Assembly: GCA_945883695.1 (NCBI GenBank)
Contig: CAMCYK010000001.1
Span: forward strand, 40,730 to 104,729
DNA: 64,000 bases
DNA from: Akkermansia muciniphila
Lineage (GTDB): Bacteria; Verrucomicrobiota; Verrucomicrobiia; Verrucomicrobiales; Akkermansiaceae
Direction of reading: 5' to 3'
Each line of letters opens with the position of its first letter. Position 1 is the first letter of the stretch. The notes below the pieces were generated by a model. That model did not search any database and was not told where the DNA came from. It was given only the letters and a program-made list of their open reading frames with translations. This document shows positions 1 to 64,000 of this stretch, one piece after another. A program made the translations under genes and the position numbers.

Positions 1-292
1 CGTCGATGTCGGGCATGTAGCCGCGCATTTCGCAGACCCAGATGCGGCCGGCGGGATCGAAGTCGAGGCAGACCGGCTTGTCGACGAGGGGCTCGGTGGC
101 GACCGGTTCGATGACGAACCCGGGGGCGAGCTGGAAGCTTTTCAGCGCGTCTTCCACCGACAGCACCGGCGACGGCGGGATCTCGCTTTCGGGCACGACC
201 GCGGCCATGTTGTCGTGTCCTTTGCGATCACCCTGCTGGGCAGCGAGCGGAAGGGTGGAAATGAGGGCGGCGGCGAGAAATTGCGGGCGCAT
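1..292 (-). CDS. PVC-type membrane-bound dehydrogenase / heme-binding protein, N-terminal part (truncated by window edge)
   Basis: Minus-strand translation from ATG at 292: MRPQFLAAALISTLPLAAQQGDRKGHDNMAAVVPESEIPPSPVLSVEDALKSFQLAPGFVIEPVATEPLVDKPVCLDFDPAGRIWVCEMRGYMPDID; signal peptide plus typical beta-propeller opening of PVC-superfamily dehydrogenases. Confidence 0.6.
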   Translation of the reverse strand, partial: MRPQFLAAALISTLPLAAQQGDRKGHDNMAAVVPESEIPPSPVLSVEDALKSFQLAPGFVIEPVATEPLVDKPVCLDFDPAGRIWVCEMRGYMPDID

Positions 293-464
293 GTGCTTGG
301 GTTTACGGGTGGGGCGGGCGGACTCTTCCCGGCCGGGGCTGAAAAGTCAAAATGTGTATGACAGGATCGCGGGACGGGTAAACTTCCATGGAGTGCCGGG
401 ATTTCAGGAACTCAAGGGGAAATCTCGCACTGGCCAAGCGGCGCGGAGGGTGCATGTTTGTTCC

Positions 465-797
465 ATGAAGAAATCGTTTCTCCTGCTGCCCGTGATTCTG
501 GCGTTCGTGTCCTGCGACAAAAGCCCGTCGGCTGCCGCGCCGAAAGCGGTGGAAGTCGACGAGCCGGCGGCCGATCCGAAGACCCCTGGCGAACGTCTCG
601 ACCGGGCGCTCCAGAAGACCGGGGAAGGGCTGCAGGTCGCCGGGGAGAAGACCGAGGAGGGCCTGAGGACCGCCAAGGAGAAGACCGAGGCGGGGCTGGA
701 CAAGGCGGCGGAAGCGACCGGTAGATTCCTCAGGGAGGTGGGCGAGAAGATCGAGGAGCAGGCCGAGAAGCCGGTGCCGCCGGCGGAAGAGCCCTGA
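465..797 (+). CDS. Small lipoprotein with Lys/Glu-rich amphipathic repeats
   Basis: MKKSFLLLPVILAFVSC lipobox followed by repeats (KTGEGLQVAGEKTEEGLRTAKEKTEAGLDKAAEATG). Confidence 0.6.
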   Translation: MKKSFLLLPVILAFVSCDKSPSAAAPKAVEVDEPAADPKTPGERLDRALQKTGEGLQVAGEKTEEGLRTAKEKTEAGLDKAAEATGRFLREVGEKIEEQAEKPVPPAEEP

Positions 798-810
798 GGG
801 TGCGCGCGCG

Positions 811-854
811 CGGTGGCCTCGGGCCGCAGGCCACCGGGGGCGCGGAGGCTCCGC
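811..854. repeat. Two GC-rich palindromes in a convergent intergenic region
   Basis: CGGTGGCCT-cgggccgc-AGGCCACCG (811-836) and GCGGAG-G-CTCCGC (842-854); no U-tract. Confidence 0.5.
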
Positions 855-984
855 CCCGCAGAGTGGTCCATTCGCTCCGCCGCCCGTTCCAGCCTGCATT
901 GCCAAAACAAGCCGTCCCCTGGCTTCTGCGGGCCGGAGGCCCCCAGTGGTGGCTCCCACCCCGGTGCCGGCGTTTTCCAAGCGG

Positions 985-2514
985 TCAGAGCATCGCCTTG
1001 AAGCTCGCGAGCGCGTCGGCGTAGGTCGCGGCCAGCGAGGCGTCCGGCTCCACCCTGGAGCCGGCGGCGGGCTTGCAGAAATCGGCGCTGAGGCGGGCGA
1101 GGTCGTGGCCGCAGGCATGGGCGGCGCGCAGGGCGGCGCCGAGACCGGCCCCGTTGGCGATCGCGAAACGCTCGACCGGGGCTTGAAAAATATTGGCGAC
1201 CAGTTGGGCGATGCCGTCATTTTGCGACGCACCGCCGGTCAGGCGGATCAAGCCGGCCTTCTCGCCAATCCACTGGCTGTGGAGGCGCATGTTGAGGAAC
1301 TGGCCTTCGAGCAGGGCGCGGACCTGGACGGCCGCCGGGGCGTCGGCGGGGAAATTCCTCACCGGGCCGTCGAAGTCGCGGCGCGGGGTGATTTCAGGAC
1401 CGAAGAAGGGGAGCATCAACCTGCCCTCATTGCCGGCGGGCGTGAGGGCGAGGCCGTCCACGTCGAAGGCGGACCAGTCGAGTCCGCAGGTGTCGCGCAG
1501 CGCCTCGCGGGCCAGCGAGCCGTTGCGGAAACAGATCAACGACATGAAGCCGCCGGCCGGATTGCCGAAGACATGGCCGAAGCCCTGCGGGTCGGTGACC
1601 GGCTTTTCCATCGCGGCGAAGAACGTGTCGGAGGTGCCGAGCGAGATCACGATGGTGCCGGGCGCGGTGGCACCCATGCCGACCAGCGAGGAAGGATTGT
1701 CGCCGGTCGAAAGGACAACCTGGCAGTCCGGCGAGAGGCCGAACTTCTCGACGAAGTATTCCGACACGAAGCCGGCGATGGTGGTGCCGGCGGCGGCGGG
1801 CGGAAGCTTGGCGCGGAGGTCCGGCGCGGTGGCGTCGAGCAGGGCGTCATCCCAGCCGAGGGTCTGCAAGTTCAGCAGGTTCATGCCCGCGCCGTCGCCG
1901 TGGTCGATGGCGATCGACTTGCCGGCGAGGACCGAGCCGACGAAAGAGCTCACGAGGTGGATGACGGCGGTCTTTTCGTAGGCGGCGGGGTCCTGCTTGA
2001 AGAAGCGGCGGATCTGCGGGCCGGTGAAGCGCTCGACGGCGATCGAGCCGGACTTGCGGCAGACCTCGGCATTGCCGCCGACCGCCGCGGCGATCTCGGC
2101 GCACTCGGCGCCGGTCGAGGTGTCCATCCAGATCGGCGCGGTGGCGCGGGTGAGGGCGCCGGAAAGCTGGCCTTCGAGCGATCCGGCGGCCTTCAGCGAA
2201 CCAAGGCGGGATTCCAAGGTGTCGTCGAAGTAGAGCGAGCCGTGCTGCTGGCCGGAGCAGGCGACGGCGATGACGGGGGAAAGGTCGAAGCCGTCGGCGA
2301 GCTGTTGGAAAACCAGGTCGAGCGCCTCCATCCACATCCGCGGGTCGGCGTGGACCTCGCCGTCCCTGCCGCCGGGGAGGAAGCCGCTGGGCGACTTGTA
2401 GGCGGGCAGGGCGCTGCCGAAGTTCACTGAGGCCTCGCGGACGATCGCGCCGCTGGCGGGGTCGATGACAAGGGCGGAGAGCGACTGGGTGGAGGAATCG
2501 AGGCCGAGGAACAT
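985..2514 (-). CDS. xylB: Xylulokinase / FGGY-family carbohydrate kinase
   Basis: MFLGLDSSTQSLSALVID N-terminus, ACSGQQHGS, STGDNPSSLVGMGA, SLGTSDTFFA, TGGASQNDGIAQLVANIF motifs of FGGY kinases. Confidence 0.9.
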   Translation of the reverse strand: MFLGLDSSTQSLSALVIDPASGAIVREASVNFGSALPAYKSPSGFLPGGRDGEVHADPRMWMEALDLVFQQLADGFDLSPVIAVACSGQQHGSLYFDDTLESRLGSLKAAGSLEGQLSGALTRATAPIWMDTSTGAECAEIAAAVGGNAEVCRKSGSIAVERFTGPQIRRFFKQDPAAYEKTAVIHLVSSFVGSVLAGKSIAIDHGDGAGMNLLNLQTLGWDDALLDATAPDLRAKLPPAAAGTTIAGFVSEYFVEKFGLSPDCQVVLSTGDNPSSLVGMGATAPGTIVISLGTSDTFFAAMEKPVTDPQGFGHVFGNPAGGFMSLICFRNGSLAREALRDTCGLDWSAFDVDGLALTPAGNEGRLMLPFFGPEITPRRDFDGPVRNFPADAPAAVQVRALLEGQFLNMRLHSQWIGEKAGLIRLTGGASQNDGIAQLVANIFQAPVERFAIANGAGLGAALRAAHACGHDLARLSADFCKPAAGSRVEPDASLAATYADALASFKAML

Positions 2515-2595
2515 GCGCTTTAGAAACCAGAGGCAAGAGGCAAGAGACCAGAAGGAAAAGCGGCATGATCGGCGCCCCAGTGGGGGGAAGGCTCT

Positions 2596-2730
2596 TCACA
2601 GTCCGAGTTCCTGGCGCAGGGACTCGAAGAGCGGATCGCGCGGGGAGGGGGTGACGGGTTTCTTTTGCGGTGGCTTCCGGGCGGAGCGGGAGGGCTTTTC
2701 CGCGGGGCGGCGGGGCGGGCGGGGATTCAT
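2596..2730 (-). CDS. Small basic Pro-rich ORF (44 aa), possible
   Basis: MNPRPPRRPAEKPSRSARKPPQKKPVTPSPRDPLFESLRQELGL; located just upstream of xylB on the same strand. Confidence 0.3.
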   Translation of the reverse strand: MNPRPPRRPAEKPSRSARKPPQKKPVTPSPRDPLFESLRQELGL

Positions 2731-2847
2731 GGGGTCCGGGTGGTCGGGTTGGAAATGTCGGCTGGCAGAGGTCGGCGGATCGCCAGGAAGAGCAGGGGCC
2801 TCACCGGTGAAGCGGTGATGAAAGGAAAGTGAAATCGAAGGGCCATG

Positions 2848-3033
2848 AGAGCCGCCGGAGGCCCTCGGACTGCTGCGATGATTCGCAGCTTTCGATTGCA
2901 AGGGGAGGCCCGCCGCTCCTGTGGACGGAGGCGACCTGCCGGGATCGCCGCGTTGCGCCTGAACGGACGGCCTCACCCTTCATTCCGAGAGCTGCGAATC
3001 ATCGCAGCAGTCCAAGAGCCGCCGGCGGGGAGT
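2848..3033. repeat. REPIN-like inverted pair of REP palindromes
   Basis: GGACTGCTGCGATGATTCGCAGCT (2867-2890) and exact reverse complement AGCTGCGAATCATCGCAGCAGTCC (2990-3013); flanking GAGCCGCCGG also inverted; each core is itself a GCTGCGA-TGAT-TCGCAGC hairpin. Confidence 0.65.
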
Positions 3034-3192
3034 CGCCGCGGCCTGGAACGAATTTCGTGCCTCGCCCGGATCACCCGGCGGGTGGGGGCGGGGCTGATGG
3101 CCGGGGGTGGAGGCGGCCCGCCGGGGTCGAGGGACGGTCGGAAAGCCCGCGGAAGACCCTTGCGTCGGCCGAGATCTCGACAAGGCTCGTGG

Positions 3193-3783
3193 ATGACCGC
3201 CTCCTTCCGCTTCGCTATGATTCCGGGCGCCTTGGCCCTTGCCCTTTTCGGATTAGCCGCGGCGGCCGACGAGGTGGCGACGCGCCCGTCGGAGCTCCAC
3301 CTGAAATTCGACGGCGATGCCGCGGAACCCGAGTGGACCGCGCAGAACGACAGCGTGATGGGGGGCGTGTCGAAAGGGGGGGCGGTGGTGCGCGACGGCG
3401 TGCTGGCATTCACCGGGTCGCTCTCGCTGGAGAACAACGGCGGCTTCGCCCAGGTGCGCATCCAGAATCTCGATCGTGATCTTGCGGGGAAGAAGGGGGT
3501 GAAACTGCGGGTCATGGGCGATGGCCGGAAGTATCAATTGCGTCTCGCGACCGATGCCCGCCACCGCGGATCCCGCATTTCCTACAGCGTGGAGTTCCCG
3601 ACCACGGCCGGCAGCTGGACGGAGGTCGAAGTGCGCTTCGCCGATTTGAAAGCGAGCCATCACGGCAACGCGTTGGACGGTCCACCGGTCAATCTCTCGC
3701 AAGTCGAGGAAATGAGCTTCCTGATCGGCGACAAGCGCGAGGGGCCGTTCGCGCTGAAGGTCGACTGGCTGAAGGTCGAGTGA
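3193..3783 (+). CDS. CIA30-family (complex I intermediate-associated protein 30-like) secreted protein
   Basis: KFDG..EPEWTAQNDSVMGGVSKGG...GFAQVR...DGRKYQLRL...WTEVEVRFADL...EEMSFLIGDKREGPFALKVDWLKVE. Confidence 0.8.
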   Translation: MTASFRFAMIPGALALALFGLAAAADEVATRPSELHLKFDGDAAEPEWTAQNDSVMGGVSKGGAVVRDGVLAFTGSLSLENNGGFAQVRIQNLDRDLAGKKGVKLRVMGDGRKYQLRLATDARHRGSRISYSVEFPTTAGSWTEVEVRFADLKASHHGNALDGPPVNLSQVEEMSFLIGDKREGPFALKVDWLKVE

Positions 3784-3806
3784 CGGGTGGCCGGGGGCGG
3801 TGTCAC

Positions 3807-3849
3807 CCGCCAGCAGGCTGGCGGAGGGAGAGCGGCAGCAGGCTGCCGC
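3807..3849. repeat. Tandem REP-like palindromes
   Basis: CCGCCAGC-AG-GCTGGCGG (3807-3824) and GCGGCAGC-AG-GCTGCCGC (3832-3849), between convergent genes. Confidence 0.6.
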
Positions 3850-3861
3850 AGTCCACGAGTA

Positions 3862-5289
3862 CTACGCGAGGACCGGCAAGCTCAGGCGGGCGACGGTGCC
3901 GCCCTCGGCGCGGGCTTCGAGGGCTACCGTGCCGCCGTGCAGCTCGGCGGCTTCCTTGACCAGGGTCAGGCCGAGGCCGGTGCCTTTGCGGCCGGAGCCG
4001 TGGTGCTTGAGCGAGTAGAAGCGCTCGAAGATCTTGTCGGTCGCGTAATCCGGAACGCCGGGGCCGCGGTCGGAGATCGAGATGACGCCGTCGGCCTGAA
4101 GTACGATGGCCACCGTGGATCCGGCGGGGGAGAAGTCGATCGCGTTCTCCAGCAGGTTGGTCACGGCGGAGCGGAGGATGAAGGCGTCGCCACGGACCGG
4201 GACGGGAGTTCCGGGTAGCGAAACCGCGAGGGTCACCTTCGCCAGGTCGGCGGGCGGGCGGGCCTGGTCGATGGCGCGGGCGACGATCGGGCCGAGATCG
4301 ACGGGGTCGGTCGCGTCGAGGCTGCTGCGGCCTTCCAGCGCGGAGAGTTCGAGCAGCCGGTTGAGCAGCCGTTCGGCGCGGCCGGACTCCGCGCGGATGT
4401 TTTCGAGGAAACGGTGGCGGTCGGCGGGCGGCATGTCCTCGCCGAGCAACTCGGCCGCACCGCGGATGGCGGCCAGCGGGCTTTTCATCTCGTGGGTCAG
4501 GGTTTGGACGTAGCGCTCGGCGTAGCGGCGGCCTTCCAGCGCCTCGCGCATCGATTCGAGCGCGCGGGCAAGGGTGTTGACCTCCTTGCCGGCCCCGAGT
4601 TTCGGCAGCGGCGGGCGCTTGCCGGACTCGATCTCGCGGGCGTATTCGGTGAGCCGGCCGACCGGCAGGTATTGCCAGATGAACACCGCGGTCACCAGGA
4701 ACAGGATGCCCGCGCCGACCAGCCCGGTGCCCCAGTAGATGCCGCGGCGGCGGGCGTCGAGGATCGGCAGCACGTCGGCCTGCGGTTTGTAAACGGTCAG
4801 CACCCCGAAGGGATCGTCCGGCGGGCCGACCAGCGCGCCGACGTGGAGCACGGACGAAAGCGGGTTCTCCTCGTCGGTGCGGCTACTACGGGCACCGTAC
4901 TGGCCGCGCAGGGTGTAATACACGTCACGCATCGCGGCGAGATTCCTGCCTTCCAACTTGCCGCCGGAATCGAAGATCACCGTGCCGCCCGCGTCGGTCA
5001 GATAGGTGCCGAGACCGACGTCGTGTTTCAGGTGCTTGTGGATGTCGGCCACGAACTTCCGCCGCGAGGCGCCTTCGAAACCGCGCCGGAAGCGCTCCTG
5101 GTCGAAACCGCCGGCCGCCAGGTCGGCCTCGACGAAGGCGGCGAGCAGCTGGGCGGCATCGACCATCGACTCCTCGGTCGCCTGATAGGTTTGCGGTTCG
5201 ACGACCGACAGCTGCTGGCGGACCAGCAGGTAGATGCCGGCGCCGATGATCAGGGCGATGACGAGCAGGGTGACGCGGGTCAGGCGCAT
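3862..5289 (-). CDS. Membrane sensor histidine kinase (CreC-like)
   Basis: N-terminal TM, periplasmic sensor, second TM, HAMP-like segment, H-box LTHEMKSPLAAIRGAAELL, N-box NLLENAIDFSP, G-boxes DRGPGVPD and GTGLGLTLVKEAAELHGG. Confidence 0.9.
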   Translation of the reverse strand: MRLTRVTLLVIALIIGAGIYLLVRQQLSVVEPQTYQATEESMVDAAQLLAAFVEADLAAGGFDQERFRRGFEGASRRKFVADIHKHLKHDVGLGTYLTDAGGTVIFDSGGKLEGRNLAAMRDVYYTLRGQYGARSSRTDEENPLSSVLHVGALVGPPDDPFGVLTVYKPQADVLPILDARRRGIYWGTGLVGAGILFLVTAVFIWQYLPVGRLTEYAREIESGKRPPLPKLGAGKEVNTLARALESMREALEGRRYAERYVQTLTHEMKSPLAAIRGAAELLGEDMPPADRHRFLENIRAESGRAERLLNRLLELSALEGRSSLDATDPVDLGPIVARAIDQARPPADLAKVTLAVSLPGTPVPVRGDAFILRSAVTNLLENAIDFSPAGSTVAIVLQADGVISISDRGPGVPDYATDKIFERFYSLKHHGSGRKGTGLGLTLVKEAAELHGGTVALEARAEGGTVARLSLPVLA

Positions 5290-7934
5290 GGGGAAGAGAC
5301 TCAAGACGAGAAGCGGCAAGACGCAAGACTTGAGGAGAGACGCAAAAGGCCCGCCGGCGATCGCGTTGATCTGGGCGTCGGTCAGGTTGGCGGGACCGGC
5401 GATGCCGCCGAAGCCGGCTCCGGCCGCGACGGTGATTCTCGTCAAGTCGGCCGGGATGGCATTGAGGTCCTCGATCGCCAGCCTGCCGGCGGTGACCGTG
5501 GTCGTGCCGGCGTAGGTATTGGTCCCGCTGAGGAACAGGAAGCCGTCCCCGAGTTTCTCGAGGCTGCTGGCTCCGATGATGTTGCCGGAGTAGGCGAGAT
5601 CGACCGCCGCGGTTCCGTCGCCGACATGGACGCGGGTCGGGGAGCCGAGGGTCGCCTTGGCGGCGATGACGGCGGTGCCCGGGTGCGCCCGGGTGCGCCA
5701 GGGTGGTGATGGTGGGATCGAGGCCGCCGGAGAAGCGCAGGTCCAGCCCGTCGCCGCCGTTGGAAAGCGCGAGGGACACGGTGCCGCCGGTCATGGTGAG
5801 GGAGTTCAGGTGGTTGTATTCCGACGGATTCCACAACCCGCCGATGTCGCCGCCGGTGAGGGTGTAGTTTTGCGCGACGGAGTTGTTGAAGGTCATCGAA
5901 CCCGGCGCGGGGTTGCCGACGACGGTGACGGTGCCGCCGAAGAGTCCGCCCGAGGTGGCGATGACGCTGTCGTTGAAGGTCACCCTGTCGCCGTTGGCGA
6001 AGAAGGTGTCGGTGCTGCTCCAGTTGGCCTCCGGGCCGCCGATCTGCCAGTTGTTGACCGCCACCGACCCGCCCACCGTGATTCCGGCGGGAATTCCGAG
6101 GCCGCCGGCGGCGACGGTGAGGGTGCCGGTGTAACCGCTCGCGCTGCCGCCGAGGATGAGGATGCCCGCGCCGCTCTTGGTCAGGGGCGCGGCCCCGCCG
6201 AGGGTGACGGCCAGGGTCGCGTTGGTGGCGGCCCGGAGGGTGCTGGCGCTGCTGACCCGCAAGGGACCGGTGCCCGGGGTGCCGGGGCCCGCGAGTACGA
6301 CGGTGCCGCCGTCGAGCGTCACCGTGCCGGCGAGGGTGCTGGCGGACTCGAGGGTGAGGGTGCCCGCCGTGGATTTGGTGAAATTGCCGGAGCCGGTGAG
6401 CAGTCCGCCGATGGCTCCGCGGCCAAGGTTCAGGGTCGAGCCGCCCCGCACCTCGACCTTGGTTCCGGCGGGAGCCGACAGGGCGGCGAGGTTGACCGTT
6501 TGGGCGGCGTCGGGGCCGGTCACGACCAGCGACTTGCCATCGAACAGGCTGATGATCTCGTTGTAGGTGCCCGCGTTGAGGGTCACGGCGGCGCCGAGGT
6601 TGGCCGCGACCAGACCGGCCTGGATGGTGGCGAAGGCGTTGGTGCCGTAAGTGGCGGCCTGGTTGCCGGCGGTTCCGGCATCCGCGTCGGCAATCGGGGT
6701 GCCCGGGGCGAGCGCCGACCAGTCGTCGTCGACATAGACCGGCGCGTCGTCATCGACGATCGAGACCGCGACGGTCGCCGAGGAAGCGTTCCCCCCGGGA
6801 ATGTTGATGGTGAAGCCGGACGAATCGACCGCGGGGGCACCGCCGGGATTGAAGGCCCCGTTCGGATTGTAGGTGAAGTCCCCGTTCGCGTTGAGGGTCA
6901 GCAAGGCTCCCGAGGGCAAGGCGAGGGCCTGCCCGACGCTGGCCGGGTTGCCATTCACGGCGGTCACGACGGCGGGCGCGCCGCTGTAGGCGGCCTGTAG
7001 TCCCGCGACGCGGAGCTCCATCAACGTGAAGTTTTGGTGGCCTCGGGGGTGGCGTCCGAGTCGTTCCCGGTGACCCGGATCTTGGCTACGGTGGAACCGT
7101 CCGGGACGATGCCGTTGCTGGACACCCGGAGGTGCGGCGTCGCGCCGTCCGGAATTGCCAGTCCGATTGCCTGGCCGAGCACGTTGCCGCCGGCGTCGAG
7201 AAAGGCGACCTCCACGTGGTTGTCGCGGTCCTGGTTGGAGTTGCGGCCGTAGAGGTCCACCGCGAGCTGGTTGGACGGCCCGTCCAGGACCGGCGGGCTG
7301 AGATCGTAGATCAGGACGGCGGGGCCGTTGCCGCTGGCGTTGTGGAAGCCGGTGCCGGTACCGAAGGCCAGGTTCGGCAGCGGACTGGCGGGGCTGAGGG
7401 GATTGTAGGCGAAGCCGTCGTCGAGGGTGCCCTCAAGCGTGCCCCCGTAGCCGTTGGCACCGAGGATCAGCGAGGGCGGGCTGAGCAGCGGGACGTTGCC
7501 CGGGGCGACGCCCGACCTGTAGGCCACGTTGTCCACCATCCCGAAACCCCAGCCGCCATGATAGTAGTCGATCCAGTCGATCACGAAAAGCTCGCCCGGA
7601 TAAGTCGTGTTGATGGTCTTGAGCTGGGCGATGCTCCACCCCGTGTTCTCCCGGAGTTGAAGAATCCGCCGGTGCCGCGGCCGCCGTCGTTGGCGCCGGC
7701 GCTGGAGAATACCACGCCGCTTGGTCCGGAGACGCCGAGGGTGTCGATCCATCCGTCGAGCGAGGCCCCGTCGTTGCCGACAAGATCGAAATCGTAAGCC
7801 TGGATCGTCGGCGGCTGGGCGAGCACGTTGCCGGTCGCGGCGGGACCGGTTTCGCTGACGGTGACGTTCCGGTTGGAGGCAAGCGGAACCTGGGCGGCGA
7901 GCGTGCCCGTGAGGGCTGCTCCCGCCAGAAGCAT
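5290..7934 (-). pseudogene. Autotransporter-type beta-strand-repeat passenger protein, multiply frameshifted and 3'-truncated
   Basis: Fragments 7581-7991, 7021-7752, 4925-7024 and the 5' part of 3862-5445 chain into one protein if 1-nt indels near 7650 and 7030 and a 10-bp duplication at 5677-5699 are corrected; typical GAGTLTL/TYAGTTTVTAG repeats. Confidence 0.8.
5677..5699. repeat. 10-bp tandem duplication (period-10 tract)
   Basis: ...gtgcccgggtgcgcccgggtgcgccagg...; removing one 10-bp unit restores the reading frame. Confidence 0.85.
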
Positions 7935-8238
7935 CAATGGATTTTCATAATGGTTTTTTATCGAATCCGGCGCTCTTGGGCGGAGCGGCACCGCACCGAT
8001 GGCCCTCAGGGCATCGACGATACAATTCCCAACTTACTCGTTCCGGATCTGAGGTGGCAAGTCGGCAATCGACCGTCGGATTCTTCCAGCAGCCGGGGTT
8101 TCACCGGGGTTCGTCACCCGCGGCTTGCCAGGCCCGGAAGAAGTCCCGATCACTCCGGCCCGCACCCGACGCCGGATCCGATTCACCTCAGCTCCTGCTT
8201 GACCGCCGGTCTTTTATCCGTTCATCTGAACAAGTTCC

Positions 8239-10350
<2,112 letters not shown>

Positions 10351-10457
10351 GATTTCCCCGGGCGTTGCCGGTCGTGCGCGGTTCGCACGTCGAGCGCCGG
10401 CGCGGGCGCGGCTCCCCTCGCCATGCCGGACCGGGAATATTCCGTTGCGGGGCAAGC

Positions 10458-12065
10458 TCAGCGCGGTCGGGCACAAGCCCGACGTTGCGGCGAGCGCCGG
10501 GCCAACAGCAGGCAGGACATCCCGGCCAGCAGCAACGAGGAAGGCTCGGGGATCACCGAGATCGATCCGTCGGCGAGGAAACTCGAGGTGCTCCAGCTCA
10601 ACCCGGCTGACAGGGCCGGCAGATCGAAGTCCGGGTTTCCGGAGACCGTGTAGCCGGCGGTCCAGTCGAAGACGTCGAAGGCGTCGCCCAAGGCCGGCGC
10701 GAACCCGTCCAGCAGGGCGACCTTCAAGGTGCCATCGAAGGCGATCTGTCCGCCGGCCCCGAACAGGGAGACCAGATCCATGCTCGAAGGATTGGCGATC
10801 TGGGCAAGATACACCGAGCCGAAATCTTGCGTGAACGAACCACCGAGGCTGAAGCTGCCGGTCAGGTTGCCCGGGGAGATCGCGGCCCCATCCCGGATTC
10901 GGAGCGACCCCGCCAGCGAGCCGGTGCCGGAGAGGGTGCCTCCCTGCACATCGGTGAGTCCGGAGTGGGTGCTCACGCCATCGAGCCTCAGGGTTCCGCC
11001 GCCGGTCTTGGTCACGGCGAGCGATCCACCGCCATCGGAGAACGATCCGCCGAAGTTCCCGCCGGAGACGGTGAGATCCGAGGTGGCGGCGGCACCGGCG
11101 GCGCTGGTGAGGCGGACGGTGCGGCTGCCGGACGCGCCGTCAAGGGTGATGCCGCCGGTGTGGCCGGAGTTGTCGTCGCTCAGGGTGATGCGGTGGTTCG
11201 GGTTCGCGCTGGTGTTGCGGATCGCGAGCGCGCCGGTGCCGCTGATCGGCGCGCTGATCGTGTGGTCGACCGCGGTGGTGCCGGTTCCCTGCGAGTAGAG
11301 GATCGTGCTGCCCGACTGGGCGGTGATGGTGCCGGCGATGTTCACGGGATGGGTCGCGCCGCTGACCTGCCAGGACCCGCCGTTGAGCTGGATGTTGCCG
11401 TTCCAGGTGAAGGAATTGGCGAGGGAACTGCCGCGCGAGGTGATCCATGTGGCACCGTTGTCCACCCGGACGGTGAAGCTGGCGGGCACCGTCGCGGCTC
11501 CCGAGGCGCTGCGGTATTCCGTGGTGCCGTCTCGCAACCACAGCGAACCGTTCGAAATGCTGGTCGACCCCGAGCCCACGGTGAGGTTCACACGGCCGGC
11601 GCCCGTGCGGCTCACGGTGCAGCCGCCGAGGTCCATCGTCGCAGGAATGGTGAAGGAGATCGCGTCCTTGGCGGTGCCTGCCGCGGCGTTCCAGGTCTGG
11701 TTTGCGGAAGCCGCGAAATTGCTGGCGATCGTCAGCGCGCCGGCACCGGTCGACTGATGGAGGATGCCACCCGAGCCGACCGTCAACACCGCTCCGGCGG
11801 TATTGCCGAAGGTCACCCCCACGCCGAGCGAGGCGTCCGCGCGGATGCCGCCCCAGCTCAGCGACGAGCCGATCGCCGGCTTGGGTGCCGTGGTGAGGGT
11901 GGCATCGAAGACCGCGATGTCGTCCGATCCGGGGACGACTTCACCGACCCAGCTGTCCTCCAGATTGTAGACGAAACCGTTGTCCGCCTTGAAGATGTCG
12001 GCGGCGCGGAGAGGCATTGCGGCCAGGGCGATTCCTCCGCCCAGGATGATGGCATTCGGATGCAT
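10458..12065 (-). CDS. PEP-CTERM autotransporter-associated beta-strand-repeat protein
   Basis: Signal peptide, repeats LAVTKTGGGTLRLDGVSTHSGLTDVQGGTLSGTGSLAG, C-terminal VIPEPSSLLLAGMSCLLLARR (PEP motif, TM, Arg cluster). Confidence 0.87.
   Translation of the reverse strand: MHPNAIILGGGIALAAMPLRAADIFKADNGFVYNLEDSWVGEVVPGSDDIAVFDATLTTAPKPAIGSSLSWGGIRADASLGVGVTFGNTAGAVLTVGSGGILHQSTGAGALTIASNFAASANQTWNAAAGTAKDAISFTIPATMDLGGCTVSRTGAGRVNLTVGSGSTSISNGSLWLRDGTTEYRSASGAATVPASFTVRVDNGATWITSRGSSLANSFTWNGNIQLNGGSWQVSGATHPVNIAGTITAQSGSTILYSQGTGTTAVDHTISAPISGTGALAIRNTSANPNHRITLSDDNSGHTGGITLDGASGSRTVRLTSAAGAAATSDLTVSGGNFGGSFSDGGGSLAVTKTGGGTLRLDGVSTHSGLTDVQGGTLSGTGSLAGSLRIRDGAAISPGNLTGSFSLGGSFTQDFGSVYLAQIANPSSMDLVSLFGAGGQIAFDGTLKVALLDGFAPALGDAFDVFDWTAGYTVSGNPDFDLPALSAGLSWSTSSFLADGSISVIPEPSSLLLAGMSCLLLARRSPQRRACARPR
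10467..10484. repeat. REP-like hairpin overlapping the 3' end of the PEP-CTERM gene
   Basis: GTCGGGC-ACAA-GCCCGAC perfect 7-bp stem. Confidence 0.55.
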
Positions 12066-12086
12066 GGAGTCGTGTTTCGGATAGGA

Positions 12087-14742
12087 TCAAGGTTCCGCCT
12101 TGAGACGGGCGAAGAGGCGCCCTTGCGGGGCGTTGGTGGCGGGGATGAAAGCGGTCACGCGGTCCGGGGTGGCGGTGGTATCGATGGTGACGATGACTCC
12201 GTTTGCATCCGGTCCGGAGGATGCGGGTCCGATCATGACCGGGTTCCAAACGATGAAGTCGGGAGTCCATTCGATGGCAAGGGCGGCTTGTCCGATGCTT
12301 GCCTCCGCGCGCTCGAACCGGAGCATGATGCCGCTGGCCGTCTCGGTGGCGAGCAGCGGGGCGTTTTCCGGGATCGCAGGATCGCCGCCGAGGATCCATT
12401 CCAGGGAATTGGCGATCCGGTCGCCATCCGGATCCGCGCCGGGAGCGGTGTCCGCCGGGGTGGCGAGCGCGGGGTAGCCGCCAAGCCAGACCTGATAGGG
12501 ATCGGCGCTGCCGCCGCCCACGTTCAAGCGGCCGGCACCGGCAAGCGACGGACTGGTACGGGCCGCGCCTGATCCGGGAGCGCCCCATTCGCCGGCCGGC
12601 TGGGACGTGCCGTCGAGAACAAGTTCGCGGATGGTATCGGTGCCGTTGAAGTCGAGTTCCAGCACCGCGCCCGGGCTGATGCGGATGGCCGAGTTGTTGG
12701 AGAAGCCGCCGCTCGAGGTGGTGCGCAACCTCCCGGCGAGGACGCTGGGGTCTCCGCTGTAGGAGGCGTTTCCGGTGAACACCAAGGTGCCCGCGCCCAC
12801 CTTGGTGAGTGCGAGCGGCCTCGCCCCGTCGGTGAGGGTTCCCGCGAACTCCCCGGCACCGACCACCACGGCGGCCGGGTTTGACGGGTGGGCGTTGGCA
12901 AGGGTGCCGCGTCCCTCAAGCCGCCCCAGTTGGACGGTCGAACCGTAGATTTCGAGCGTGTTTCCGGCAGCGATCTCCCCCACGGCGCTGGCGCTGCCCG
13001 CGTTGGCATTCCGCAACTGGAGGGTCCGGTTGCCGGCGGTCGCGTCCAGCCGCACGCGGCCGGTGAAGCCCGAATTGTCTCCCTCGAAGCGGATGGGGTC
13101 GGGATACGGGCGCGGACTCGACGGACTGACGTGCAAGGTGCCGGCGCCGTGGAGCGGGCCGCTGAGCGAAAAGCGCACGCCGCTGGTGGTCGTGAGGTTG
13201 CTGGCGATGAATGACAGTTTGGACTCGCCGGACACCGAGATGGGGCCCGACAGCGTCAGCGGCTGGAGCACGAAGTTATCCAGCCCGAGGTTGAGTTCGC
13301 CATCGGCCAGCTGGATCGCCGGCGAGGCGGTGACCCCGCCGCCGGTGTTGTTGATCGAAATCATGCCGCCGGTCTCGGCACGCAAGGTCAGGTTGCCGGC
13401 GAGTTTCAGGTCGCCGGACAAACCGCCGGAACTGAAGGAAAGCCGGCCTTCGGAGCAGACGAGAGTGCCAGGGGACAGGTCGTAGCCGCCGCGGGTCGTA
13501 GCCGCCGCGGAACCAAAGGTCCTCCGGCCCGGTCTTGGTGGCGGTGAAACCTCCCAGGTCGAGGGTGGGCGTCAGGTAGTCGCTGTAGGCGATGAATTCG
13601 ATGCCGGGAACGAACTGAGCCACCGGCATCACATTCCATTGTTGGTCGGCGGTCAGCCGCAGGTCGCAGCCAAACTGCAGACCGCCGCCCGGGCCGTTTG
13701 TCTGGAGACCGCCCGCGCCGATCGACAGCACCGCGCCGGCGGTCGCGCCAACACGCCAGGACTGCCCGTTGCCACCGGTCTTGAAGCCGCGCAGCTCCAT
13801 GCTGGATCCCAGCGGGGAGTTGCGAAACGAGCTGCTCATGCGCTTGTCCGCGCGCGCGACGTCGCCCGGTCCGGGGACGAAGCGCTCGATCCAGCAGCGC
13901 GGGTCGTCGAGCGGCAGCAGGTTATCGCCGTCCTTGGCGAAGGTCAGCGGAGCGAAGTTGTCGAGCGCCGCGTCAGCGCCCGTGACCCGCACCGCCAGAC
14001 CGTGCGCCATTTCGAAACCCACGCCGAACGCGGCCGCGGAAACCGTCGCGGACCACGGTTGCCCGCCCGCGGCCAGCGGGTCGAAGTCGAGCTCGCGGCC
14101 GGAGGTCAGGTCGCGGACCCGCAGCGTGACCCTGCGCGCGGCGGTCGCGTCCGGCGTGGAATGCGTCACCGCGAGGCGGTACCAGTGGCCGGGGGTCGGC
14201 GCGACCCCGGAGGAAAGGATTCCACCTCCCACGCCTTGGAGGCCGAACACCAGGTTTGCCCCGTCCAGCAGAAGGCCGGCCTGAAGCTGCGTTTCAGCCA
14301 GGTCGTAGCGGAAATCGTCGTCGGCATCGAACCATAATCCGGCAATCATCGGTGCTCCGCCCGCCAACAGCTCGAAGACCATCCCGCCGGTATCCGGATC
14401 GAAGGGGACGAAGGCGTCTTTGGCCCCGATGTAGGCCTCGTTGGTCCCGGATCCGCGAAGTTGCCGGCCGGTCCCGGGATACTCGCCGCTGGCGTCGGCC
14501 GCCACCAGCAGGCCACCGCTGGAGCCGCAGCTGTCCGACCAACCCTCCTCACCCAGGAATTCCTTGTTGCTGCTGCCCGGCGTGGCAAAGGCAAGCGCGC
14601 CTTCCGGATAGGAATCGAAATCGACCCGCTGGGCGCTCAGCGGCGCGGCGGAAATGCCGGCCAGAAGGGCGGCGGACAAAACGAACCCGCGCTCCTTGTG
14701 GTTAGACTTTGGCCAGGGGAGGGCATGGGGGATGACGGTCAT
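12087..14742 (-). pseudogene. Secreted beta-strand-repeat passenger protein interrupted by a 16-bp tandem duplication
   Basis: ORFs 13276-14742 and 12087-13421 are in different frames; removing one 16-bp copy at 13478-13510 gives EDLWFRGGYDLSPGTLVCSEGRLSFSSGGLSGDLKLAGNLTLRAETGG, a continuous protein; C-terminus DPDGDRIANSLEWILGGDP is TSP3-like. Confidence 0.85.
13478..13510. repeat. 16-bp tandem duplication
   Basis: ggtcgtagccgccgcg x2 in direct tandem. Confidence 0.9.
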
Positions 14743-15077
14743 GATGATTTGAGTTTCCTGGGGAGACGGTGGTGAAAACGGCGGTCCGGAGATGTTTCCG
14801 CCGCGCAGGGCCCGCCCGGACCGGTCCGGAACCCGCGGAGCCGGGTTCAGGAGGGCGAAGCCCCGCGACGGCGATCCTCACTCCTAGGAAACAGCGGGAA
14901 CAGGGCGCTGGTTAACCGGAAGCGGGGGCAGGCGGGGTTTTGGTGGATGGCGCAAAGCGTGAGTTGAGGTTCGGCAGGTGGTTGCTGGAACGAGCGTCGG
15001 CGCGGCCCGGCGGGGAGAGCGCCGGATCCGTCGCGCCCGCCTTGACCGGGGAGGCCGTTGGCGGCATGGTGCGCAAG

Positions 15078-15557
15078 ATGTCCGCCAGCAAATCGGTTGT
15101 TTTCGTCTGCACGGGGAATACCTGCCGCAGTCCGATGGCCGAGGGCTTGTTCCGCAAGGCGGTCGAGACGCGCGGTGACTTCAAGGTGAGTTCCGCCGGC
15201 ATCGCGGCCTATCCCGGCGACCGGCCGAATCCCGAGACGGTGAGGTTCCTAGGGGGGCGCGGGATCACCCTCGACGGCTTCTCCAGCCAGCCGGTCTCGC
15301 CGGAGCTGCTGGAGCAGGCCACCCATGTTTTCGCGATGACCTCCGGCCACCTGGAAACGCTCGAAAGCCTGTTCCCCGAGTTCGTCGACAAATTTTTCCT
15401 GGTCTGCGAGTTCGTGGAACTCCCCGGCCGCGGGGTGGCGGCCGACGTGCCCGATCCCATCGGCATGGGGAAGAAGGCATACGAGGAGGTCGGCAAGACG
15501 CTCGATCAGGCGATTCCCACCCTGATCGCCTTCATCGACCAGACCTGGCAGGGGTGA
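15078..15557 (+). CDS. Low molecular weight protein-tyrosine phosphatase
   Basis: [17 protein letters not shown] (CX5R P-loop variant CTGNTCRS), [16 protein letters not shown] acid loop. Confidence 0.9.
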
Positions 15558-15656
15558 AGTTCCAAGGAAGAAGTGCCAACATTCCGGACCGGCCTTGCGA
15601 GTGCTGGGATTTTCCCCTGCCTTTTTTGGCACTTGGCACTTCTTTCTTGGCACTTC
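15556..15656. repeat. Intergenic inverted repeat of AAGTTCCAAG/AAGTGCCAA type
   Basis: Left arm GAAGTTCCAAGGAAGAAGTGCCAA, right arm TTGGCACTTGGCACTTCTTTCTTGGCACTTC. Confidence 0.65.
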
Positions 15657-15697
15657 CGGCCTCCACGGCCATTTCCCTCCCGCCCCAAGTGACCATC

Positions 15698-17371
15698 ATG
15701 AGCCAGCAGCCCTTGCGTATTGCCCTCGGCGCCGATCACGGCGGAGTTGATCTGAAGAACGCCATCGCGGCTCACCTCAAGGCCGCCGGCCACGAGGTCG
15801 ATGATTTCGGTACCAACGGCAGTGAATCGGTCGATTACCCGGATTTTGCCAACCAGGTCAGCCGCGCGGTGGCCGACGGCACCCACGATTTCGGAATTCT
15901 CTGCTGCACCTCGGGCGTCGGCGTGTGCATCACCGCCAACCGCCACCGTCATGTCCGCGCCGCGAGCGTCCGGACGGTGGAGGAAGCCGCGATCACCCGG
16001 TTGCACAATGACGCCAACGTGCTCTGCCTCGGCGGGAAGGTTCACGACACGGCGCTCGCCACCGCGATGGTCGATACCTTCCTGGCCACCGGGTTCGAAG
16101 GCGGCCGCCACGAGCGCCGGGTCTGCAAGTCGTCCGGTTCCCGCATCGCGGAGACCGACCCGGCGATCCACGCGGCCATCGTCGCCGAAGAACGTCGCCA
16201 GCGGAACAGCATCGAACTGATCGCCTCGGAAAATTTCGCCTCGCCCGCGGTGATGGAAGCCCAGGGTTCGGTGCTGACCAACAAATACGCCGAAGGTTAT
16301 CCCGGCCGCCGCTGGTATGGCGGCTGCGAGAACGTCGATGTGGTCGAGCGGCTCGCGATCGACCGCGCCAAGCAGTTGTTCGGGGCCGAGCACGCCAACG
16401 TCCAGCCGCACTCGGGCTCGCAGGCCAATACCGCGGTCTATTTCTCCGTCCTCAAGCCGGGCGACCGGATCCTCACGATGGACCTCGCGCACGGCGGGCA
16501 CCTGACCCACGGTCACAAGGCGAATTTCTCGGGCAAGTTTTACGATGTCGTCCACTACGGAGTCAGTCCCGACGACGAGCGGATCGACTACGACGCGCTC
16601 GCCGAACTCGCCCGCGAGTGCAAGCCGGTCCTCATCACCTGCGGGGCCAGCGCCTACTCCCGCGTGATCGATTTCGAGCGGATGGCGAAGATCGCCCGCG
16701 AGGTCGGCGCCTACCTTTTCGTCGACATGGCACACATCGCCGGTCTGGTCGCCGCCGGCGTGCATCCGAGCCCGGTCCCGCACGCCGACTTCGTCACCTC
16801 CACCACCCACAAGTCGCTGCGCGGGCCGCGCGGCGGGATCATCCTGTGCAAGGAGGAGTTCGCCAAAAAGATCGATGCCCAGGTCTTCCCGGGCATCCAG
16901 GGCGGACCGCTGATGCACGTCATCGCGGCCAAGGCGATCTGCTTCGGCGAGGCATTGAAACCGGACTTCAAGGGCTACCAGGAGCAGGTGATCAAGAATT
17001 CGCGCGCCCTTGCCGCGCGGCTCGCCCAGCATGGCTTCCGGATCGTCTCCGGCGGTTCGGACAACCACGTGATGATGGTCGATCTCCGGCCGAAGGGCCT
17101 CAACGGGGCCGACGCCTCGCACACTCTCGACGAGGCCGGCATCACGGTGAACAAGAACTCGATTCCCTTCGACACGGGCACCCCGATGAAGCCGAGCGGC
17201 ATCCGCATCGGCACTCCCGCGGTGACGACCCGCGGGATGATGGAGAAGGACGTCGAGCAAGTCGCCGATTTCATCGCCGAAGCCCTGGCGGCGATCGGAG
17301 ACGAGACCAAACTTCACGCCATCCGCGACAGGGTCTTCGCCTTCAACCGGCGCTTCCCGATGCCGTGGTGA
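15698..17371 (+). CDS. Fused ribose-5-phosphate isomerase B - serine hydroxymethyltransferase
   Basis: RpiB part: [17 protein letters not shown]...[16 protein letters not shown]...[26 protein letters not shown]...[11 protein letters not shown]. GlyA part: [47 protein letters not shown] (PLP Lys), [12 protein letters not shown]. One uninterrupted ORF. Confidence 0.93.
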
Positions 17372-17378
17372 GAGCCGC

Positions 17379-17870
17379 TCACGGCGGATCCAGCGGGGGC
17401 AAGACCCCGGCGGATCCGTCGTCGTACATCAGGGGTTCTTCCTCGACCTTCAGGGGCCGGAACTGGCCGTCATAGCTGTCGACCTGGAAGCGGAGCTCCT
17501 GCAGATCCCGGTTGGTTCCGCCAATGAGGTCGCGCAGTTCCTGGTTCTGCTCCACCGAGCTTTCGAGCAAGGTCAGCAGCTTCTCCACGCGGCTATCGGT
17601 GTCTCGCGGCGCATTGGCCCCGGTGGTCGGCCGGGAGGGGGCTTCGGCATCCCGGCGGGCCTCGGCGAGAAAGTCTCTGGCTTCCCGTGCCATCCCATCG
17701 TCGGGTAATGGGGAAGGGACGGGCCGCGAGGTCCCGACCGGCGCGAGATCGGCCGGCAACACCGCGGCCAGCGCGACCATGTCGCGGACGGAGAACCAGT
17801 GGGAACCGGCGGCTCCCGCCATCAGGGCGAGGGCGGTGCCGCAGACGAGCGGGATTTGGCTTGGTTTCAT
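17379..17870 (-). CDS. Hypothetical membrane-anchored coiled-coil protein, pilus-cluster accessory
   Basis: N-terminal TM, helical region SRVEKLLTLLESSVEQNQELRDLI; overlaps the next gene. Confidence 0.6.
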   Translation of the reverse strand: MKPSQIPLVCGTALALMAGAAGSHWFSVRDMVALAAVLPADLAPVGTSRPVPSPLPDDGMAREARDFLAEARRDAEAPSRPTTGANAPRDTDSRVEKLLTLLESSVEQNQELRDLIGGTNRDLQELRFQVDSYDGQFRPLKVEEEPLMYDDGSAGVLPPLDPP

Positions 17871-18622
17871 CGCTGCTTATTGACGGGTGAAGGCTCCGGA
17901 GCGGGGGTGGCTTTGGGGGGCGCTTCGGGGGCAGCGGGCAGTGAACTTAAAAGTTGGCTGAGGCGGTCGAGCGCCGCGGACATCTGGCGCGAATCCTCTT
18001 CCATTCGCTCGATCGAGTTGCTCAGAACCGCGCTCATGGTGCCGGTCTGGGCATACCGGAGCCCGGGTTCGTAGCCGGGTTCGCCGACCGCCAGGACTTG
18101 TTCGCCATCGGCATCGGGGACCAGCAAATGCGGCCGGATCGACAGGGAAATGGTGGTGCCGTTGGCAAGCTGGACTTTCTCGACAAAGGCGGGAACTTCC
18201 TCGGGCTGTTCCAAGCGCCACCCTGCGGGTGGCAGGAACAGCGGCTTGGCGGGAAAGGGGGCGAGCAGCTTCACCGCGGCGGCATCGACTTTCGCGGAAC
18301 CATCCCTGCCCGGCTCCACCTGGACGGATACTCCCTCCGGTTCGGGCGCGGCGGGCGCTTCGTCGTTGATCGCCGCGTCAAGGTCGGGGTCATCCGCCGG
18401 CGCGCCGGGTTCCGGCGCGGGAACCTCGGAATCGAGGTCGCCGAGCGTCGGGTCGGTGGCGCTGATGTCGACCGTGACCGAGGGCATGTCCTCGTCTTCA
18501 AAGCCTTCCGTCAACGCGGACAGCACCGGATCGCGCTCCGAGGCTTTCGGCGCGATGTCCTGGGCAATGGCGGAAACGGCCGCGAGGGCGAGGCAGGCGG
18601 AAATGGGGCGGAGCGGGGTCAT
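17867..18622 (-). CDS. Hypothetical secreted protein, pilus-cluster accessory
   Basis: Signal peptide MTPLRPISACLALAAVSAIAQ; start/stop overlaps on both sides. Confidence 0.6.
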   Translation of the reverse strand: MTPLRPISACLALAAVSAIAQDIAPKASERDPVLSALTEGFEDEDMPSVTVDISATDPTLGDLDSEVPAPEPGAPADDPDLDAAINDEAPAAPEPEGVSVQVEPGRDGSAKVDAAAVKLLAPFPAKPLFLPPAGWRLEQPEEVPAFVEKVQLANGTTISLSIRPHLLVPDADGEQVLAVGEPGYEPGLRYAQTGTMSAVLSNSIERMEEDSRQMSAALDRLSQLLSSLPAAPEAPPKATPAPEPSPVNKQR

Positions 18623-19401
18623 CGGTTCTGGATTTCGATGGCTTGGGTGCTGTCAAGGCTCTCGGTTTGGGCCGGCCCGGCTTCGCGGGTGAGGGAAGGG
18701 CTGTCGGCGCGCAGCACCGAGGCGGGAATCGAGGTTCCAACCAGCGAGTTCCACTCCGCGAGCAGCGTGCCGCCTTCGTCGCGGAGCAGGCGGCAAGCTT
18801 CCTGGTAGTGGCCGATACGAACCATCAGGTCGCGCGCCTGGGCCACCTCTTCGGTGGTCCAGCGGAGGGCCCGGCTGCGATAGAGCACGGGGACCTCGAG
18901 CGCGATCTTGCCGAGGTCTTCGCCGCCCGGGCCCTGGGCCTTGAGGACGTGTTGGATCTGGAGATTGGTCTGCTCGTACGCGTTCTCCGGGCCGGTCTGG
19001 GCGGAGGCAAAGCGGCGCGGGTCGGCGGGCTGCGGCTTGGAAACATCACCCGGCAGGGCGCTCGCCCGGGGCAGCAAGGAGTCCGCGTCCGGCGCAGCGG
19101 CCGTGGCCGCCGCAAAAACCGGGGAGGGGGCGCTCGCGGTGGCCGCCGGCCCGTGCGGAGAGCCGGTCACAATCACCGGCTTGGTCATGTAAAGTCCGCA
19201 GAAGACCGCCGCCATGGCGGTGCTGCCGGCGAGCAGCCACGGGTAGGCCCGCTGGACCGGACAGGTGGTGGAACGACGGTTGGAAGCGGTGGAAGTCGGA
19301 TGGGTCAAGGGCCCCAGCTCCAGGGTCTGGGGGCTGGCTGGCACCGGCACCGGCTTCGTGGCCAAGGGCGTCGCTTGGGTCGTGGTGGGCAGGGGTCGCA
19401 T
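18619..19401 (-). CDS. Hypothetical inner-membrane protein, pilus-cluster accessory
   Basis: Single TM PWLLAGSTAMAAVFCGLYM; overlaps neighbour by 4 nt. Confidence 0.55.
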   Translation of the reverse strand: MRPLPTTTQATPLATKPVPVPASPQTLELGPLTHPTSTASNRRSTTCPVQRAYPWLLAGSTAMAAVFCGLYMTKPVIVTGSPHGPAATASAPSPVFAAATAAAPDADSLLPRASALPGDVSKPQPADPRRFASAQTGPENAYEQTNLQIQHVLKAQGPGGEDLGKIALEVPVLYRSRALRWTTEEVAQARDLMVRIGHYQEACRLLRDEGGTLLAEWNSLVGTSIPASVLRADSPSLTREAGPAQTESLDSTQAIEIQNR

Positions 19402-19405
19402 GAGT

Positions 19406-19891
19406 TCAAGGTGCGGGCAATTCGTCCGGCGGCTCCGCGGCGGGTGGTTCCACGGGCGCGGGCGGGACGTGGACGGCGTGGGTGATCACGGTTTGATCGG
19501 AGACGCCCGGGAACACGGTCAAGGTGAGCGAGTCCCGGGTCAGCCGCAGATGCTTGTGGACGCCGCCGTGGTCGCTGGTCGCCTGAACCCCGGGAACCAC
19601 CTCAAGCGGACCGCCGGGCGCGCTCTGTTGTCCGATCCCGTCGGAACGGTAAATGGTGAAAGTGGACCAGGCGTCCGACTGGGCGTCGGTCGTCAGGCGG
19701 ATCGTCACCCCGTCGGTTGAAACCGACAGCTTGAGCGGCTTGATCGGTATCCGGACCACCTTGCCGTTGCCGGTGATCTTCGTCTGGCTGCGGATGACGT
19801 AATCGCCGAACGTGTCAAAGTCGCCCTGTTCAGCCCCCGCGCTGAACACGAATGCCAAGGCGACCCCCGCGACTCTGGACAGAAGTTTCAT
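19406..19891 (-). CDS. Hypothetical secreted protein
   Basis: MKLLSRVAGVALAFVFSAGAEQGDF signal peptide; overlaps pilin-like gene. Confidence 0.6.
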   Translation of the reverse strand: MKLLSRVAGVALAFVFSAGAEQGDFDTFGDYVIRSQTKITGNGKVVRIPIKPLKLSVSTDGVTIRLTTDAQSDAWSTFTIYRSDGIGQQSAPGGPLEVVPGVQATSDHGGVHKHLRLTRDSLTLTVFPGVSDQTVITHAVHVPPAPVEPPAAEPPDELPAP

Positions 19892-20310
19892 TCGCCGACG
19901 TCCCACTGGGAGTCCGTGGTGGTTTTGGAAGGATCGTAGCGGGTGCCGTCGATCCCGCTGGTGTTGGTCGTGAGATAAGGAGGCGAGACGTTCACCCGGG
20001 GGTAGAGCGTGGCGCTGTCCAGCGACTTCGAGGTCGGCATGGTTGCCGGATTGTTCGGCAGATACGGTAACAGCAAAGCTGGAGTCAGGGACGTCAAGGG
20101 GACCGTCGGGTTGTCGGCAAGATAGGTCCGCTGGGCGACATAGACGGTCCGCAGGTTCTCCGAAGCGTCGCGGGCGAGTTTCCATTGTCCCACCACGTTG
20201 GAAACGTAAAAGCCGGAGGTCATCAGCGCGAGCAGGACGAAGATCACGATCGACATCTCGATCAGGGTGAATCCCCGCGCTTGGAACCGGGTGGACGGGC
20301 TGGCTTTCAT
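19888..20310 (-). CDS. Type IV prepilin-like protein
   Basis: RGFTLIEMSIVIFVLLALMTSGFYV prepilin cleavage/methylation motif (G-FTLIE). Confidence 0.9.
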   Translation of the reverse strand: MKASPSTRFQARGFTLIEMSIVIFVLLALMTSGFYVSNVVGQWKLARDASENLRTVYVAQRTYLADNPTVPLTSLTPALLLPYLPNNPATMPTSKSLDSATLYPRVNVSPPYLTTNTSGIDGTRYDPSKTTTDSQWDVGE

Positions 20311-20404
20311 GGCACGGAAGGGAATTTAGGTTAATAAAGATGAGTTGAAAAGACGGAAATATTAACGAACTTCCCGAAAGATCGCCCGGTGGCGGGCGGC
20401 GGCT

Positions 20405-20818
20405 TCAGCCCTTGAGGATTTCGAAGGCTTCCGCGACGTTCTTCCGGAGTTCGGGATCGGCCCACGCGTTGCGCCCGAGGTGGACCAGCCAGAAGACCAC
20501 GACCAAGGTGATGCCGAGCCAGATCAACCACCAGCTGATGGATTTCCCCTGGGGCGCGATCAGCGGCACATACCAAGCCTCCCGGTCGACCACGCGCGTG
20601 GTGAACATCTGGGAGCCGTCGCGGAGTTGCTCGAGCAGGGCGTTGACCGCGGTGTCGCTGCGCAGGATGAAGCGGTGCTTGTACTTGCGGCCGGGGGACT
20701 CCGGCAATTCCTCCGCGATCACGCCGGCCGGCACGGATTCCGGCAGCCTCAGCGTGTAGACGTGGGTCTCGTAGACGAAGCGTTCGCGCAGCCAGCGGTC
20801 GAGTCGGGTCAGTTGCAT
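20405..20818 (-). CDS. Hypothetical single-TM protein in pilus operon
   Basis: ISWWLIWLGITLVVVFWLVHLG TM; position between pilC and pilin gene. Confidence 0.6.
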   Translation of the reverse strand: MQLTRLDRWLRERFVYETHVYTLRLPESVPAGVIAEELPESPGRKYKHRFILRSDTAVNALLEQLRDGSQMFTTRVVDREAWYVPLIAPQGKSISWWLIWLGITLVVVFWLVHLGRNAWADPELRKNVAEAFEILKG

Positions 20819-20847
20819 GGCGATCGTGGGATGGTCGGTTGTTCGGG

Positions 20848-21993
20848 TCAGATTCCGCTGTTCATCATCTTCGGGCCCATCAGGAAGATCGGCAGGAAGG
20901 TTCCGACGAAGACCGCGGCGATCAGGCCGACCGCGATCAGCAGGACCAGGAAATTCACGGTGGCGGTGAAGGACGCCATGTAGTTTTCGGAATCCTCCTC
21001 ATACATCTGCGAGAGCATCGCGAGCTGGCTGTCGAGCGAGGCGGACTTCTCGCCGATCGAGAGCATGTGGACGACCTGCGAGTCGACCGAGGTGTATTTG
21101 GCGAAAGCGGTGGAAAGCGGGACCCCGGAGTGCTCGTACTTGTCGGAAGCGTCGCGCAACTCCTGATAGAAGGGGGTGCCCTTGACGCTGTTGGCGGCGA
21201 CCCGGATCGATTTCGCGAGATTGATGCCGTTGGCGTGGAGCATCCGCATGGTCGAGAGGAAGGTCATCTGGCGCAGGCTGAGGATCATCATCCGGAGCAG
21301 GCGCCATTTCGACATGCCCAGGCCGAGGATCAGGTTGCGGATCTTGTCCGAGCGCCAGATGGTGATGCCGGCCGCGATGGCACCGCCGACCACGAAGGGC
21401 CACAGGGCCTTGGTGAGGGCGCTCACCTTGAAGGCGATGGCGGTCATCCCGTCCGGGCTCTGGCTGACCTGCTTGAGCATGTCCTGAACCTGGGGAACGA
21501 TGCTGAGCTGGGAGAAGATGAAGGCACCGCTCAGGACCGAGATGATCACGCCGGGCATGACGGTCGCCTTCTTGATCGCCTTGTTGAAGTGGAGTTCGCT
21601 GGAAAACCGCGAGGCGAGGGAAGTGAACGCCTCGTGGAGCTGGCCGGCGTCGCTGCCGGCCTGGACCAGGCCGATCACCATGTCGCTGAAGCGCCCCGTC
21701 CGCTTGAACGCCTCGTGGATGCTGACCCCCGCGTTGATATCCTCGCGGATCTTGGTCAGGGCGTCGGACATGACCTTGTCCTGAAGTCCCTGGCCATAGT
21801 ACTTCAGGGCGTCGGCGGTGTTGATCTGGGCCCGCAGCATCGAGCCGAGACCGCGAAACAACGAGATCAGCTGCTTCTTGGTGAACGGCTTCACCTTGGA
21901 CTGCTTGAGGAAACTGAACGAGCCCTGGGCGACGGCCGGCTTGGCGGGTGTCGCGGCGGGATTCGGTTTGGCGGCGGCGGTGGTGCTAGTCAT
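20848..21993 (-). CDS. pilC: Type II secretion/type IV pilus inner membrane protein (GspF/PilC family)
   Basis: LFRGLGSMLRAQINTADALKYY, AFKRTGRFSDMVIGLVQAGSDAGQL, C-terminal TMs. Confidence 0.9.
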   Translation of the reverse strand: MTSTTAAAKPNPAATPAKPAVAQGSFSFLKQSKVKPFTKKQLISLFRGLGSMLRAQINTADALKYYGQGLQDKVMSDALTKIREDINAGVSIHEAFKRTGRFSDMVIGLVQAGSDAGQLHEAFTSLASRFSSELHFNKAIKKATVMPGVIISVLSGAFIFSQLSIVPQVQDMLKQVSQSPDGMTAIAFKVSALTKALWPFVVGGAIAAGITIWRSDKIRNLILGLGMSKWRLLRMMILSLRQMTFLSTMRMLHANGINLAKSIRVAANSVKGTPFYQELRDASDKYEHSGVPLSTAFAKYTSVDSQVVHMLSIGEKSASLDSQLAMLSQMYEEDSENYMASFTATVNFLVLLIAVGLIAAVFVGTFLPIFLMGPKMMNSGI

Positions 21994-23680
21994 CGGTGTA
22001 TGTCATGTCGATGACCTTGGAAACGGCTTCGATGTCGGTCTTCCCTTCCCGCAGCAGGCGCAAGCCGCTGCGGCGGAGGTTCGGGAGCTTCCCTTCTTCC
22101 TGGATCTTGACTTCCAGGTCGTACGGGGAGATCTCGCCTTTTGACAGCATGTCCGAGGTCTTCGGGGTGATGGGGATGATTTCGAGAATCGCGGTCCGGC
22201 CGCTGTAGCCGGAGTTCCGGCATTCGGAGCAGCCGCCGGATTTGGCGGCGAACACCGGGATGGTGGCCCACGATTCGTCGAGATTGAAAGTGCGCCGGTC
22301 GTGTTCGGAGATCCCGTCGCGGGGCTCCTTGCAGTAGGGGCAAAGCAGTTTGACCAGGCGCTGGGCGCAGGCGGCCTTGAGCGTCTGCGCGATCTTCCAG
22401 CGCTCGACGCCGAGCTGCTCGAAGCGCTCGATGATCTGCGAGGCGCGCGGGGTGTGGATGGTGGTGAGGACCTTGTGACCGGTCACCGCCGCTTCGATGG
22501 CCAGTTCCGCCGACTCGATGTCGCGCACCTCGCCCATCAGGATGATGTCCGGGTCGCTTCGCATGAAGGAGGCGATCATCGGCTTGAACTCCTTGGCGCT
22601 TCTCAGGTCGCAATGGGTGATGCCGGGGACCTCGTCTTCCACCGGATTTTCCAGCGTCAGGATGTTGACGTCCGGCCGGTTCAGCTCGCGCAGGATGGCG
22701 TTGAGGGTGGTCGACTTGCCGGAGCCGGTCGGACCGGACATGACGATGATTCCGGCGGGCACCTTCATCACCTTGTTGAGTTCGAACATGGTCTCCTCGT
22801 CGAACGCGAGGGTGCCCTTGCCGAGCGTCACGTTGATGTTGCTCTTGTCGAGCAAACGCATGGTCACGTGATAGCCGCGGTAAGTGCGGTGGCGTTCGTA
22901 GCGGATGTCGATCGGCCGGTGGAAATAGGAGATGGTGAAACGGCCGGAGATGCCGGGCGCGGTGGCGCGGATCTCGGTCGGGAGTTTCATCAGGTTGAGC
23001 AGGAAGGCGTCGAGGCGGTCCTTCAGCTTCATCGGGATCTCGACCTTGTTGCCGATGTCACCGTCCACCCGGTAGGCGTAGTAGAAGGATTCCTTCTCCA
23101 CCTTGAAATGGATGTCCGAAGCACGGGTCTTGACCGCGTCCGCCATCACCGTGGCAACCAGCTGGGCCATCGGTTCGGTGTAGTCGGTGGTGACGTCGAA
23201 GTCGCGGATGCCCTCGTCGTTGTCCTCGACGTCGATGGCTTCCAGTTCGGTGCGGCTGGGGCCGGAGTTGGTCGCGACGGATTCGATCGCGCGGGCGATC
23301 TCCGAGGCGAGGGTGACGATCTTGACGATCTCCAGGTCGGGGAAGCGCGGGGCGAGATATTCGTCGGGGAGCGGACTCCAGGGATTGGCGACGGCCACGA
23401 TCAGCTTGTCGCCGGTGATCGAGAGCGGACTGAAGAGCCCGCGGGTCAGCACGGTGGGATCGCAGTAGGTATGAAGCGAGCCGTCGCAGAATTCGGCGAC
23501 CTTCGGGAAAAACGCAAGCCCGTTGATCTTGGCCACGGCACCCATGAAGCAGTAGCGGGTCACGCGGTTGGCGACCTGGTCGTGCGAAAGCTCGCCATAT
23601 TGCGGGTCGTGGCTGGCCAACGCGCGCATGATCTGCCCGCTGATCAGCTCGTTGAAAGACATGGAGTCGTAGTCGATCAC
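21986..23680 (-). CDS. pilB: Type IV pilus / T2SS assembly ATPase (GspE/PilB family)
   Basis: MSGPTGSGKSTTLNAILRELN Walker A, TLENPVEDEVPGITH, SDPDIILMGEVRDIESAELAIEAAVTGHKVLTTIHTPRASQIIERF, CPYCKEP...CSECRNSGYSGRTAI zinc motif. Confidence 0.93.
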   Translation of the reverse strand: MIDYDSMSFNELISGQIMRALASHDPQYGELSHDQVANRVTRYCFMGAVAKINGLAFFPKVAEFCDGSLHTYCDPTVLTRGLFSPLSITGDKLIVAVANPWSPLPDEYLAPRFPDLEIVKIVTLASEIARAIESVATNSGPSRTELEAIDVEDNDEGIRDFDVTTDYTEPMAQLVATVMADAVKTRASDIHFKVEKESFYYAYRVDGDIGNKVEIPMKLKDRLDAFLLNLMKLPTEIRATAPGISGRFTISYFHRPIDIRYERHRTYRGYHVTMRLLDKSNINVTLGKGTLAFDEETMFELNKVMKVPAGIIVMSGPTGSGKSTTLNAILRELNRPDVNILTLENPVEDEVPGITHCDLRSAKEFKPMIASFMRSDPDIILMGEVRDIESAELAIEAAVTGHKVLTTIHTPRASQIIERFEQLGVERWKIAQTLKAACAQRLVKLLCPYCKEPRDGISEHDRRTFNLDESWATIPVFAAKSGGCSECRNSGYSGRTAILEIIPITPKTSDMLSKGEISPYDLEVKIQEEGKLPNLRRSGLRLLREGKTDIEAVSKVIDMTYTDD

Positions 23681-24252
23681 AGTCCGAAGTGTTTGCGGGT
23701 GAGGAAACTCCAGCTCTCGTAGTCCATCCGGACCGCGGTGACGAAGGGCTTGATCCCGAAGCGGCGGTCCACGGTGAGGAGGATCTCCTCGGCCATGATC
23801 CGGGCGGCGACGGGGTTGAGGGCACCGGTTCCGATCGCGTCGGTATCCTCGGCATAGAGCACCGGGGCGAGCAGCGAACGGGCGGTCTTGTGCAGTTGGT
23901 CGAAGGACTCGTAGAAGGCGGACGGGGCGATGAGCTTGCCGGCGAAGGGGACCATCGGGGGCGACGGATGGATGACCATCGACACCGCGTGGGTGATGCG
24001 GGCCACCTCGATTCCCATGTGTTCCTCTTCCGCCCCCTGGACCCGTGCGAGGATCTCGAGGAGATCCATCGGTGACCCTTCGGCCACCGAGCGCTCGAAG
24101 ACGACCCGGCTGCGGGCGATCTCGGTTTCGGTGGCGATCCCGGTGGCCTGGATCGCCTGCACCGTCTGCTCCATGCAGTCGCGGAGCAGGCGTAGGGTGT
24201 CACCGGGTTTGCGCACCGAAGGGTCGTGAAGGGAGTGGATGGGGGATGACAT
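23677..24252 (-). CDS. Hypothetical pilus-cluster protein
   Basis: Translationally coupled to pilB (overlap 23677-23680). Confidence 0.6.
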   Translation of the reverse strand: MSSPIHSLHDPSVRKPGDTLRLLRDCMEQTVQAIQATGIATETEIARSRVVFERSVAEGSPMDLLEILARVQGAEEEHMGIEVARITHAVSMVIHPSPPMVPFAGKLIAPSAFYESFDQLHKTARSLLAPVLYAEDTDAIGTGALNPVAARIMAEEILLTVDRRFGIKPFVTAVRMDYESWSFLTRKHFGL

Positions 24253-24306
24253 GGGAATCGGAGGGTGGGGAGGAAAGTGGACGGGGAACCGATCCCCGCC
24301 CTTATT

Positions 24307-26139
24307 TCACTTCCGTGCCTTGCTGCGGCGCTCCTTCTGGGGAGCGGGAGTGTAGGGCGCGGGGACCGAGGAATTGGCCCGGTTCATCTCGGCCTGGGTC
24401 GGGTAATACGGCGCTTCCTTGACCTGCAGTCCACGGACACCGCGGCGCAGGTTCGGGTCGTGGGCCGGGCCGGGATTGCAGGTGGGATCGATCCAGTCGT
24501 GGTCCTGGGTCAGCGAGGCATTGCGGTGGATCCGGCTGGACTGGTTGCCGGTGGCCGAGGTGCTGGCCGGGTCGTAGGAGGTCGGGGTGACGATGAAGAC
24601 CAGGCTGGCGTTCTCCTTCACGGTGTCCTTGCTCTTGAAGAAGAAATTGAAGATCGGGATGTCGCCGAGCAGCGGGACCTTGGTGCGGTCCTTGTTCTCG
24701 ATCTCGCCGTAGAAGCCGCCGACCACCAGCGAGTGGCCGTCGGGGACGCGGGCGAGGGACTCGATCATCGACTCGGTGACCCGGGGATAGAGGTTGCCGG
24801 ATTGTCCCTTGATTTGCTCGACGATCTGGGCGGACCGGGGGCGCAAGCGCATACGGATGGTGCCGTCGGGAAGCAGGGTGGGGGTGACCACCACCGAGAT
24901 GCCGATCTCGCGGTGCTTCTCGGGTTCTTCGGCGATCGTCTTGTCGCTGGCGTCGATCTTGTAGCGGACTTCCTCCGTGATGTTGGTGGAATCGTTCGAC
25001 TGGTTGATCGTGGTGGTGATGATCGGAACGCGGTCGATGATCGAGATCGCGCCCTGTTCGTTGTCCTCGGTGATGAGGGTCGGGTTGGACACCTGGGTGG
25101 CGAAGTTGCCTTCGGCGAGCGCCCGCAGCACGCCGCTCAGCTGCATCGGGGAGAGCACCACGTTGCTGGCGGCGGCGGTTTCCGAGGTGACGAGGCCCGA
25201 GCCGGACGATCCGCCGACGGATTCGAAGATGGAGTCGATCCCGAACACGCTGTTGAGGCTGCGGGCGATGCTGAGCGAGGTGCCGGTCTCGCCGAGCGAG
25301 CCCGACCAGTTGATGCCGGTGCGTTCGGCCGCGCTGCTGTTGACCCGGAGGATCTTGGTTTCCACGACGATCTGGCCTTTGGCCTGGTCGATGCTGTGGA
25401 GGAAATTGCGGGCCTGCTCGATCCGGTGGGCGGTGTCGATGATCACGACGGTGTTGGTCTTCGGCTCGAAGTTCACCATGCCGGTTCCCGGGGTGAGCAT
25501 CGGCTGGATCAGGGCCTTGATGTTCTCCATGTCGGCGGAGCGCAGGTATTTCAACTGGTAGTTGAACTCCGCGTTCGGGAGCTGGCTGAGCTGGGCCTGG
25601 CTGAGGGCGTAGATGGTGTTGCCCTTGGTGTAGAGGGTCAGCCCGTACATGAAGGCCAATTCTTCCATCTGCTGCAGCGGGTCGCCATCGTTGAGGTGGC
25701 CGGTGACCCGGAAGTCGGGCGTTACCAGCTTGGCGTTATGGAAGTACTGGCGGCCCGCCTGCTTGGAGAGGAATTGGAAGATGTCGTTGATCGGAGCGTC
25801 CTTGATCAGGTAGCCCTCATCGGACTCCTGGATCTCCTGGTTGACGGCGGCGGCAGGGTCGGTGGCGGGAGCTCCCGCGGGATTGAGATCGGTCGGCGGT
25901 GCGACCGGCTCCACCGGCGGGGCGTCGGGCTGGGCCGGTGGCGGAGGCGTATCGGGAAGATTCGGCAGGTCGGCGGCGGGAGCCGGCGGCGCCTCGGGCG
26001 CGGAAGCCGGCGGCGGAAGGTCCGCAATCGGGATGGCGGCGGCTTCGACGGGACTGATATCAAGGGCGGTGTCTTCTTGAGCGAAGGCGTTCGTCAGTGG
26101 CAGGGCCAGCAGCGTGGCGACGGCGATTGCAGGCTTCAT
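24307..26139 (-). CDS. Secretin (GspD/PilQ-like; Amuc_1098-type)
   Basis: Signal peptide, Pro-rich linker, NTVVIIDTAHRIEQARNFLHSID (N-domain), GTSLSIA..., VVVTPTLLPDGTIRMRLRPRS, LVVGGFYGEIENKDRTKVPLLGDIPIFNFFFKSK secretin signature. Confidence 0.92.
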   Translation of the reverse strand: MKPAIAVATLLALPLTNAFAQEDTALDISPVEAAAIPIADLPPPASAPEAPPAPAADLPNLPDTPPPPAQPDAPPVEPVAPPTDLNPAGAPATDPAAAVNQEIQESDEGYLIKDAPINDIFQFLSKQAGRQYFHNAKLVTPDFRVTGHLNDGDPLQQMEELAFMYGLTLYTKGNTIYALSQAQLSQLPNAEFNYQLKYLRSADMENIKALIQPMLTPGTGMVNFEPKTNTVVIIDTAHRIEQARNFLHSIDQAKGQIVVETKILRVNSSAAERTGINWSGSLGETGTSLSIARSLNSVFGIDSIFESVGGSSGSGLVTSETAAASNVVLSPMQLSGVLRALAEGNFATQVSNPTLITEDNEQGAISIIDRVPIITTTINQSNDSTNITEEVRYKIDASDKTIAEEPEKHREIGISVVVTPTLLPDGTIRMRLRPRSAQIVEQIKGQSGNLYPRVTESMIESLARVPDGHSLVVGGFYGEIENKDRTKVPLLGDIPIFNFFFKSKDTVKENASLVFIVTPTSYDPASTSATGNQSSRIHRNASLTQDHDWIDPTCNPGPAHDPNLRRGVRGLQVKEAPYYPTQAEMNRANSSVPAPYTPAPQKERRSKARK

Positions 26140-26190
26140 GGCGGATATTGGGCAGGTGTTTTGGGACAGTTGAGAGAGTGTTCGGACACC

Positions 26191-26889
26191 TCAGGGATTT
26201 CCTGAAACGGGAGTGACCGGTTGGATCTGGAGAGGAGCGTCGCCACCGCCCGGCTGGACGCCGGGGGCGGAGAGGGTGCCGACCCCGCGGGTCATCCCGG
26301 GGGGGCGGAGATCCAGCCTCCGGCTCGCCGTTTCGCCGGTTTCGACATTGCGGAAATCAATGCGGGAGGAACTCACTGCCATCACCTGGACCTTCACGAT
26401 CTTACCGCTCGGCAGTTGGATCGGGAAAATGTCCTTCACGGTGAAGGTGCGGTCGGCGCTCAGGAACTGCTGGCTTTTGACCATGTTCACCGTGATCGCC
26501 GCGATGATGTCGGCGAAGGGCGTGGGAGGCTCCAGTTTGGTTCGCTGGGTCGGCGAAGGGTTGGCCATTCGTTCCGGCTCGGGTGCCTTGTAATCAGGGT
26601 CCTGGTAGCGGCCGAAGGGATCGGTCGCCCGCTGGCGGATGCTCAGGCGGGTCGTCAGTTCGTTGACGTAAGGCCCGATCTCGTCCCCGGCGTAGCGGGA
26701 GGGTTCGAGGTTGGCGCTGGCCGGCAGGGGTTCAGGCCGGGCGGCGGGTTTGGCCGGTGCCGGTTCGACGGGTGCCAGCCCGGACGTGTCGAAGCCCTCC
26801 GCCGACTGGGCCGGGGAAGGCATGGTGCCGAGGATCAGCAGGGCCGCGATGACGTGCGGCAAAGGGGATGAAGAGGGGTGCGGTTTCAT
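26191..26889 (-). CDS. Secreted pilus-cluster protein (Amuc_1099-like position)
   Basis: Signal peptide MKPHPSSSPLPHVIAALLILGTMPSPAQSA; FTVKDIFPIQLPSGKIVKVQVMAVSSSRIDFRNVETGE. Confidence 0.6.
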   Translation of the reverse strand: MKPHPSSSPLPHVIAALLILGTMPSPAQSAEGFDTSGLAPVEPAPAKPAARPEPLPASANLEPSRYAGDEIGPYVNELTTRLSIRQRATDPFGRYQDPDYKAPEPERMANPSPTQRTKLEPPTPFADIIAAITVNMVKSQQFLSADRTFTVKDIFPIQLPSGKIVKVQVMAVSSSRIDFRNVETGETASRRLDLRPPGMTRGVGTLSAPGVQPGGGDAPLQIQPVTPVSGNP

Positions 26890-27419
26890 TTTTCCCAAGC
26901 GGTGTAGGTGACCTGGAAGTTCAGGGTGGAGGTCGACGAGGAGCTGGGCTCGATCTTCAGATCTTGCAGCTGGAGCTGCGGCATCCGGGTTTCCAGCTCG
27001 ACAAAGGCCCGCTGCATCGAGCGGAAAGTCCCGCGGAAGGCGAGTTTGACCTGGGAGGACTTCTGGGTCGAGGCGGAGGCGAAGCCGGTGCTGCCGGACG
27101 GGTATTCGACGGCGGTCTGCTGGAATTCCCTGGCCGGGAGCAGGTCGCCGATCTCCTTCAGGTGCGAGGTGATCGAGTTGGCGGTTTCCTTTTCCAGCTG
27201 GGTGTTCCAGCGATCGACGTGAGGCCGCTTCTTGCTGACCTGGGCTTCGAGGGTCAGGGCCCCGATACGGTTGTTTTCGGCCGACTTGAAGAGCGCTTGC
27301 TTCTGTTGGAAGGACGCCGCGGCCTTGGATTTGAGGGCGAAACCTCCGCCGACGATGGCGGCGCAGACCGCGAAGGGCAGCACGAAGCCGAACAGGACGA
27401 TGGATTGACGGTAAAACAT
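26886..27419 (-). CDS. PilO/Amuc_1100-like pilus assembly protein
   Basis: N-terminal TM followed by coiled coil and ferredoxin-like domain; synteny between the PilM/N-like gene and the Amuc_1099-like/secretin genes. Confidence 0.6.
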   Translation of the reverse strand: MFYRQSIVLFGFVLPFAVCAAIVGGGFALKSKAAASFQQKQALFKSAENNRIGALTLEAQVSKKRPHVDRWNTQLEKETANSITSHLKEIGDLLPAREFQQTAVEYPSGSTGFASASTQKSSQVKLAFRGTFRSMQRAFVELETRMPQLQLQDLKIEPSSSSTSTLNFQVTYTAWEK

Positions 27420-27461
27420 GGTTGGCGGGGAGTGTGGGTGTGAAGGAACCCGTGGCCGGGA

Positions 27462-29249
27462 TCAGGGAGCCTTGGCGGAGAGCAGCGCCATCAGATCGGC
27501 GGAAGCGAAGCGCTGCTGGATCGTCAGGTCGAACGAGAAGGGATAGCTCGACTCGTCGCGCTGCGACATGTCGTCGACCGGGCCGGGACGGAAGCTGCCG
27601 TTCTCCAGAGTGCGTACGTTGACCACCAGGCTGCGGTTGGGCAGGTCGGTGCGGAACGAGGTGTTGCCGGTGAGAGTGGCGATCCCGGTGAAGATTGATG
27701 ACATGCCATCCCGGGTGTTGAGAATCGCCAGCCGTTCGAGCGCTTCCTCGCGGGCCAGGCCGGTGATTTTCCACTCGCGGACAAAGCCGACCCGGGCCTG
27801 GCCGGGGGCGCTGTCGGTGCGGATCGTGTGGTTGAAGGACTTGACCAAAAAGCCGCTCTTGTCGGGGAACAGGCCTCCGAGCAATTCCATCGAGGCCCAC
27901 GCCTTCGAGCGGTCTTCGAGCAGATTGTCCCAGTGGTCGATGCGCGCCCGCCCGGTGGAGAGATGGGCGATCCGTTGCTGCTGCGATTGCGCGGTTTTCG
28001 CGTCAAAGGCCCACTCCGGTTTGCGGATCATGTCGATCAGTTGGAGCCCGGTCCAGGAGAGAGCCAGCAAAGCGACGGCGGCGAATCCAAGCCGGGCATA
28101 GCGGGCGGAGCGCAGCAGCTTCATCTCGCCCCGCGACGGATAGACCTCGAAGGCGTCCTTGGCGACCGGCAGGAAATCCTGGGTGGCCCAGCCGTCGCCC
28201 CGCAGGACAGTGAAGGTGTGTGAAGATCCCAGCGGCGACTCGCTGGCGGTGGCCAGCGCCGTGGCGATCATCGGTTCCGGGCAACCGCTGCCGGTCGAGC
28301 CGGCGTGGTAGGGTGTTCCCGACCAGTCGATCTCGTGGATCGAGGCGGCGGGGAACACCAGTTGCAGGTCGGCCGCGAGCTGGGGGTCGGCCTGCTCGCC
28401 GATGGTGAACAGGAAGACCTCGGGCTCGGAGAGTTCCAGCGCCGCGGCGGTGGTGGACGCGGCGTGGCGGAGATTGGTGGGCCGCCGTTGGCCGCGGTGC
28501 TGCAAGGTGCGCAGCAGGCGAAGGTCGCCGTGCTCGTTGAAAAAGGCCAACAAGGTGAAGCGCGGATAGGGCAGCACCGCGATCAGCGGGCGGATCAATT
28601 CGCCGGTCTTGAGGTCGGGCAGCGCCAGCAGGCAAACCAGCGGCGCGCTGACCGCCCGGGTGATCAAGGGGAAGTTCTTCTCCTCGCCGAACTTCCTCAC
28701 TTCATCCAGGAAGCCGGACCACTGGCGGCTGATGCAGACGGTGGTGGCGATCGCCTCGCTGCCGGACGCCGGGTAGGGAACCAGCCGCCAGCTGGACTCG
28801 CTGGCGGAGACGGAAGAGTCGTCGAGAATCGACTTCGGATCGTTCTCGATGGTTCCCCGCAGTTCGGCCAGGGCGCCCGGGTTATCGAGTTCGGGCTTGA
28901 GCTCGGAGGTCGCGAACTCGTCGGCGATATGGAGAATCACGCCGGCGGCATCGGCACCGGCCTTCTGGGCGAACCCGATCAGCTCCGCGGCAAAGGCCGG
29001 CACGAGCGTGAGATCGGTGGCCAGCGCGTCGTCGAGGACGGGGCCTGCGCTCCACTGGCCGGACCGGCGGTCGAAGACGAAAGAATCGAGGCGGTTGCCG
29101 TCGACACGGAGATGGAGCTGGAGATCCAGCTCGAGAGCGCTGCGGTACCAGGCGGGATTGGTGGCGCGGCTGGTGCCGCGCAGGACGTTACCGGCCTGGC
29201 GCAAGCGCTGGAGGGGATTGAGACCCGCGGGATGTTGGTAAGCGACCAA
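27462..29249 (-). CDS. PilM/PilN-like pilus assembly protein (Amuc_1101-like position)
   Basis: Large N-terminal domain, TM LGFAAVALLALSWTGLQLI, coiled coil, PilN-like C-terminal domain. Confidence 0.55.
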   Translation of the reverse strand: MVAYQHPAGLNPLQRLRQAGNVLRGTSRATNPAWYRSALELDLQLHLRVDGNRLDSFVFDRRSGQWSAGPVLDDALATDLTLVPAFAAELIGFAQKAGADAAGVILHIADEFATSELKPELDNPGALAELRGTIENDPKSILDDSSVSASESSWRLVPYPASGSEAIATTVCISRQWSGFLDEVRKFGEEKNFPLITRAVSAPLVCLLALPDLKTGELIRPLIAVLPYPRFTLLAFFNEHGDLRLLRTLQHRGQRRPTNLRHAASTTAAALELSEPEVFLFTIGEQADPQLAADLQLVFPAASIHEIDWSGTPYHAGSTGSGCPEPMIATALATASESPLGSSHTFTVLRGDGWATQDFLPVAKDAFEVYPSRGEMKLLRSARYARLGFAAVALLALSWTGLQLIDMIRKPEWAFDAKTAQSQQQRIAHLSTGRARIDHWDNLLEDRSKAWASMELLGGLFPDKSGFLVKSFNHTIRTDSAPGQARVGFVREWKITGLAREEALERLAILNTRDGMSSIFTGIATLTGNTSFRTDLPNRSLVVNVRTLENGSFRPGPVDDMSQRDESSYPFSFDLTIQQRFASADLMALLSAKAP

Positions 29250-29318
29250 GGGATGAAGGGTGTGAGGGTGCGGTCATCGGCGGGGGGAGAAAAAGGGGGG
29301 AAGAGAGAGGAGGGAGGC

Positions 29319-29344
29319 CTCCCGCCCGTGGGAGCGGGCGGGAG
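29319..29344 (-). terminator. Strong stem-loop downstream of the major pilin gene
   Basis: CTCCCGCCCG-tgggag-CGGGCGGGAG perfect 10-bp stem; pyrimidine/T-rich tract follows on the minus strand. Confidence 0.5.
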
Positions 29345-29396
29345 ACCGGGGCTGGTTCCGGAGGTCGACCTTGCGGGACGCTCCGGAAAAAGCGGA

Positions 29397-29813
29397 TTAC
29401 CAGTCGTCGGTGGTGCCGGCGGTCGGCGCGTACTCGCCGTCGTCAGCGGTCACGTAAAGGTCACCAACATCTGGCACCAACACGCCCGCGCCGGTTCCGT
29501 AGATGTATTGAACGGCGCTACCGGCAGGATGTGGGTTGCCAACGGGGTTGTTCTCGATGAACTTGCCAGAGCCGAAGATATCGCCGATTGCAATAGTGTC
29601 ACCGGGATTGAGGCCGCTCATGTTAGCATGCGAGCGCACGGCCTGCTGGCAGTTGCGGATCGTCAGGATCGAGGCGGCACGGTCGGAACCCTTCTTCCAG
29701 GCGCGGGCACCGATGAAGAGGATCGAGATGAGGGAGAGCAAAACGAGGATGACCACCGTCAGTTCGAGGAGGGTCATGCCGCTTGCGCGCTTGGTGTTAC
29801 GTGTCAGTTTCAT
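29397..29813 (-). CDS. Type IV/T2SS major prepilin-like protein
   Basis: KRASGMTLLELTVVILVLLSLISILFIGA: G^MTLLE prepilin peptidase motif. Confidence 0.9.
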   Translation of the reverse strand: MKLTRNTKRASGMTLLELTVVILVLLSLISILFIGARAWKKGSDRAASILTIRNCQQAVRSHANMSGLNPGDTIAIGDIFGSGKFIENNPVGNPHPAGSAVQYIYGTGAGVLVPDVGDLYVTADDGEYAPTAGTTDDW

Positions 29814-29899
29814 GTCTGGTGTGTTGTCTGTGGGTGTGTACTTGTGTGTTTGTTGTCGGCGGGAGAACGGTGGGCCGTTCTCGAAAGGGGTGGGAAAGG

Positions 29900-31174
29900 T
29901 CAGAGGATCTCGGTTTCGTCGCGGTTCATCCGGGCGTTCTCGAAGGCTTCTTCGGTGATCAGGCCCTGGCGCATCAGGCGGCGCAGGTTGGCGTCCCATT
30001 CGATGCTGCCGGCGCGGCGGATCACGTCCTCCAGCGAGCGGGCGCCGCCGTCGTAGTTGGCGATGGCGGAGGAAACGGCGTCGTCGTTGTTCTGCAGGAA
30101 TTCGTAGGTGAGGACCCGGCGCTGGATGCCGTTGAGGAGGCCCTGGGAGTGGATGAAGATCAGGATTTCCGACAGTCGCGAGAGGATCGAGGCGTGGTTT
30201 TCCTTCGGGTAGAGTTCGAGGATACGGCCGATGGTCTTGACCGCGCCGGTGGTGTGCAGGGTGGAGAGGACCAGGTGACCGGTCTGGGCGGCCTCCATGC
30301 AGGTCTCCATCGCCTCGCGGTCGCGGAGTTCCCCGAGCAGGATGACGTGGGGCGCCTTGCGGAGGACGTCCTTGAGGCCCTGGCGGTAGGAGTGGACGTC
30401 GCGTCCGACTTCCTGCTGGGTGACCACGCTGGGGCAGGGGATGCGGCGGCCCGGGTATTCGGGATCCTCCATGTCATCCGGATACTGGTATTCGATGGGG
30501 TCTTCCACGGTAACCACGTGTTTGCCGTGGTTGCGCCGGAGCCAATCGATCAGGGCGGCGAGGGTGGTCGACTTGCCGGAACCGGTCGGGCCGGTGACCA
30601 GGCACAGGCCGGCCCGCTTCAGCACCGCCTGGCGGAGCACCGTGTTGGTGTCGGCATCGATCCCGAGGCTTTCGAGTTCCGGGATGTAGTCGTTGAGGAT
30701 ACGGCAGGTTACCCCGAGGCCGGAGGAGCTGAGGTGGGCCTGGATACGGAGGCGGCCGGAGCGCTCGCCATTGTTGCCCATCGGGATGCCGTCGCAGGAG
30801 AAGTCGGCGACCTTGCGCTCCGCGAAGTCACGGATGGCGGCGTTGATCTTGTCCTCGACGCGGAGGTGGAGGTTGTCGTCCTCGCCGAAGCCGTGGCTGG
30901 CGCTCTCGCGGTTGCTGATGAGTTCCTTGAGGATCTCATCCATGTGGCGGGCGGTGAGGATGCCCAGGAAATCCAGTTTTTCGACGCCCTTGTTGGTATG
31001 GATATAAACCGGGCGTTCGGCGCGCATCTGGATGTCCGACGCCCGGACTTCCTTGCAGACGCGGAAGATGATCGCCAGCAGGGTGGCGCCGTTCATGTCC
31101 GCTGCGAAGCGCGGAGCTGCCGCCGGGGCATTGCTGACCGGAAGTGGCGGTGGTTCGTGAACGGCGGTGAACAT
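29900..31174 (-). CDS. pilT: PilT-family twitching/retraction ATPase
   Basis: ASDIQMRAERPVYIH, LVTGPTGSGKSTTLAALIDWL, VEDPIEYQY, HVILLGELRDREAMETCMEAAQTGHLVLSTLHTTGAVKTIGRILELYP. Confidence 0.92.
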   Translation of the reverse strand: MFTAVHEPPPLPVSNAPAAAPRFAADMNGATLLAIIFRVCKEVRASDIQMRAERPVYIHTNKGVEKLDFLGILTARHMDEILKELISNRESASHGFGEDDNLHLRVEDKINAAIRDFAERKVADFSCDGIPMGNNGERSGRLRIQAHLSSSGLGVTCRILNDYIPELESLGIDADTNTVLRQAVLKRAGLCLVTGPTGSGKSTTLAALIDWLRRNHGKHVVTVEDPIEYQYPDDMEDPEYPGRRIPCPSVVTQQEVGRDVHSYRQGLKDVLRKAPHVILLGELRDREAMETCMEAAQTGHLVLSTLHTTGAVKTIGRILELYPKENHASILSRLSEILIFIHSQGLLNGIQRRVLTYEFLQNNDDAVSSAIANYDGGARSLEDVIRRAGSIEWDANLRRLMRQGLITEEAFENARMNRDETEIL

Positions 31175-31226
31175 GGGAGGGTGGTTTGAAAAGGTGAAAG
31201 CTGAGATGTTAAAAACAGGGAGCGGC

Positions 31227-32096
31227 TCAGCGGGAGAGGGATGCCTGGTCGGGCGTGGTGGAGGAGAGGCGGCGGATAGTGGCTTCGGCAGCGTCGCGGA
31301 CCTTGGTGACGAAGGCGAGGCGCTCGAGCATTTCGTCCTGACGGGCGGGCGAGAGGTTCTGGAAGTCGCCGCTTTCAATCCAGCGGGACCCCAATTCGCG
31401 ATGGCGGGCGAGCGCCTGGTCGAGCAAGCGGAGTTGCTGGCTCATCTGGTCGATGCTGTGATTGTCCCGGTGCTGGAACATCAGCTCGAGGATGTTGCCG
31501 GCGGCCGAGGCGGCGGTGAGGGCGGGACGGGGGTCGGACTGTTCGCGCAAGGAGTAGTCGATGGTCAGGCCGGCGAGCATCAGGACCCGTTCGGTCAGCA
31601 CCGGGCGGGTGCCGACGGCGGGTTCGGTCAGGAAGAGATGATACGAGTTGTAATTCGCGTAGTTGGAGGGATCCAGCTCGTAGGCGAAGAGCAGACGGTC
31701 CTCGACCTGGCGCCGCAGGTAAAACTTGTGGCCCTCGCTGGCGGGGCGCGGGTTGGTGCGCTCGGTCACGGCGCTTTCGATCCGCGAGATGAACGACGCT
31801 TCCCGCGAGGGCGCCTGGTCGCCGGCATCACAGGTTTCGGCAGCCGTCCCGTGGTCATGACCACAATCGCCGCATTTCTTCGTGCCGGTCCGGGCCTCGG
31901 CACCGTGCCAGTCGGCATCGATGCCGCCTTGCACCGCAAGCGCGATGACCTGGCCGTAGGGGCTCATTTTCAAGCCCAGCGGATTCGGGCGGTAGTCGAA
32001 ATCCCCGCCCGAGGCCAGCCGCGCGGCACCGTAGGACCACAGCGCCACGCCGGAGACGGCGAGCGAGAGGTTGATCACGATGTTGCGGAGATTCAT
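31227..32096 (-). CDS. Hypothetical protein with CGDCGHDH cysteine/histidine motif
   Basis: MNLRNIVINLSLAVSGVALWSYGAA N-terminal TM; in operon context. Confidence 0.6.
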   Translation of the reverse strand: MNLRNIVINLSLAVSGVALWSYGAARLASGGDFDYRPNPLGLKMSPYGQVIALAVQGGIDADWHGAEARTGTKKCGDCGHDHGTAAETCDAGDQAPSREASFISRIESAVTERTNPRPASEGHKFYLRRQVEDRLLFAYELDPSNYANYNSYHLFLTEPAVGTRPVLTERVLMLAGLTIDYSLREQSDPRPALTAASAAGNILELMFQHRDNHSIDQMSQQLRLLDQALARHRELGSRWIESGDFQNLSPARQDEMLERLAFVTKVRDAAEATIRRLSSTTPDQASLSR

Positions 32097-32134
32097 GGAG
32101 CCTTGGAGAGAGAGAGGGAGGGAAGATTGAGAAA

Positions 32135-32902
32135 TCAGGCGGTGGCGCGGACGCGGAAGACGAGGCGGGAGATCACGGCGTGGACCAGCAGGATGCCGCC
32201 GAAGTAGGCGATCAGCAGGGGAAACTTGTCCCAGGCGATCGCGCCGAGCTTGTAGCGCAGGCGTTCGGTGGGATCGGCGAAGTGATAATGGGGCGAAGAG
32301 GCCCACAGCCATTTGAGCAGCGCGCTGCTCTCGAGGTTCGCGAGGAGCTTGAGGTAGCCGACGCCGTAGAGGCCGTAGATCGCGAGGGCGCTGGAGGCGA
32401 GGAAACCGGTGATGCTGCCGAAGCGGGAGGCCACGGCGGCTGCGAGGGCAACCAGCGGCGCCATCACCAGCAGGAAAAGGATGGCATACTGGACATTGGT
32501 GGCCAGCCACATGGCCCGTTCGTCGGGCAGGGCGGGACTGGCGCCGAGGATGCAAATGGCCGCGGCAACGAAAGGCAGCGGGGCGAGATAGGTGAAAACC
32601 GAAAGCCACATCTCGAACAGCTGGCGGCCCGCGGAGACCCCGGTGGTGAGAAAGTATTCCCCGAGACCGGAGCGGGCATTGCTTTCGCCCTGCTTCGCGG
32701 CGGTGAAAAAGCCCCAGAACACGGCGGACAGCAGGGCCATCGCCCAGGTCGCCTGGGCGATCGCGGGCTTGAGCAGGGCGGGGTTCTCGGTGCCGCTCGA
32801 GATATACTGCAAGAGGAATGGCAGGACTCCCACGGCGAAGGCGCAGATCACCCACGACTTGCGTCGGAAAAGCGTGGCGGTGGTGAGGCGGTAAAGGCGC
32901 AT
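32135..32902 (-). CDS. ABC-2-type transporter permease
   Basis: Six hydrophobic segments, next to ABC ATPase gene. Confidence 0.75.
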   Translation of the reverse strand: MRLYRLTTATLFRRKSWVICAFAVGVLPFLLQYISSGTENPALLKPAIAQATWAMALLSAVFWGFFTAAKQGESNARSGLGEYFLTTGVSAGRQLFEMWLSVFTYLAPLPFVAAAICILGASPALPDERAMWLATNVQYAILFLLVMAPLVALAAAVASRFGSITGFLASSALAIYGLYGVGYLKLLANLESSALLKWLWASSPHYHFADPTERLRYKLGAIAWDKFPLLIAYFGGILLVHAVISRLVFRVRATA

Positions 32903-32907
32903 GGCGG

Positions 32908-33558
32908 TCAGTTCAGCTGTTGCTTGAGTTGGCTCCATGTCTGGTCGTTGCCGACCGTGTGGCGGATTCCCTCGCCTTGGATCACCAGGGCGCTCGGCAT
33001 GTTCATCGAGTCATAGTCGGGATGGCAGCTGACCAGCCGCAGGACCTGTTGGGAGCTCGCCCGCCAGATTCCTTCGAAGACTTCCCGCGCATAGGCGTCG
33101 AGGCCACTGAAGGGCTCGTCGAGCAACAGGATGTTCCCGCTTGCCGGATCGACGGAGTGTTCCGCGACGATGAGGTGGGTCTTGCGGCGGTTCCCGGTGG
33201 AAAGTTTGCCGTAGGGCTTGCGGACATCGAGCTCAAGCGAAGCGGCGAGATCGATCGCAGACTTGCGGCGGGCCGCCGGGATCATGGCTTTGAAAATGCC
33301 GGCGACCGTGATCTCCGGGTCGAAGCGCAGGTCTTCGGGAAGGTACTGGGTTTTGCCCTCCGCCACGAAAGTGCCCTTCATCTGTTTGAGGGTTTTGGCG
33401 AGCGTGCGGAGCAGCGTCGTTTTGCCGCGACCGTTGCGGGCAATCAGGAAGTGGGTTCCCCCGCTCAGCGAAATATCCTCAGCGGCGGAAGCAAGGGCCT
33501 GGCTGTAACCAATGGTCAGGCCGGCTTGGAGCTTCAACTGTGGGGACTTCGGATTCAT
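32908..33558 (-). CDS. ABC transporter ATP-binding protein (divergent motifs)
   Basis: ARNGRGKTTLL (Walker A variant), KLSTGNRRKTHLIVAEH (signature variant), ILLLDEPFSGLD, SCHPDYD H-loop. Confidence 0.85.
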   Translation of the reverse strand: MNPKSPQLKLQAGLTIGYSQALASAAEDISLSGGTHFLIARNGRGKTTLLRTLAKTLKQMKGTFVAEGKTQYLPEDLRFDPEITVAGIFKAMIPAARRKSAIDLAASLELDVRKPYGKLSTGNRRKTHLIVAEHSVDPASGNILLLDEPFSGLDAYAREVFEGIWRASSQQVLRLVSCHPDYDSMNMPSALVIQGEGIRHTVGNDQTWSQLKQQLN

Positions 33559-33651
33559 TCCAATGACGCTGATTTCGCTGCTGGTTCTAGTGATTTCGGC
33601 CAAGTATTCAAGATCAATTAAATATCGAGCGCTCCGTTGCTTCTGGTGTTA

Positions 33652-33680
33652 TTGATTTTTTTCTAAATTAGCAATAAATT
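33652..33680 (+). promoter_or_regulatory. Candidate sigma-70-like promoter in AT-rich divergent region
   Basis: TTGATT-17 nt-TAAATT within a markedly AT-rich stretch of an otherwise GC-rich window. Confidence 0.3.
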
Positions 33681-33896
33681 TTTGAACATTTTCAGAAGAA
33701 CTTGGTCATCAACGGTTAGAAGAGGTCAGCAAAGGTGTCCCAAAGCGGGTCTCCTGCTTGAAACTGCAACTTTGAAGCCTGGATCCGTCGTCCCGGGAGC
33801 GCGATTCTTCGGGGTGATCGGGCCATTCCGGGGATTTCCCGATTTTCCGCGTGACGCTGGGGGGACCCCTGTTACAACCCGCGCACCGAGCAAAGC

Positions 33897-34892
33897 ATGG
33901 GAGGAAAGCTGACTTACCAGCAGGCCGGAGTGGACACGCGAAGAGCGGCCGCCCTGGTGGGTGATATCAAAGGGCACGTGGCACGCACGCAGCAGAACCG
34001 TAAGCTTCTCGGAGCATTCGGACTGTTCGCCGCCTGCTACGATCTGAGTTCCTACCGGGAGCCGGTGATCGTCACCGGCTGCGACGGTGTCGGGACCAAG
34101 CTCGAACTGCTGCTGGAGCACGACCTGCTCGAAACGGCGGGGAAGGATCTGGTGGCGATGAGCGTGAACGACATCCTCACCACCGGCGGCGATCCTTTGC
34201 TGTTCCTCGACTACATCGGCATCGCCGCGCTGGATGAGGAGAAGATCACCCGGCTGATCGGCGGCATGTGCGACTACCTGGCGGACTGCGATTGCATCCT
34301 GGCCGGGGGCGAAACCGCGGAGATGCCCGGAATCGTGCCGCCGGACGTGATCGAGCTCTCCGGCTTCTGCATCGGCTGCGCCGAGAAGCCGGAGCTGGTG
34401 GATCCCACCACCTTGCAAGTCGGCGACGTGCTGGTCGGCTACCCGTCGAACAGCATCCACGCCAACGGCTGGAGCCTGGTGCGGCGCGTTTTGAGCGAGC
34501 ACCCGGGCTGTGTCAGCGAGCAGGAGCTGCTCGGCTTCTTGAAGCCGACCCGCCTCTATCACGATGTGGTCCGCGACATCAAGGCGGCCGGGGTCAAGCC
34601 CAAGGCCTACGCCCATATCACCGGCGGCGGGCTGCCTGAAAACCTCGAACGGCTGTTCCGCGGCTTCGGGGCGGATCTGGAGATTCCGCGCTGGGAGCTG
34701 CCCGGCATTGACAAGCTGTTGGCCCACGTCGACAGCGAGGACCGCTTCCACACTTTCAATATGGGCATCGGCTGGGTGGCCATCGTCGCGGCCGAGCAGG
34801 CGGACGCGATCCTGGCCGCCGGTCCGGGCGGCACCATCCTGGGCCGCCTGGTTGACGCCGAGGGTGTCCGGGTGAAAGTCCGCGGCGAGTGA
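33897..34892 (+). CDS. purM: Phosphoribosylformylglycinamidine cyclo-ligase
   Basis: TGCDGVGTKLELL, AMSVNDILTTGGDPLLFLDYI, LAGGETAEMPGIV, AHITGGGLPENLERLF, FNMGIGWVAIV. Confidence 0.95.
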   Translation: MGGKLTYQQAGVDTRRAAALVGDIKGHVARTQQNRKLLGAFGLFAACYDLSSYREPVIVTGCDGVGTKLELLLEHDLLETAGKDLVAMSVNDILTTGGDPLLFLDYIGIAALDEEKITRLIGGMCDYLADCDCILAGGETAEMPGIVPPDVIELSGFCIGCAEKPELVDPTTLQVGDVLVGYPSNSIHANGWSLVRRVLSEHPGCVSEQELLGFLKPTRLYHDVVRDIKAAGVKPKAYAHITGGGLPENLERLFRGFGADLEIPRWELPGIDKLLAHVDSEDRFHTFNMGIGWVAIVAAEQADAILAAGPGGTILGRLVDAEGVRVKVRGE

Positions 34893-34905
34893 TCCCGAGC
34901 GAACG

Positions 34906-36831
34906 ATGAGCGACTTCCTCACCCACGAATGCGGAATCGCCGCCGTCCGGCTCCGCAAACCGCTGGCATATTACCACGATCGCTACGGCACCGCGCTGTG
35001 GGGGTTCCAGAAGCTGTTCCTGCTGATGGAGAAGCAGCACAACCGGGGCCAGGACGGCATCGGGATCGGCTGCACCAAACTCGACATGCCGCTGGGCCAG
35101 CCCTACGTGTTCCGTCGCCGCGACAGCGAGCGGGACGGTTTGGCGAACGTGTTCCGGAAGGAAATGAAAACCTTCCACAAGATGGTGCGGAAGGGCGTGT
35201 TGAGTCCGGACCATCCCGACAGCATCAAGGAACACTACGATTTCGGCGGGGAAGTACTGATCGGCCACTTGCGCTACGGCACTTCCGGCGAGTTCGACGA
35301 AGGCTCCTGCCATCCGTATCTGCGCCGCAGCAACTGGCCGACCCGCACGCTCATGGTCATGGGCAATTTCAACATGACCAACGCCGCGGCGCTCAACCAG
35401 GTGCTGATCGAGCGCGGCCAGCACCCGGTCTTCGGCACCGACACCCAGACGGTGCTCGAGGAGATCGGGTTCCATCTCGACGAAGCGCATACCGATCTCT
35501 ACCGCAAGCTCCGCGACGAAGGGGTGGACGGCCGCGACATGCCGGAGCGGATTTCAGCCCAGCTCGACCTCGCCCGCATCGTGGGCGAGTCGGCCCAGGC
35601 GTGGGACGGCGGTTATTCGATCTGCGGGGTGGTGGGCAATGGCGACATGTTCGTCATGCGGGACCCCCGCGGGATCCGGCCCTGCCACATGCTGGTGACC
35701 GACGACGTGATCGCCTTCGCCTCCGAGCGGGTGCCGCTGATGACCGTGTTCGAAGCCGACGCCTCGCAGGTCAAGGCGGTCGATCCCGGCAGCATTATTA
35801 CGATCAAGGCGGACGGCACCTTCAGCGATATCCAGTTCTCACCGCCCCAGCGCTACACGCCTTGCTCGTTCGAGAAGATCTACTTCTCGCGCGGCAACGA
35901 CCCCCAGATCTACCGCGAGCGGAAGGCGATGGGAGCCTCGCTGGTGACGCAGGTGGTCGAGGCGATCGGCGGCAGCTTTGACAAGTCGGTCTTTTCCTTC
36001 ATTCCGAACACCGCCGAGACCGCGTATTACGGCCTGATGGACGGCCTCCGTCTCTACCGGCGGCAGGAAGTCCGCTCCGCGATCCTCGAGGCGCAGGCCG
36101 AGGGAACCCTCACCCCGGAATTGCTGGACGACCTGATTTTGCGGAACTGGCCGCGCGGCGAGAAAATCGCCCACAAGGACATCAAGATGCGGACCTTCAT
36201 CGCCCAGGAAAAAGGCCGCGACCAGTTGGTTTCGCACGTCTACGACATCACCTACGGGGTGGTGCGCCCGGATGACGCGCTGGTGGCGCTGGACGACTCG
36301 ATCGTCCGCGGGACCACCCTGAAAAAGTCGATTCTCAAGATCCTCGCCCGCACCTCGCCGCGCAAGATCGTCGTCTGTTCGACCGCCCCGCAAATCCGCT
36401 ATCCGGATTGCTACGGCATCGACATGTCGGAGCTGGGCAAGTTCATCGCGTTCCAAGCGGCGGTCGCCTTGCACCGGAGGGCCGGCCGCCAGTCGCTGCT
36501 CGACCGGATCTACGATGAATGTCGTAGCGAGCTTGCCAAGCCGGCCGCGCTGATGACCAACCGGGTGAAAGGCGTCTACGAAGCCTTCACCGACACCGAG
36601 GTTTCCGGCGAAATCAGCCGCATGGTCACGCCTGAGGACATGGACTGGGACGGCGAGGTGGACGTGATCTTCCAGACCATCGAGAACCTGCGGGCCTCGA
36701 TCAAGGGGCCTTGCGGCGATTGGTATTTCACCGGCGACTATCCGACCGCCGGTGGCTACTCGATGGTCAATTCGGCCTACGTCCGGTGGTATGAGGGGGT
36801 CGGCGGCCGAAGCTACGGGCTTCAGCTTTGA
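34906..36831 (+). CDS. purF: Amidophosphoribosyltransferase, long form (641 aa)
   Basis: HECGIAAV near N-terminus (nucleophile Cys), QHNRGQDGIGI, GHLRYGTSG, PRGIRPC, DDSIVRGTTLKK PRPP loop. Confidence 0.92.
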   Translation: MSDFLTHECGIAAVRLRKPLAYYHDRYGTALWGFQKLFLLMEKQHNRGQDGIGIGCTKLDMPLGQPYVFRRRDSERDGLANVFRKEMKTFHKMVRKGVLSPDHPDSIKEHYDFGGEVLIGHLRYGTSGEFDEGSCHPYLRRSNWPTRTLMVMGNFNMTNAAALNQVLIERGQHPVFGTDTQTVLEEIGFHLDEAHTDLYRKLRDEGVDGRDMPERISAQLDLARIVGESAQAWDGGYSICGVVGNGDMFVMRDPRGIRPCHMLVTDDVIAFASERVPLMTVFEADASQVKAVDPGSIITIKADGTFSDIQFSPPQRYTPCSFEKIYFSRGNDPQIYRERKAMGASLVTQVVEAIGGSFDKSVFSFIPNTAETAYYGLMDGLRLYRRQEVRSAILEAQAEGTLTPELLDDLILRNWPRGEKIAHKDIKMRTFIAQEKGRDQLVSHVYDITYGVVRPDDALVALDDSIVRGTTLKKSILKILARTSPRKIVVCSTAPQIRYPDCYGIDMSELGKFIAFQAAVALHRRAGRQSLLDRIYDECRSELAKPAALMTNRVKGVYEAFTDTEVSGEISRMVTPEDMDWDGEVDVIFQTIENLRASIKGPCGDWYFTGDYPTAGGYSMVNSAYVRWYEGVGGRSYGLQL

Positions 36832-37370
36832 TCCGGCGGGTTGGAGTGGCGCCTGTCCAGCGGCATCGTGGAGTTGGCTCGCGTGCTTTTTAGCCACGGC
36901 GGAATCGCATCAATCACTGGAAGCTGAAGCTTCGGGGTATCGTGATCATCCGGTTCTAAAAAATTTCCACAAAGTTTGGAAATCGGTTGGAGCTGATTTC
37001 GATTGCTTCAGTAATGACGAGCTTCCTCCACTTCCAAACCTCCCCGACCGGCGCGCGAGTTCCGGGGGGTGCCTGCGGGACGGACGGGGATGGGGGACGG
37101 TTGAAGCTCGTCGTGGCACCGCGCGGTAGCGAAAGCGCCCCGGTGCCGACACTTTTCCAGATTTCGGCCCGCACGACGGGGGGGTACGGTCGCGATGACG
37201 AATCCAGTGACTTGGAACAGGGCCGGGTGGCCTTTTCCGAGCGCTGGCAAGTCCCGCGCCGTCTGTCAGCGGGCCGGTCGCACGGGACCGACACTTGTAG
37301 GCCGGGGGGTCTTATCAAGTGCCGGTCCCGACACATTTCCAGGTTGTCGGTCCAAGTAGTATTCAAGCGC

Positions 37371-37394
37371 CGCCGGAGCCGGGGGGCTCCGGCG
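37371..37394. repeat. Strong GC hairpin
   Basis: CGCCGGAGCC-gggg-GGCTCCGGCG perfect 10-bp stem. Confidence 0.6.
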
Positions 37395-37434
37395 CGCTGA
37401 ACCGACCATCACCCACTTTGCCGGTTGCTCAATA

Positions 37435-37490
37435 GACCGGGACGGACGATCCGGGGGGATCGGGGGCCGTCCCGGTCTTTTGCTTTTTCT
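37435..37490 (+). terminator. Rho-independent terminator
   Basis: GACCGGGACGG...CCGTCCCGGTC 11-bp perfect stem with internal GATCC/GGATC stem, followed by TTTTGCTTTTT. Confidence 0.8.
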
Positions 37491-37573
37491 GAAGTCGACA
37501 ACCCGTGCTCCGCCGCCCGTCAACCTTGACGCCGGGATAGGAACGACGAAGTGGACGACGAAAGTCGTCCGCT

Positions 37574-38428
37574 TCATTCCACCCCCGCCGGAAAAACCGG
37601 GCGGTGGGTGTATTCGGCGAAGCTGACCTTCCCATCGCCATTGCGGTCGGCTTCCGCGAAGATCGCCTCCAGCACGCCCGGGCCGGATGGACGCAGCACG
37701 GCGGTGAATTCGCCGAAGGTCAGGAAACCGTTGCCGTCGAAATCCAAGGTGTTGAAGGAAAGCCGGACCTCGTGGGCCTCCAGCACGCCGAGCGAGGCGG
37801 GCATGACCAGCGGCACGGATCCCTTGCGTGAGAATTCGGCGACCGAGAGCCCGCCGTCGCGGTTCTTGTCAGCACGGCGGAAGGCCTTGGCCTTGGTCGC
37901 TGCCGCGCCCGGGCGGCGGGCGGAAAACTCCGCGGGATCGAGGCTACCGTTGTCATTCGCATCCAGCGCTTCGAAGGCGACCGCGCAGCCGTCCTCGATG
38001 TCCGCGGCGAGCGCAGCCATTTTCTCCCTGCGCGACTGTTTCGGCGGTGCCGGAACACCGGTCTGAAAAATCACCGGATCGAGCTCGAACGCCGGGTCTT
38101 CGGGGTTGAGAACCGGATCGTCGTCGATACCCCCGGCGGTGTGATAAATCACCTCCGGGCCATCGCGCTTCAACCAATTCGGATCCCAGCCGCCGGGGAA
38201 CCAGTCGTCCGGCGCGGGATCTTCGATCACGTCGGGAACCTCGCCCGCGTCATCGTCTTCCGCCTCGTCCTGGTCGCCCGTTTCCTCGTCGTCAGCCGGC
38301 ATCTCATCATCCGACGGGACTTCCTTGTCGACCGGGACCAAGGGCAGGATGGACACGGAGTCCTGGGAAATCGCCGGGCAGGTGCCAAAGGCGATCAGGA
38401 AGGTGGAAAGCAACAAGGTGGGCTTCAT
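37574..38428 (-). CDS. Secreted EF-hand protein
   Basis: Signal peptide; four EF-hand loops DANDNGSLDPAEF, DKNRDGGLSVAEF, DFDGNGFLTFGEF, DRNGDGKVSFAEY; acidic region. Confidence 0.85.
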   Translation of the reverse strand: MKPTLLLSTFLIAFGTCPAISQDSVSILPLVPVDKEVPSDDEMPADDEETGDQDEAEDDDAGEVPDVIEDPAPDDWFPGGWDPNWLKRDGPEVIYHTAGGIDDDPVLNPEDPAFELDPVIFQTGVPAPPKQSRREKMAALAADIEDGCAVAFEALDANDNGSLDPAEFSARRPGAAATKAKAFRRADKNRDGGLSVAEFSRKGSVPLVMPASLGVLEAHEVRLSFNTLDFDGNGFLTFGEFTAVLRPSGPGVLEAIFAEADRNGDGKVSFAEYTHRPVFPAGVE

Positions 38429-38519
38429 GGTGGTGGGATGGGGATAGGTAGCCGGAAACGATCCGGGCACCATGCATGACGGGGACCGGCAGGCGTCCTT
38501 GGAAACAAGCGCGAAAATG

Positions 38520-40472
38520 TCAGAACTTCACCCCCAGCTTCAAAAGCACGCTGTTGTCGGATTTCCCGCCCTCGCGCCATTCCACGCTCGTGATCGCGTC
38601 GAAAAACATCGGGCTGCCCGGCGGAAGCCAGCGCAATCCACCCTCCAGCAATACCGAATCCCGCTCCGGCAAAACCGGCGGAACCCCGAAATTTCCTGTT
38701 TGGCCGCCCTGCACCATCGCCGCGTCCGCCAGCGTGGCACGATGCCGCCATCCGATGACGGCGTGCGGCAACCACGTGCCGGCCGGGGTGTCGTAGCGAC
38801 CGGACGCCTGCCATCCGATCAGGAAGGTCATCAGGGCGAAATCCCTCCCTGCCATGGCGACCCCGCCGGCAAACGGCTCCTGATACCCATCAAACGAGCC
38901 CCACGATCCTTCGAGCCCGGCCACCGGTCCGTGGACCCAGTTTCCGGCATCGAACTCGCGGGTGAACCACAGCGACAGCAGTTGAACCGTGGCATCCTGG
39001 GCGGCCGGCCGCATCATGCCGCCGGACATCCGCCACAGGTCCTGGTCGAACGTTCCCAGGCGGTGGGTCAAGGCGGCATGATAGCCACCGTGCCGCCAGT
39101 CGAGCGACCACGAGAAGGCGACCCCTTCGGCATCCACCGTCCCGAACCCGGGCACGTCCATTCGCGAATCGATCCCCGTCAGGGAAACCCCGGCTTGCCA
39201 GGAGGGTGAAAGCAACCACGACATCCCGGCCTCGATCCGCGAGGTATCCGACTCCACCCCGCCGTTCCCGGAGGGCAGGTTGAGATCCATCGTCTGGAAA
39301 TCCGCCGACATCCAGGTAGCCGCTCCGCTTCGCGTGAGATCCGGGCGTCCGGACACCGGGCCACGGAGCAGGGCGGAAAAAAGGTAAGGCTGCGCCTGGG
39401 ACAACACGAAGGATCCCGCTTCCGGGACAGCCGCCGGGAGCGGCTTTTCAAGCCCGGCAGCGGAGTCGGAATCCGGATCCGCACCGTCCGTGCGCCCGAT
39501 CGCAGCGGCCTCCAGACCGCGGCTACCCCACGGGAGGCGCGGGCTCGGGATCGGCGCCGCTCCGTCCAGGTTCGCCAGGAGCGGCGCGCCGGATTCGAAC
39601 TCCCGGACCGAGGGAAGCCGCTGCCATCGCGGGCCCTCGCCCGGCGGTCTGAGATCGATGGCCAGCAGCTGATCCAGATCCACCGGAGGTCCGGCAACCG
39701 GTTCCATCGCTGGACGCGAGGGCGGCGGCGCGCAGGAAAACTCGGGCTCCCGCGGCCGTCCCGGCGCAACCGTCGGGAACCATGGGGCGGTCGCCGAAGG
39801 CCGATTCAGAGTCCTGCTTGCCGGACGAGGAACCGGCCATTCATGCAAAGGGTCCGCGACTTCCGGCCCTGCTCCATTCTCCGCCCGGGCGGTCGCGGAC
39901 AGCGGGACCGGCCCCGTTTTAACTTCCGAAGTCACCGCCATCGTGGATCGGGCAAGCCCGGGAGCGCCGGGAGATTCCGGTTTCTGGAACAGCAGCCAGG
40001 CCAGCGCCCACACCGCCGCACCCGCCAGCCAAAGGCCCCGATCACCGGCACGACGATCGGAAAACACCCTCCGCAAGCGCCGCCGTTCGCACCACCCGGG
40101 CACCGGGCGCGGCGGCAACAGCGACTCCGCCCGGCAGCAGAAATTCCGGATCTCCAGGCCCTCCCGCTTCAACTCCCCGTCACCCGCCATCCTCCGCTCC
40201 AGGACCTCGCGACCCATCCCCGCGAGCTCTCCGAGCGCCCACGCGGTCAACTCCTCGTCCTTCACCGCGATCGTCAAGCGGACCACCAGATCGCGCCGCC
40301 GGGCGGCTTCGAAAGCGATCTCACCGGGATCGAGCGCGTCCGCCAGTGCCTCCACGAACCGCGCCGACGCCAGGATCTCCTCCCGTTCGGCCGCGGTGAG
40401 ATCGATGCCGCCCGGATCCAGCGCCGCCGTGAGCAGCCGCTCGAAATCATCGTCATCCTCCGGCCCGTTCAT
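38520..40472 (-). CDS. Predicted inner-membrane anti-sigma-like protein fused to C-terminal outer-membrane beta-barrel
   Basis: Start overlaps sigma factor stop (ATGA). N-terminal ~150 aa cytoplasmic, basic RRLRRVFSDRRAGDR then TM GLWLAGAAVWALAWLLF, Pro-rich linker, ~300-aa C-terminal region of alternating amphipathic strands ending ...NSVLLKLGVKF (terminal Phe). Confidence 0.65.
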   Translation of the reverse strand: MNGPEDDDDFERLLTAALDPGGIDLTAAEREEILASARFVEALADALDPGEIAFEAARRRDLVVRLTIAVKDEELTAWALGELAGMGREVLERRMAGDGELKREGLEIRNFCCRAESLLPPRPVPGWCERRRLRRVFSDRRAGDRGLWLAGAAVWALAWLLFQKPESPGAPGLARSTMAVTSEVKTGPVPLSATARAENGAGPEVADPLHEWPVPRPASRTLNRPSATAPWFPTVAPGRPREPEFSCAPPPSRPAMEPVAGPPVDLDQLLAIDLRPPGEGPRWQRLPSVREFESGAPLLANLDGAAPIPSPRLPWGSRGLEAAAIGRTDGADPDSDSAAGLEKPLPAAVPEAGSFVLSQAQPYLFSALLRGPVSGRPDLTRSGAATWMSADFQTMDLNLPSGNGGVESDTSRIEAGMSWLLSPSWQAGVSLTGIDSRMDVPGFGTVDAEGVAFSWSLDWRHGGYHAALTHRLGTFDQDLWRMSGGMMRPAAQDATVQLLSLWFTREFDAGNWVHGPVAGLEGSWGSFDGYQEPFAGGVAMAGRDFALMTFLIGWQASGRYDTPAGTWLPHAVIGWRHRATLADAAMVQGGQTGNFGVPPVLPERDSVLLEGGLRWLPPGSPMFFDAITSVEWREGGKSDNSVLLKLGVKF

Positions 40473-40996
40473 CGGTCGTTCCCCTCCCGTTGCCACTGAT
40501 CGCGCATCGACTTCACCGCATGGTGCAGCAGGTAGCCGACATGACCTTCGGTGATGCCGGTGATCTGGCTGATTTCCCGGTAGCTCAGCCCCGCTTGGAA
40601 TTTCAAGCGCACCAGCTCGCGCTCCCGCTCCGGTAGGGAATCCACCATCCTCAGCAGCGAGGCCGCCTGCTCGGTGGCCTCGAGCCGCGCCGAAGGCGGT
40701 GGCACTCCGTCGAGGTCCCGCTCCAAATGGCTGTTTTCCAGCGGCACCAGCCGGAATTGCTTGCGCCGGACGTCGATCAGGCGGTTCCGGCAGACGCTGA
40801 AAAGCCAGGCCGGCAGGTTCTGGGGCCGTTCGTTAGGGGCCTCCGCGGCCAGCTTGAGAAAGGTGTCCTGAACGGTGTCCCGCGAGAGTTCGCGGTCGCC
40901 GCAGATGCCGAGCGCGTATTTCAACAGCGGCTTCTCGTAGCGCTCCAAGGCGCCTAACAACCATTTTTCTGAAGGCTCGGGGGAGAGGGCGGACAT
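40469..40996 (-). CDS. ECF-type RNA polymerase sigma factor
   Basis: LLKYALGICGDRELSRDTVQDTFLKLAAE (sigma2), LPAWLFSVCRNRLIDVRRK, LPERERELVRLKFQAGLSYREISQITGITEGHVGYLLHHAVKSMR (sigma4). Confidence 0.93.
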   Translation of the reverse strand: MSALSPEPSEKWLLGALERYEKPLLKYALGICGDRELSRDTVQDTFLKLAAEAPNERPQNLPAWLFSVCRNRLIDVRRKQFRLVPLENSHLERDLDGVPPPSARLEATEQAASLLRMVDSLPERERELVRLKFQAGLSYREISQITGITEGHVGYLLHHAVKSMRDQWQREGNDR

Positions 40997-41244
40997 CGGG
41001 CGAATCGAAGGGAAATCGGAAAAGGCTCTCCTCGTCGCCGGGACCGGCCCGGCGACGAGAAGGCCATGGTCGGGGGGATTCCAGAGGACCGGGCACGATC
41101 CAACAAAAGCATTACGTCGAACCGCCGGGTTACTTGGAAGATTTCCTGAAAAACTTCCGCCGCCCCGGGGTGGACCGGCTTCCGAAGCTCGGACCGCTCG
41201 ATTGCGGGCTCGACCTTTTCCCCGGATCGACGACTTTCCCGCCG

Positions 41245-43599
41245 ATGATACGCCTCGAACTGCCGCTGGTTTTGGCGCTGATGATCGGCTTGGCCGGCAT
41301 CGCGCGCGGCGACCGGCGCGAATTGACCGAAAGCCGTCACCCGACCGCCATGGAGATCCGTCGCCACCGGGCGAAGGCGGCCGCAAAGGTCGCGGCTGAA
41401 GATTTCCGGCCGATGCCCCGGATCGTCGGCGGCAAGGGGGCGGCGGACGGCGAATACCCGTGGATGGTGGCGCTGGTCGAGGCAGGGGAAGCGGACGCCT
41501 ACGACGGCTTTTTCTGCGGCGCGAGCTTGATTCATCCGCGCTGGGTGCTGACCGCGGCGCACTGCGTGCTTGGCAGCCGGGCGGAAGACCTCGAGGTGCT
41601 GGTCGGAGCGACGAATCTCGCCAATCCCGGGGCCGCCCGGCGGATCGCCGTGGCGGAAATCGTCATCGCGCCCGGCTGCAATGATTTTACCAGCGACCAC
41701 GACTTCGCGCTGCTGCGGCTCGCGGAAGCCGCGGAGGGGACCGTGCTGCCGCTGCTGGACGATCCCGCGCTGGCGTTGCCGGGGATTCTGGCGACGGTGA
41801 CCGGGTGGGGTGACACGACGAACGGGGATCGGAATTTTCCGACCCGCTTGCAGGAGGTGGAGGTTCCGATCGTCGATATCGCGCTGGCGAACGCGAGCGA
41901 TGCCTATGCCGGGACCCTTACCGGCAACATGCTGGCGGCGGGATTCGGGGGCGGAGGCAAGGACGCCTGCAACGGGGATAGCGGCGGGCCCTTGCTGGTG
42001 CCGTCACCCTTTTCACCCGGCTGGATGCAGGCGGGGATCGTCAGTTTCGGTTCCGGCTGTGCCTTGCCGGGGGTTTACGGGATTTATACCCAGGTCGGGA
42101 ATTTCAGGGATTTCATCACCGGCCATCTCCGGCCGAACTACGCCGGGTGGGAGCTGGCGAACGATCGGGTGGGGGAGAACCGTGACCCGGACGGCAACGG
42201 ATTCAGCAATTGGGAGGACTTCGCGTTGCCGGGTCACCAGCTCGAAACCGGGATCGAGTCGTCGAAGCTGCGGTTCTCCTATGTGCGGCCGACGATCGCG
42301 CCGGAGGTTGAATATGTCCTTGAGAACGCGCCGGGCCCGGGCGGGCCGTGGACCGCGCTCTCCCCGAACTTCGTTTCCGTGGTGGACCAAGGCGGCGGCC
42401 TCAGCCGCTGGACCTACGAGCTCCCGCAATCCGCCGATAGCGGGGTTTTCCGGGTGCGCGCCGGCTTTTCCGCTGCGCTCGCCCCGGGCCCGCGGCCGCT
42501 CGGGTTCCCGGGCGGGGCGGTCGGGCGCCTGGACGAGGACGATGTCGTGCACCCGGCGTTTTTCGACCGCCGGATCAAGCTCTACCGGCTGGACGGCGCT
42601 CCGGTCGGCGCGAGCGTCTCGCTCGCCCTGCGCTCGGCGGACTTCGATGCCCGGCTGGAACTCATCGACGCCGCCAGCGGCGCGGTGCTGCAAGTCGCCG
42701 ATGCGAACCAAGGGCTCGGCCGCATCGGCGGGGACGAGATCCTGACGCTGACCCCGCAGGCCGGGACGACCTATCACCTGCGGGTCACCTCGTCGGCACC
42801 GCACCAAGCGGGCGACTTCGAGCTGAACGCTTGGGATGCGGGCCCGCTCGATCTGCTGCCGTCGCTATCGGCCGTTCAGTCGGTCGCGGGCACGCTGGAC
42901 GCGGCCGATGCCTTGGATCCCTTCTTCCTGCCGGGTGGCAGTTATTACAAGGATGACTACCGGCTGGTCACCGGTTCCGCGCCCGCCGGGGCGCTGATGG
43001 AAATCCGCATGAAGTCGAAAGGTAGCGCCGCCAAGGGGATCGACGACTTTGTGTCCTTGATCGATGGCGAGAGCGGTCGCCTGATCGCGGGCAACGACAG
43101 TTTTCTCGGCAAGGGCAACGACGCCGGGCTGCGTTTCCTGCCGGTACCCGGCAAGTCCTATGTCCTGCGGGCCAGTTCCGGGATCGAGCGGGACATCGGG
43201 AGATACACCCTCGGCTCGTCGCTGGCCGCCGCGGGGACGACTACCCCGCTGGCTGCGATCGGGGTGGGCGGCACGTTCAGCGGCAAGCTGACGGGCTCGA
43301 GCGAGCTTGAAGAGCGTTACTTCACGTTCAAACGGGACCATCTGCTGGCTCCCGCGGTCGCCGGCCAGCCGCTCTCCGTGAGCTTGTCTTCCCTTAGGTT
43401 CGACGCGTATCTGATCCTCCTCGACGCCTCCGACCTGACCGTGGTCGCGGCGGCGGACGGCGGCGGGCCTCCCGGCGGGCGGGACAATGCCGGGGTGACC
43501 TTCACCCCGCGGACCGGCCGCCGCTACCTGATCCGCGCGACCACCTATGAAATCCGGGAAAAAGGCCCGTACATTTTGCGCGTTGCTGCCGCCCCGTGA
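41245..43599 (+). CDS. Secreted trypsin-like (S1A) serine protease with C-terminal repeat domains
   Basis: RIVGGKGAADGEYPWMVAL activation-type N-terminus, VLTAAHC (His), DHDFALLRL (Asp), CNGDSGGPLLV (Ser); DPDGNGFSNWEDF TSP3-like, two PPC-like C-terminal domains. Confidence 0.9.
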   Translation: MIRLELPLVLALMIGLAGIARGDRRELTESRHPTAMEIRRHRAKAAAKVAAEDFRPMPRIVGGKGAADGEYPWMVALVEAGEADAYDGFFCGASLIHPRWVLTAAHCVLGSRAEDLEVLVGATNLANPGAARRIAVAEIVIAPGCNDFTSDHDFALLRLAEAAEGTVLPLLDDPALALPGILATVTGWGDTTNGDRNFPTRLQEVEVPIVDIALANASDAYAGTLTGNMLAAGFGGGGKDACNGDSGGPLLVPSPFSPGWMQAGIVSFGSGCALPGVYGIYTQVGNFRDFITGHLRPNYAGWELANDRVGENRDPDGNGFSNWEDFALPGHQLETGIESSKLRFSYVRPTIAPEVEYVLENAPGPGGPWTALSPNFVSVVDQGGGLSRWTYELPQSADSGVFRVRAGFSAALAPGPRPLGFPGGAVGRLDEDDVVHPAFFDRRIKLYRLDGAPVGASVSLALRSADFDARLELIDAASGAVLQVADANQGLGRIGGDEILTLTPQAGTTYHLRVTSSAPHQAGDFELNAWDAGPLDLLPSLSAVQSVAGTLDAADALDPFFLPGGSYYKDDYRLVTGSAPAGALMEIRMKSKGSAAKGIDDFVSLIDGESGRLIAGNDSFLGKGNDAGLRFLPVPGKSYVLRASSGIERDIGRYTLGSSLAAAGTTTPLAAIGVGGTFSGKLTGSSELEERYFTFKRDHLLAPAVAGQPLSVSLSSLRFDAYLILLDASDLTVVAAADGGGPPGGRDNAGVTFTPRTGRRYLIRATTYEIREKGPYILRVAAAP

Positions 43600-43611
43600 A
43601 CCGTTTCTGCC

Positions 43612-43932
43612 ATGCTTGAGAATCCTCTGTTGATCCCGTATTTGCTGGGGGCCCTGGTGGTCCTCCAGTTGTTCGTCCTCGTGATGCTGCTGCGTCTTTC
43701 CGGCCGGGTTTCGCGCTTGTTCCAGCTGATCGCCTCACCGGTCCCGCCGGCCGCGCGGGAGCTGGCGGATCGCCGGGAAGCGAGCGCCGCCGATCAGAAA
43801 AAATGGTTCGCCAGTTTCCTCGCCGAGGATCCGGCGCGCGGCCAACTTCCGAAGAAGGAGCAATTCGCCGCCTTCCGCCGCTGGCGCAAAGAGAAAGGGA
43901 TGAATTGGAAAAAACCTGAAGGGTCCGCTTGA
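43612..43932 (+). CDS. Small hypothetical membrane protein
   Basis: MLENPLLIPYLLGALVVLQLFVLVMLLRLSGRVSRLF N-terminal TM. Confidence 0.55.
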   Translation: MLENPLLIPYLLGALVVLQLFVLVMLLRLSGRVSRLFQLIASPVPPAARELADRREASAADQKKWFASFLAEDPARGQLPKKEQFAAFRRWRKEKGMNWKKPEGSA

Positions 43933-44122
43933 TCTCCGCGGAAGCAAGGGATCGATCCGAAATTTTGGGTTTCCAACGGTTTTTCCGGTTGCCAGTGGGG
44001 GGTGGGTTTGCAAACTCGGCCCCCGCGCCGGGAGAGACCTCTCACGGCCTCGTAAAAGAGCTTGTGAAAAATTTCACAAGCGCCCAATTTCTCCCCGCCG
44101 AGTTTCCCGACGCATTACCGTC

Positions 44123-44860
44123 ATGGCCAATTTCGTCCCGCGCTGGACCAATTTCCTACCCCTGAAGATCGCCATCTGCGCCGGCGCGCTTGCCGGCGGC
44201 GTGGTGCTCGCCTTCACCTACTACGCGACGCCCAAGACGCTGGCGGTCGGGTATCAGCCGTCACAGCCGATCCCGTTCTCGCACAAGATCCACGTCGAAC
44301 AGCTTGGCTTGGACTGCCGCTACTGCCACTCCTTCGTCGATGTGGCGGGTCACTCCAACGTCCCAAGCAACAACACCTGCTGGAATTGCCACCAGCACGT
44401 GGGCACCGACAGCCCGAAACTCCAGCCGCTGCGCGACCGGATGATCGATCCCGATCCGACCGACAAGTCGAAGCGGCATCCGGACTTCGGCAAGCCGATC
44501 GAGTGGGTGCGGGTCCACAAGACCCCGGACTACGTGTATTTCAACCACTCGGCCCACCTGAACCGCGGGATTTCCTGCCAGAGCTGCCACGGCCGGGTCG
44601 ACCAGATGGAAGTGGTCCATCAGGAGCACAGCCTCTCGATGGGCTGGTGCCTCGAATGCCACAACGCGCCGGAGAAGCACCTGCGGCCGCTCGAGGAGGT
44701 CTACAACCTGAACTATGACCCCGCCGAATACATCGCCGCGCCGGAGAACGTCGCGCTGATGAGCAAGCTCGGGGTCAAGACCACCGAAGACCTCGGCATC
44801 AAGTTGCGCGACCACTGGCAGATCGCTCCGAAAGCGACCTGCGCGACCTGCCACCATTGA
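44123..44860 (+). CDS. actA: Alternative Complex III pentaheme cytochrome c subunit ActA
   Basis: Five CXXCH motifs (CRYCH, CWNCH, CQSCH, CLECH, CATCH), N-terminal TM. Confidence 0.93.
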   Translation: MANFVPRWTNFLPLKIAICAGALAGGVVLAFTYYATPKTLAVGYQPSQPIPFSHKIHVEQLGLDCRYCHSFVDVAGHSNVPSNNTCWNCHQHVGTDSPKLQPLRDRMIDPDPTDKSKRHPDFGKPIEWVRVHKTPDYVYFNHSAHLNRGISCQSCHGRVDQMEVVHQEHSLSMGWCLECHNAPEKHLRPLEEVYNLNYDPAEYIAAPENVALMSKLGVKTTEDLGIKLRDHWQIAPKATCATCHH

Positions 44861-44902
44861 TTTTCTCCTTTTCTTCCTGATTTCCCGCCCGCCCCACCGC
44901 CC

Positions 44903-47900
44903 ATGAGCAAACGCATCTGGCAACACCCCGAAATTCCCGCCGGCGAGACCACCGTCTCGTGGCGCGGCATCGGCCAACTCGAGGACAGCCCCGCCTTCCG
45001 CACCTGGATGGAGCGCGAGTTCCCGCAGGGAGTCGCCGAAATGACCAGCGAAGCGGATGCCGAAACCTCCCGCCGCTCCTTCATGAAGCTGATGGGGGCC
45101 TCGACCGCCCTCGCCGGCTTGGGGCTGGCGTCCTGCCGGCGGCCTGAAAGCTTCATTGTCCCCTACAGCAAGGCCCCGGAGTGGGTCATCCCCGGCAAGG
45201 CGACCTACTACGCCTCCAGCATGCCGGGCGCCGCGGGTGCCACGCCGCTGGTCGTCACCACCTTCGAAGGCCGCCCGACCAAGCTCGCCCCGAACACGCT
45301 CCATCCGGACGCCGCCGGCACCGATGCCTTTGTCCAGGCTTCCATCCTCGATCTCTACTCGCCGTCGCGCTCGAAGAAAACCCTCAAGCAGGGCAAACCG
45401 GCGTCGCGCGCCGACTTCGAGACCGTGATCGCCGGCCTCGCCGCCGATCCCTCCGCCAAAATCGGCTTCGTTTTCGGCCGCGACGTCTCGCCGACCCGCG
45501 CCCGCATGGTCAAGGAACTCGCGGCGAAGTTCGCGTCCGCCAAGTTCTACGGCTACGAAGCGCTGGAAGGCAGCGCTTCCCGGGTTCTTGGCGATGGCGT
45601 CCGCCAGTTGGTCGATTTCTCGACGGCCGACCGCATCCTGACGATTGACTGTGATTTCGCCTCGCTCGACCCGCAGGGCCCGGTGACCCCGTTCTTCGAT
45701 CGCCGCAAGCCGGAAGGCAAGACCTACTCGGACAAGCCCGACGCGGGGGCGATGAACCGGCTTTACTCGATCGAGAGCGCTTTCTCGATGACCGGCGGCA
45801 TGGCGGACCACCGCCTGCGCGTCCGGCCGAGCCAACTGCTCGCTCTGGTCGCTCATCTGGCCCGCCGGGTGGACGCGAGCGGACTCGCCGGCCTGATCGT
45901 CAACGTGCCGACCTTGACCGATGAGAAGCTGACCCAGTGGATGGATGCGATGGCGGAGGACCTCAAGGGAGCCCAGGGCAAGGCGGTGATTCTCGCCGGA
46001 TCCCGCTTGCCGGAAGCGATCCAGGCGCTCGTCTTGGCCCTCAACAGCAAGCTTGGCGCGATCGGCGAAGGCAAGCCGCTGCGCCATGTCCGCAGCGGGA
46101 GCGAAGGTCTCGGCGATCTCGCTGCCCTCAAGGCCGACCTCGAAGCCGGCACCGTCGAAACGCTCGTCCTGCTGACCCCGGCCAACCCGGTGTTCGATGC
46201 ACCGGCCGACCTGAAATTCGGCGAGGCGCTCGCGAAGGCGAAGACCGTCATTCATCTCGGCGCCCGCACCGACGCCACCGCCCATGCCGCCACCTGGCAC
46301 GTCCCCGCCAGCCACTATCTTGAAAGCTGGTCCGACGCCCGCAGCGCCACCGGCGTTTACACGGTCGTCCAGCCGATGATCCTGCCGCTCTACGGCGAAT
46401 GCGTCAGCGAGTTCGAAATCCTGGCCGCCTTGCTCAGCGACGACGGCAAGCTGGTCAGCGGGGAGGGGGAGAACGGCACTCCTTCGCCCGCCCATGACGT
46501 GGTAAAGCAGACCTTCGAAGCGATCGGCGGCAAGGGCAGCGAGCCCTGGCGGAAGCTGCTTCGCGAAGGATTCCACGCCGGCTCCACCTTCGAGGTGGCC
46601 GAGGTCAAGGCGCCGGACACCGCCGTGCCCGCTCCGGTCGCGGCGCCGGACGAAACGTTCGACGTCATCTTCGCCACCGATGCCTCGGTCTATGACGGTC
46701 GCTGGATCGACAACGGCTGGCTCCAGGAAGCGCCCGATCCGATCACCAAGCAATCGTGGGACAACGCCGCGATGATCGCCCCGCAGACCGCCAAGGACAT
46801 GGGGATCTATGAAGAGGTGGTCGCGCTCGAAACCTGGAACGCCGCGAAGGGTCCGGACAGCGAAGGCGAGCACCGCACCGCCCCGATGATCGAACTGACG
46901 GTGAACGGCGAAAAAATCGAGATCCCGGTGATGATCTCCTTCGGCCAGGCCGAGAACACCATCGTCATCCCGCTCGGCTACGGCCAGGGCTTCGACGGCG
47001 AGGACAAGTTCAACCGCAATGCCAAGGGCACCGCGCCCGCCGGCCACGTCGGTCAGGTCGGCGTGAACTCCGGCTTCAACGGCTACCCGCTGCGCACCAC
47101 CGCCACATCCTACTTCGCCACCGGCGCGACCGTCGCGAAGACCGGCAAGCGCTACCCGATGGCGGTCGTCCAGGAACACCACGCGATGTATGGCCGCGCG
47201 CTGGCCCGCGAGGTCTCGACCATCGACTCCGGCGATCACAAGGGCAACTTCGCCAAGCAGCTCCACGGCGTGAGATACCAGGGCAACGACGGCCACGCAC
47301 CGCCGAACATCTCCCTCTACAAGCAGGAGGACAAGGCCGGCAGGCCGCTGATCAGCGACCCGCTCCACCAGTGGGCGATGTCGATCGACCTGTCGTCCTG
47401 CATGGGCTGCAACGCCTGCCTCGTCGCCTGCCAGGCGGAGAACAACATCCCGATCGTCGGCAAGCAGCAGCTCGCGATGGGCCGCGAGATGCACTGGATC
47501 CGGATGGACCGCTACTACGCGATCGACAGCGGGAACACCTTCGATCCCGGCAATCCCGCGCTGATTCCCCAGCCGGTCGCCTGCGTCCAGTGCGAGAGCG
47601 CTCCCTGCGAAACCGTCTGCCCGGTCAACGCGACGATCCACACCGAGGACGGCCTCAACGCGATGGCCTACAACCGCTGCATCGGCACCCGCTACTGCGC
47701 GAACAACTGCCCCTACAAGGCCCGCCGCTTCAACTTCTTCGACTACAACAAGCGCAACCCGCTGATCGCCCACAACCTCTACCACGGACCTTTCGGCGAA
47801 AAGCACGTCGGTGAAGCTCCGCATCTCCAGCGCAACCCGAACGTCACGGTCCGCATGCGCGGCGTGATGGAAAAGTGCACCTACTGCGTGCAGCGCCTGA

Positions 47901-48244
47901 AGGACGCCACCATCCGCCAGAAGCGCGGCCAGAAGCAGGAAGCGCTGCTCGCCGGCAAGCCTTCCGCCGACTCCCCGGTGACGATCAACACGCTGCGCAT
48001 CCCGGTCGATTCGGTGAAGGTCGCCTGCCAGGAGGCCTGCCCGGCCGACGCCATCACCTTCGGCAACAAGCTCGACGGCGACCAGTCATCCATGATGCGG
48101 GCCAAGGGCGTCGAGCGGAACTACGACCTGCTCCACTACGTCGGCACCACCCCGCGCACCAGCTACCTCGCGCGGGTCAAGAATCCGAATGCCGCGATGC
48201 CCGATCACAAGTGGATCGGCAAAGCCACCATCCACATGCACTGA
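44903..48244 (+). CDS. actB: Alternative Complex III iron-sulfur subunit ActB
   Basis: Tat motif SRRSFMKLMGASTALAGLGLASC; C-terminal ferredoxin cysteines CMGCNACLVAC, CVQCESAPCETVC, CIGTRYCANNC, CTYC...CQEAC. Confidence 0.94.
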   Translation: MSKRIWQHPEIPAGETTVSWRGIGQLEDSPAFRTWMEREFPQGVAEMTSEADAETSRRSFMKLMGASTALAGLGLASCRRPESFIVPYSKAPEWVIPGKATYYASSMPGAAGATPLVVTTFEGRPTKLAPNTLHPDAAGTDAFVQASILDLYSPSRSKKTLKQGKPASRADFETVIAGLAADPSAKIGFVFGRDVSPTRARMVKELAAKFASAKFYGYEALEGSASRVLGDGVRQLVDFSTADRILTIDCDFASLDPQGPVTPFFDRRKPEGKTYSDKPDAGAMNRLYSIESAFSMTGGMADHRLRVRPSQLLALVAHLARRVDASGLAGLIVNVPTLTDEKLTQWMDAMAEDLKGAQGKAVILAGSRLPEAIQALVLALNSKLGAIGEGKPLRHVRSGSEGLGDLAALKADLEAGTVETLVLLTPANPVFDAPADLKFGEALAKAKTVIHLGARTDATAHAATWHVPASHYLESWSDARSATGVYTVVQPMILPLYGECVSEFEILAALLSDDGKLVSGEGENGTPSPAHDVVKQTFEAIGGKGSEPWRKLLREGFHAGSTFEVAEVKAPDTAVPAPVAAPDETFDVIFATDASVYDGRWIDNGWLQEAPDPITKQSWDNAAMIAPQTAKDMGIYEEVVALETWNAAKGPDSEGEHRTAPMIELTVNGEKIEIPVMISFGQAENTIVIPLGYGQGFDGEDKFNRNAKGTAPAGHVGQVGVNSGFNGYPLRTTATSYFATGATVAKTGKRYPMAVVQEHHAMYGRALAREVSTIDSGDHKGNFAKQLHGVRYQGNDGHAPPNISLYKQEDKAGRPLISDPLHQWAMSIDLSSCMGCNACLVACQAENNIPIVGKQQLAMGREMHWIRMDRYYAIDSGNTFDPGNPALIPQPVACVQCESAPCETVCPVNATIHTEDGLNAMAYNRCIGTRYCANNCPYKARRFNFFDYNKRNPLIAHNLYHGPFGEKHVGEAPHLQRNPNVTVRMRGVMEKCTYCVQRLKDATIRQKRGQKQEALLAGKPSADSPVTINTLRIPVDSVKVACQEACPADAITFGNKLDGDQSSMMRAKGVERNYDLLHYVGTTPRTSYLARVKNPNAAMPDHKWIGKATIHMH

Positions 48245-48366
48245 GACGCAAGACTTGAAGACACAAGACTCAAGACCGGACCATTAAGATGAAAGACATC
48301 CTAACCAGCACGCACGACGCGCGGCCTTCCGGTCTTGCGTCTTGAGTCTTTCCGTCTTGCGTCTTT
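48243..48366. repeat. Intergenic inverted repeat of CAAGACGCAAGAC type
   Basis: Left arm GAGACGCAAGACTTGAAGACACAAGACTCAAGACCGGA (48243-48280) vs reverse complement of right arm (48329-48366) AAGACGCAAGACGGAAAGACTCAAGACGCAAGACCGGA, ~32/38 identical. Confidence 0.75.
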
Positions 48367-48395
48367 TCCCCGCCTAACTTTCCGACCAGATCACC

Positions 48396-49895
<1,500 letters not shown>

Positions 49896-49941
49896 AACCT
49901 CTCCTTTGGCACTTGGACCTTCTTACTTGGAACTTCAGACA

Positions 49942-50496
49942 GTGAGTAATACCCGCAAACGCGTCTACGGCTACCTCGCCGAGTTCTCCAGCGCCTCCGC
50001 CCTCTACAAGGCGGCTGAAAAGATGCGCGATGCCGGCTTCCGCAAGTGGGATTGCCACTCGCCCTATCCGGTCCACGGGCTCGACGGCGCGATGGGCCTG
50101 AAGCGCTCGATCCTCCCCTGGTTCGTGTTCTTCGGCGGGATGATCGGTTGTGCCACCGGCTTCGGCCTCGCCTACGTCACGCAGGTCGAGTGGTACGGCA
50201 CGATCGTCCAGGGCAAGCCGGTGAACATCTTCACCGTCCCGGCCTTCTTCCCCATCATGTTCGAGCTGACGATCCTGCTCGCCGGCTTTGCCACGCTGTT
50301 CGGGCTGCTCGCCCTGATGAGATTGCCGCGGCTCAATCACCCGCTGTTCGCCTCCCGCCAGTTCCACCGCGCGACCGACGACGCCTTCTTCATCGCGGTC
50401 GAAGCCCGCGATCCGAAATTCAGCCCCGATGGCACCCGCAAGTTCCTCGAGGACATCGGCGGCAAGAGCATCGAACTCGTCGAAGAGGAGGACTGA
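49942..50496 (+). CDS. actD: Alternative Complex III subunit ActD (DUF3341)
   Basis: GYLAEFSSASALYKAAEKMRDAGFRKWDCHSPYPVHGLDGAMGLKRS; GTG start. Confidence 0.9.
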   Translation: MSNTRKRVYGYLAEFSSASALYKAAEKMRDAGFRKWDCHSPYPVHGLDGAMGLKRSILPWFVFFGGMIGCATGFGLAYVTQVEWYGTIVQGKPVNIFTVPAFFPIMFELTILLAGFATLFGLLALMRLPRLNHPLFASRQFHRATDDAFFIAVEARDPKFSPDGTRKFLEDIGGKSIELVEEED

Positions 50497-50548
50497 TGGA
50501 GAGCCCGAAGTTCCAAGTGAAAAGTCCCAAGTTCCAAGTTTCAGACCT

Positions 50549-51238
50549 GTGAAATATTTCTTCCTCGCCTACGCGATCATCGCGGTCCTGTTCATCGGCC
50601 TCATGCCGACGCGGGGCGCGAAGTCCCCGGACACCCCGATCCGCCTGTTCCCGGACATGGATGAGCAGGACAAGCTCAAGGCCCAGAAGCCTTCCGCATT
50701 CTTCGCCGACGGCAGGGGCTCGCGCCTGCCGGTCCCCGGCACCCAGCCGCTCGGCTTCAACGAGACCGGCGCGTCGGAGATCGGCGGCATCCACGAGCTC
50801 GAGTTCGGCGGCGGCACCGGCTACTACGCCACCGGCGGGATCGACGACTACTTCGCGACCGGCATGCCGGAGGATCTCAAGCTCAGCGCGGAGACGGTCG
50901 GCGCCTTCCTCGAGCGCGGCCGCGACGCCTACAACATCAACTGCGCGATCTGCCATGGCGCGTCGGGCGACGGCCAGGGCATCACCGGCCAGTTCGGCGT
51001 CCCCGGCATCGCCAACCTGACCCAGGAAAACTTCGGCCCCGGCGCCTACCCCGACGGCCGGATGTTCGACGTGATCTCCAACGGCAAGGGCAACATGGGT
51101 GCTTACAAGCACAACATCCCGCTGCGCGACCGCTGGGCGGTCGTCGCTTACGTCCGCGCCCTGCAAACCGCCCGCAAGGCTCCCTACGGCGCCGTGAAAG
51201 AAGCCTTCGACAAGGGCACCGCCGGCCAAGCCCAGTAA
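50549..51238 (+). CDS. actE: Alternative Complex III monoheme cytochrome c ActE
   Basis: CAICHG, RDRWAVVAYVRALQ; GTG start. Confidence 0.9.
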   Translation: MKYFFLAYAIIAVLFIGLMPTRGAKSPDTPIRLFPDMDEQDKLKAQKPSAFFADGRGSRLPVPGTQPLGFNETGASEIGGIHELEFGGGTGYYATGGIDDYFATGMPEDLKLSAETVGAFLERGRDAYNINCAICHGASGDGQGITGQFGVPGIANLTQENFGPGAYPDGRMFDVISNGKGNMGAYKHNIPLRDRWAVVAYVRALQTARKAPYGAVKEAFDKGTAGQAQ

Positions 51239-51259
51239 TCTCCCGCTTTCCCCACCGAA

Positions 51260-52651
51260 ATGGCACACCACTTCGTTACTTCAGCCGACATCCCGGTCGA
51301 CGGCGAGCGCCTCGTCCACTCCAAGGTCGAGTCCGCCAAACGCGTCGCCGGCGGCGTGGCCCTCTTGACCGGCCTGATCAGCGCCTACCTGCTGTTCATC
51401 GCCCCGGAAAAGATCCAGGCGCCCTTCGCCTACTCCTGGCTGTTCGCCTTCTTCTTCTTCTTCACCCTCGCGGTCGGCGGTTGCTTCTGGACCCTGCTCC
51501 ACAACGTCTCCAACTCGGGGTGGGGGACCTCGGTCCGCCGCGTGATGGAGAACCTCGGCTCGGTCTTCCCGTGGATGGCGATCTTCGCGATCCCGCTGGC
51601 CTGCCCGCTGGTCCAGCGCTGGCTCTTCGAATGGATGAACATCCACCGCGACGCGATGGAGGCCGGCGGCAAGGTGTTCGACGGTGGCTGGCGCACGATG
51701 TTCGGCTTCTACGGCAGTCCCTCGATGGAGAAGGCCCTCGAAGCCGACCACCAGGCGCTGCTGGTCAACAAGCAGTGGTACATGAACCAGTTCGCCTTCT
51801 ACGTGCGCTTCGCCTTCTACTTCGTCGGCCTCGGCCTGGTGATCCGCACCCTGCGGAAGTTCTCCACCGCCCAGGACAGCGAACCGAACCCGGGCACGCG
51901 GAACCTCTTCAAGGCCCGTTTCCATTCGACCTACACGCTGATCATCTTCGCCATCACCATCACCTTCGCCGGCATCGACCTGCTGCAGGGGATGAAGTTC
52001 GACTGGTTCTCCACGATGTGGGGGGTGTACCTGTTCGCCGGCGCCGCGCTGAACTCGATGGCGGTGATCATCATCACCTGCACCCTGATGATGAAGGCCG
52101 GCTACATGAAGAAGGTCGTCGGTCCGGAGCACTTCCACATCATGGGCAAGCTGCTGCTCGCCTTCACGATCTTCTGGGCCTACATCGCCTTCTCCCAGTA
52201 TTTCCTGATCTGGTATGCCAACATCGCCGAGGAGACCTCGTGGTTCCTGATCCGCAACACCGGCGGCTGGAACACCGCCAGCATCGCGCTGGTCTTCGGC
52301 CACTTCGTCATCCCCTTCGTCATCCTGCTCCAGGCCTGGTTGAAGAGGAATCCCAAGTACCTGAGCATCGTCGCCGGCTACACCCTGGTGATGCACATCC
52401 TCGACCACTACATCATCGTCATCCCGGAGCGCTCGGTTTCCCTCTACGCGATGGCCCTCAAGCACGTCCCCGGCACCGAGACCTTCGCCACGGTCACCAC
52501 CACGGTCCCCGGCGCCTTCTGGGGTGACATCCTCGCCTTCGTGGCGGTCGGCTCCGGCTTCCTGTTCTTCTACCTGCGCGCCTTGACCCAGACCGCCATC
52601 TACCCTCATCGCGATCCCCGCATCCTCGAATCCGCCAACGTCTCGAACTGA
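51260..52651 (+). CDS. actF: Alternative Complex III membrane subunit ActF
   Basis: Polytopic, NrfD-like helices, gene order after actE. Confidence 0.9.
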   Translation: MAHHFVTSADIPVDGERLVHSKVESAKRVAGGVALLTGLISAYLLFIAPEKIQAPFAYSWLFAFFFFFTLAVGGCFWTLLHNVSNSGWGTSVRRVMENLGSVFPWMAIFAIPLACPLVQRWLFEWMNIHRDAMEAGGKVFDGGWRTMFGFYGSPSMEKALEADHQALLVNKQWYMNQFAFYVRFAFYFVGLGLVIRTLRKFSTAQDSEPNPGTRNLFKARFHSTYTLIIFAITITFAGIDLLQGMKFDWFSTMWGVYLFAGAALNSMAVIIITCTLMMKAGYMKKVVGPEHFHIMGKLLLAFTIFWAYIAFSQYFLIWYANIAEETSWFLIRNTGGWNTASIALVFGHFVIPFVILLQAWLKRNPKYLSIVAGYTLVMHILDHYIIVIPERSVSLYAMALKHVPGTETFATVTTTVPGAFWGDILAFVAVGSGFLFFYLRALTQTAIYPHRDPRILESANVSN

Positions 52652-52735
52652 GACGAGACGGAAGACTTCAAGACGCAAGACACAAGAACTGAACCCGCCA
52701 TTTCTTTCACGGATCACTGATCACTGATCACTTGG
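52651..52735. repeat. Mixed intergenic degenerate repeats
   Basis: AGACGAGACGGAAGACTTCAAGACGCAAGACACAAGA followed by GATCACTGATCACTGATCACTTGGC. Confidence 0.7.
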
Positions 52736-52751
52736 CACCCTGCCTTTCCCC

Positions 52752-53552
52752 ATGTCCTCATCCAGCGACAATCCCCTGCTCCGTTTCGCCGCCTTCTGGT
52801 GGGCGCTCGGCGTGTTCATGCTGTTCGGCGTGATCCTGCTCGTTCTCAAGTTTACCTCCGGTTCCGCCGGGAAAGCCGACCCGCTTGAGGAAGCCGCGGC
52901 CGCCCGGCGTTACGAGATCCGCCAGACGGTGACCGCAGCCCAGGAGGCAGCCCTCGGTTACAAGGAGGTCGAGAAGGGCAAGGTCGTCCAAGTACGGCCG
53001 CAGGATGTCTTCGAACTGGTCGGGCAGGAACTCCTGGCGGCCAAGCCGGTCGCCGTCGCGAAACCCGAGCAGATCATTCCGGGATCGCCGCGCCAATTGG
53101 CCGTCGCCAACGAGCCGGTCGTCGATGTCGCCGCGGTTGATGCGCTGACCCCGGCCGCGGACGCCGCGATCGACCCCGCGCTGATCGAAGCCGGCAAGGC
53201 CCAGTATATGGCGGGCACTTGCTTCGCCTGTCACGGCCCGAACGGCGAAGGCGGTCCGGTCGGCCCGACTCTCACCGAGTCCGAGTGGGTGAGCGGCCCC
53301 GTTTCCAACCTGATCCGCATCCAGCTCCGCGGCCTGCAAGGTCCGATCCAGCTGAAGGGCGCCACTTACACCCCGCTCGCCCCGATGGCCCCGCTCGCCC
53401 ACCAGACCGACGAGCAGATCGCCGCAGTGCTGACCTTCATCCGCAACAGCTTCGGCAACAAGGCTTCCGCCGTGCTGCCGGAGCAGGTGAAAATGCTCCG
53501 CTCCGAGGTCGGCAAGCCGATGCTCACCGAAGCCGAGCTGATCAAACCCTGA
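52752..53552 (+). CDS. Membrane-anchored cytochrome c (CcoP-like)
   Basis: N-terminal TM, CFACHGPNGEGG heme site, PLAPMAPLAHQTDEQIAAVLTFIRNSFGN. Confidence 0.85.
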   Translation: MSSSSDNPLLRFAAFWWALGVFMLFGVILLVLKFTSGSAGKADPLEEAAAARRYEIRQTVTAAQEAALGYKEVEKGKVVQVRPQDVFELVGQELLAAKPVAVAKPEQIIPGSPRQLAVANEPVVDVAAVDALTPAADAAIDPALIEAGKAQYMAGTCFACHGPNGEGGPVGPTLTESEWVSGPVSNLIRIQLRGLQGPIQLKGATYTPLAPMAPLAHQTDEQIAAVLTFIRNSFGNKASAVLPEQVKMLRSEVGKPMLTEAELIKP

Positions 53553-53582
53553 TCTTCCCCGTCCCACGGCCCACGCTTTCCC

Positions 53583-55097
53583 ATGTCCCAAGCCATTTCC
53601 ACCATTCCGGCGAACGACCCGGCCCGCCGCGCGGAGATCGATCGCTCGCTGCGCCACCCGGTGATGTTCTTTTTCACCAGCGGCGCCGCCTGGCTGGCCG
53701 TGGCCATCCTGCTCGGCATCCTCTCGTCGGCCAAGGTCCATAGCCCGGGCTTCCTCGACGGGTATTCCTTCCTGACCTACGGCCGCGTGCAAGCGGCCCA
53801 TCTCAACGCGCTGATCTACGGCTGGGGCTGCCAGGCCGCCTTCGGCATGCTGGTCTGGTTGATGGCCCGGCTGTCCCGCCAGGAATGCCGTGCCGCCGGG
53901 GTCATTCTCACCGCCGGCCATATTTGGAACCTTGCCGTTTCGCTCGGAGTGATCGGCATCCTCGCCGGCAAAGGAACCGGCGTCCCGTGGATGGAATTTC
54001 CGGTCTTCGCCTGGGTGCCGATGTTGTTCGCCTACGCGGTCATCGCCGTCTGGTCGATGATCCAATTCAAGGTTCGCCCGGCCGGCCACGTTTTCATCTC
54101 CCAGTGGTACATCCTTGCCGCGCTGATCTGGTTCCCGTGGGTTTTCGTCACCGCCCACCTGCTGATCCATGGATTTTCCGGCAGTCCGCTGATGGCCGCC
54201 GCGGTCAATGCCTGGTATCGCTCCGCCTTGCTGTTCCTCTTCTTCACGCCGACCGCCATCGCCTCGGCCTACTACCTGATTCCCAAGATCACCGGCCGCC
54301 CGGTTCACAGCTACACGCTGTCGATGCTCGGCTTCTGGTCGCTCGCCGTGATCGCCCCGTGGGCCGGCATGCAGAAGCTGGCCGGCGCGCCGATTCCCGC
54401 GTTCCTGCCTTACCTCGGAGCCGCCGCCACCATCCTGATCGCCGTCCCGGCCATCGCGGTCAGCATCAACCTCCTCAAGACCGCCGCCGGTGCCTGGGAC
54501 ACCGTGGTCAGCAGCCCGGCGCTGCGCTTCACCGTCGCCGGGGTTATCGGCCTGCTGGTCCTCGGCTTCGCCTGCACTTTCCTCAATGTCCCCGCCGTGC
54601 TGCCGCTCAGCCAGTTCAGCCTTTCCGGCTACGGCTTCGACATCCTCGCGATCTACGGCTTCTTCAGCTTCATCGCTTTCGGCATGATCTATTTCATCGT
54701 GCCCCGCATCACCCGCCGCGAGTGGCTGTCCAGCCGCCTGATCAAGATGCACTTCTACCTCTCGGTTTACGGCGTCATCACCGTCGCGCTGGTCGCGCTG
54801 TTCGGCGGGATCATGCAGGGCCAGGCCCAGGAGGACTTCAAGCAGTCGTGGGAGAACGCGATGACCTACGCCTATCCCTACGCCGTCGCGGCCACCCTGT
54901 CGTGGTGCTTCCTCCTGTTCTCCAACGTTTTCTTCTTCCTCCACCTCACGCTGATGTGGCTCCGTCTCGGCCGCCGCAGTTCGCATCCGACCCTGCTCGG
55001 ACACGGCCATCACGATGACCTTCACGACGCGACCCACGGTCCCGAAGGAGACATCGACAACGCCGGCCCCGGCTCCGCCCCGGCCCACTCGCATTAA
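53583..55097 (+). CDS. CcoN-like (cbb3 subunit I family) protein lacking CuB/heme b3 ligands
   Basis: YGRVQAAHLNALIYGW retains one heme-b His; AWYRSALLFLFFT replaces YGHN; APWAGMQKLAGAPIP replaces AGPHHLHYTALP; SLSGYGFDILAIYGF replaces TIGHVHxGALGW. Confidence 0.8.
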   Translation: MSQAISTIPANDPARRAEIDRSLRHPVMFFFTSGAAWLAVAILLGILSSAKVHSPGFLDGYSFLTYGRVQAAHLNALIYGWGCQAAFGMLVWLMARLSRQECRAAGVILTAGHIWNLAVSLGVIGILAGKGTGVPWMEFPVFAWVPMLFAYAVIAVWSMIQFKVRPAGHVFISQWYILAALIWFPWVFVTAHLLIHGFSGSPLMAAAVNAWYRSALLFLFFTPTAIASAYYLIPKITGRPVHSYTLSMLGFWSLAVIAPWAGMQKLAGAPIPAFLPYLGAAATILIAVPAIAVSINLLKTAAGAWDTVVSSPALRFTVAGVIGLLVLGFACTFLNVPAVLPLSQFSLSGYGFDILAIYGFFSFIAFGMIYFIVPRITRREWLSSRLIKMHFYLSVYGVITVALVALFGGIMQGQAQEDFKQSWENAMTYAYPYAVAATLSWCFLLFSNVFFFLHLTLMWLRLGRRSSHPTLLGHGHHDDLHDATHGPEGDIDNAGPGSAPAHSH

Positions 55098-55142
55098 GAA
55101 GTTCCTGATTTCGATCTTTCGAGTTCTCCAATCTCCTTTCCC

Positions 55143-55901
55143 ATGACCTTCAGCCAGTTCGCCTTCGGTCTCACCGCCGCCTTCCTCCTGCCGTGGACGG
55201 CCATGGTGGTTTTTCCGTTCTTTTCCATGCGCAACATCGAGCCGGTATCTTTCGATGAAATCGCCGACGGCAAGGAAGGGCTTTATCACCCCAAGACCAC
55301 CGGACGCGTCGCCAAAGGGGCCCAGGTGTTTGCGGAGAACGGGTGCTACCAGTGCCACACCCAGGTGATCCGTCCGACCTATGCCGGCAACGACCTGGGC
55401 CGCCCGGACTGGGCGGGCTTGAAGACCGACCCGGAACGCGGGGATACCCGCCGCGAGTCGAATGTCTTCGACTACCGCGCCGAGAAGTTCGCGCAGATCG
55501 GCGTGTCACGCCTCGGGCCGGACCTTTCAAACCTCGGCCGCCGGGTGGAAGCGCTCTACACCAAGGAGTCGAACAGCGACCCGAGAACCTGGCTCTATCT
55601 CCATCTCTACGATCCCCGCGGCAACCCGGAGCGCCCGACCTCCACCTGCCCGTCCCACCGCTTCCTGTTCGAGGAAAGAAAAATTACCGGGCAATATCCC
55701 CTCGAGGCCTTGCCCGTCGAGACTCCCGAGGGAACTTATCTCGTGCCGACCGCCGCCGCCGAAGCGCTTGTCGACTACCTGCTCTCGCTGAAGCGCGACG
55801 ACGCGCTGCCCGCCTCCATGAACCCCGCACCGGCGAAGCCCGCCGCCGCGGCTCCGGCCGCACCCGCCGCACCCGCCGCCGCCGCGCCACCCCAAGGCTG
55901 A
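55143..55901 (+). CDS. CcoO-like monoheme cytochrome c
   Basis: VFAENGCYQCHTQVIRPTYAGNDLGRPDWAG; DYRAEKFAQIGVSRLGPDLSNLG typical CcoO. Confidence 0.88.
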   Translation: MTFSQFAFGLTAAFLLPWTAMVVFPFFSMRNIEPVSFDEIADGKEGLYHPKTTGRVAKGAQVFAENGCYQCHTQVIRPTYAGNDLGRPDWAGLKTDPERGDTRRESNVFDYRAEKFAQIGVSRLGPDLSNLGRRVEALYTKESNSDPRTWLYLHLYDPRGNPERPTSTCPSHRFLFEERKITGQYPLEALPVETPEGTYLVPTAAAEALVDYLLSLKRDDALPASMNPAPAKPAAAAPAAPAAPAAAAPPQG

Positions 55902-55920
55902 ACCGAATCTCAAACTTCCG

Positions 55921-56682
55921 ATGATCGATCCATCCAAGCCCGACCTCGAGGAATCGGTAAACGTCACCGAAACCCACGATCGCGTCGTCCGCGGAGCCGC
56001 CGCCGCCGCCCGCGAGAAGAAGCTCAAGGAGAACGGGGCCGAACCCGTCTCGCTCGGAGTGATGCTGCTCTGCGCCGTGCCGCTGCTCAGCGCCGGCTGG
56101 GCCCTCGGCAATGCCGGAAGCCTGTTCTCCTACAAGGCCACCTTGAAGGACGGCTACGTCCGGGTGATCCCGTCGGATGGCGAAGCCACCAAGCTGCCGG
56201 CGAAGTCCATTCTCGAAGTCTATGTTTCGAGGGGTGAAAAGCTCTACAAGACCAAGTGTTCGGGTTGCCATGGTCCGACCGGCGCGGGTGACGGCGCGCA
56301 GTATCCTTCGCTTTCGGGTTCCGAGTGGGTGACCGGCGAATCGGAGCGCCTCGCGATGATCATCCTCAACGGTCTCGCCGGCCCGACCTCGACCGGCAAG
56401 ACCTACGGTGTGATGCCGGCCCAAGGAATCGGCATGAAGGCCGAGGACCTCGCCTACCTGATGACCTTCGTCCGCAATGCCTTTGGCAACAGCAGCGGTG
56501 ACGTGGTGACCCAGGAGATGGGCACGGCGGCATTCGAAATTTCCGGCAAGCGCGCCAAGGCGGGCGAAGCGGTCAACTCCGCCGAACTCGCGGCCGATCA
56601 CCTGAAAGAACTGCCGGGCGAACCGGCGGATGCCACTCTCATGGTCGATCCCATCACTCTCGAACCGGCGGAAGCCAAGTAA
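55921..56682 (+). CDS. Membrane-anchored cytochrome c
   Basis: CSGCHGPTGAGDGAQYPSLSGSEWVTG; N-terminal TM. Confidence 0.87.
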   Translation: MIDPSKPDLEESVNVTETHDRVVRGAAAAAREKKLKENGAEPVSLGVMLLCAVPLLSAGWALGNAGSLFSYKATLKDGYVRVIPSDGEATKLPAKSILEVYVSRGEKLYKTKCSGCHGPTGAGDGAQYPSLSGSEWVTGESERLAMIILNGLAGPTSTGKTYGVMPAQGIGMKAEDLAYLMTFVRNAFGNSSGDVVTQEMGTAAFEISGKRAKAGEAVNSAELAADHLKELPGEPADATLMVDPITLEPAEAK

Positions 56683-56706
56683 GTTCAGCCCCAAACATTT
56701 CCTAGC

Positions 56707-58602
56707 ATGAGCTCACACGCTGCCACTGCGGACCCCCACGGTCACGACGACCACCACCACGATCCTGGCTTTTGGAAGAAGTACGTCTTCTCGACCGATC
56801 ACAAGATGATCGGCCTGCAATACGGGATCACGGCCATGTTTTTCCTGGCCTTCGGATTCTACCTGATGATGGTGATGCGCTGGAGCATCGCCTATCCCCA
56901 CCAGCCGTTGCCGGAATGGATGAGCTGGTTGTTCACGGACAACTGGAAGGCGCGCTGGCTCGACAATGGCAAGGTCACCGGGGAGACCTACAACATGTTC
57001 GGTGCCATGCACGGCACCATCATGGTGTTCCTCGGCATCGTGCCGCTCGGATTCGGCGCCTTCGGCAACTACGTCACGCCGCTGCAGATCGGTGCGGTCG
57101 ACATGGCCTTTCCAAAGCTGAATATGACCAGCTACTGGCTGTATCTTGCCGGCGGCCTGACCATGTGCGCGTCGTTCTTCATGGAGTCCGGCGCGGCCAA
57201 GTCGGGATGGACCAACTATTCGCCGCTCGCCGGATTCGCCGACGGACAGATCGTCAACCAATGGCTGGCGGGCCAGACCCAGTGGCTGATCGGACTGGTC
57301 CTGTTGATCACCTCGTCGCTGTTGGGCGCGGTGAATTTCATCACCACCATCATCAACCTGCGGGCCCGCGGGATGACCTGGATGCGGATGCCCTTCTTCG
57401 TCTGGGCGATGCTGGTGACCGGTTTCCTTCTGTTGCTCGCGTTCCCGCCGTTGGAAGCCGCCGGCATCATGCAGCTGATGGACCGCGTCAGCCACTCGTC
57501 GTTCTTCATGCCCTCGGGCTTGTTCACGGCGAAGGAAGGCCTCGCCGACCTCTCCGGCGGCGGTTCGCCGCTGTTGTACCAGCACCTGTTCTGGTTCCTC
57601 GGCCACCCGGAGGTCTATGTCCTCCTCCTTCCCGCCATCGCCTGCGTCGCGGAAATCATCCCGGTCAACACCCGCCGTCCGCTTTGGGGCTACAAGTCGA
57701 TGGTCTATGGCGTGCTGGTCCTCGGTTTCCTCTCGTTCATCGTGTGGGCCCACCACATGTATCTCACAGGCATGGGCCCGGTCGTCTCGACCTTCTTCCA
57801 GACGACCACGGTGTTGATCTCGATCCCTTCGGTGATCTTGCTGACCTCGATGATCATCTCGCTGTGGGGCGGATCGATCCGCTTCACTCCGGCGATGGTC
57901 TGGGCCTGCGCCTTCCTGCCGATGTTCGGGATTGGCGGCCTGACCGGCTTGCCGCTGGCCTTCAACCTGGTGGACCTCCATCTCCACGACACCTACTATG
58001 TCATCGGCCACTTCCACTACGTGGTGGCACCCGGCATCCTGTTCGGCCTCTTCGCCGGGGTTTACCACTGGTATCCGAAGATCACCGGGCGCCACATGAG
58101 CAACACGCTCTCGCACATCCATTTCTGGCCGAGCCTGGTCTGCATGAACCTGATCTTCTTCCCGATGCTCACGCAGGGGATGGCCGGCTTCCACCGCCGC
58201 TGGTACAACGGCGGTGACGCCTACCTCGCCAAGGCGAAGGACAGCCTCGACGTCTTCGGCCAGACCGTCGCCACCCACATCGACGCCAATATCGTGATGT
58301 CATGGGCCGCGTGGATTCTGGCGCTCGCCCAGATTCCGTTCGTGATCAACCTTTTCTCCGCGTGGAAGTTCGGGCGCAAGGTGGAGAGCGACAATCCCTA
58401 CAACGCGACCACCCTCGAGTGGGCGACCCCGACACCACCGGGTCATGGCAATTTCCTCACCGAACCGGTGGTCTACCGCGGCCCGTACGAGTATAGCCGC
58501 ACGGATTGCGATAACGACTTCCTGCCGCAGTGGGAGGCCCCGAAGCGCGATGCCAACGCGCCCGCGCCCGCCGAGAAACCGACCACCCCGTCCGCCCACT
58601 GA
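56707..58602 (+). CDS. ctaD: Cytochrome c oxidase subunit I (A-type)
   Basis: WFLGHPEVYVLLLP, WAHHMYLTG, HDTYYVIGHFHYVV: complete CuB/heme ligand set. Confidence 0.96.
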   Translation: MSSHAATADPHGHDDHHHDPGFWKKYVFSTDHKMIGLQYGITAMFFLAFGFYLMMVMRWSIAYPHQPLPEWMSWLFTDNWKARWLDNGKVTGETYNMFGAMHGTIMVFLGIVPLGFGAFGNYVTPLQIGAVDMAFPKLNMTSYWLYLAGGLTMCASFFMESGAAKSGWTNYSPLAGFADGQIVNQWLAGQTQWLIGLVLLITSSLLGAVNFITTIINLRARGMTWMRMPFFVWAMLVTGFLLLLAFPPLEAAGIMQLMDRVSHSSFFMPSGLFTAKEGLADLSGGGSPLLYQHLFWFLGHPEVYVLLLPAIACVAEIIPVNTRRPLWGYKSMVYGVLVLGFLSFIVWAHHMYLTGMGPVVSTFFQTTTVLISIPSVILLTSMIISLWGGSIRFTPAMVWACAFLPMFGIGGLTGLPLAFNLVDLHLHDTYYVIGHFHYVVAPGILFGLFAGVYHWYPKITGRHMSNTLSHIHFWPSLVCMNLIFFPMLTQGMAGFHRRWYNGGDAYLAKAKDSLDVFGQTVATHIDANIVMSWAAWILALAQIPFVINLFSAWKFGRKVESDNPYNATTLEWATPTPPGHGNFLTEPVVYRGPYEYSRTDCDNDFLPQWEAPKRDANAPAPAEKPTTPSAH

Positions 58603-58642
58603 GCGCCTGTCCGCCTGAAGCCGGATCCCTGATCTTTTCCCC

Positions 58643-60277
58643 ATGGAAATTCCTTACATTGTCACCCCGCGCAAGGACACGGGCCTCTTCAACTCGAAGA
58701 TCGCCATCTGGCTGTTCCTCGCGTCGGAAGTCATGCTTTTCGGCGGGTTTTTCTCCGCCTACATCTTCCTCCGCCTCGGTGCGGACTTCCCGTGGCCGGA
58801 ACGCACGCTGCCGGTGCTGCCGGGCCTCATCAACACCTTCGTGCTGATCGGTTCGTCGGTCACCGTGGTCTTCGCCTGGGCCGCGCTGAAGATGCGCCAG
58901 TGGGGCAAATTCCAGCTCTACATGAGCATCACGATCGTCTGCGCCCTGGTTTTCATGGTGCTCAAGGGCATCGAATACAACGTGAAGTTCCACCACCAGG
59001 CCGTCCGCTTGCAGGATTACGCCGTGGTCGAAGGTCACCTCGGCTACAAGATGAAGGACGGCGTCCACCCGGAGCACGGCGAGAAGCCGGCGGACGACCA
59101 GTTTGTCAAGGATGCCAAGGGCTCCAAGATCGAGGAGAACGTGGTCAATTTCGAAGCCTCCGAGATCAGCTTCAACACCGTTCGTTACCACCGTCCGTGG
59201 GTGGAGGCCCTGATCGCCCGGGCCGCCGAGCGGAACGCGACGGTCAAGCTCGCCGCAAAGCTCGACCTCCAGACCGCCCCCGGCGAGGGGGTCACCTTCG
59301 AAGCGGGCACGCCCCTCGATCTCGATCTGCTGGATTCCATCAAGAAGGCCCACCTCGCCGCCCGCGAGAACAACGGCGGGATCCGCACCCGCAACCTCCG
59401 CGAGCAATGGGCGAAGGCCCACGCCGCCAATCCCGGCAAGCGGGATTGGGAGCTGGTCGACCAGGTCGTGATCGACCAGGCGGCGATCGCCGCAAGCCTG
59501 ATGCCGGAGCAATCCTCGGTCATCTTCAACGTGGTGTCCGCGGTCGATTTCCGCTTCAGGCCGCGCGACATCCGGGAAGCGCCGACCAGCGGGGAACTGC
59601 GCGACGGCACCGCCCTCAAGGGCAAGCTGCTCGACAGCCCGATGGGGTTCCACTACGTCGACGCCATCGATTTCCGCCACCTGGTGATGAAGGCGGAGGA
59701 CAAGGGGATCACTCCCGAGATCGCGATCGAAAACTCCTGGCTGCTCAAGGAAAACCCCGAACTGAAGGAGATCTGGGAGAAACAGCAGGTAGCCCTCGGC
59801 CAGCTCGCCGCCGAACTTGCGACCCACGGCCGGGTTCCGACCGACAAGGACAAGTACCGGATCGGCTGGCAGGAAATGGCCTACTACTCTGAGACCGACA
59901 TCGCCGACGTCCGGATCACGCCGCGGAAGTTCTCGATGCCCAAGGTGAAGGAGAACCTCAAGGAGCAGTTCTTCGGCCCCGACTACGACATCCGGAAGTT
60001 TCCCCACCTGTCGGTGCCGCGGGAACAGGTGCAATTCGCCTCCAAGTTCGCTCCGGCGTGGAATACCTACTACGCCGTCTATTTCACCATGACCGGCCTC
60101 CACGGCCTCCACGTCATCGGCGGCGCGCTGGTGCTCGCCTACTACCTGTTCTTTGGCAAGAAGATGTATCTCAGCAATCCCGAGTGGCTCGCCAACCGGG
60201 TGGAAGTCGGCGGCCTGTTCTGGCACTTCGTCGACTTGGTCTGGATCTTCCTGTTCCCGATCCTCTACCTCATGTAG
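58643..60277 (+). CDS. ctaE: Cytochrome c oxidase subunit III with ~355-aa internal insertion
   Basis: IWLFLASEVMLFGGFFSAYIF N-terminal helices; TMTGLHGLHVIGG and VGGLFWHFVDLVWIFLFPILYL C-terminal helices; long soluble segment between. Confidence 0.92.
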   Translation: MEIPYIVTPRKDTGLFNSKIAIWLFLASEVMLFGGFFSAYIFLRLGADFPWPERTLPVLPGLINTFVLIGSSVTVVFAWAALKMRQWGKFQLYMSITIVCALVFMVLKGIEYNVKFHHQAVRLQDYAVVEGHLGYKMKDGVHPEHGEKPADDQFVKDAKGSKIEENVVNFEASEISFNTVRYHRPWVEALIARAAERNATVKLAAKLDLQTAPGEGVTFEAGTPLDLDLLDSIKKAHLAARENNGGIRTRNLREQWAKAHAANPGKRDWELVDQVVIDQAAIAASLMPEQSSVIFNVVSAVDFRFRPRDIREAPTSGELRDGTALKGKLLDSPMGFHYVDAIDFRHLVMKAEDKGITPEIAIENSWLLKENPELKEIWEKQQVALGQLAAELATHGRVPTDKDKYRIGWQEMAYYSETDIADVRITPRKFSMPKVKENLKEQFFGPDYDIRKFPHLSVPREQVQFASKFAPAWNTYYAVYFTMTGLHGLHVIGGALVLAYYLFFGKKMYLSNPEWLANRVEVGGLFWHFVDLVWIFLFPILYLM

Positions 60278-60334
60278 GGCTCACGCTCTCCGGTTTTCAC
60301 ATTCCCAGCTTTTCAATTTCCAGCATTTCAATCC

Positions 60335-60703
60335 ATGGCCGATTCCCCTGAAGCAATCCAGAAGTCGCTCCGCCTTTACAAGCTGATCGGGGGCGTCCTG
60401 TTCGCCGGCACCATCATCACGGTGATGGTGGCCACCGTGCCTTGGCTCGACGTGGGCGGCCACGGCTTCGACCTCTGGGACATGGTCCTGGGCCTGGCGA
60501 TCGCCACGGTGAAGGCCTCGCTGGTGGCCGCGATTTTCATGCACCTCAACCACGAGAAGAGCTTGATCTACCTGCTCTTCGGCATGGGAATTTTCTTCGC
60601 CGTGGCGATGGCGGCGCTGATCGGTCTCGCGAAGTGGGATCCCATCCATTACAACGGATTCAACACCGGAGTTCCCGGGTCCGAGGAGGTCGAACGTTGG
60701 TAG
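60335..60703 (+). CDS. ctaF: Cytochrome c oxidase subunit IV
   Basis: IATVKASLVAAIFMHLNHEKSLIYLLFG. Confidence 0.85.
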   Translation: MADSPEAIQKSLRLYKLIGGVLFAGTIITVMVATVPWLDVGGHGFDLWDMVLGLAIATVKASLVAAIFMHLNHEKSLIYLLFGMGIFFAVAMAALIGLAKWDPIHYNGFNTGVPGSEEVERW

Positions 60704-60810
60704 CTGGACCAAGTGTCAGGTTTCAAAGACACCCCGTACCACGCCTTGCACGACCTCCGTTTCCGCCTCTATTGCCACTCGGAACCTCTCACTTCGAACT
60801 TATCACCACC

Positions 60811-61011
60811 ATGTCACTCCGAGCATTCCATATCGTTTTCGTGACCGTCAGCACCCTGCTTTTCGTGTTCCTCGCGGTATGGGCCTTCCTCTTCGCGGTG
60901 GACCGCACGCCGATGATCACGGCGCTCGGGGTCATCAGCGCCTCGGGCGCGGCCCTGATGCCCGTCTACGGAGTCTTTTTCTACCGCAAAGTCCGCAACC
61001 TCGTCCTCTGA
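60811..61011 (+). CDS. Small two-TM protein in oxidase operon
   Basis: MSLRAFHIVFVTVSTLLFVFLAVWAFLFAV...SASGAALMPVYGVFFYRK. Confidence 0.65.
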   Translation: MSLRAFHIVFVTVSTLLFVFLAVWAFLFAVDRTPMITALGVISASGAALMPVYGVFFYRKVRNLVL

Positions 61012-61017
61012 TCGGCC

Positions 61018-61230
61018 ATGAACGCTTCCCTACTCGCCTGCCTGACCTGCGCCAGGAATTTCGCGGACCACACCAACGCCATCGGGTGGTCGATTTTCTT
61101 CCTGCTGGCCATGATCCTGCCGTTGCTCGGCGGCGTGGTCTTCTTCATGGTCCGCCTCGCGCGCCGCGGCGAAGCCGACCTCGATCCTGAACTGCGTGAC
61201 GACCCACCTTCCGCCGCTCCCAGCCGCTGA
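61018..61230 (+). CDS. Small membrane protein with CLTCARNF N-terminus in oxidase operon
   Basis: MNASLLACLTCARNF...IFFLLAMILPLLGGVVFFMVRLARR. Confidence 0.65.
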   Translation: MNASLLACLTCARNFADHTNAIGWSIFFLLAMILPLLGGVVFFMVRLARRGEADLDPELRDDPPSAAPSR

Positions 61231-61245
61231 CGCCAATTTTCTCCC

Positions 61246-62031
61246 ATGAGTCCTTCGAAATACTTCGGTGCTCCCGAAATCTTCTCCGCGCACGGCGGCC
61301 GTGTCGACCACCTCATCGACGTGGTCCACTGGTTCATGATCGCGCTCGGCGTCGGCTGGTTCCTTTTCATCATCTATTGCCTGATCCGCTTCCGCTCGTC
61401 GGTGAACCCCAAAGCCTCCTATTCCGGAGTTCGCAACCACCTCTCCAGCCACCTCGAGATCGCGGTGGTGATCATCGAGGCCGTGCTGCTGCTCGGCTTT
61501 GCCCTCCCGCTCTGGAAAGAGCGCACCGATACTTGGGAGAAAGTGCAGAGGCTGGATCCCGTGCGCGTGCGGGTGATCGGCTGGCAATTCGGCTGGACCT
61601 ACCACTACCCCGGCCAGGATGGCAAGTTCGGCCGGATCGATCCGTTGGTGAGGACCGCGAACAGCGATCCCGCGATTGATTTCAACGATCCGAACGCCCA
61701 GGACGATTTCACCTCGCCGGTTCTCAAGATCGCCAAGGGGCGTCCCGCGATCCTCAACCTCTCGTCCAATGACGTGATCCACAATTATTCCATCGTGCCG
61801 ATGCGGATCCAGCAGGACGCCATCCCGGGCAAGCAGATTCCGATGTGGTTCACGCCGACCAAGGTGATGGAGACCAGCGTCGTCTGCGGCCAGCTCTGCG
61901 GCGAGGGCCATGCCAACATGGTCGGGCAGATGGAGGTGATCGACGACAAGGCGTTCCGCGAGTGGGCGGATGCGGAATCCGATCGCGCCCTCGAGTCGCG
62001 CGCCCCGAAGCCCGTGACCGCCAGCCGCTGA
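61246..62031 (+). CDS. ctaC: Cytochrome c oxidase subunit II
   Basis: Two TM helices, IGWQFGWTYHYPG, HNYSIVPMRIQQDAIPGKQIPMWF, CuA site CGQLCGEGHANM. Confidence 0.95.
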   Translation: MSPSKYFGAPEIFSAHGGRVDHLIDVVHWFMIALGVGWFLFIIYCLIRFRSSVNPKASYSGVRNHLSSHLEIAVVIIEAVLLLGFALPLWKERTDTWEKVQRLDPVRVRVIGWQFGWTYHYPGQDGKFGRIDPLVRTANSDPAIDFNDPNAQDDFTSPVLKIAKGRPAILNLSSNDVIHNYSIVPMRIQQDAIPGKQIPMWFTPTKVMETSVVCGQLCGEGHANMVGQMEVIDDKAFREWADAESDRALESRAPKPVTASR

Positions 62032-62151
62032 GCGTTGGAGTTTTCAAACGGGAAGTCCTACGGGGCTTCCCGTTTTGTTTTTTGCCACGGGCTTCCGGCG
62101 GACATCGATTTTCGGGAGCTATCGGCGCGGCAACGGTGTAGCCTGCCGGCC

Positions 62152-62466
62152 ATGGACGAGACCGAACGCGAGAACTTCCGCACCCTGCTCGGGGCGATCG
62201 GGAAAACGCGGATGCCCTTCGGCAAGTACGGACCCGCCGCGGTGCCGCCGCACGGGATGCCGATCCACGACCTGCCGATCGAATATCTCGTCTGGTTCAA
62301 GGAGCGCGGCTTTCCGAAAGGCCGGCTCGGCGAGTTGATGGCCGTGGTTTGCGAAATCAAGGAGGTCGGGATGGACACGGTCTTCGATCCCCTGCGCGAG
62401 GCAAATGGCGGGCGGGTGAGCTTCCATCCGGCACGGCCGCGCGAGGTGCGGTTCCAGAAGGAATGA
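62152..62466 (+). CDS. DUF3820-family protein
   Basis: RMPFGKYGPAAVPPHGMPIHDLPIEYLVWFKERGFPKGRLGELMAVVCEIK. Confidence 0.8.
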   Translation: MDETERENFRTLLGAIGKTRMPFGKYGPAAVPPHGMPIHDLPIEYLVWFKERGFPKGRLGELMAVVCEIKEVGMDTVFDPLREANGGRVSFHPARPREVRFQKE

Positions 62467-62501
62467 GGATCGTCCGCGAGCCCGCGGCTTGGTGCCCCGG
62501 C

Positions 62502-62536
62502 AAAAAAAAGCCCGCCCCGGGGTGGCCGGGGCGGGC
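62502..62536 (-). terminator. Rho-independent terminator of hpf
   Basis: Minus strand: GCCCGCCCCGG-ccacc-CCGGGGCGGGC followed by T8. Confidence 0.85.
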
Positions 62537-62553
62537 GGGTGGACGCTATTGCC

Positions 62554-63150
62554 TCAGGTGGTCTCGGCTGCGATGTCGATGGCACCGTACTCGCCGTCCT
62601 TGCGGCGGTAGATGATGGTCAGGCAGCCGCGGCGCGCGCTCTTGTAGAGCACGAAGGGCCGCTCCGAGAGTTCGAGTTCCATGACGGCGTCCTCCTTGTA
62701 CATCGTCTTGAGGCGATATTTCTCCGGATGAACCAGGAAGGGCTCGGGATCGTGCTCGGCCTCTTCCGGGTGGTCGATGATCTCGTCGCGGAAGAAGCGC
62801 TCGTCCAGATGGCGGATCGAGTCGTTGCGGGGCGGGCGCTTCAACTTCATGAGGCGCGTCTTGTGCTTGCGCATCCGGCGGGCGATCTTGTCGATGGTCT
62901 CGTCGATCGCGGCATACATGTCCTGCCCTTCGGTGTGGGCTTCAATGGTGATGTGGTTGGCGCAAAAGAGGATGATTTCGGCGATGTGCCGGTTCTTTTG
63001 TACGTCAAGAATGGCTTTGGCCTCGATGATTCGCGGGTAGTCGAGGTGGAGACCCTCGATTTTCTTTTGGGCGTAATCGCGCAGCGAGTCGGTCACAGCC
63101 TCATGGCGCACGGTGACGGTGAGGGGCAGGTTCACATTTGCAGTTTGCAT
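62554..63150 (-). CDS. hpf: Ribosome hibernation promoting factor, long form
   Basis: VRHEAVTDSLRDYAQKKIEGL N-terminal S30AE domain; C-terminal MELELSERPFVLYKSARRGCLTIIYRRKDGEYGAIDI. Confidence 0.93.
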   Translation of the reverse strand: MQTANVNLPLTVTVRHEAVTDSLRDYAQKKIEGLHLDYPRIIEAKAILDVQKNRHIAEIILFCANHITIEAHTEGQDMYAAIDETIDKIARRMRKHKTRLMKLKRPPRNDSIRHLDERFFRDEIIDHPEEAEHDPEPFLVHPEKYRLKTMYKEDAVMELELSERPFVLYKSARRGCLTIIYRRKDGEYGAIDIAAETT

Positions 63151-63333
63151 CTCTATTCTCCTGTTTGTTTGGGGTGAATGGACGGCGGTTTTATCCGCCT
63201 TATCCACCTAGCAGACTGCACCAGTTCCGATGATCTGGCCACCCCGTTCTTGGGAAAACGTGGCATTGCTTGCAGGAAGCGGGTTGCCGGCCATGCCCGG
63301 TAATCCCATTGTAAACACCAATCCGACTGAGAC

Positions 63334-63987
63334 TCAGCCAAGCCCGAGGGCGTCGGGGAGTCCGGAGACGGTTTCGACCAGCAGCCGGGCTCCGGCTGTC
63401 TGAAGCGCGGGCAGGTCGTGGTAGCCCCAGGCCACGGCGACGGCCGGGATTCCGGCGGCGCGGGCGGTGGCGATGTCGATGGTGGAGTCGCCGATGAAGC
63501 GGCAGTTCTCCGGCGGAAACGCCCAAAAGCGGGCGATTTGGAGGGCGGCCTCGGGGTCGGGCTTGCGCGGGGTTTCCGGGCGCTGGCCGAGGACCGGATC
63601 GAAGGGCACGCCGGGGAAGATCCGCTCGACGATCTCGACGGTGAAAGGGTGGGGTTTGTTGGAAAGGATCGCCAGCGGGAAGCCGGCGGCGGCGAGGGCG
63701 GCGAGGCATTCGCGAATGCCGGGGTAGGGCGCGGTGCCGTCCGGCCAGGTGAGGGCGTAGTCTTGCTTGAAGGCGGCTTCCACTTGATGGGCGAGGTCGT
63801 CGGGAGAGCCGGCGGGGACGGCCTTGCGGGCGAGTTCGAGCGAGCCGTTGCCGATGAAGGTGCGGATCGCCGGGGAGTCGTGGGTGGGCAGACCGAGCTG
63901 GCCGAGGCTGCGGTTCAGGGAGGCGGCGATCCCCGGGAGGGAATCGACCAGAGTGCCATCGAGATCGAAAATCAGGCCGGGACGCAT
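63334..63987 (-). CDS. HAD-family phosphatase, phosphoglycolate phosphatase-like
   Basis: LIFDLDGTLVDSLPGIAASLN, LAILSNKP, PRKPDPEAAL, FIGDSTIDIATARAAGI. Confidence 0.9.
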   Translation of the reverse strand: MRPGLIFDLDGTLVDSLPGIAASLNRSLGQLGLPTHDSPAIRTFIGNGSLELARKAVPAGSPDDLAHQVEAAFKQDYALTWPDGTAPYPGIRECLAALAAAGFPLAILSNKPHPFTVEIVERIFPGVPFDPVLGQRPETPRKPDPEAALQIARFWAFPPENCRFIGDSTIDIATARAAGIPAVAVAWGYHDLPALQTAGARLLVETVSGLPDALGLG

Positions 63988-64000
63988 TTCCGGCGGATCA

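Follow-up and report, generated by a model that had tools for sequence, protein, structure and literature searches.

Gene organization and conservation of the locus

Within the window (the whole stretch of 64,000 nucleotides analyzed here, from Akkermansia muciniphila), a gene for an ECF sigma factor is followed on the minus strand by a 650-aa reading frame, hereafter the chimera, which joins, in order, a predicted cytoplasmic helical domain, one membrane helix, a Pro-rich linker, and an autotransporter translocator. The features of this gene pair are as follows:

40469..40996, minus strand: gene for the ECF sigma factor, a protein of 175 aa with sigma2 and sigma4 domains (Pfam and NCBIfam, PDB relatives, orthologues)
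38520..40472, minus strand: chimera gene, 650 aa, for a putative membrane anti-sigma factor with an autotransporter translocator (Pfam, AlphaFold, Foldseek, six intact orthologues)
40038..40472, minus strand: predicted cytoplasmic N-domain, residues 1-145, all helical (AlphaFold mean pLDDT 81, 32 sequences; profile matches phylum-wide behind ECF genes)
40275..40445, minus strand: two tandem 'F..LL..ALDPG(E/G)I......R..L' motifs, residues ~10-35 and ~39-66 (alignments)
40113..40250, minus strand: 'LTAWALGEL...FC.R' segment, residues ~75-120 (weak PRK13920 and NF052375 matches, alignment, pLDDT 93-96)
39981..40037, minus strand: single predicted transmembrane helix, residues 146-164, positive-inside (hydropathy and charge in seven orthologues; helix 142-161 in the model)
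39429..39980, minus strand: Pro-rich linker, residues 165-348, predicted to be disordered and periplasmic (AlphaFold pLDDT under 40 for almost its whole length)
39366..39419, minus strand: predicted autotransporter-type helix before the barrel, residues 352-369 (AlphaFold; Foldseek alignment span on EspP, EstA, and NalP)
38523..39320, minus strand: predicted 12-strand beta-barrel, residues 385-650 (PF03797, E=2e-18; AlphaFold, Foldseek; C-terminal Phe in 7/7)

The two genes are joined by a 4-nt ATGA overlap, at the positions that an earlier note on this DNA had given for them. That note had also described a positive-inside membrane helix after the N-terminal part and an autotransporter-style barrel at the C terminus, and both are borne out here. 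Its order of parts stands as well, while their sizes are revised from ~150 to ~145 aa for the N terminus, from ~200 to 184 aa for the linker, and from ~300 to ~266 aa plus a pore helix for the barrel. We rejected an assembly artefact or a frameshift fusion, because the intact reading frame with an equal overlap is found in seven genomes, one of which has it on a contig of 1.2 Mb. An internal start yielding a separate barrel was likewise rejected, as no conserved start codon with a ribosome site lies ahead of the membrane helix.

The sigma protein matches Pfam Sigma70_r2 (2e-10) and Sigma70_r4_2 (2e-13), has SigL, SigE, RpoE, and SigW as PDB relatives, and carries only the sigma2 and sigma4 domains that, at ~170-200 aa, define the ECF class. 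A whole-genome search added six genomes of this genus that carry the sigma-chimera pair (G125, G129, G064, G039, G108, and G133); their sigma orthologues are 67-90% identical and their chimeras 32-61%. The pairing thereby holds in related genomes: the sigma gene lies directly upstream of all seven full-length chimera homologues, and the ATGA overlap is kept. Two outcomes that the earlier note had named as refuting its reading, a C terminus without a predicted barrel and homologues lacking a sigma neighbor, were thus not observed. Three of these six other loci were also present in MAG records, in a contig search with the chimera alignment; a contig search queried with a single protein returned no chimera homologues, and a plasmid search gave no match. 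Outside the genus, no chimera appeared among the few candidates scored per genome (387 genomes of the order and 388 of the phylum).

Conservation is uneven along the chain, with identities of 40-63% in the N-domain, 38-76% in the barrel, and 25-38% in the linker, and in the G125 barrel the change at codon positions 1 and 2 is 0.15, compared with 0.44 at position 3. This is the pattern that selection on two folded ends plus a spacer would leave.

The predicted barrel, the linker, and the predicted membrane helix

Three approaches converge on the nature of the C-terminal part, which on the predicted structures is an autotransporter translocator composed of a pore helix and a 12-strand barrel. 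Specifically, the Pfam Autotransporter match spans chimera residues 387-615, the AlphaFold model places 12 strands over residues 385-649 after the helix at 352-369 (pLDDT mostly 60-89), and Foldseek matches the barrel to EstA, AaaA, EspP, BrkA, and NalP, with E-values down to 1.6e-15 and a TM-score of 0.82 on NalP. Outer-membrane barrels usually end in Phe, as do all seven chimeras. A derivation of the barrel from a PEP-CTERM remnant, raised by a 'PEPGS' string before the helix, was judged to be a coincidence, the segment being the predicted pore helix.

On the Kyte-Doolittle scale, the membrane helix reaches only 1.27 in the window protein, compared with 1.55-2.54 in the orthologues. Between it and the barrel, the linker (184 aa and 19% Pro in the window protein) has no Pfam domain, and some 184 extended residues would be ample to cross the periplasm.

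Such a linker also invites a different reading, in which a periplasmic cut always separates an ordinary membrane anti-sigma factor from an independent barrel, so that the fusion ties together only their dosage and the start of their synthesis. Autotransporters are often cut before the barrel, and a long, disordered, weakly conserved stretch is what a cleavable spacer would look like. However, linker length is kept at 177-232 aa across all seven genomes, no conserved cleavage motif was seen in the alignment of the chimeras, and two separate genes could serve equally. On balance, we regard obligate splitting as unlikely.

An N-terminal domain of ECF partners

A search profile built from only the seven chimera N-domains was applied to 388 genomes of the phylum, and of its best matches outside the chimeras, all 18 whose loci were examined sit directly behind an ECF sigma gene. 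Hydropathy predicts a membrane helix in 17 of these 18 relatives, and none carries a barrel of the chimera type within the stretch of each locus examined. Further, two NCBIfam anti-sigma models, NF052375 and PRK13920, match all five chimeras scanned with E-values of 7e-6 to 2e-4, below the curated cut-offs; no NCBIfam anti-sigma family model reaches its curated cut-off on the chimera N-domain, and an NCBIfam anti-sigma model matches a YfbK-type partner with E=1e-12.

The 'LTAWALGEL...FC.R' segment is the part common to anti-sigma-like partners across the phylum, and it falls within a confidently modeled region of the domain (pLDDT 93-96 at residues 70-120). The N-terminal domain of class I (ASDI) anti-sigma factors has four helices, with helices 1-3 forming a bundle; in the model of the chimera N-domain, predicted helices span residues 56-79, 86-97, 99-118, and 127-138. 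Foldseek of this model gave no PDB match that was significant by E-value; the anti-sigma factors RslA and ChrR had the highest probabilities listed (0.41 and 0.54), with an rmsd of 2.0-2.4 over ~50 aa and E-values above 1. The ALDPG(E/G)I motif varies in copy number among partners, from one in the PEP-CTERM type described below to the tandem pair of the window protein and three, the first degenerate, in G039, G064, and G108.

From the lack of an HXXXCXXC (Hx3Cx2C) zinc motif, which the chimera sequence indeed does not contain, the earlier note had argued for a novel anti-sigma fold. We reject that claim on family evidence, that is, the NCBIfam matches, the phylum-wide profile, and the ECF adjacency of 18/18 relatives. 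Class I anti-sigma domains often have no zinc ligands, about 44% being without them, and the motif is not required (PMC7406223). The chimera shares the class I (ASDI) feature of a gene that adjoins, and is co-encoded with, its ECF sigma gene. Given the ECF adjacency and the anti-sigma model matches, the N-domain belongs, as judged from sequence, to an already known kind of ECF-partner domain, lacks zinc ligands, and is likely an inhibitor that would bind the neighboring sigma factor.

These observations bear directly on the possibility that the barrel is an ordinary surface protein, the N-domain a long extended signal peptide or leader, and the sigma factor independent of both. Autotransporters with long signal peptides exist, and the other barrels of the chimera's type in the family and order mostly have ordinary, signal-peptide-like N-terminal starts. 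We nonetheless find this reading highly improbable, considering that the N-domain is ~145 aa long, conserved, and homologous to the 18 ECF-adjacent proteins, that the chimera has no conserved internal start, and that partner type follows the sigma phylogeny.

Sigma phylogeny and exchange of the C-terminal module

Beyond the chimera group, the nearest sigma relatives (~49-55% identical) occur in G019, G006, G079, and G133, and also in a second genus of the family, where three genomes have them. The partners encoded at these same loci have a related N-domain (hhalign E=2e-5, probability 77%) and a membrane helix, and end in a PEP-CTERM-like tail in place of a barrel. G133 holds both types. TIGR02595 scored above its cut-off in one of the four PEP-CTERM-type partners tested, the others being recognized by eye, and an exosortase is present in 18/18 genomes of the genus. 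In the sigma tree, the barrel-type clade (98/93) is sister to the PEP-CTERM-type clade (100/100), and both are set among sigma factors with vWFA-type partners; the sigma phylogeny thus matches partner architecture, and it fits a single origin of the barrel fusion. By these comparisons, the novelty is the exchange of a C-terminal module, barrel versus PEP-CTERM-like signal, on a shared N-domain and membrane helix.

The PEP-CTERM-type partners, encoded directly downstream of their sigma genes, show the anti-sigma-like N-domain, the membrane helix, and a tail with a PEP motif, a hydrophobic stretch, and an Arg cluster. They are apparently anti-sigma factors marked for exosortase sorting, which would be unusual in itself. 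Pairings of ECF sigma genes with YfbK-like vWFA or related proteins that have an N-terminal 'YALGEL' anti-sigma-like domain plus a membrane helix recur within the order. Several ECF partners with a very large C terminus (L078-L081) were considered as secretin fusions and rejected, as their end is, by eye, a vWFA/YfbK-like domain.

A promoter-like motif and its candidate regulon

Alignment of the upstream regions revealed a promoter-like motif, CCAAGGAA-N13-CGTCATGC, before the sigma gene in 7/7 chimera genomes, with an invariant 13-nt spacer. The features of the window that relate to it are:

41109..41137, minus strand: promoter-like motif CCAAGTAA-N13-CGTAATGC, 112 nt upstream of the sigma ATG (aligned in the seven chimera genomes)
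38474..38502, minus strand: second motif copy, CCAAGGAC-N13-CGTCATGC, one mismatch, after the chimera stop and before the EF-hand gene (likewise placed in G125 and G129)
37574..38428, minus strand: gene for a secreted EF-hand protein, 284 aa, candidate regulon member (Pfam EF-hand_7, 5e-23)

Sites with zero or one mismatch number 14 in the seven chimera genomes versus 2 in 11 other genomes of the genus, and the motif is absent from the PEP-CTERM loci. EF-hand orthologues lie near the chimera in G125, G129, and G064, each with the motif in front, as in G000. The motif also precedes the gene for a small secreted protein in G039, G064, and G108, and in the window's own genome at two mismatches, a level at which matches are mostly noise and of which several occur even in non-chimera genomes. 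A looser form (..CGACTTGC) stands before another secreted protein gene in four genomes. The small secreted protein, with the motif in front of its gene, is 141-148 aa long and has no Pfam match; in some genomes, another secreted-type gene follows it.

Most simply, the motif would be the promoter of this sigma factor, although it could belong to another regulator. That it stands in front of the sigma gene and of genes encoding secreted proteins suggests that the pair is autoregulated and has a small envelope regulon.

Two other features were observed near the motif. First, a perfect GC-rich inverted repeat, CTCGTCGCCGGG...CCCGGCGACGAG, lies at 41031-41059, downstream of the putative promoter and ahead of the sigma start codon; in G125, it is not obvious by eye. 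Second, the product of the divergent neighbor (41134-43599, plus strand) is a trypsin-family protease (PF00089, E=2e-50) that also has PPC domains; it could belong to the sigma-chimera pathway as a periplasmic or secreted enzyme.

Relation to known systems

The nearest described systems are FecI-FecR-FecA and IutY, and neither has an anti-sigma factor and a barrel in one chain. As in FecI/FecR/FecA, control of an ECF sigma factor would be exerted across the inner membrane by a protein connected with a barrel in the outer membrane, and RseP-type proteolysis is plausible. In that system, however, the barrel is a separate TonB-dependent receptor, whereas in the chimera the anti-sigma-like part and a predicted 12-strand barrel share one chain, which has no Pfam match to FecR, STN, or TonB-receptor domains. 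IutY of Pseudomonas putida is a sigma factor fused to an anti-sigma factor, and it ends in the periplasm (PMC9249621).

Other comparisons are partial as well. The chimera resembles RseA, which acts on sigmaE in Escherichia coli, in being a single-pass anti-sigma candidate with a periplasmic tail, and sensing of outer-membrane protein assembly is the analogy we propose. RseA detects unfolded porins in trans through DegS, whereas the barrel of the chimera would be attached in cis. With the type Va autotransporters EstA, AaaA, EspP, BrkA, and NalP, it shares the C-terminal helix and 12-strand barrel, but it lacks an N-terminal signal peptide, its first hydrophobic segment being the one at 146-164, after a conserved, predicted cytoplasmic domain. 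It also lacks a folded passenger, the linker being predicted to be disordered, and its membrane helix looks uncleaved. Finally, it has gene order, a homologous N-domain, and one membrane helix in common with the Verrucomicrobial 'YALGEL' ECF partners (YfbK-like vWFA and PEP-CTERM types), which differ in ending in a vWFA domain or a PEP-CTERM signal.

A fusion of an anti-sigma factor and a barrel was not described in the titles and abstracts listed by our searches of open-licence literature. In Bacteroidota, a similar layout may exist, with OMP_b-brl barrel proteins that have a predicted cytoplasmic or transmembrane N terminus and are encoded beside sigma-70 genes. If real, that layout, with its different barrel class, would reduce the novelty of the architecture.

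Proposed mechanism

We favor, as moderately probable, an autoregulated pair of a sigma factor and an anti-sigma factor, the latter having an anchor in the inner membrane and a tether to a barrel in the outer one, with proteolysis freeing the sigma factor. This reading is argued for by the ATGA overlap in 7/7 genomes, the ECF adjacency of 18/18 N-domain relatives, the weak anti-sigma model matches in 5/5 chimeras scanned, and the resemblance, not significant by E-value, of the N-domain model to RslA and ChrR. It is also argued for by the autotransporter character of the barrel, the kept linker length, the agreement of the sigma tree with partner architecture, the motif before the sigma gene in 7/7 genomes and before secreted-protein genes, and the presence of RseP and BamA homologues in the genome. 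The N-domain would hold the sigma factor at the inner membrane, and the membrane helix and the flexible linker of ~180 residues would tether it to the barrel, whose insertion into the outer membrane would fall to the BAM machinery. Failed insertion or loss of the barrel, a pull on the tether, or a bound ligand could each act as the trigger at the outer-membrane end: the linker would become accessible to a periplasmic protease, upon which RseP-type intramembrane proteolysis would free the sigma factor. The freed sigma factor would then drive expression of its own operon and of genes for a few secreted proteins from promoters of the CCAAGGAA-N13-CGTCATGC type. This topology poses a puzzle. In classic autotransporters, the residue that precedes the pore helix is on the cell-surface side, and a tether from the inner membrane would therefore have either to loop through the pore or to leave the helix out of it.

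A further reading, along the lines of the outer-membrane sensor proposed in the earlier note, is a ligand-sensing surface receptor analogous to FecA-FecR-FecI, in which the loops or pore of the barrel would bind an external molecule and the signal would pass to the N-domain. An outer-membrane barrel coupled to an ECF sigma output accords with this idea. Yet the barrel is predicted to be of the 12-strand autotransporter type rather than a TonB-dependent receptor, no uptake or transport genes were seen to adjoin the pair directly (its neighbors encode the EF-hand protein and the trypsin-like protease), and the sister clade works without a barrel. We consider ligand reception doubtful, and somewhat more so than the split product discussed above.

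Instead, because the sister clade has a PEP-CTERM export tag in the barrel's place, our favored first guess, by analogy, is that the C-terminal module reports on the status of late envelope export or assembly. In its strongest form, which we put forward tentatively, a single chain would reside in the cytoplasm, inner membrane, periplasm, and outer membrane at once and act as a switch, the barrel reporting outer-membrane assembly or integrity to the ECF sigma factor, and module swaps retuning which export route is watched.

ECF signaling from the surface to the genes of Gram-negative bacteria normally takes three proteins, and, if our reading is true, a one-chain version would be the simplest such route known. 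A cis read-out of the tension or assembly state of an outer-membrane protein would then become directly testable. Further, the PEP-CTERM sister version suggests that the anti-sigma factors of this phylum may use export destination tags as sensors.
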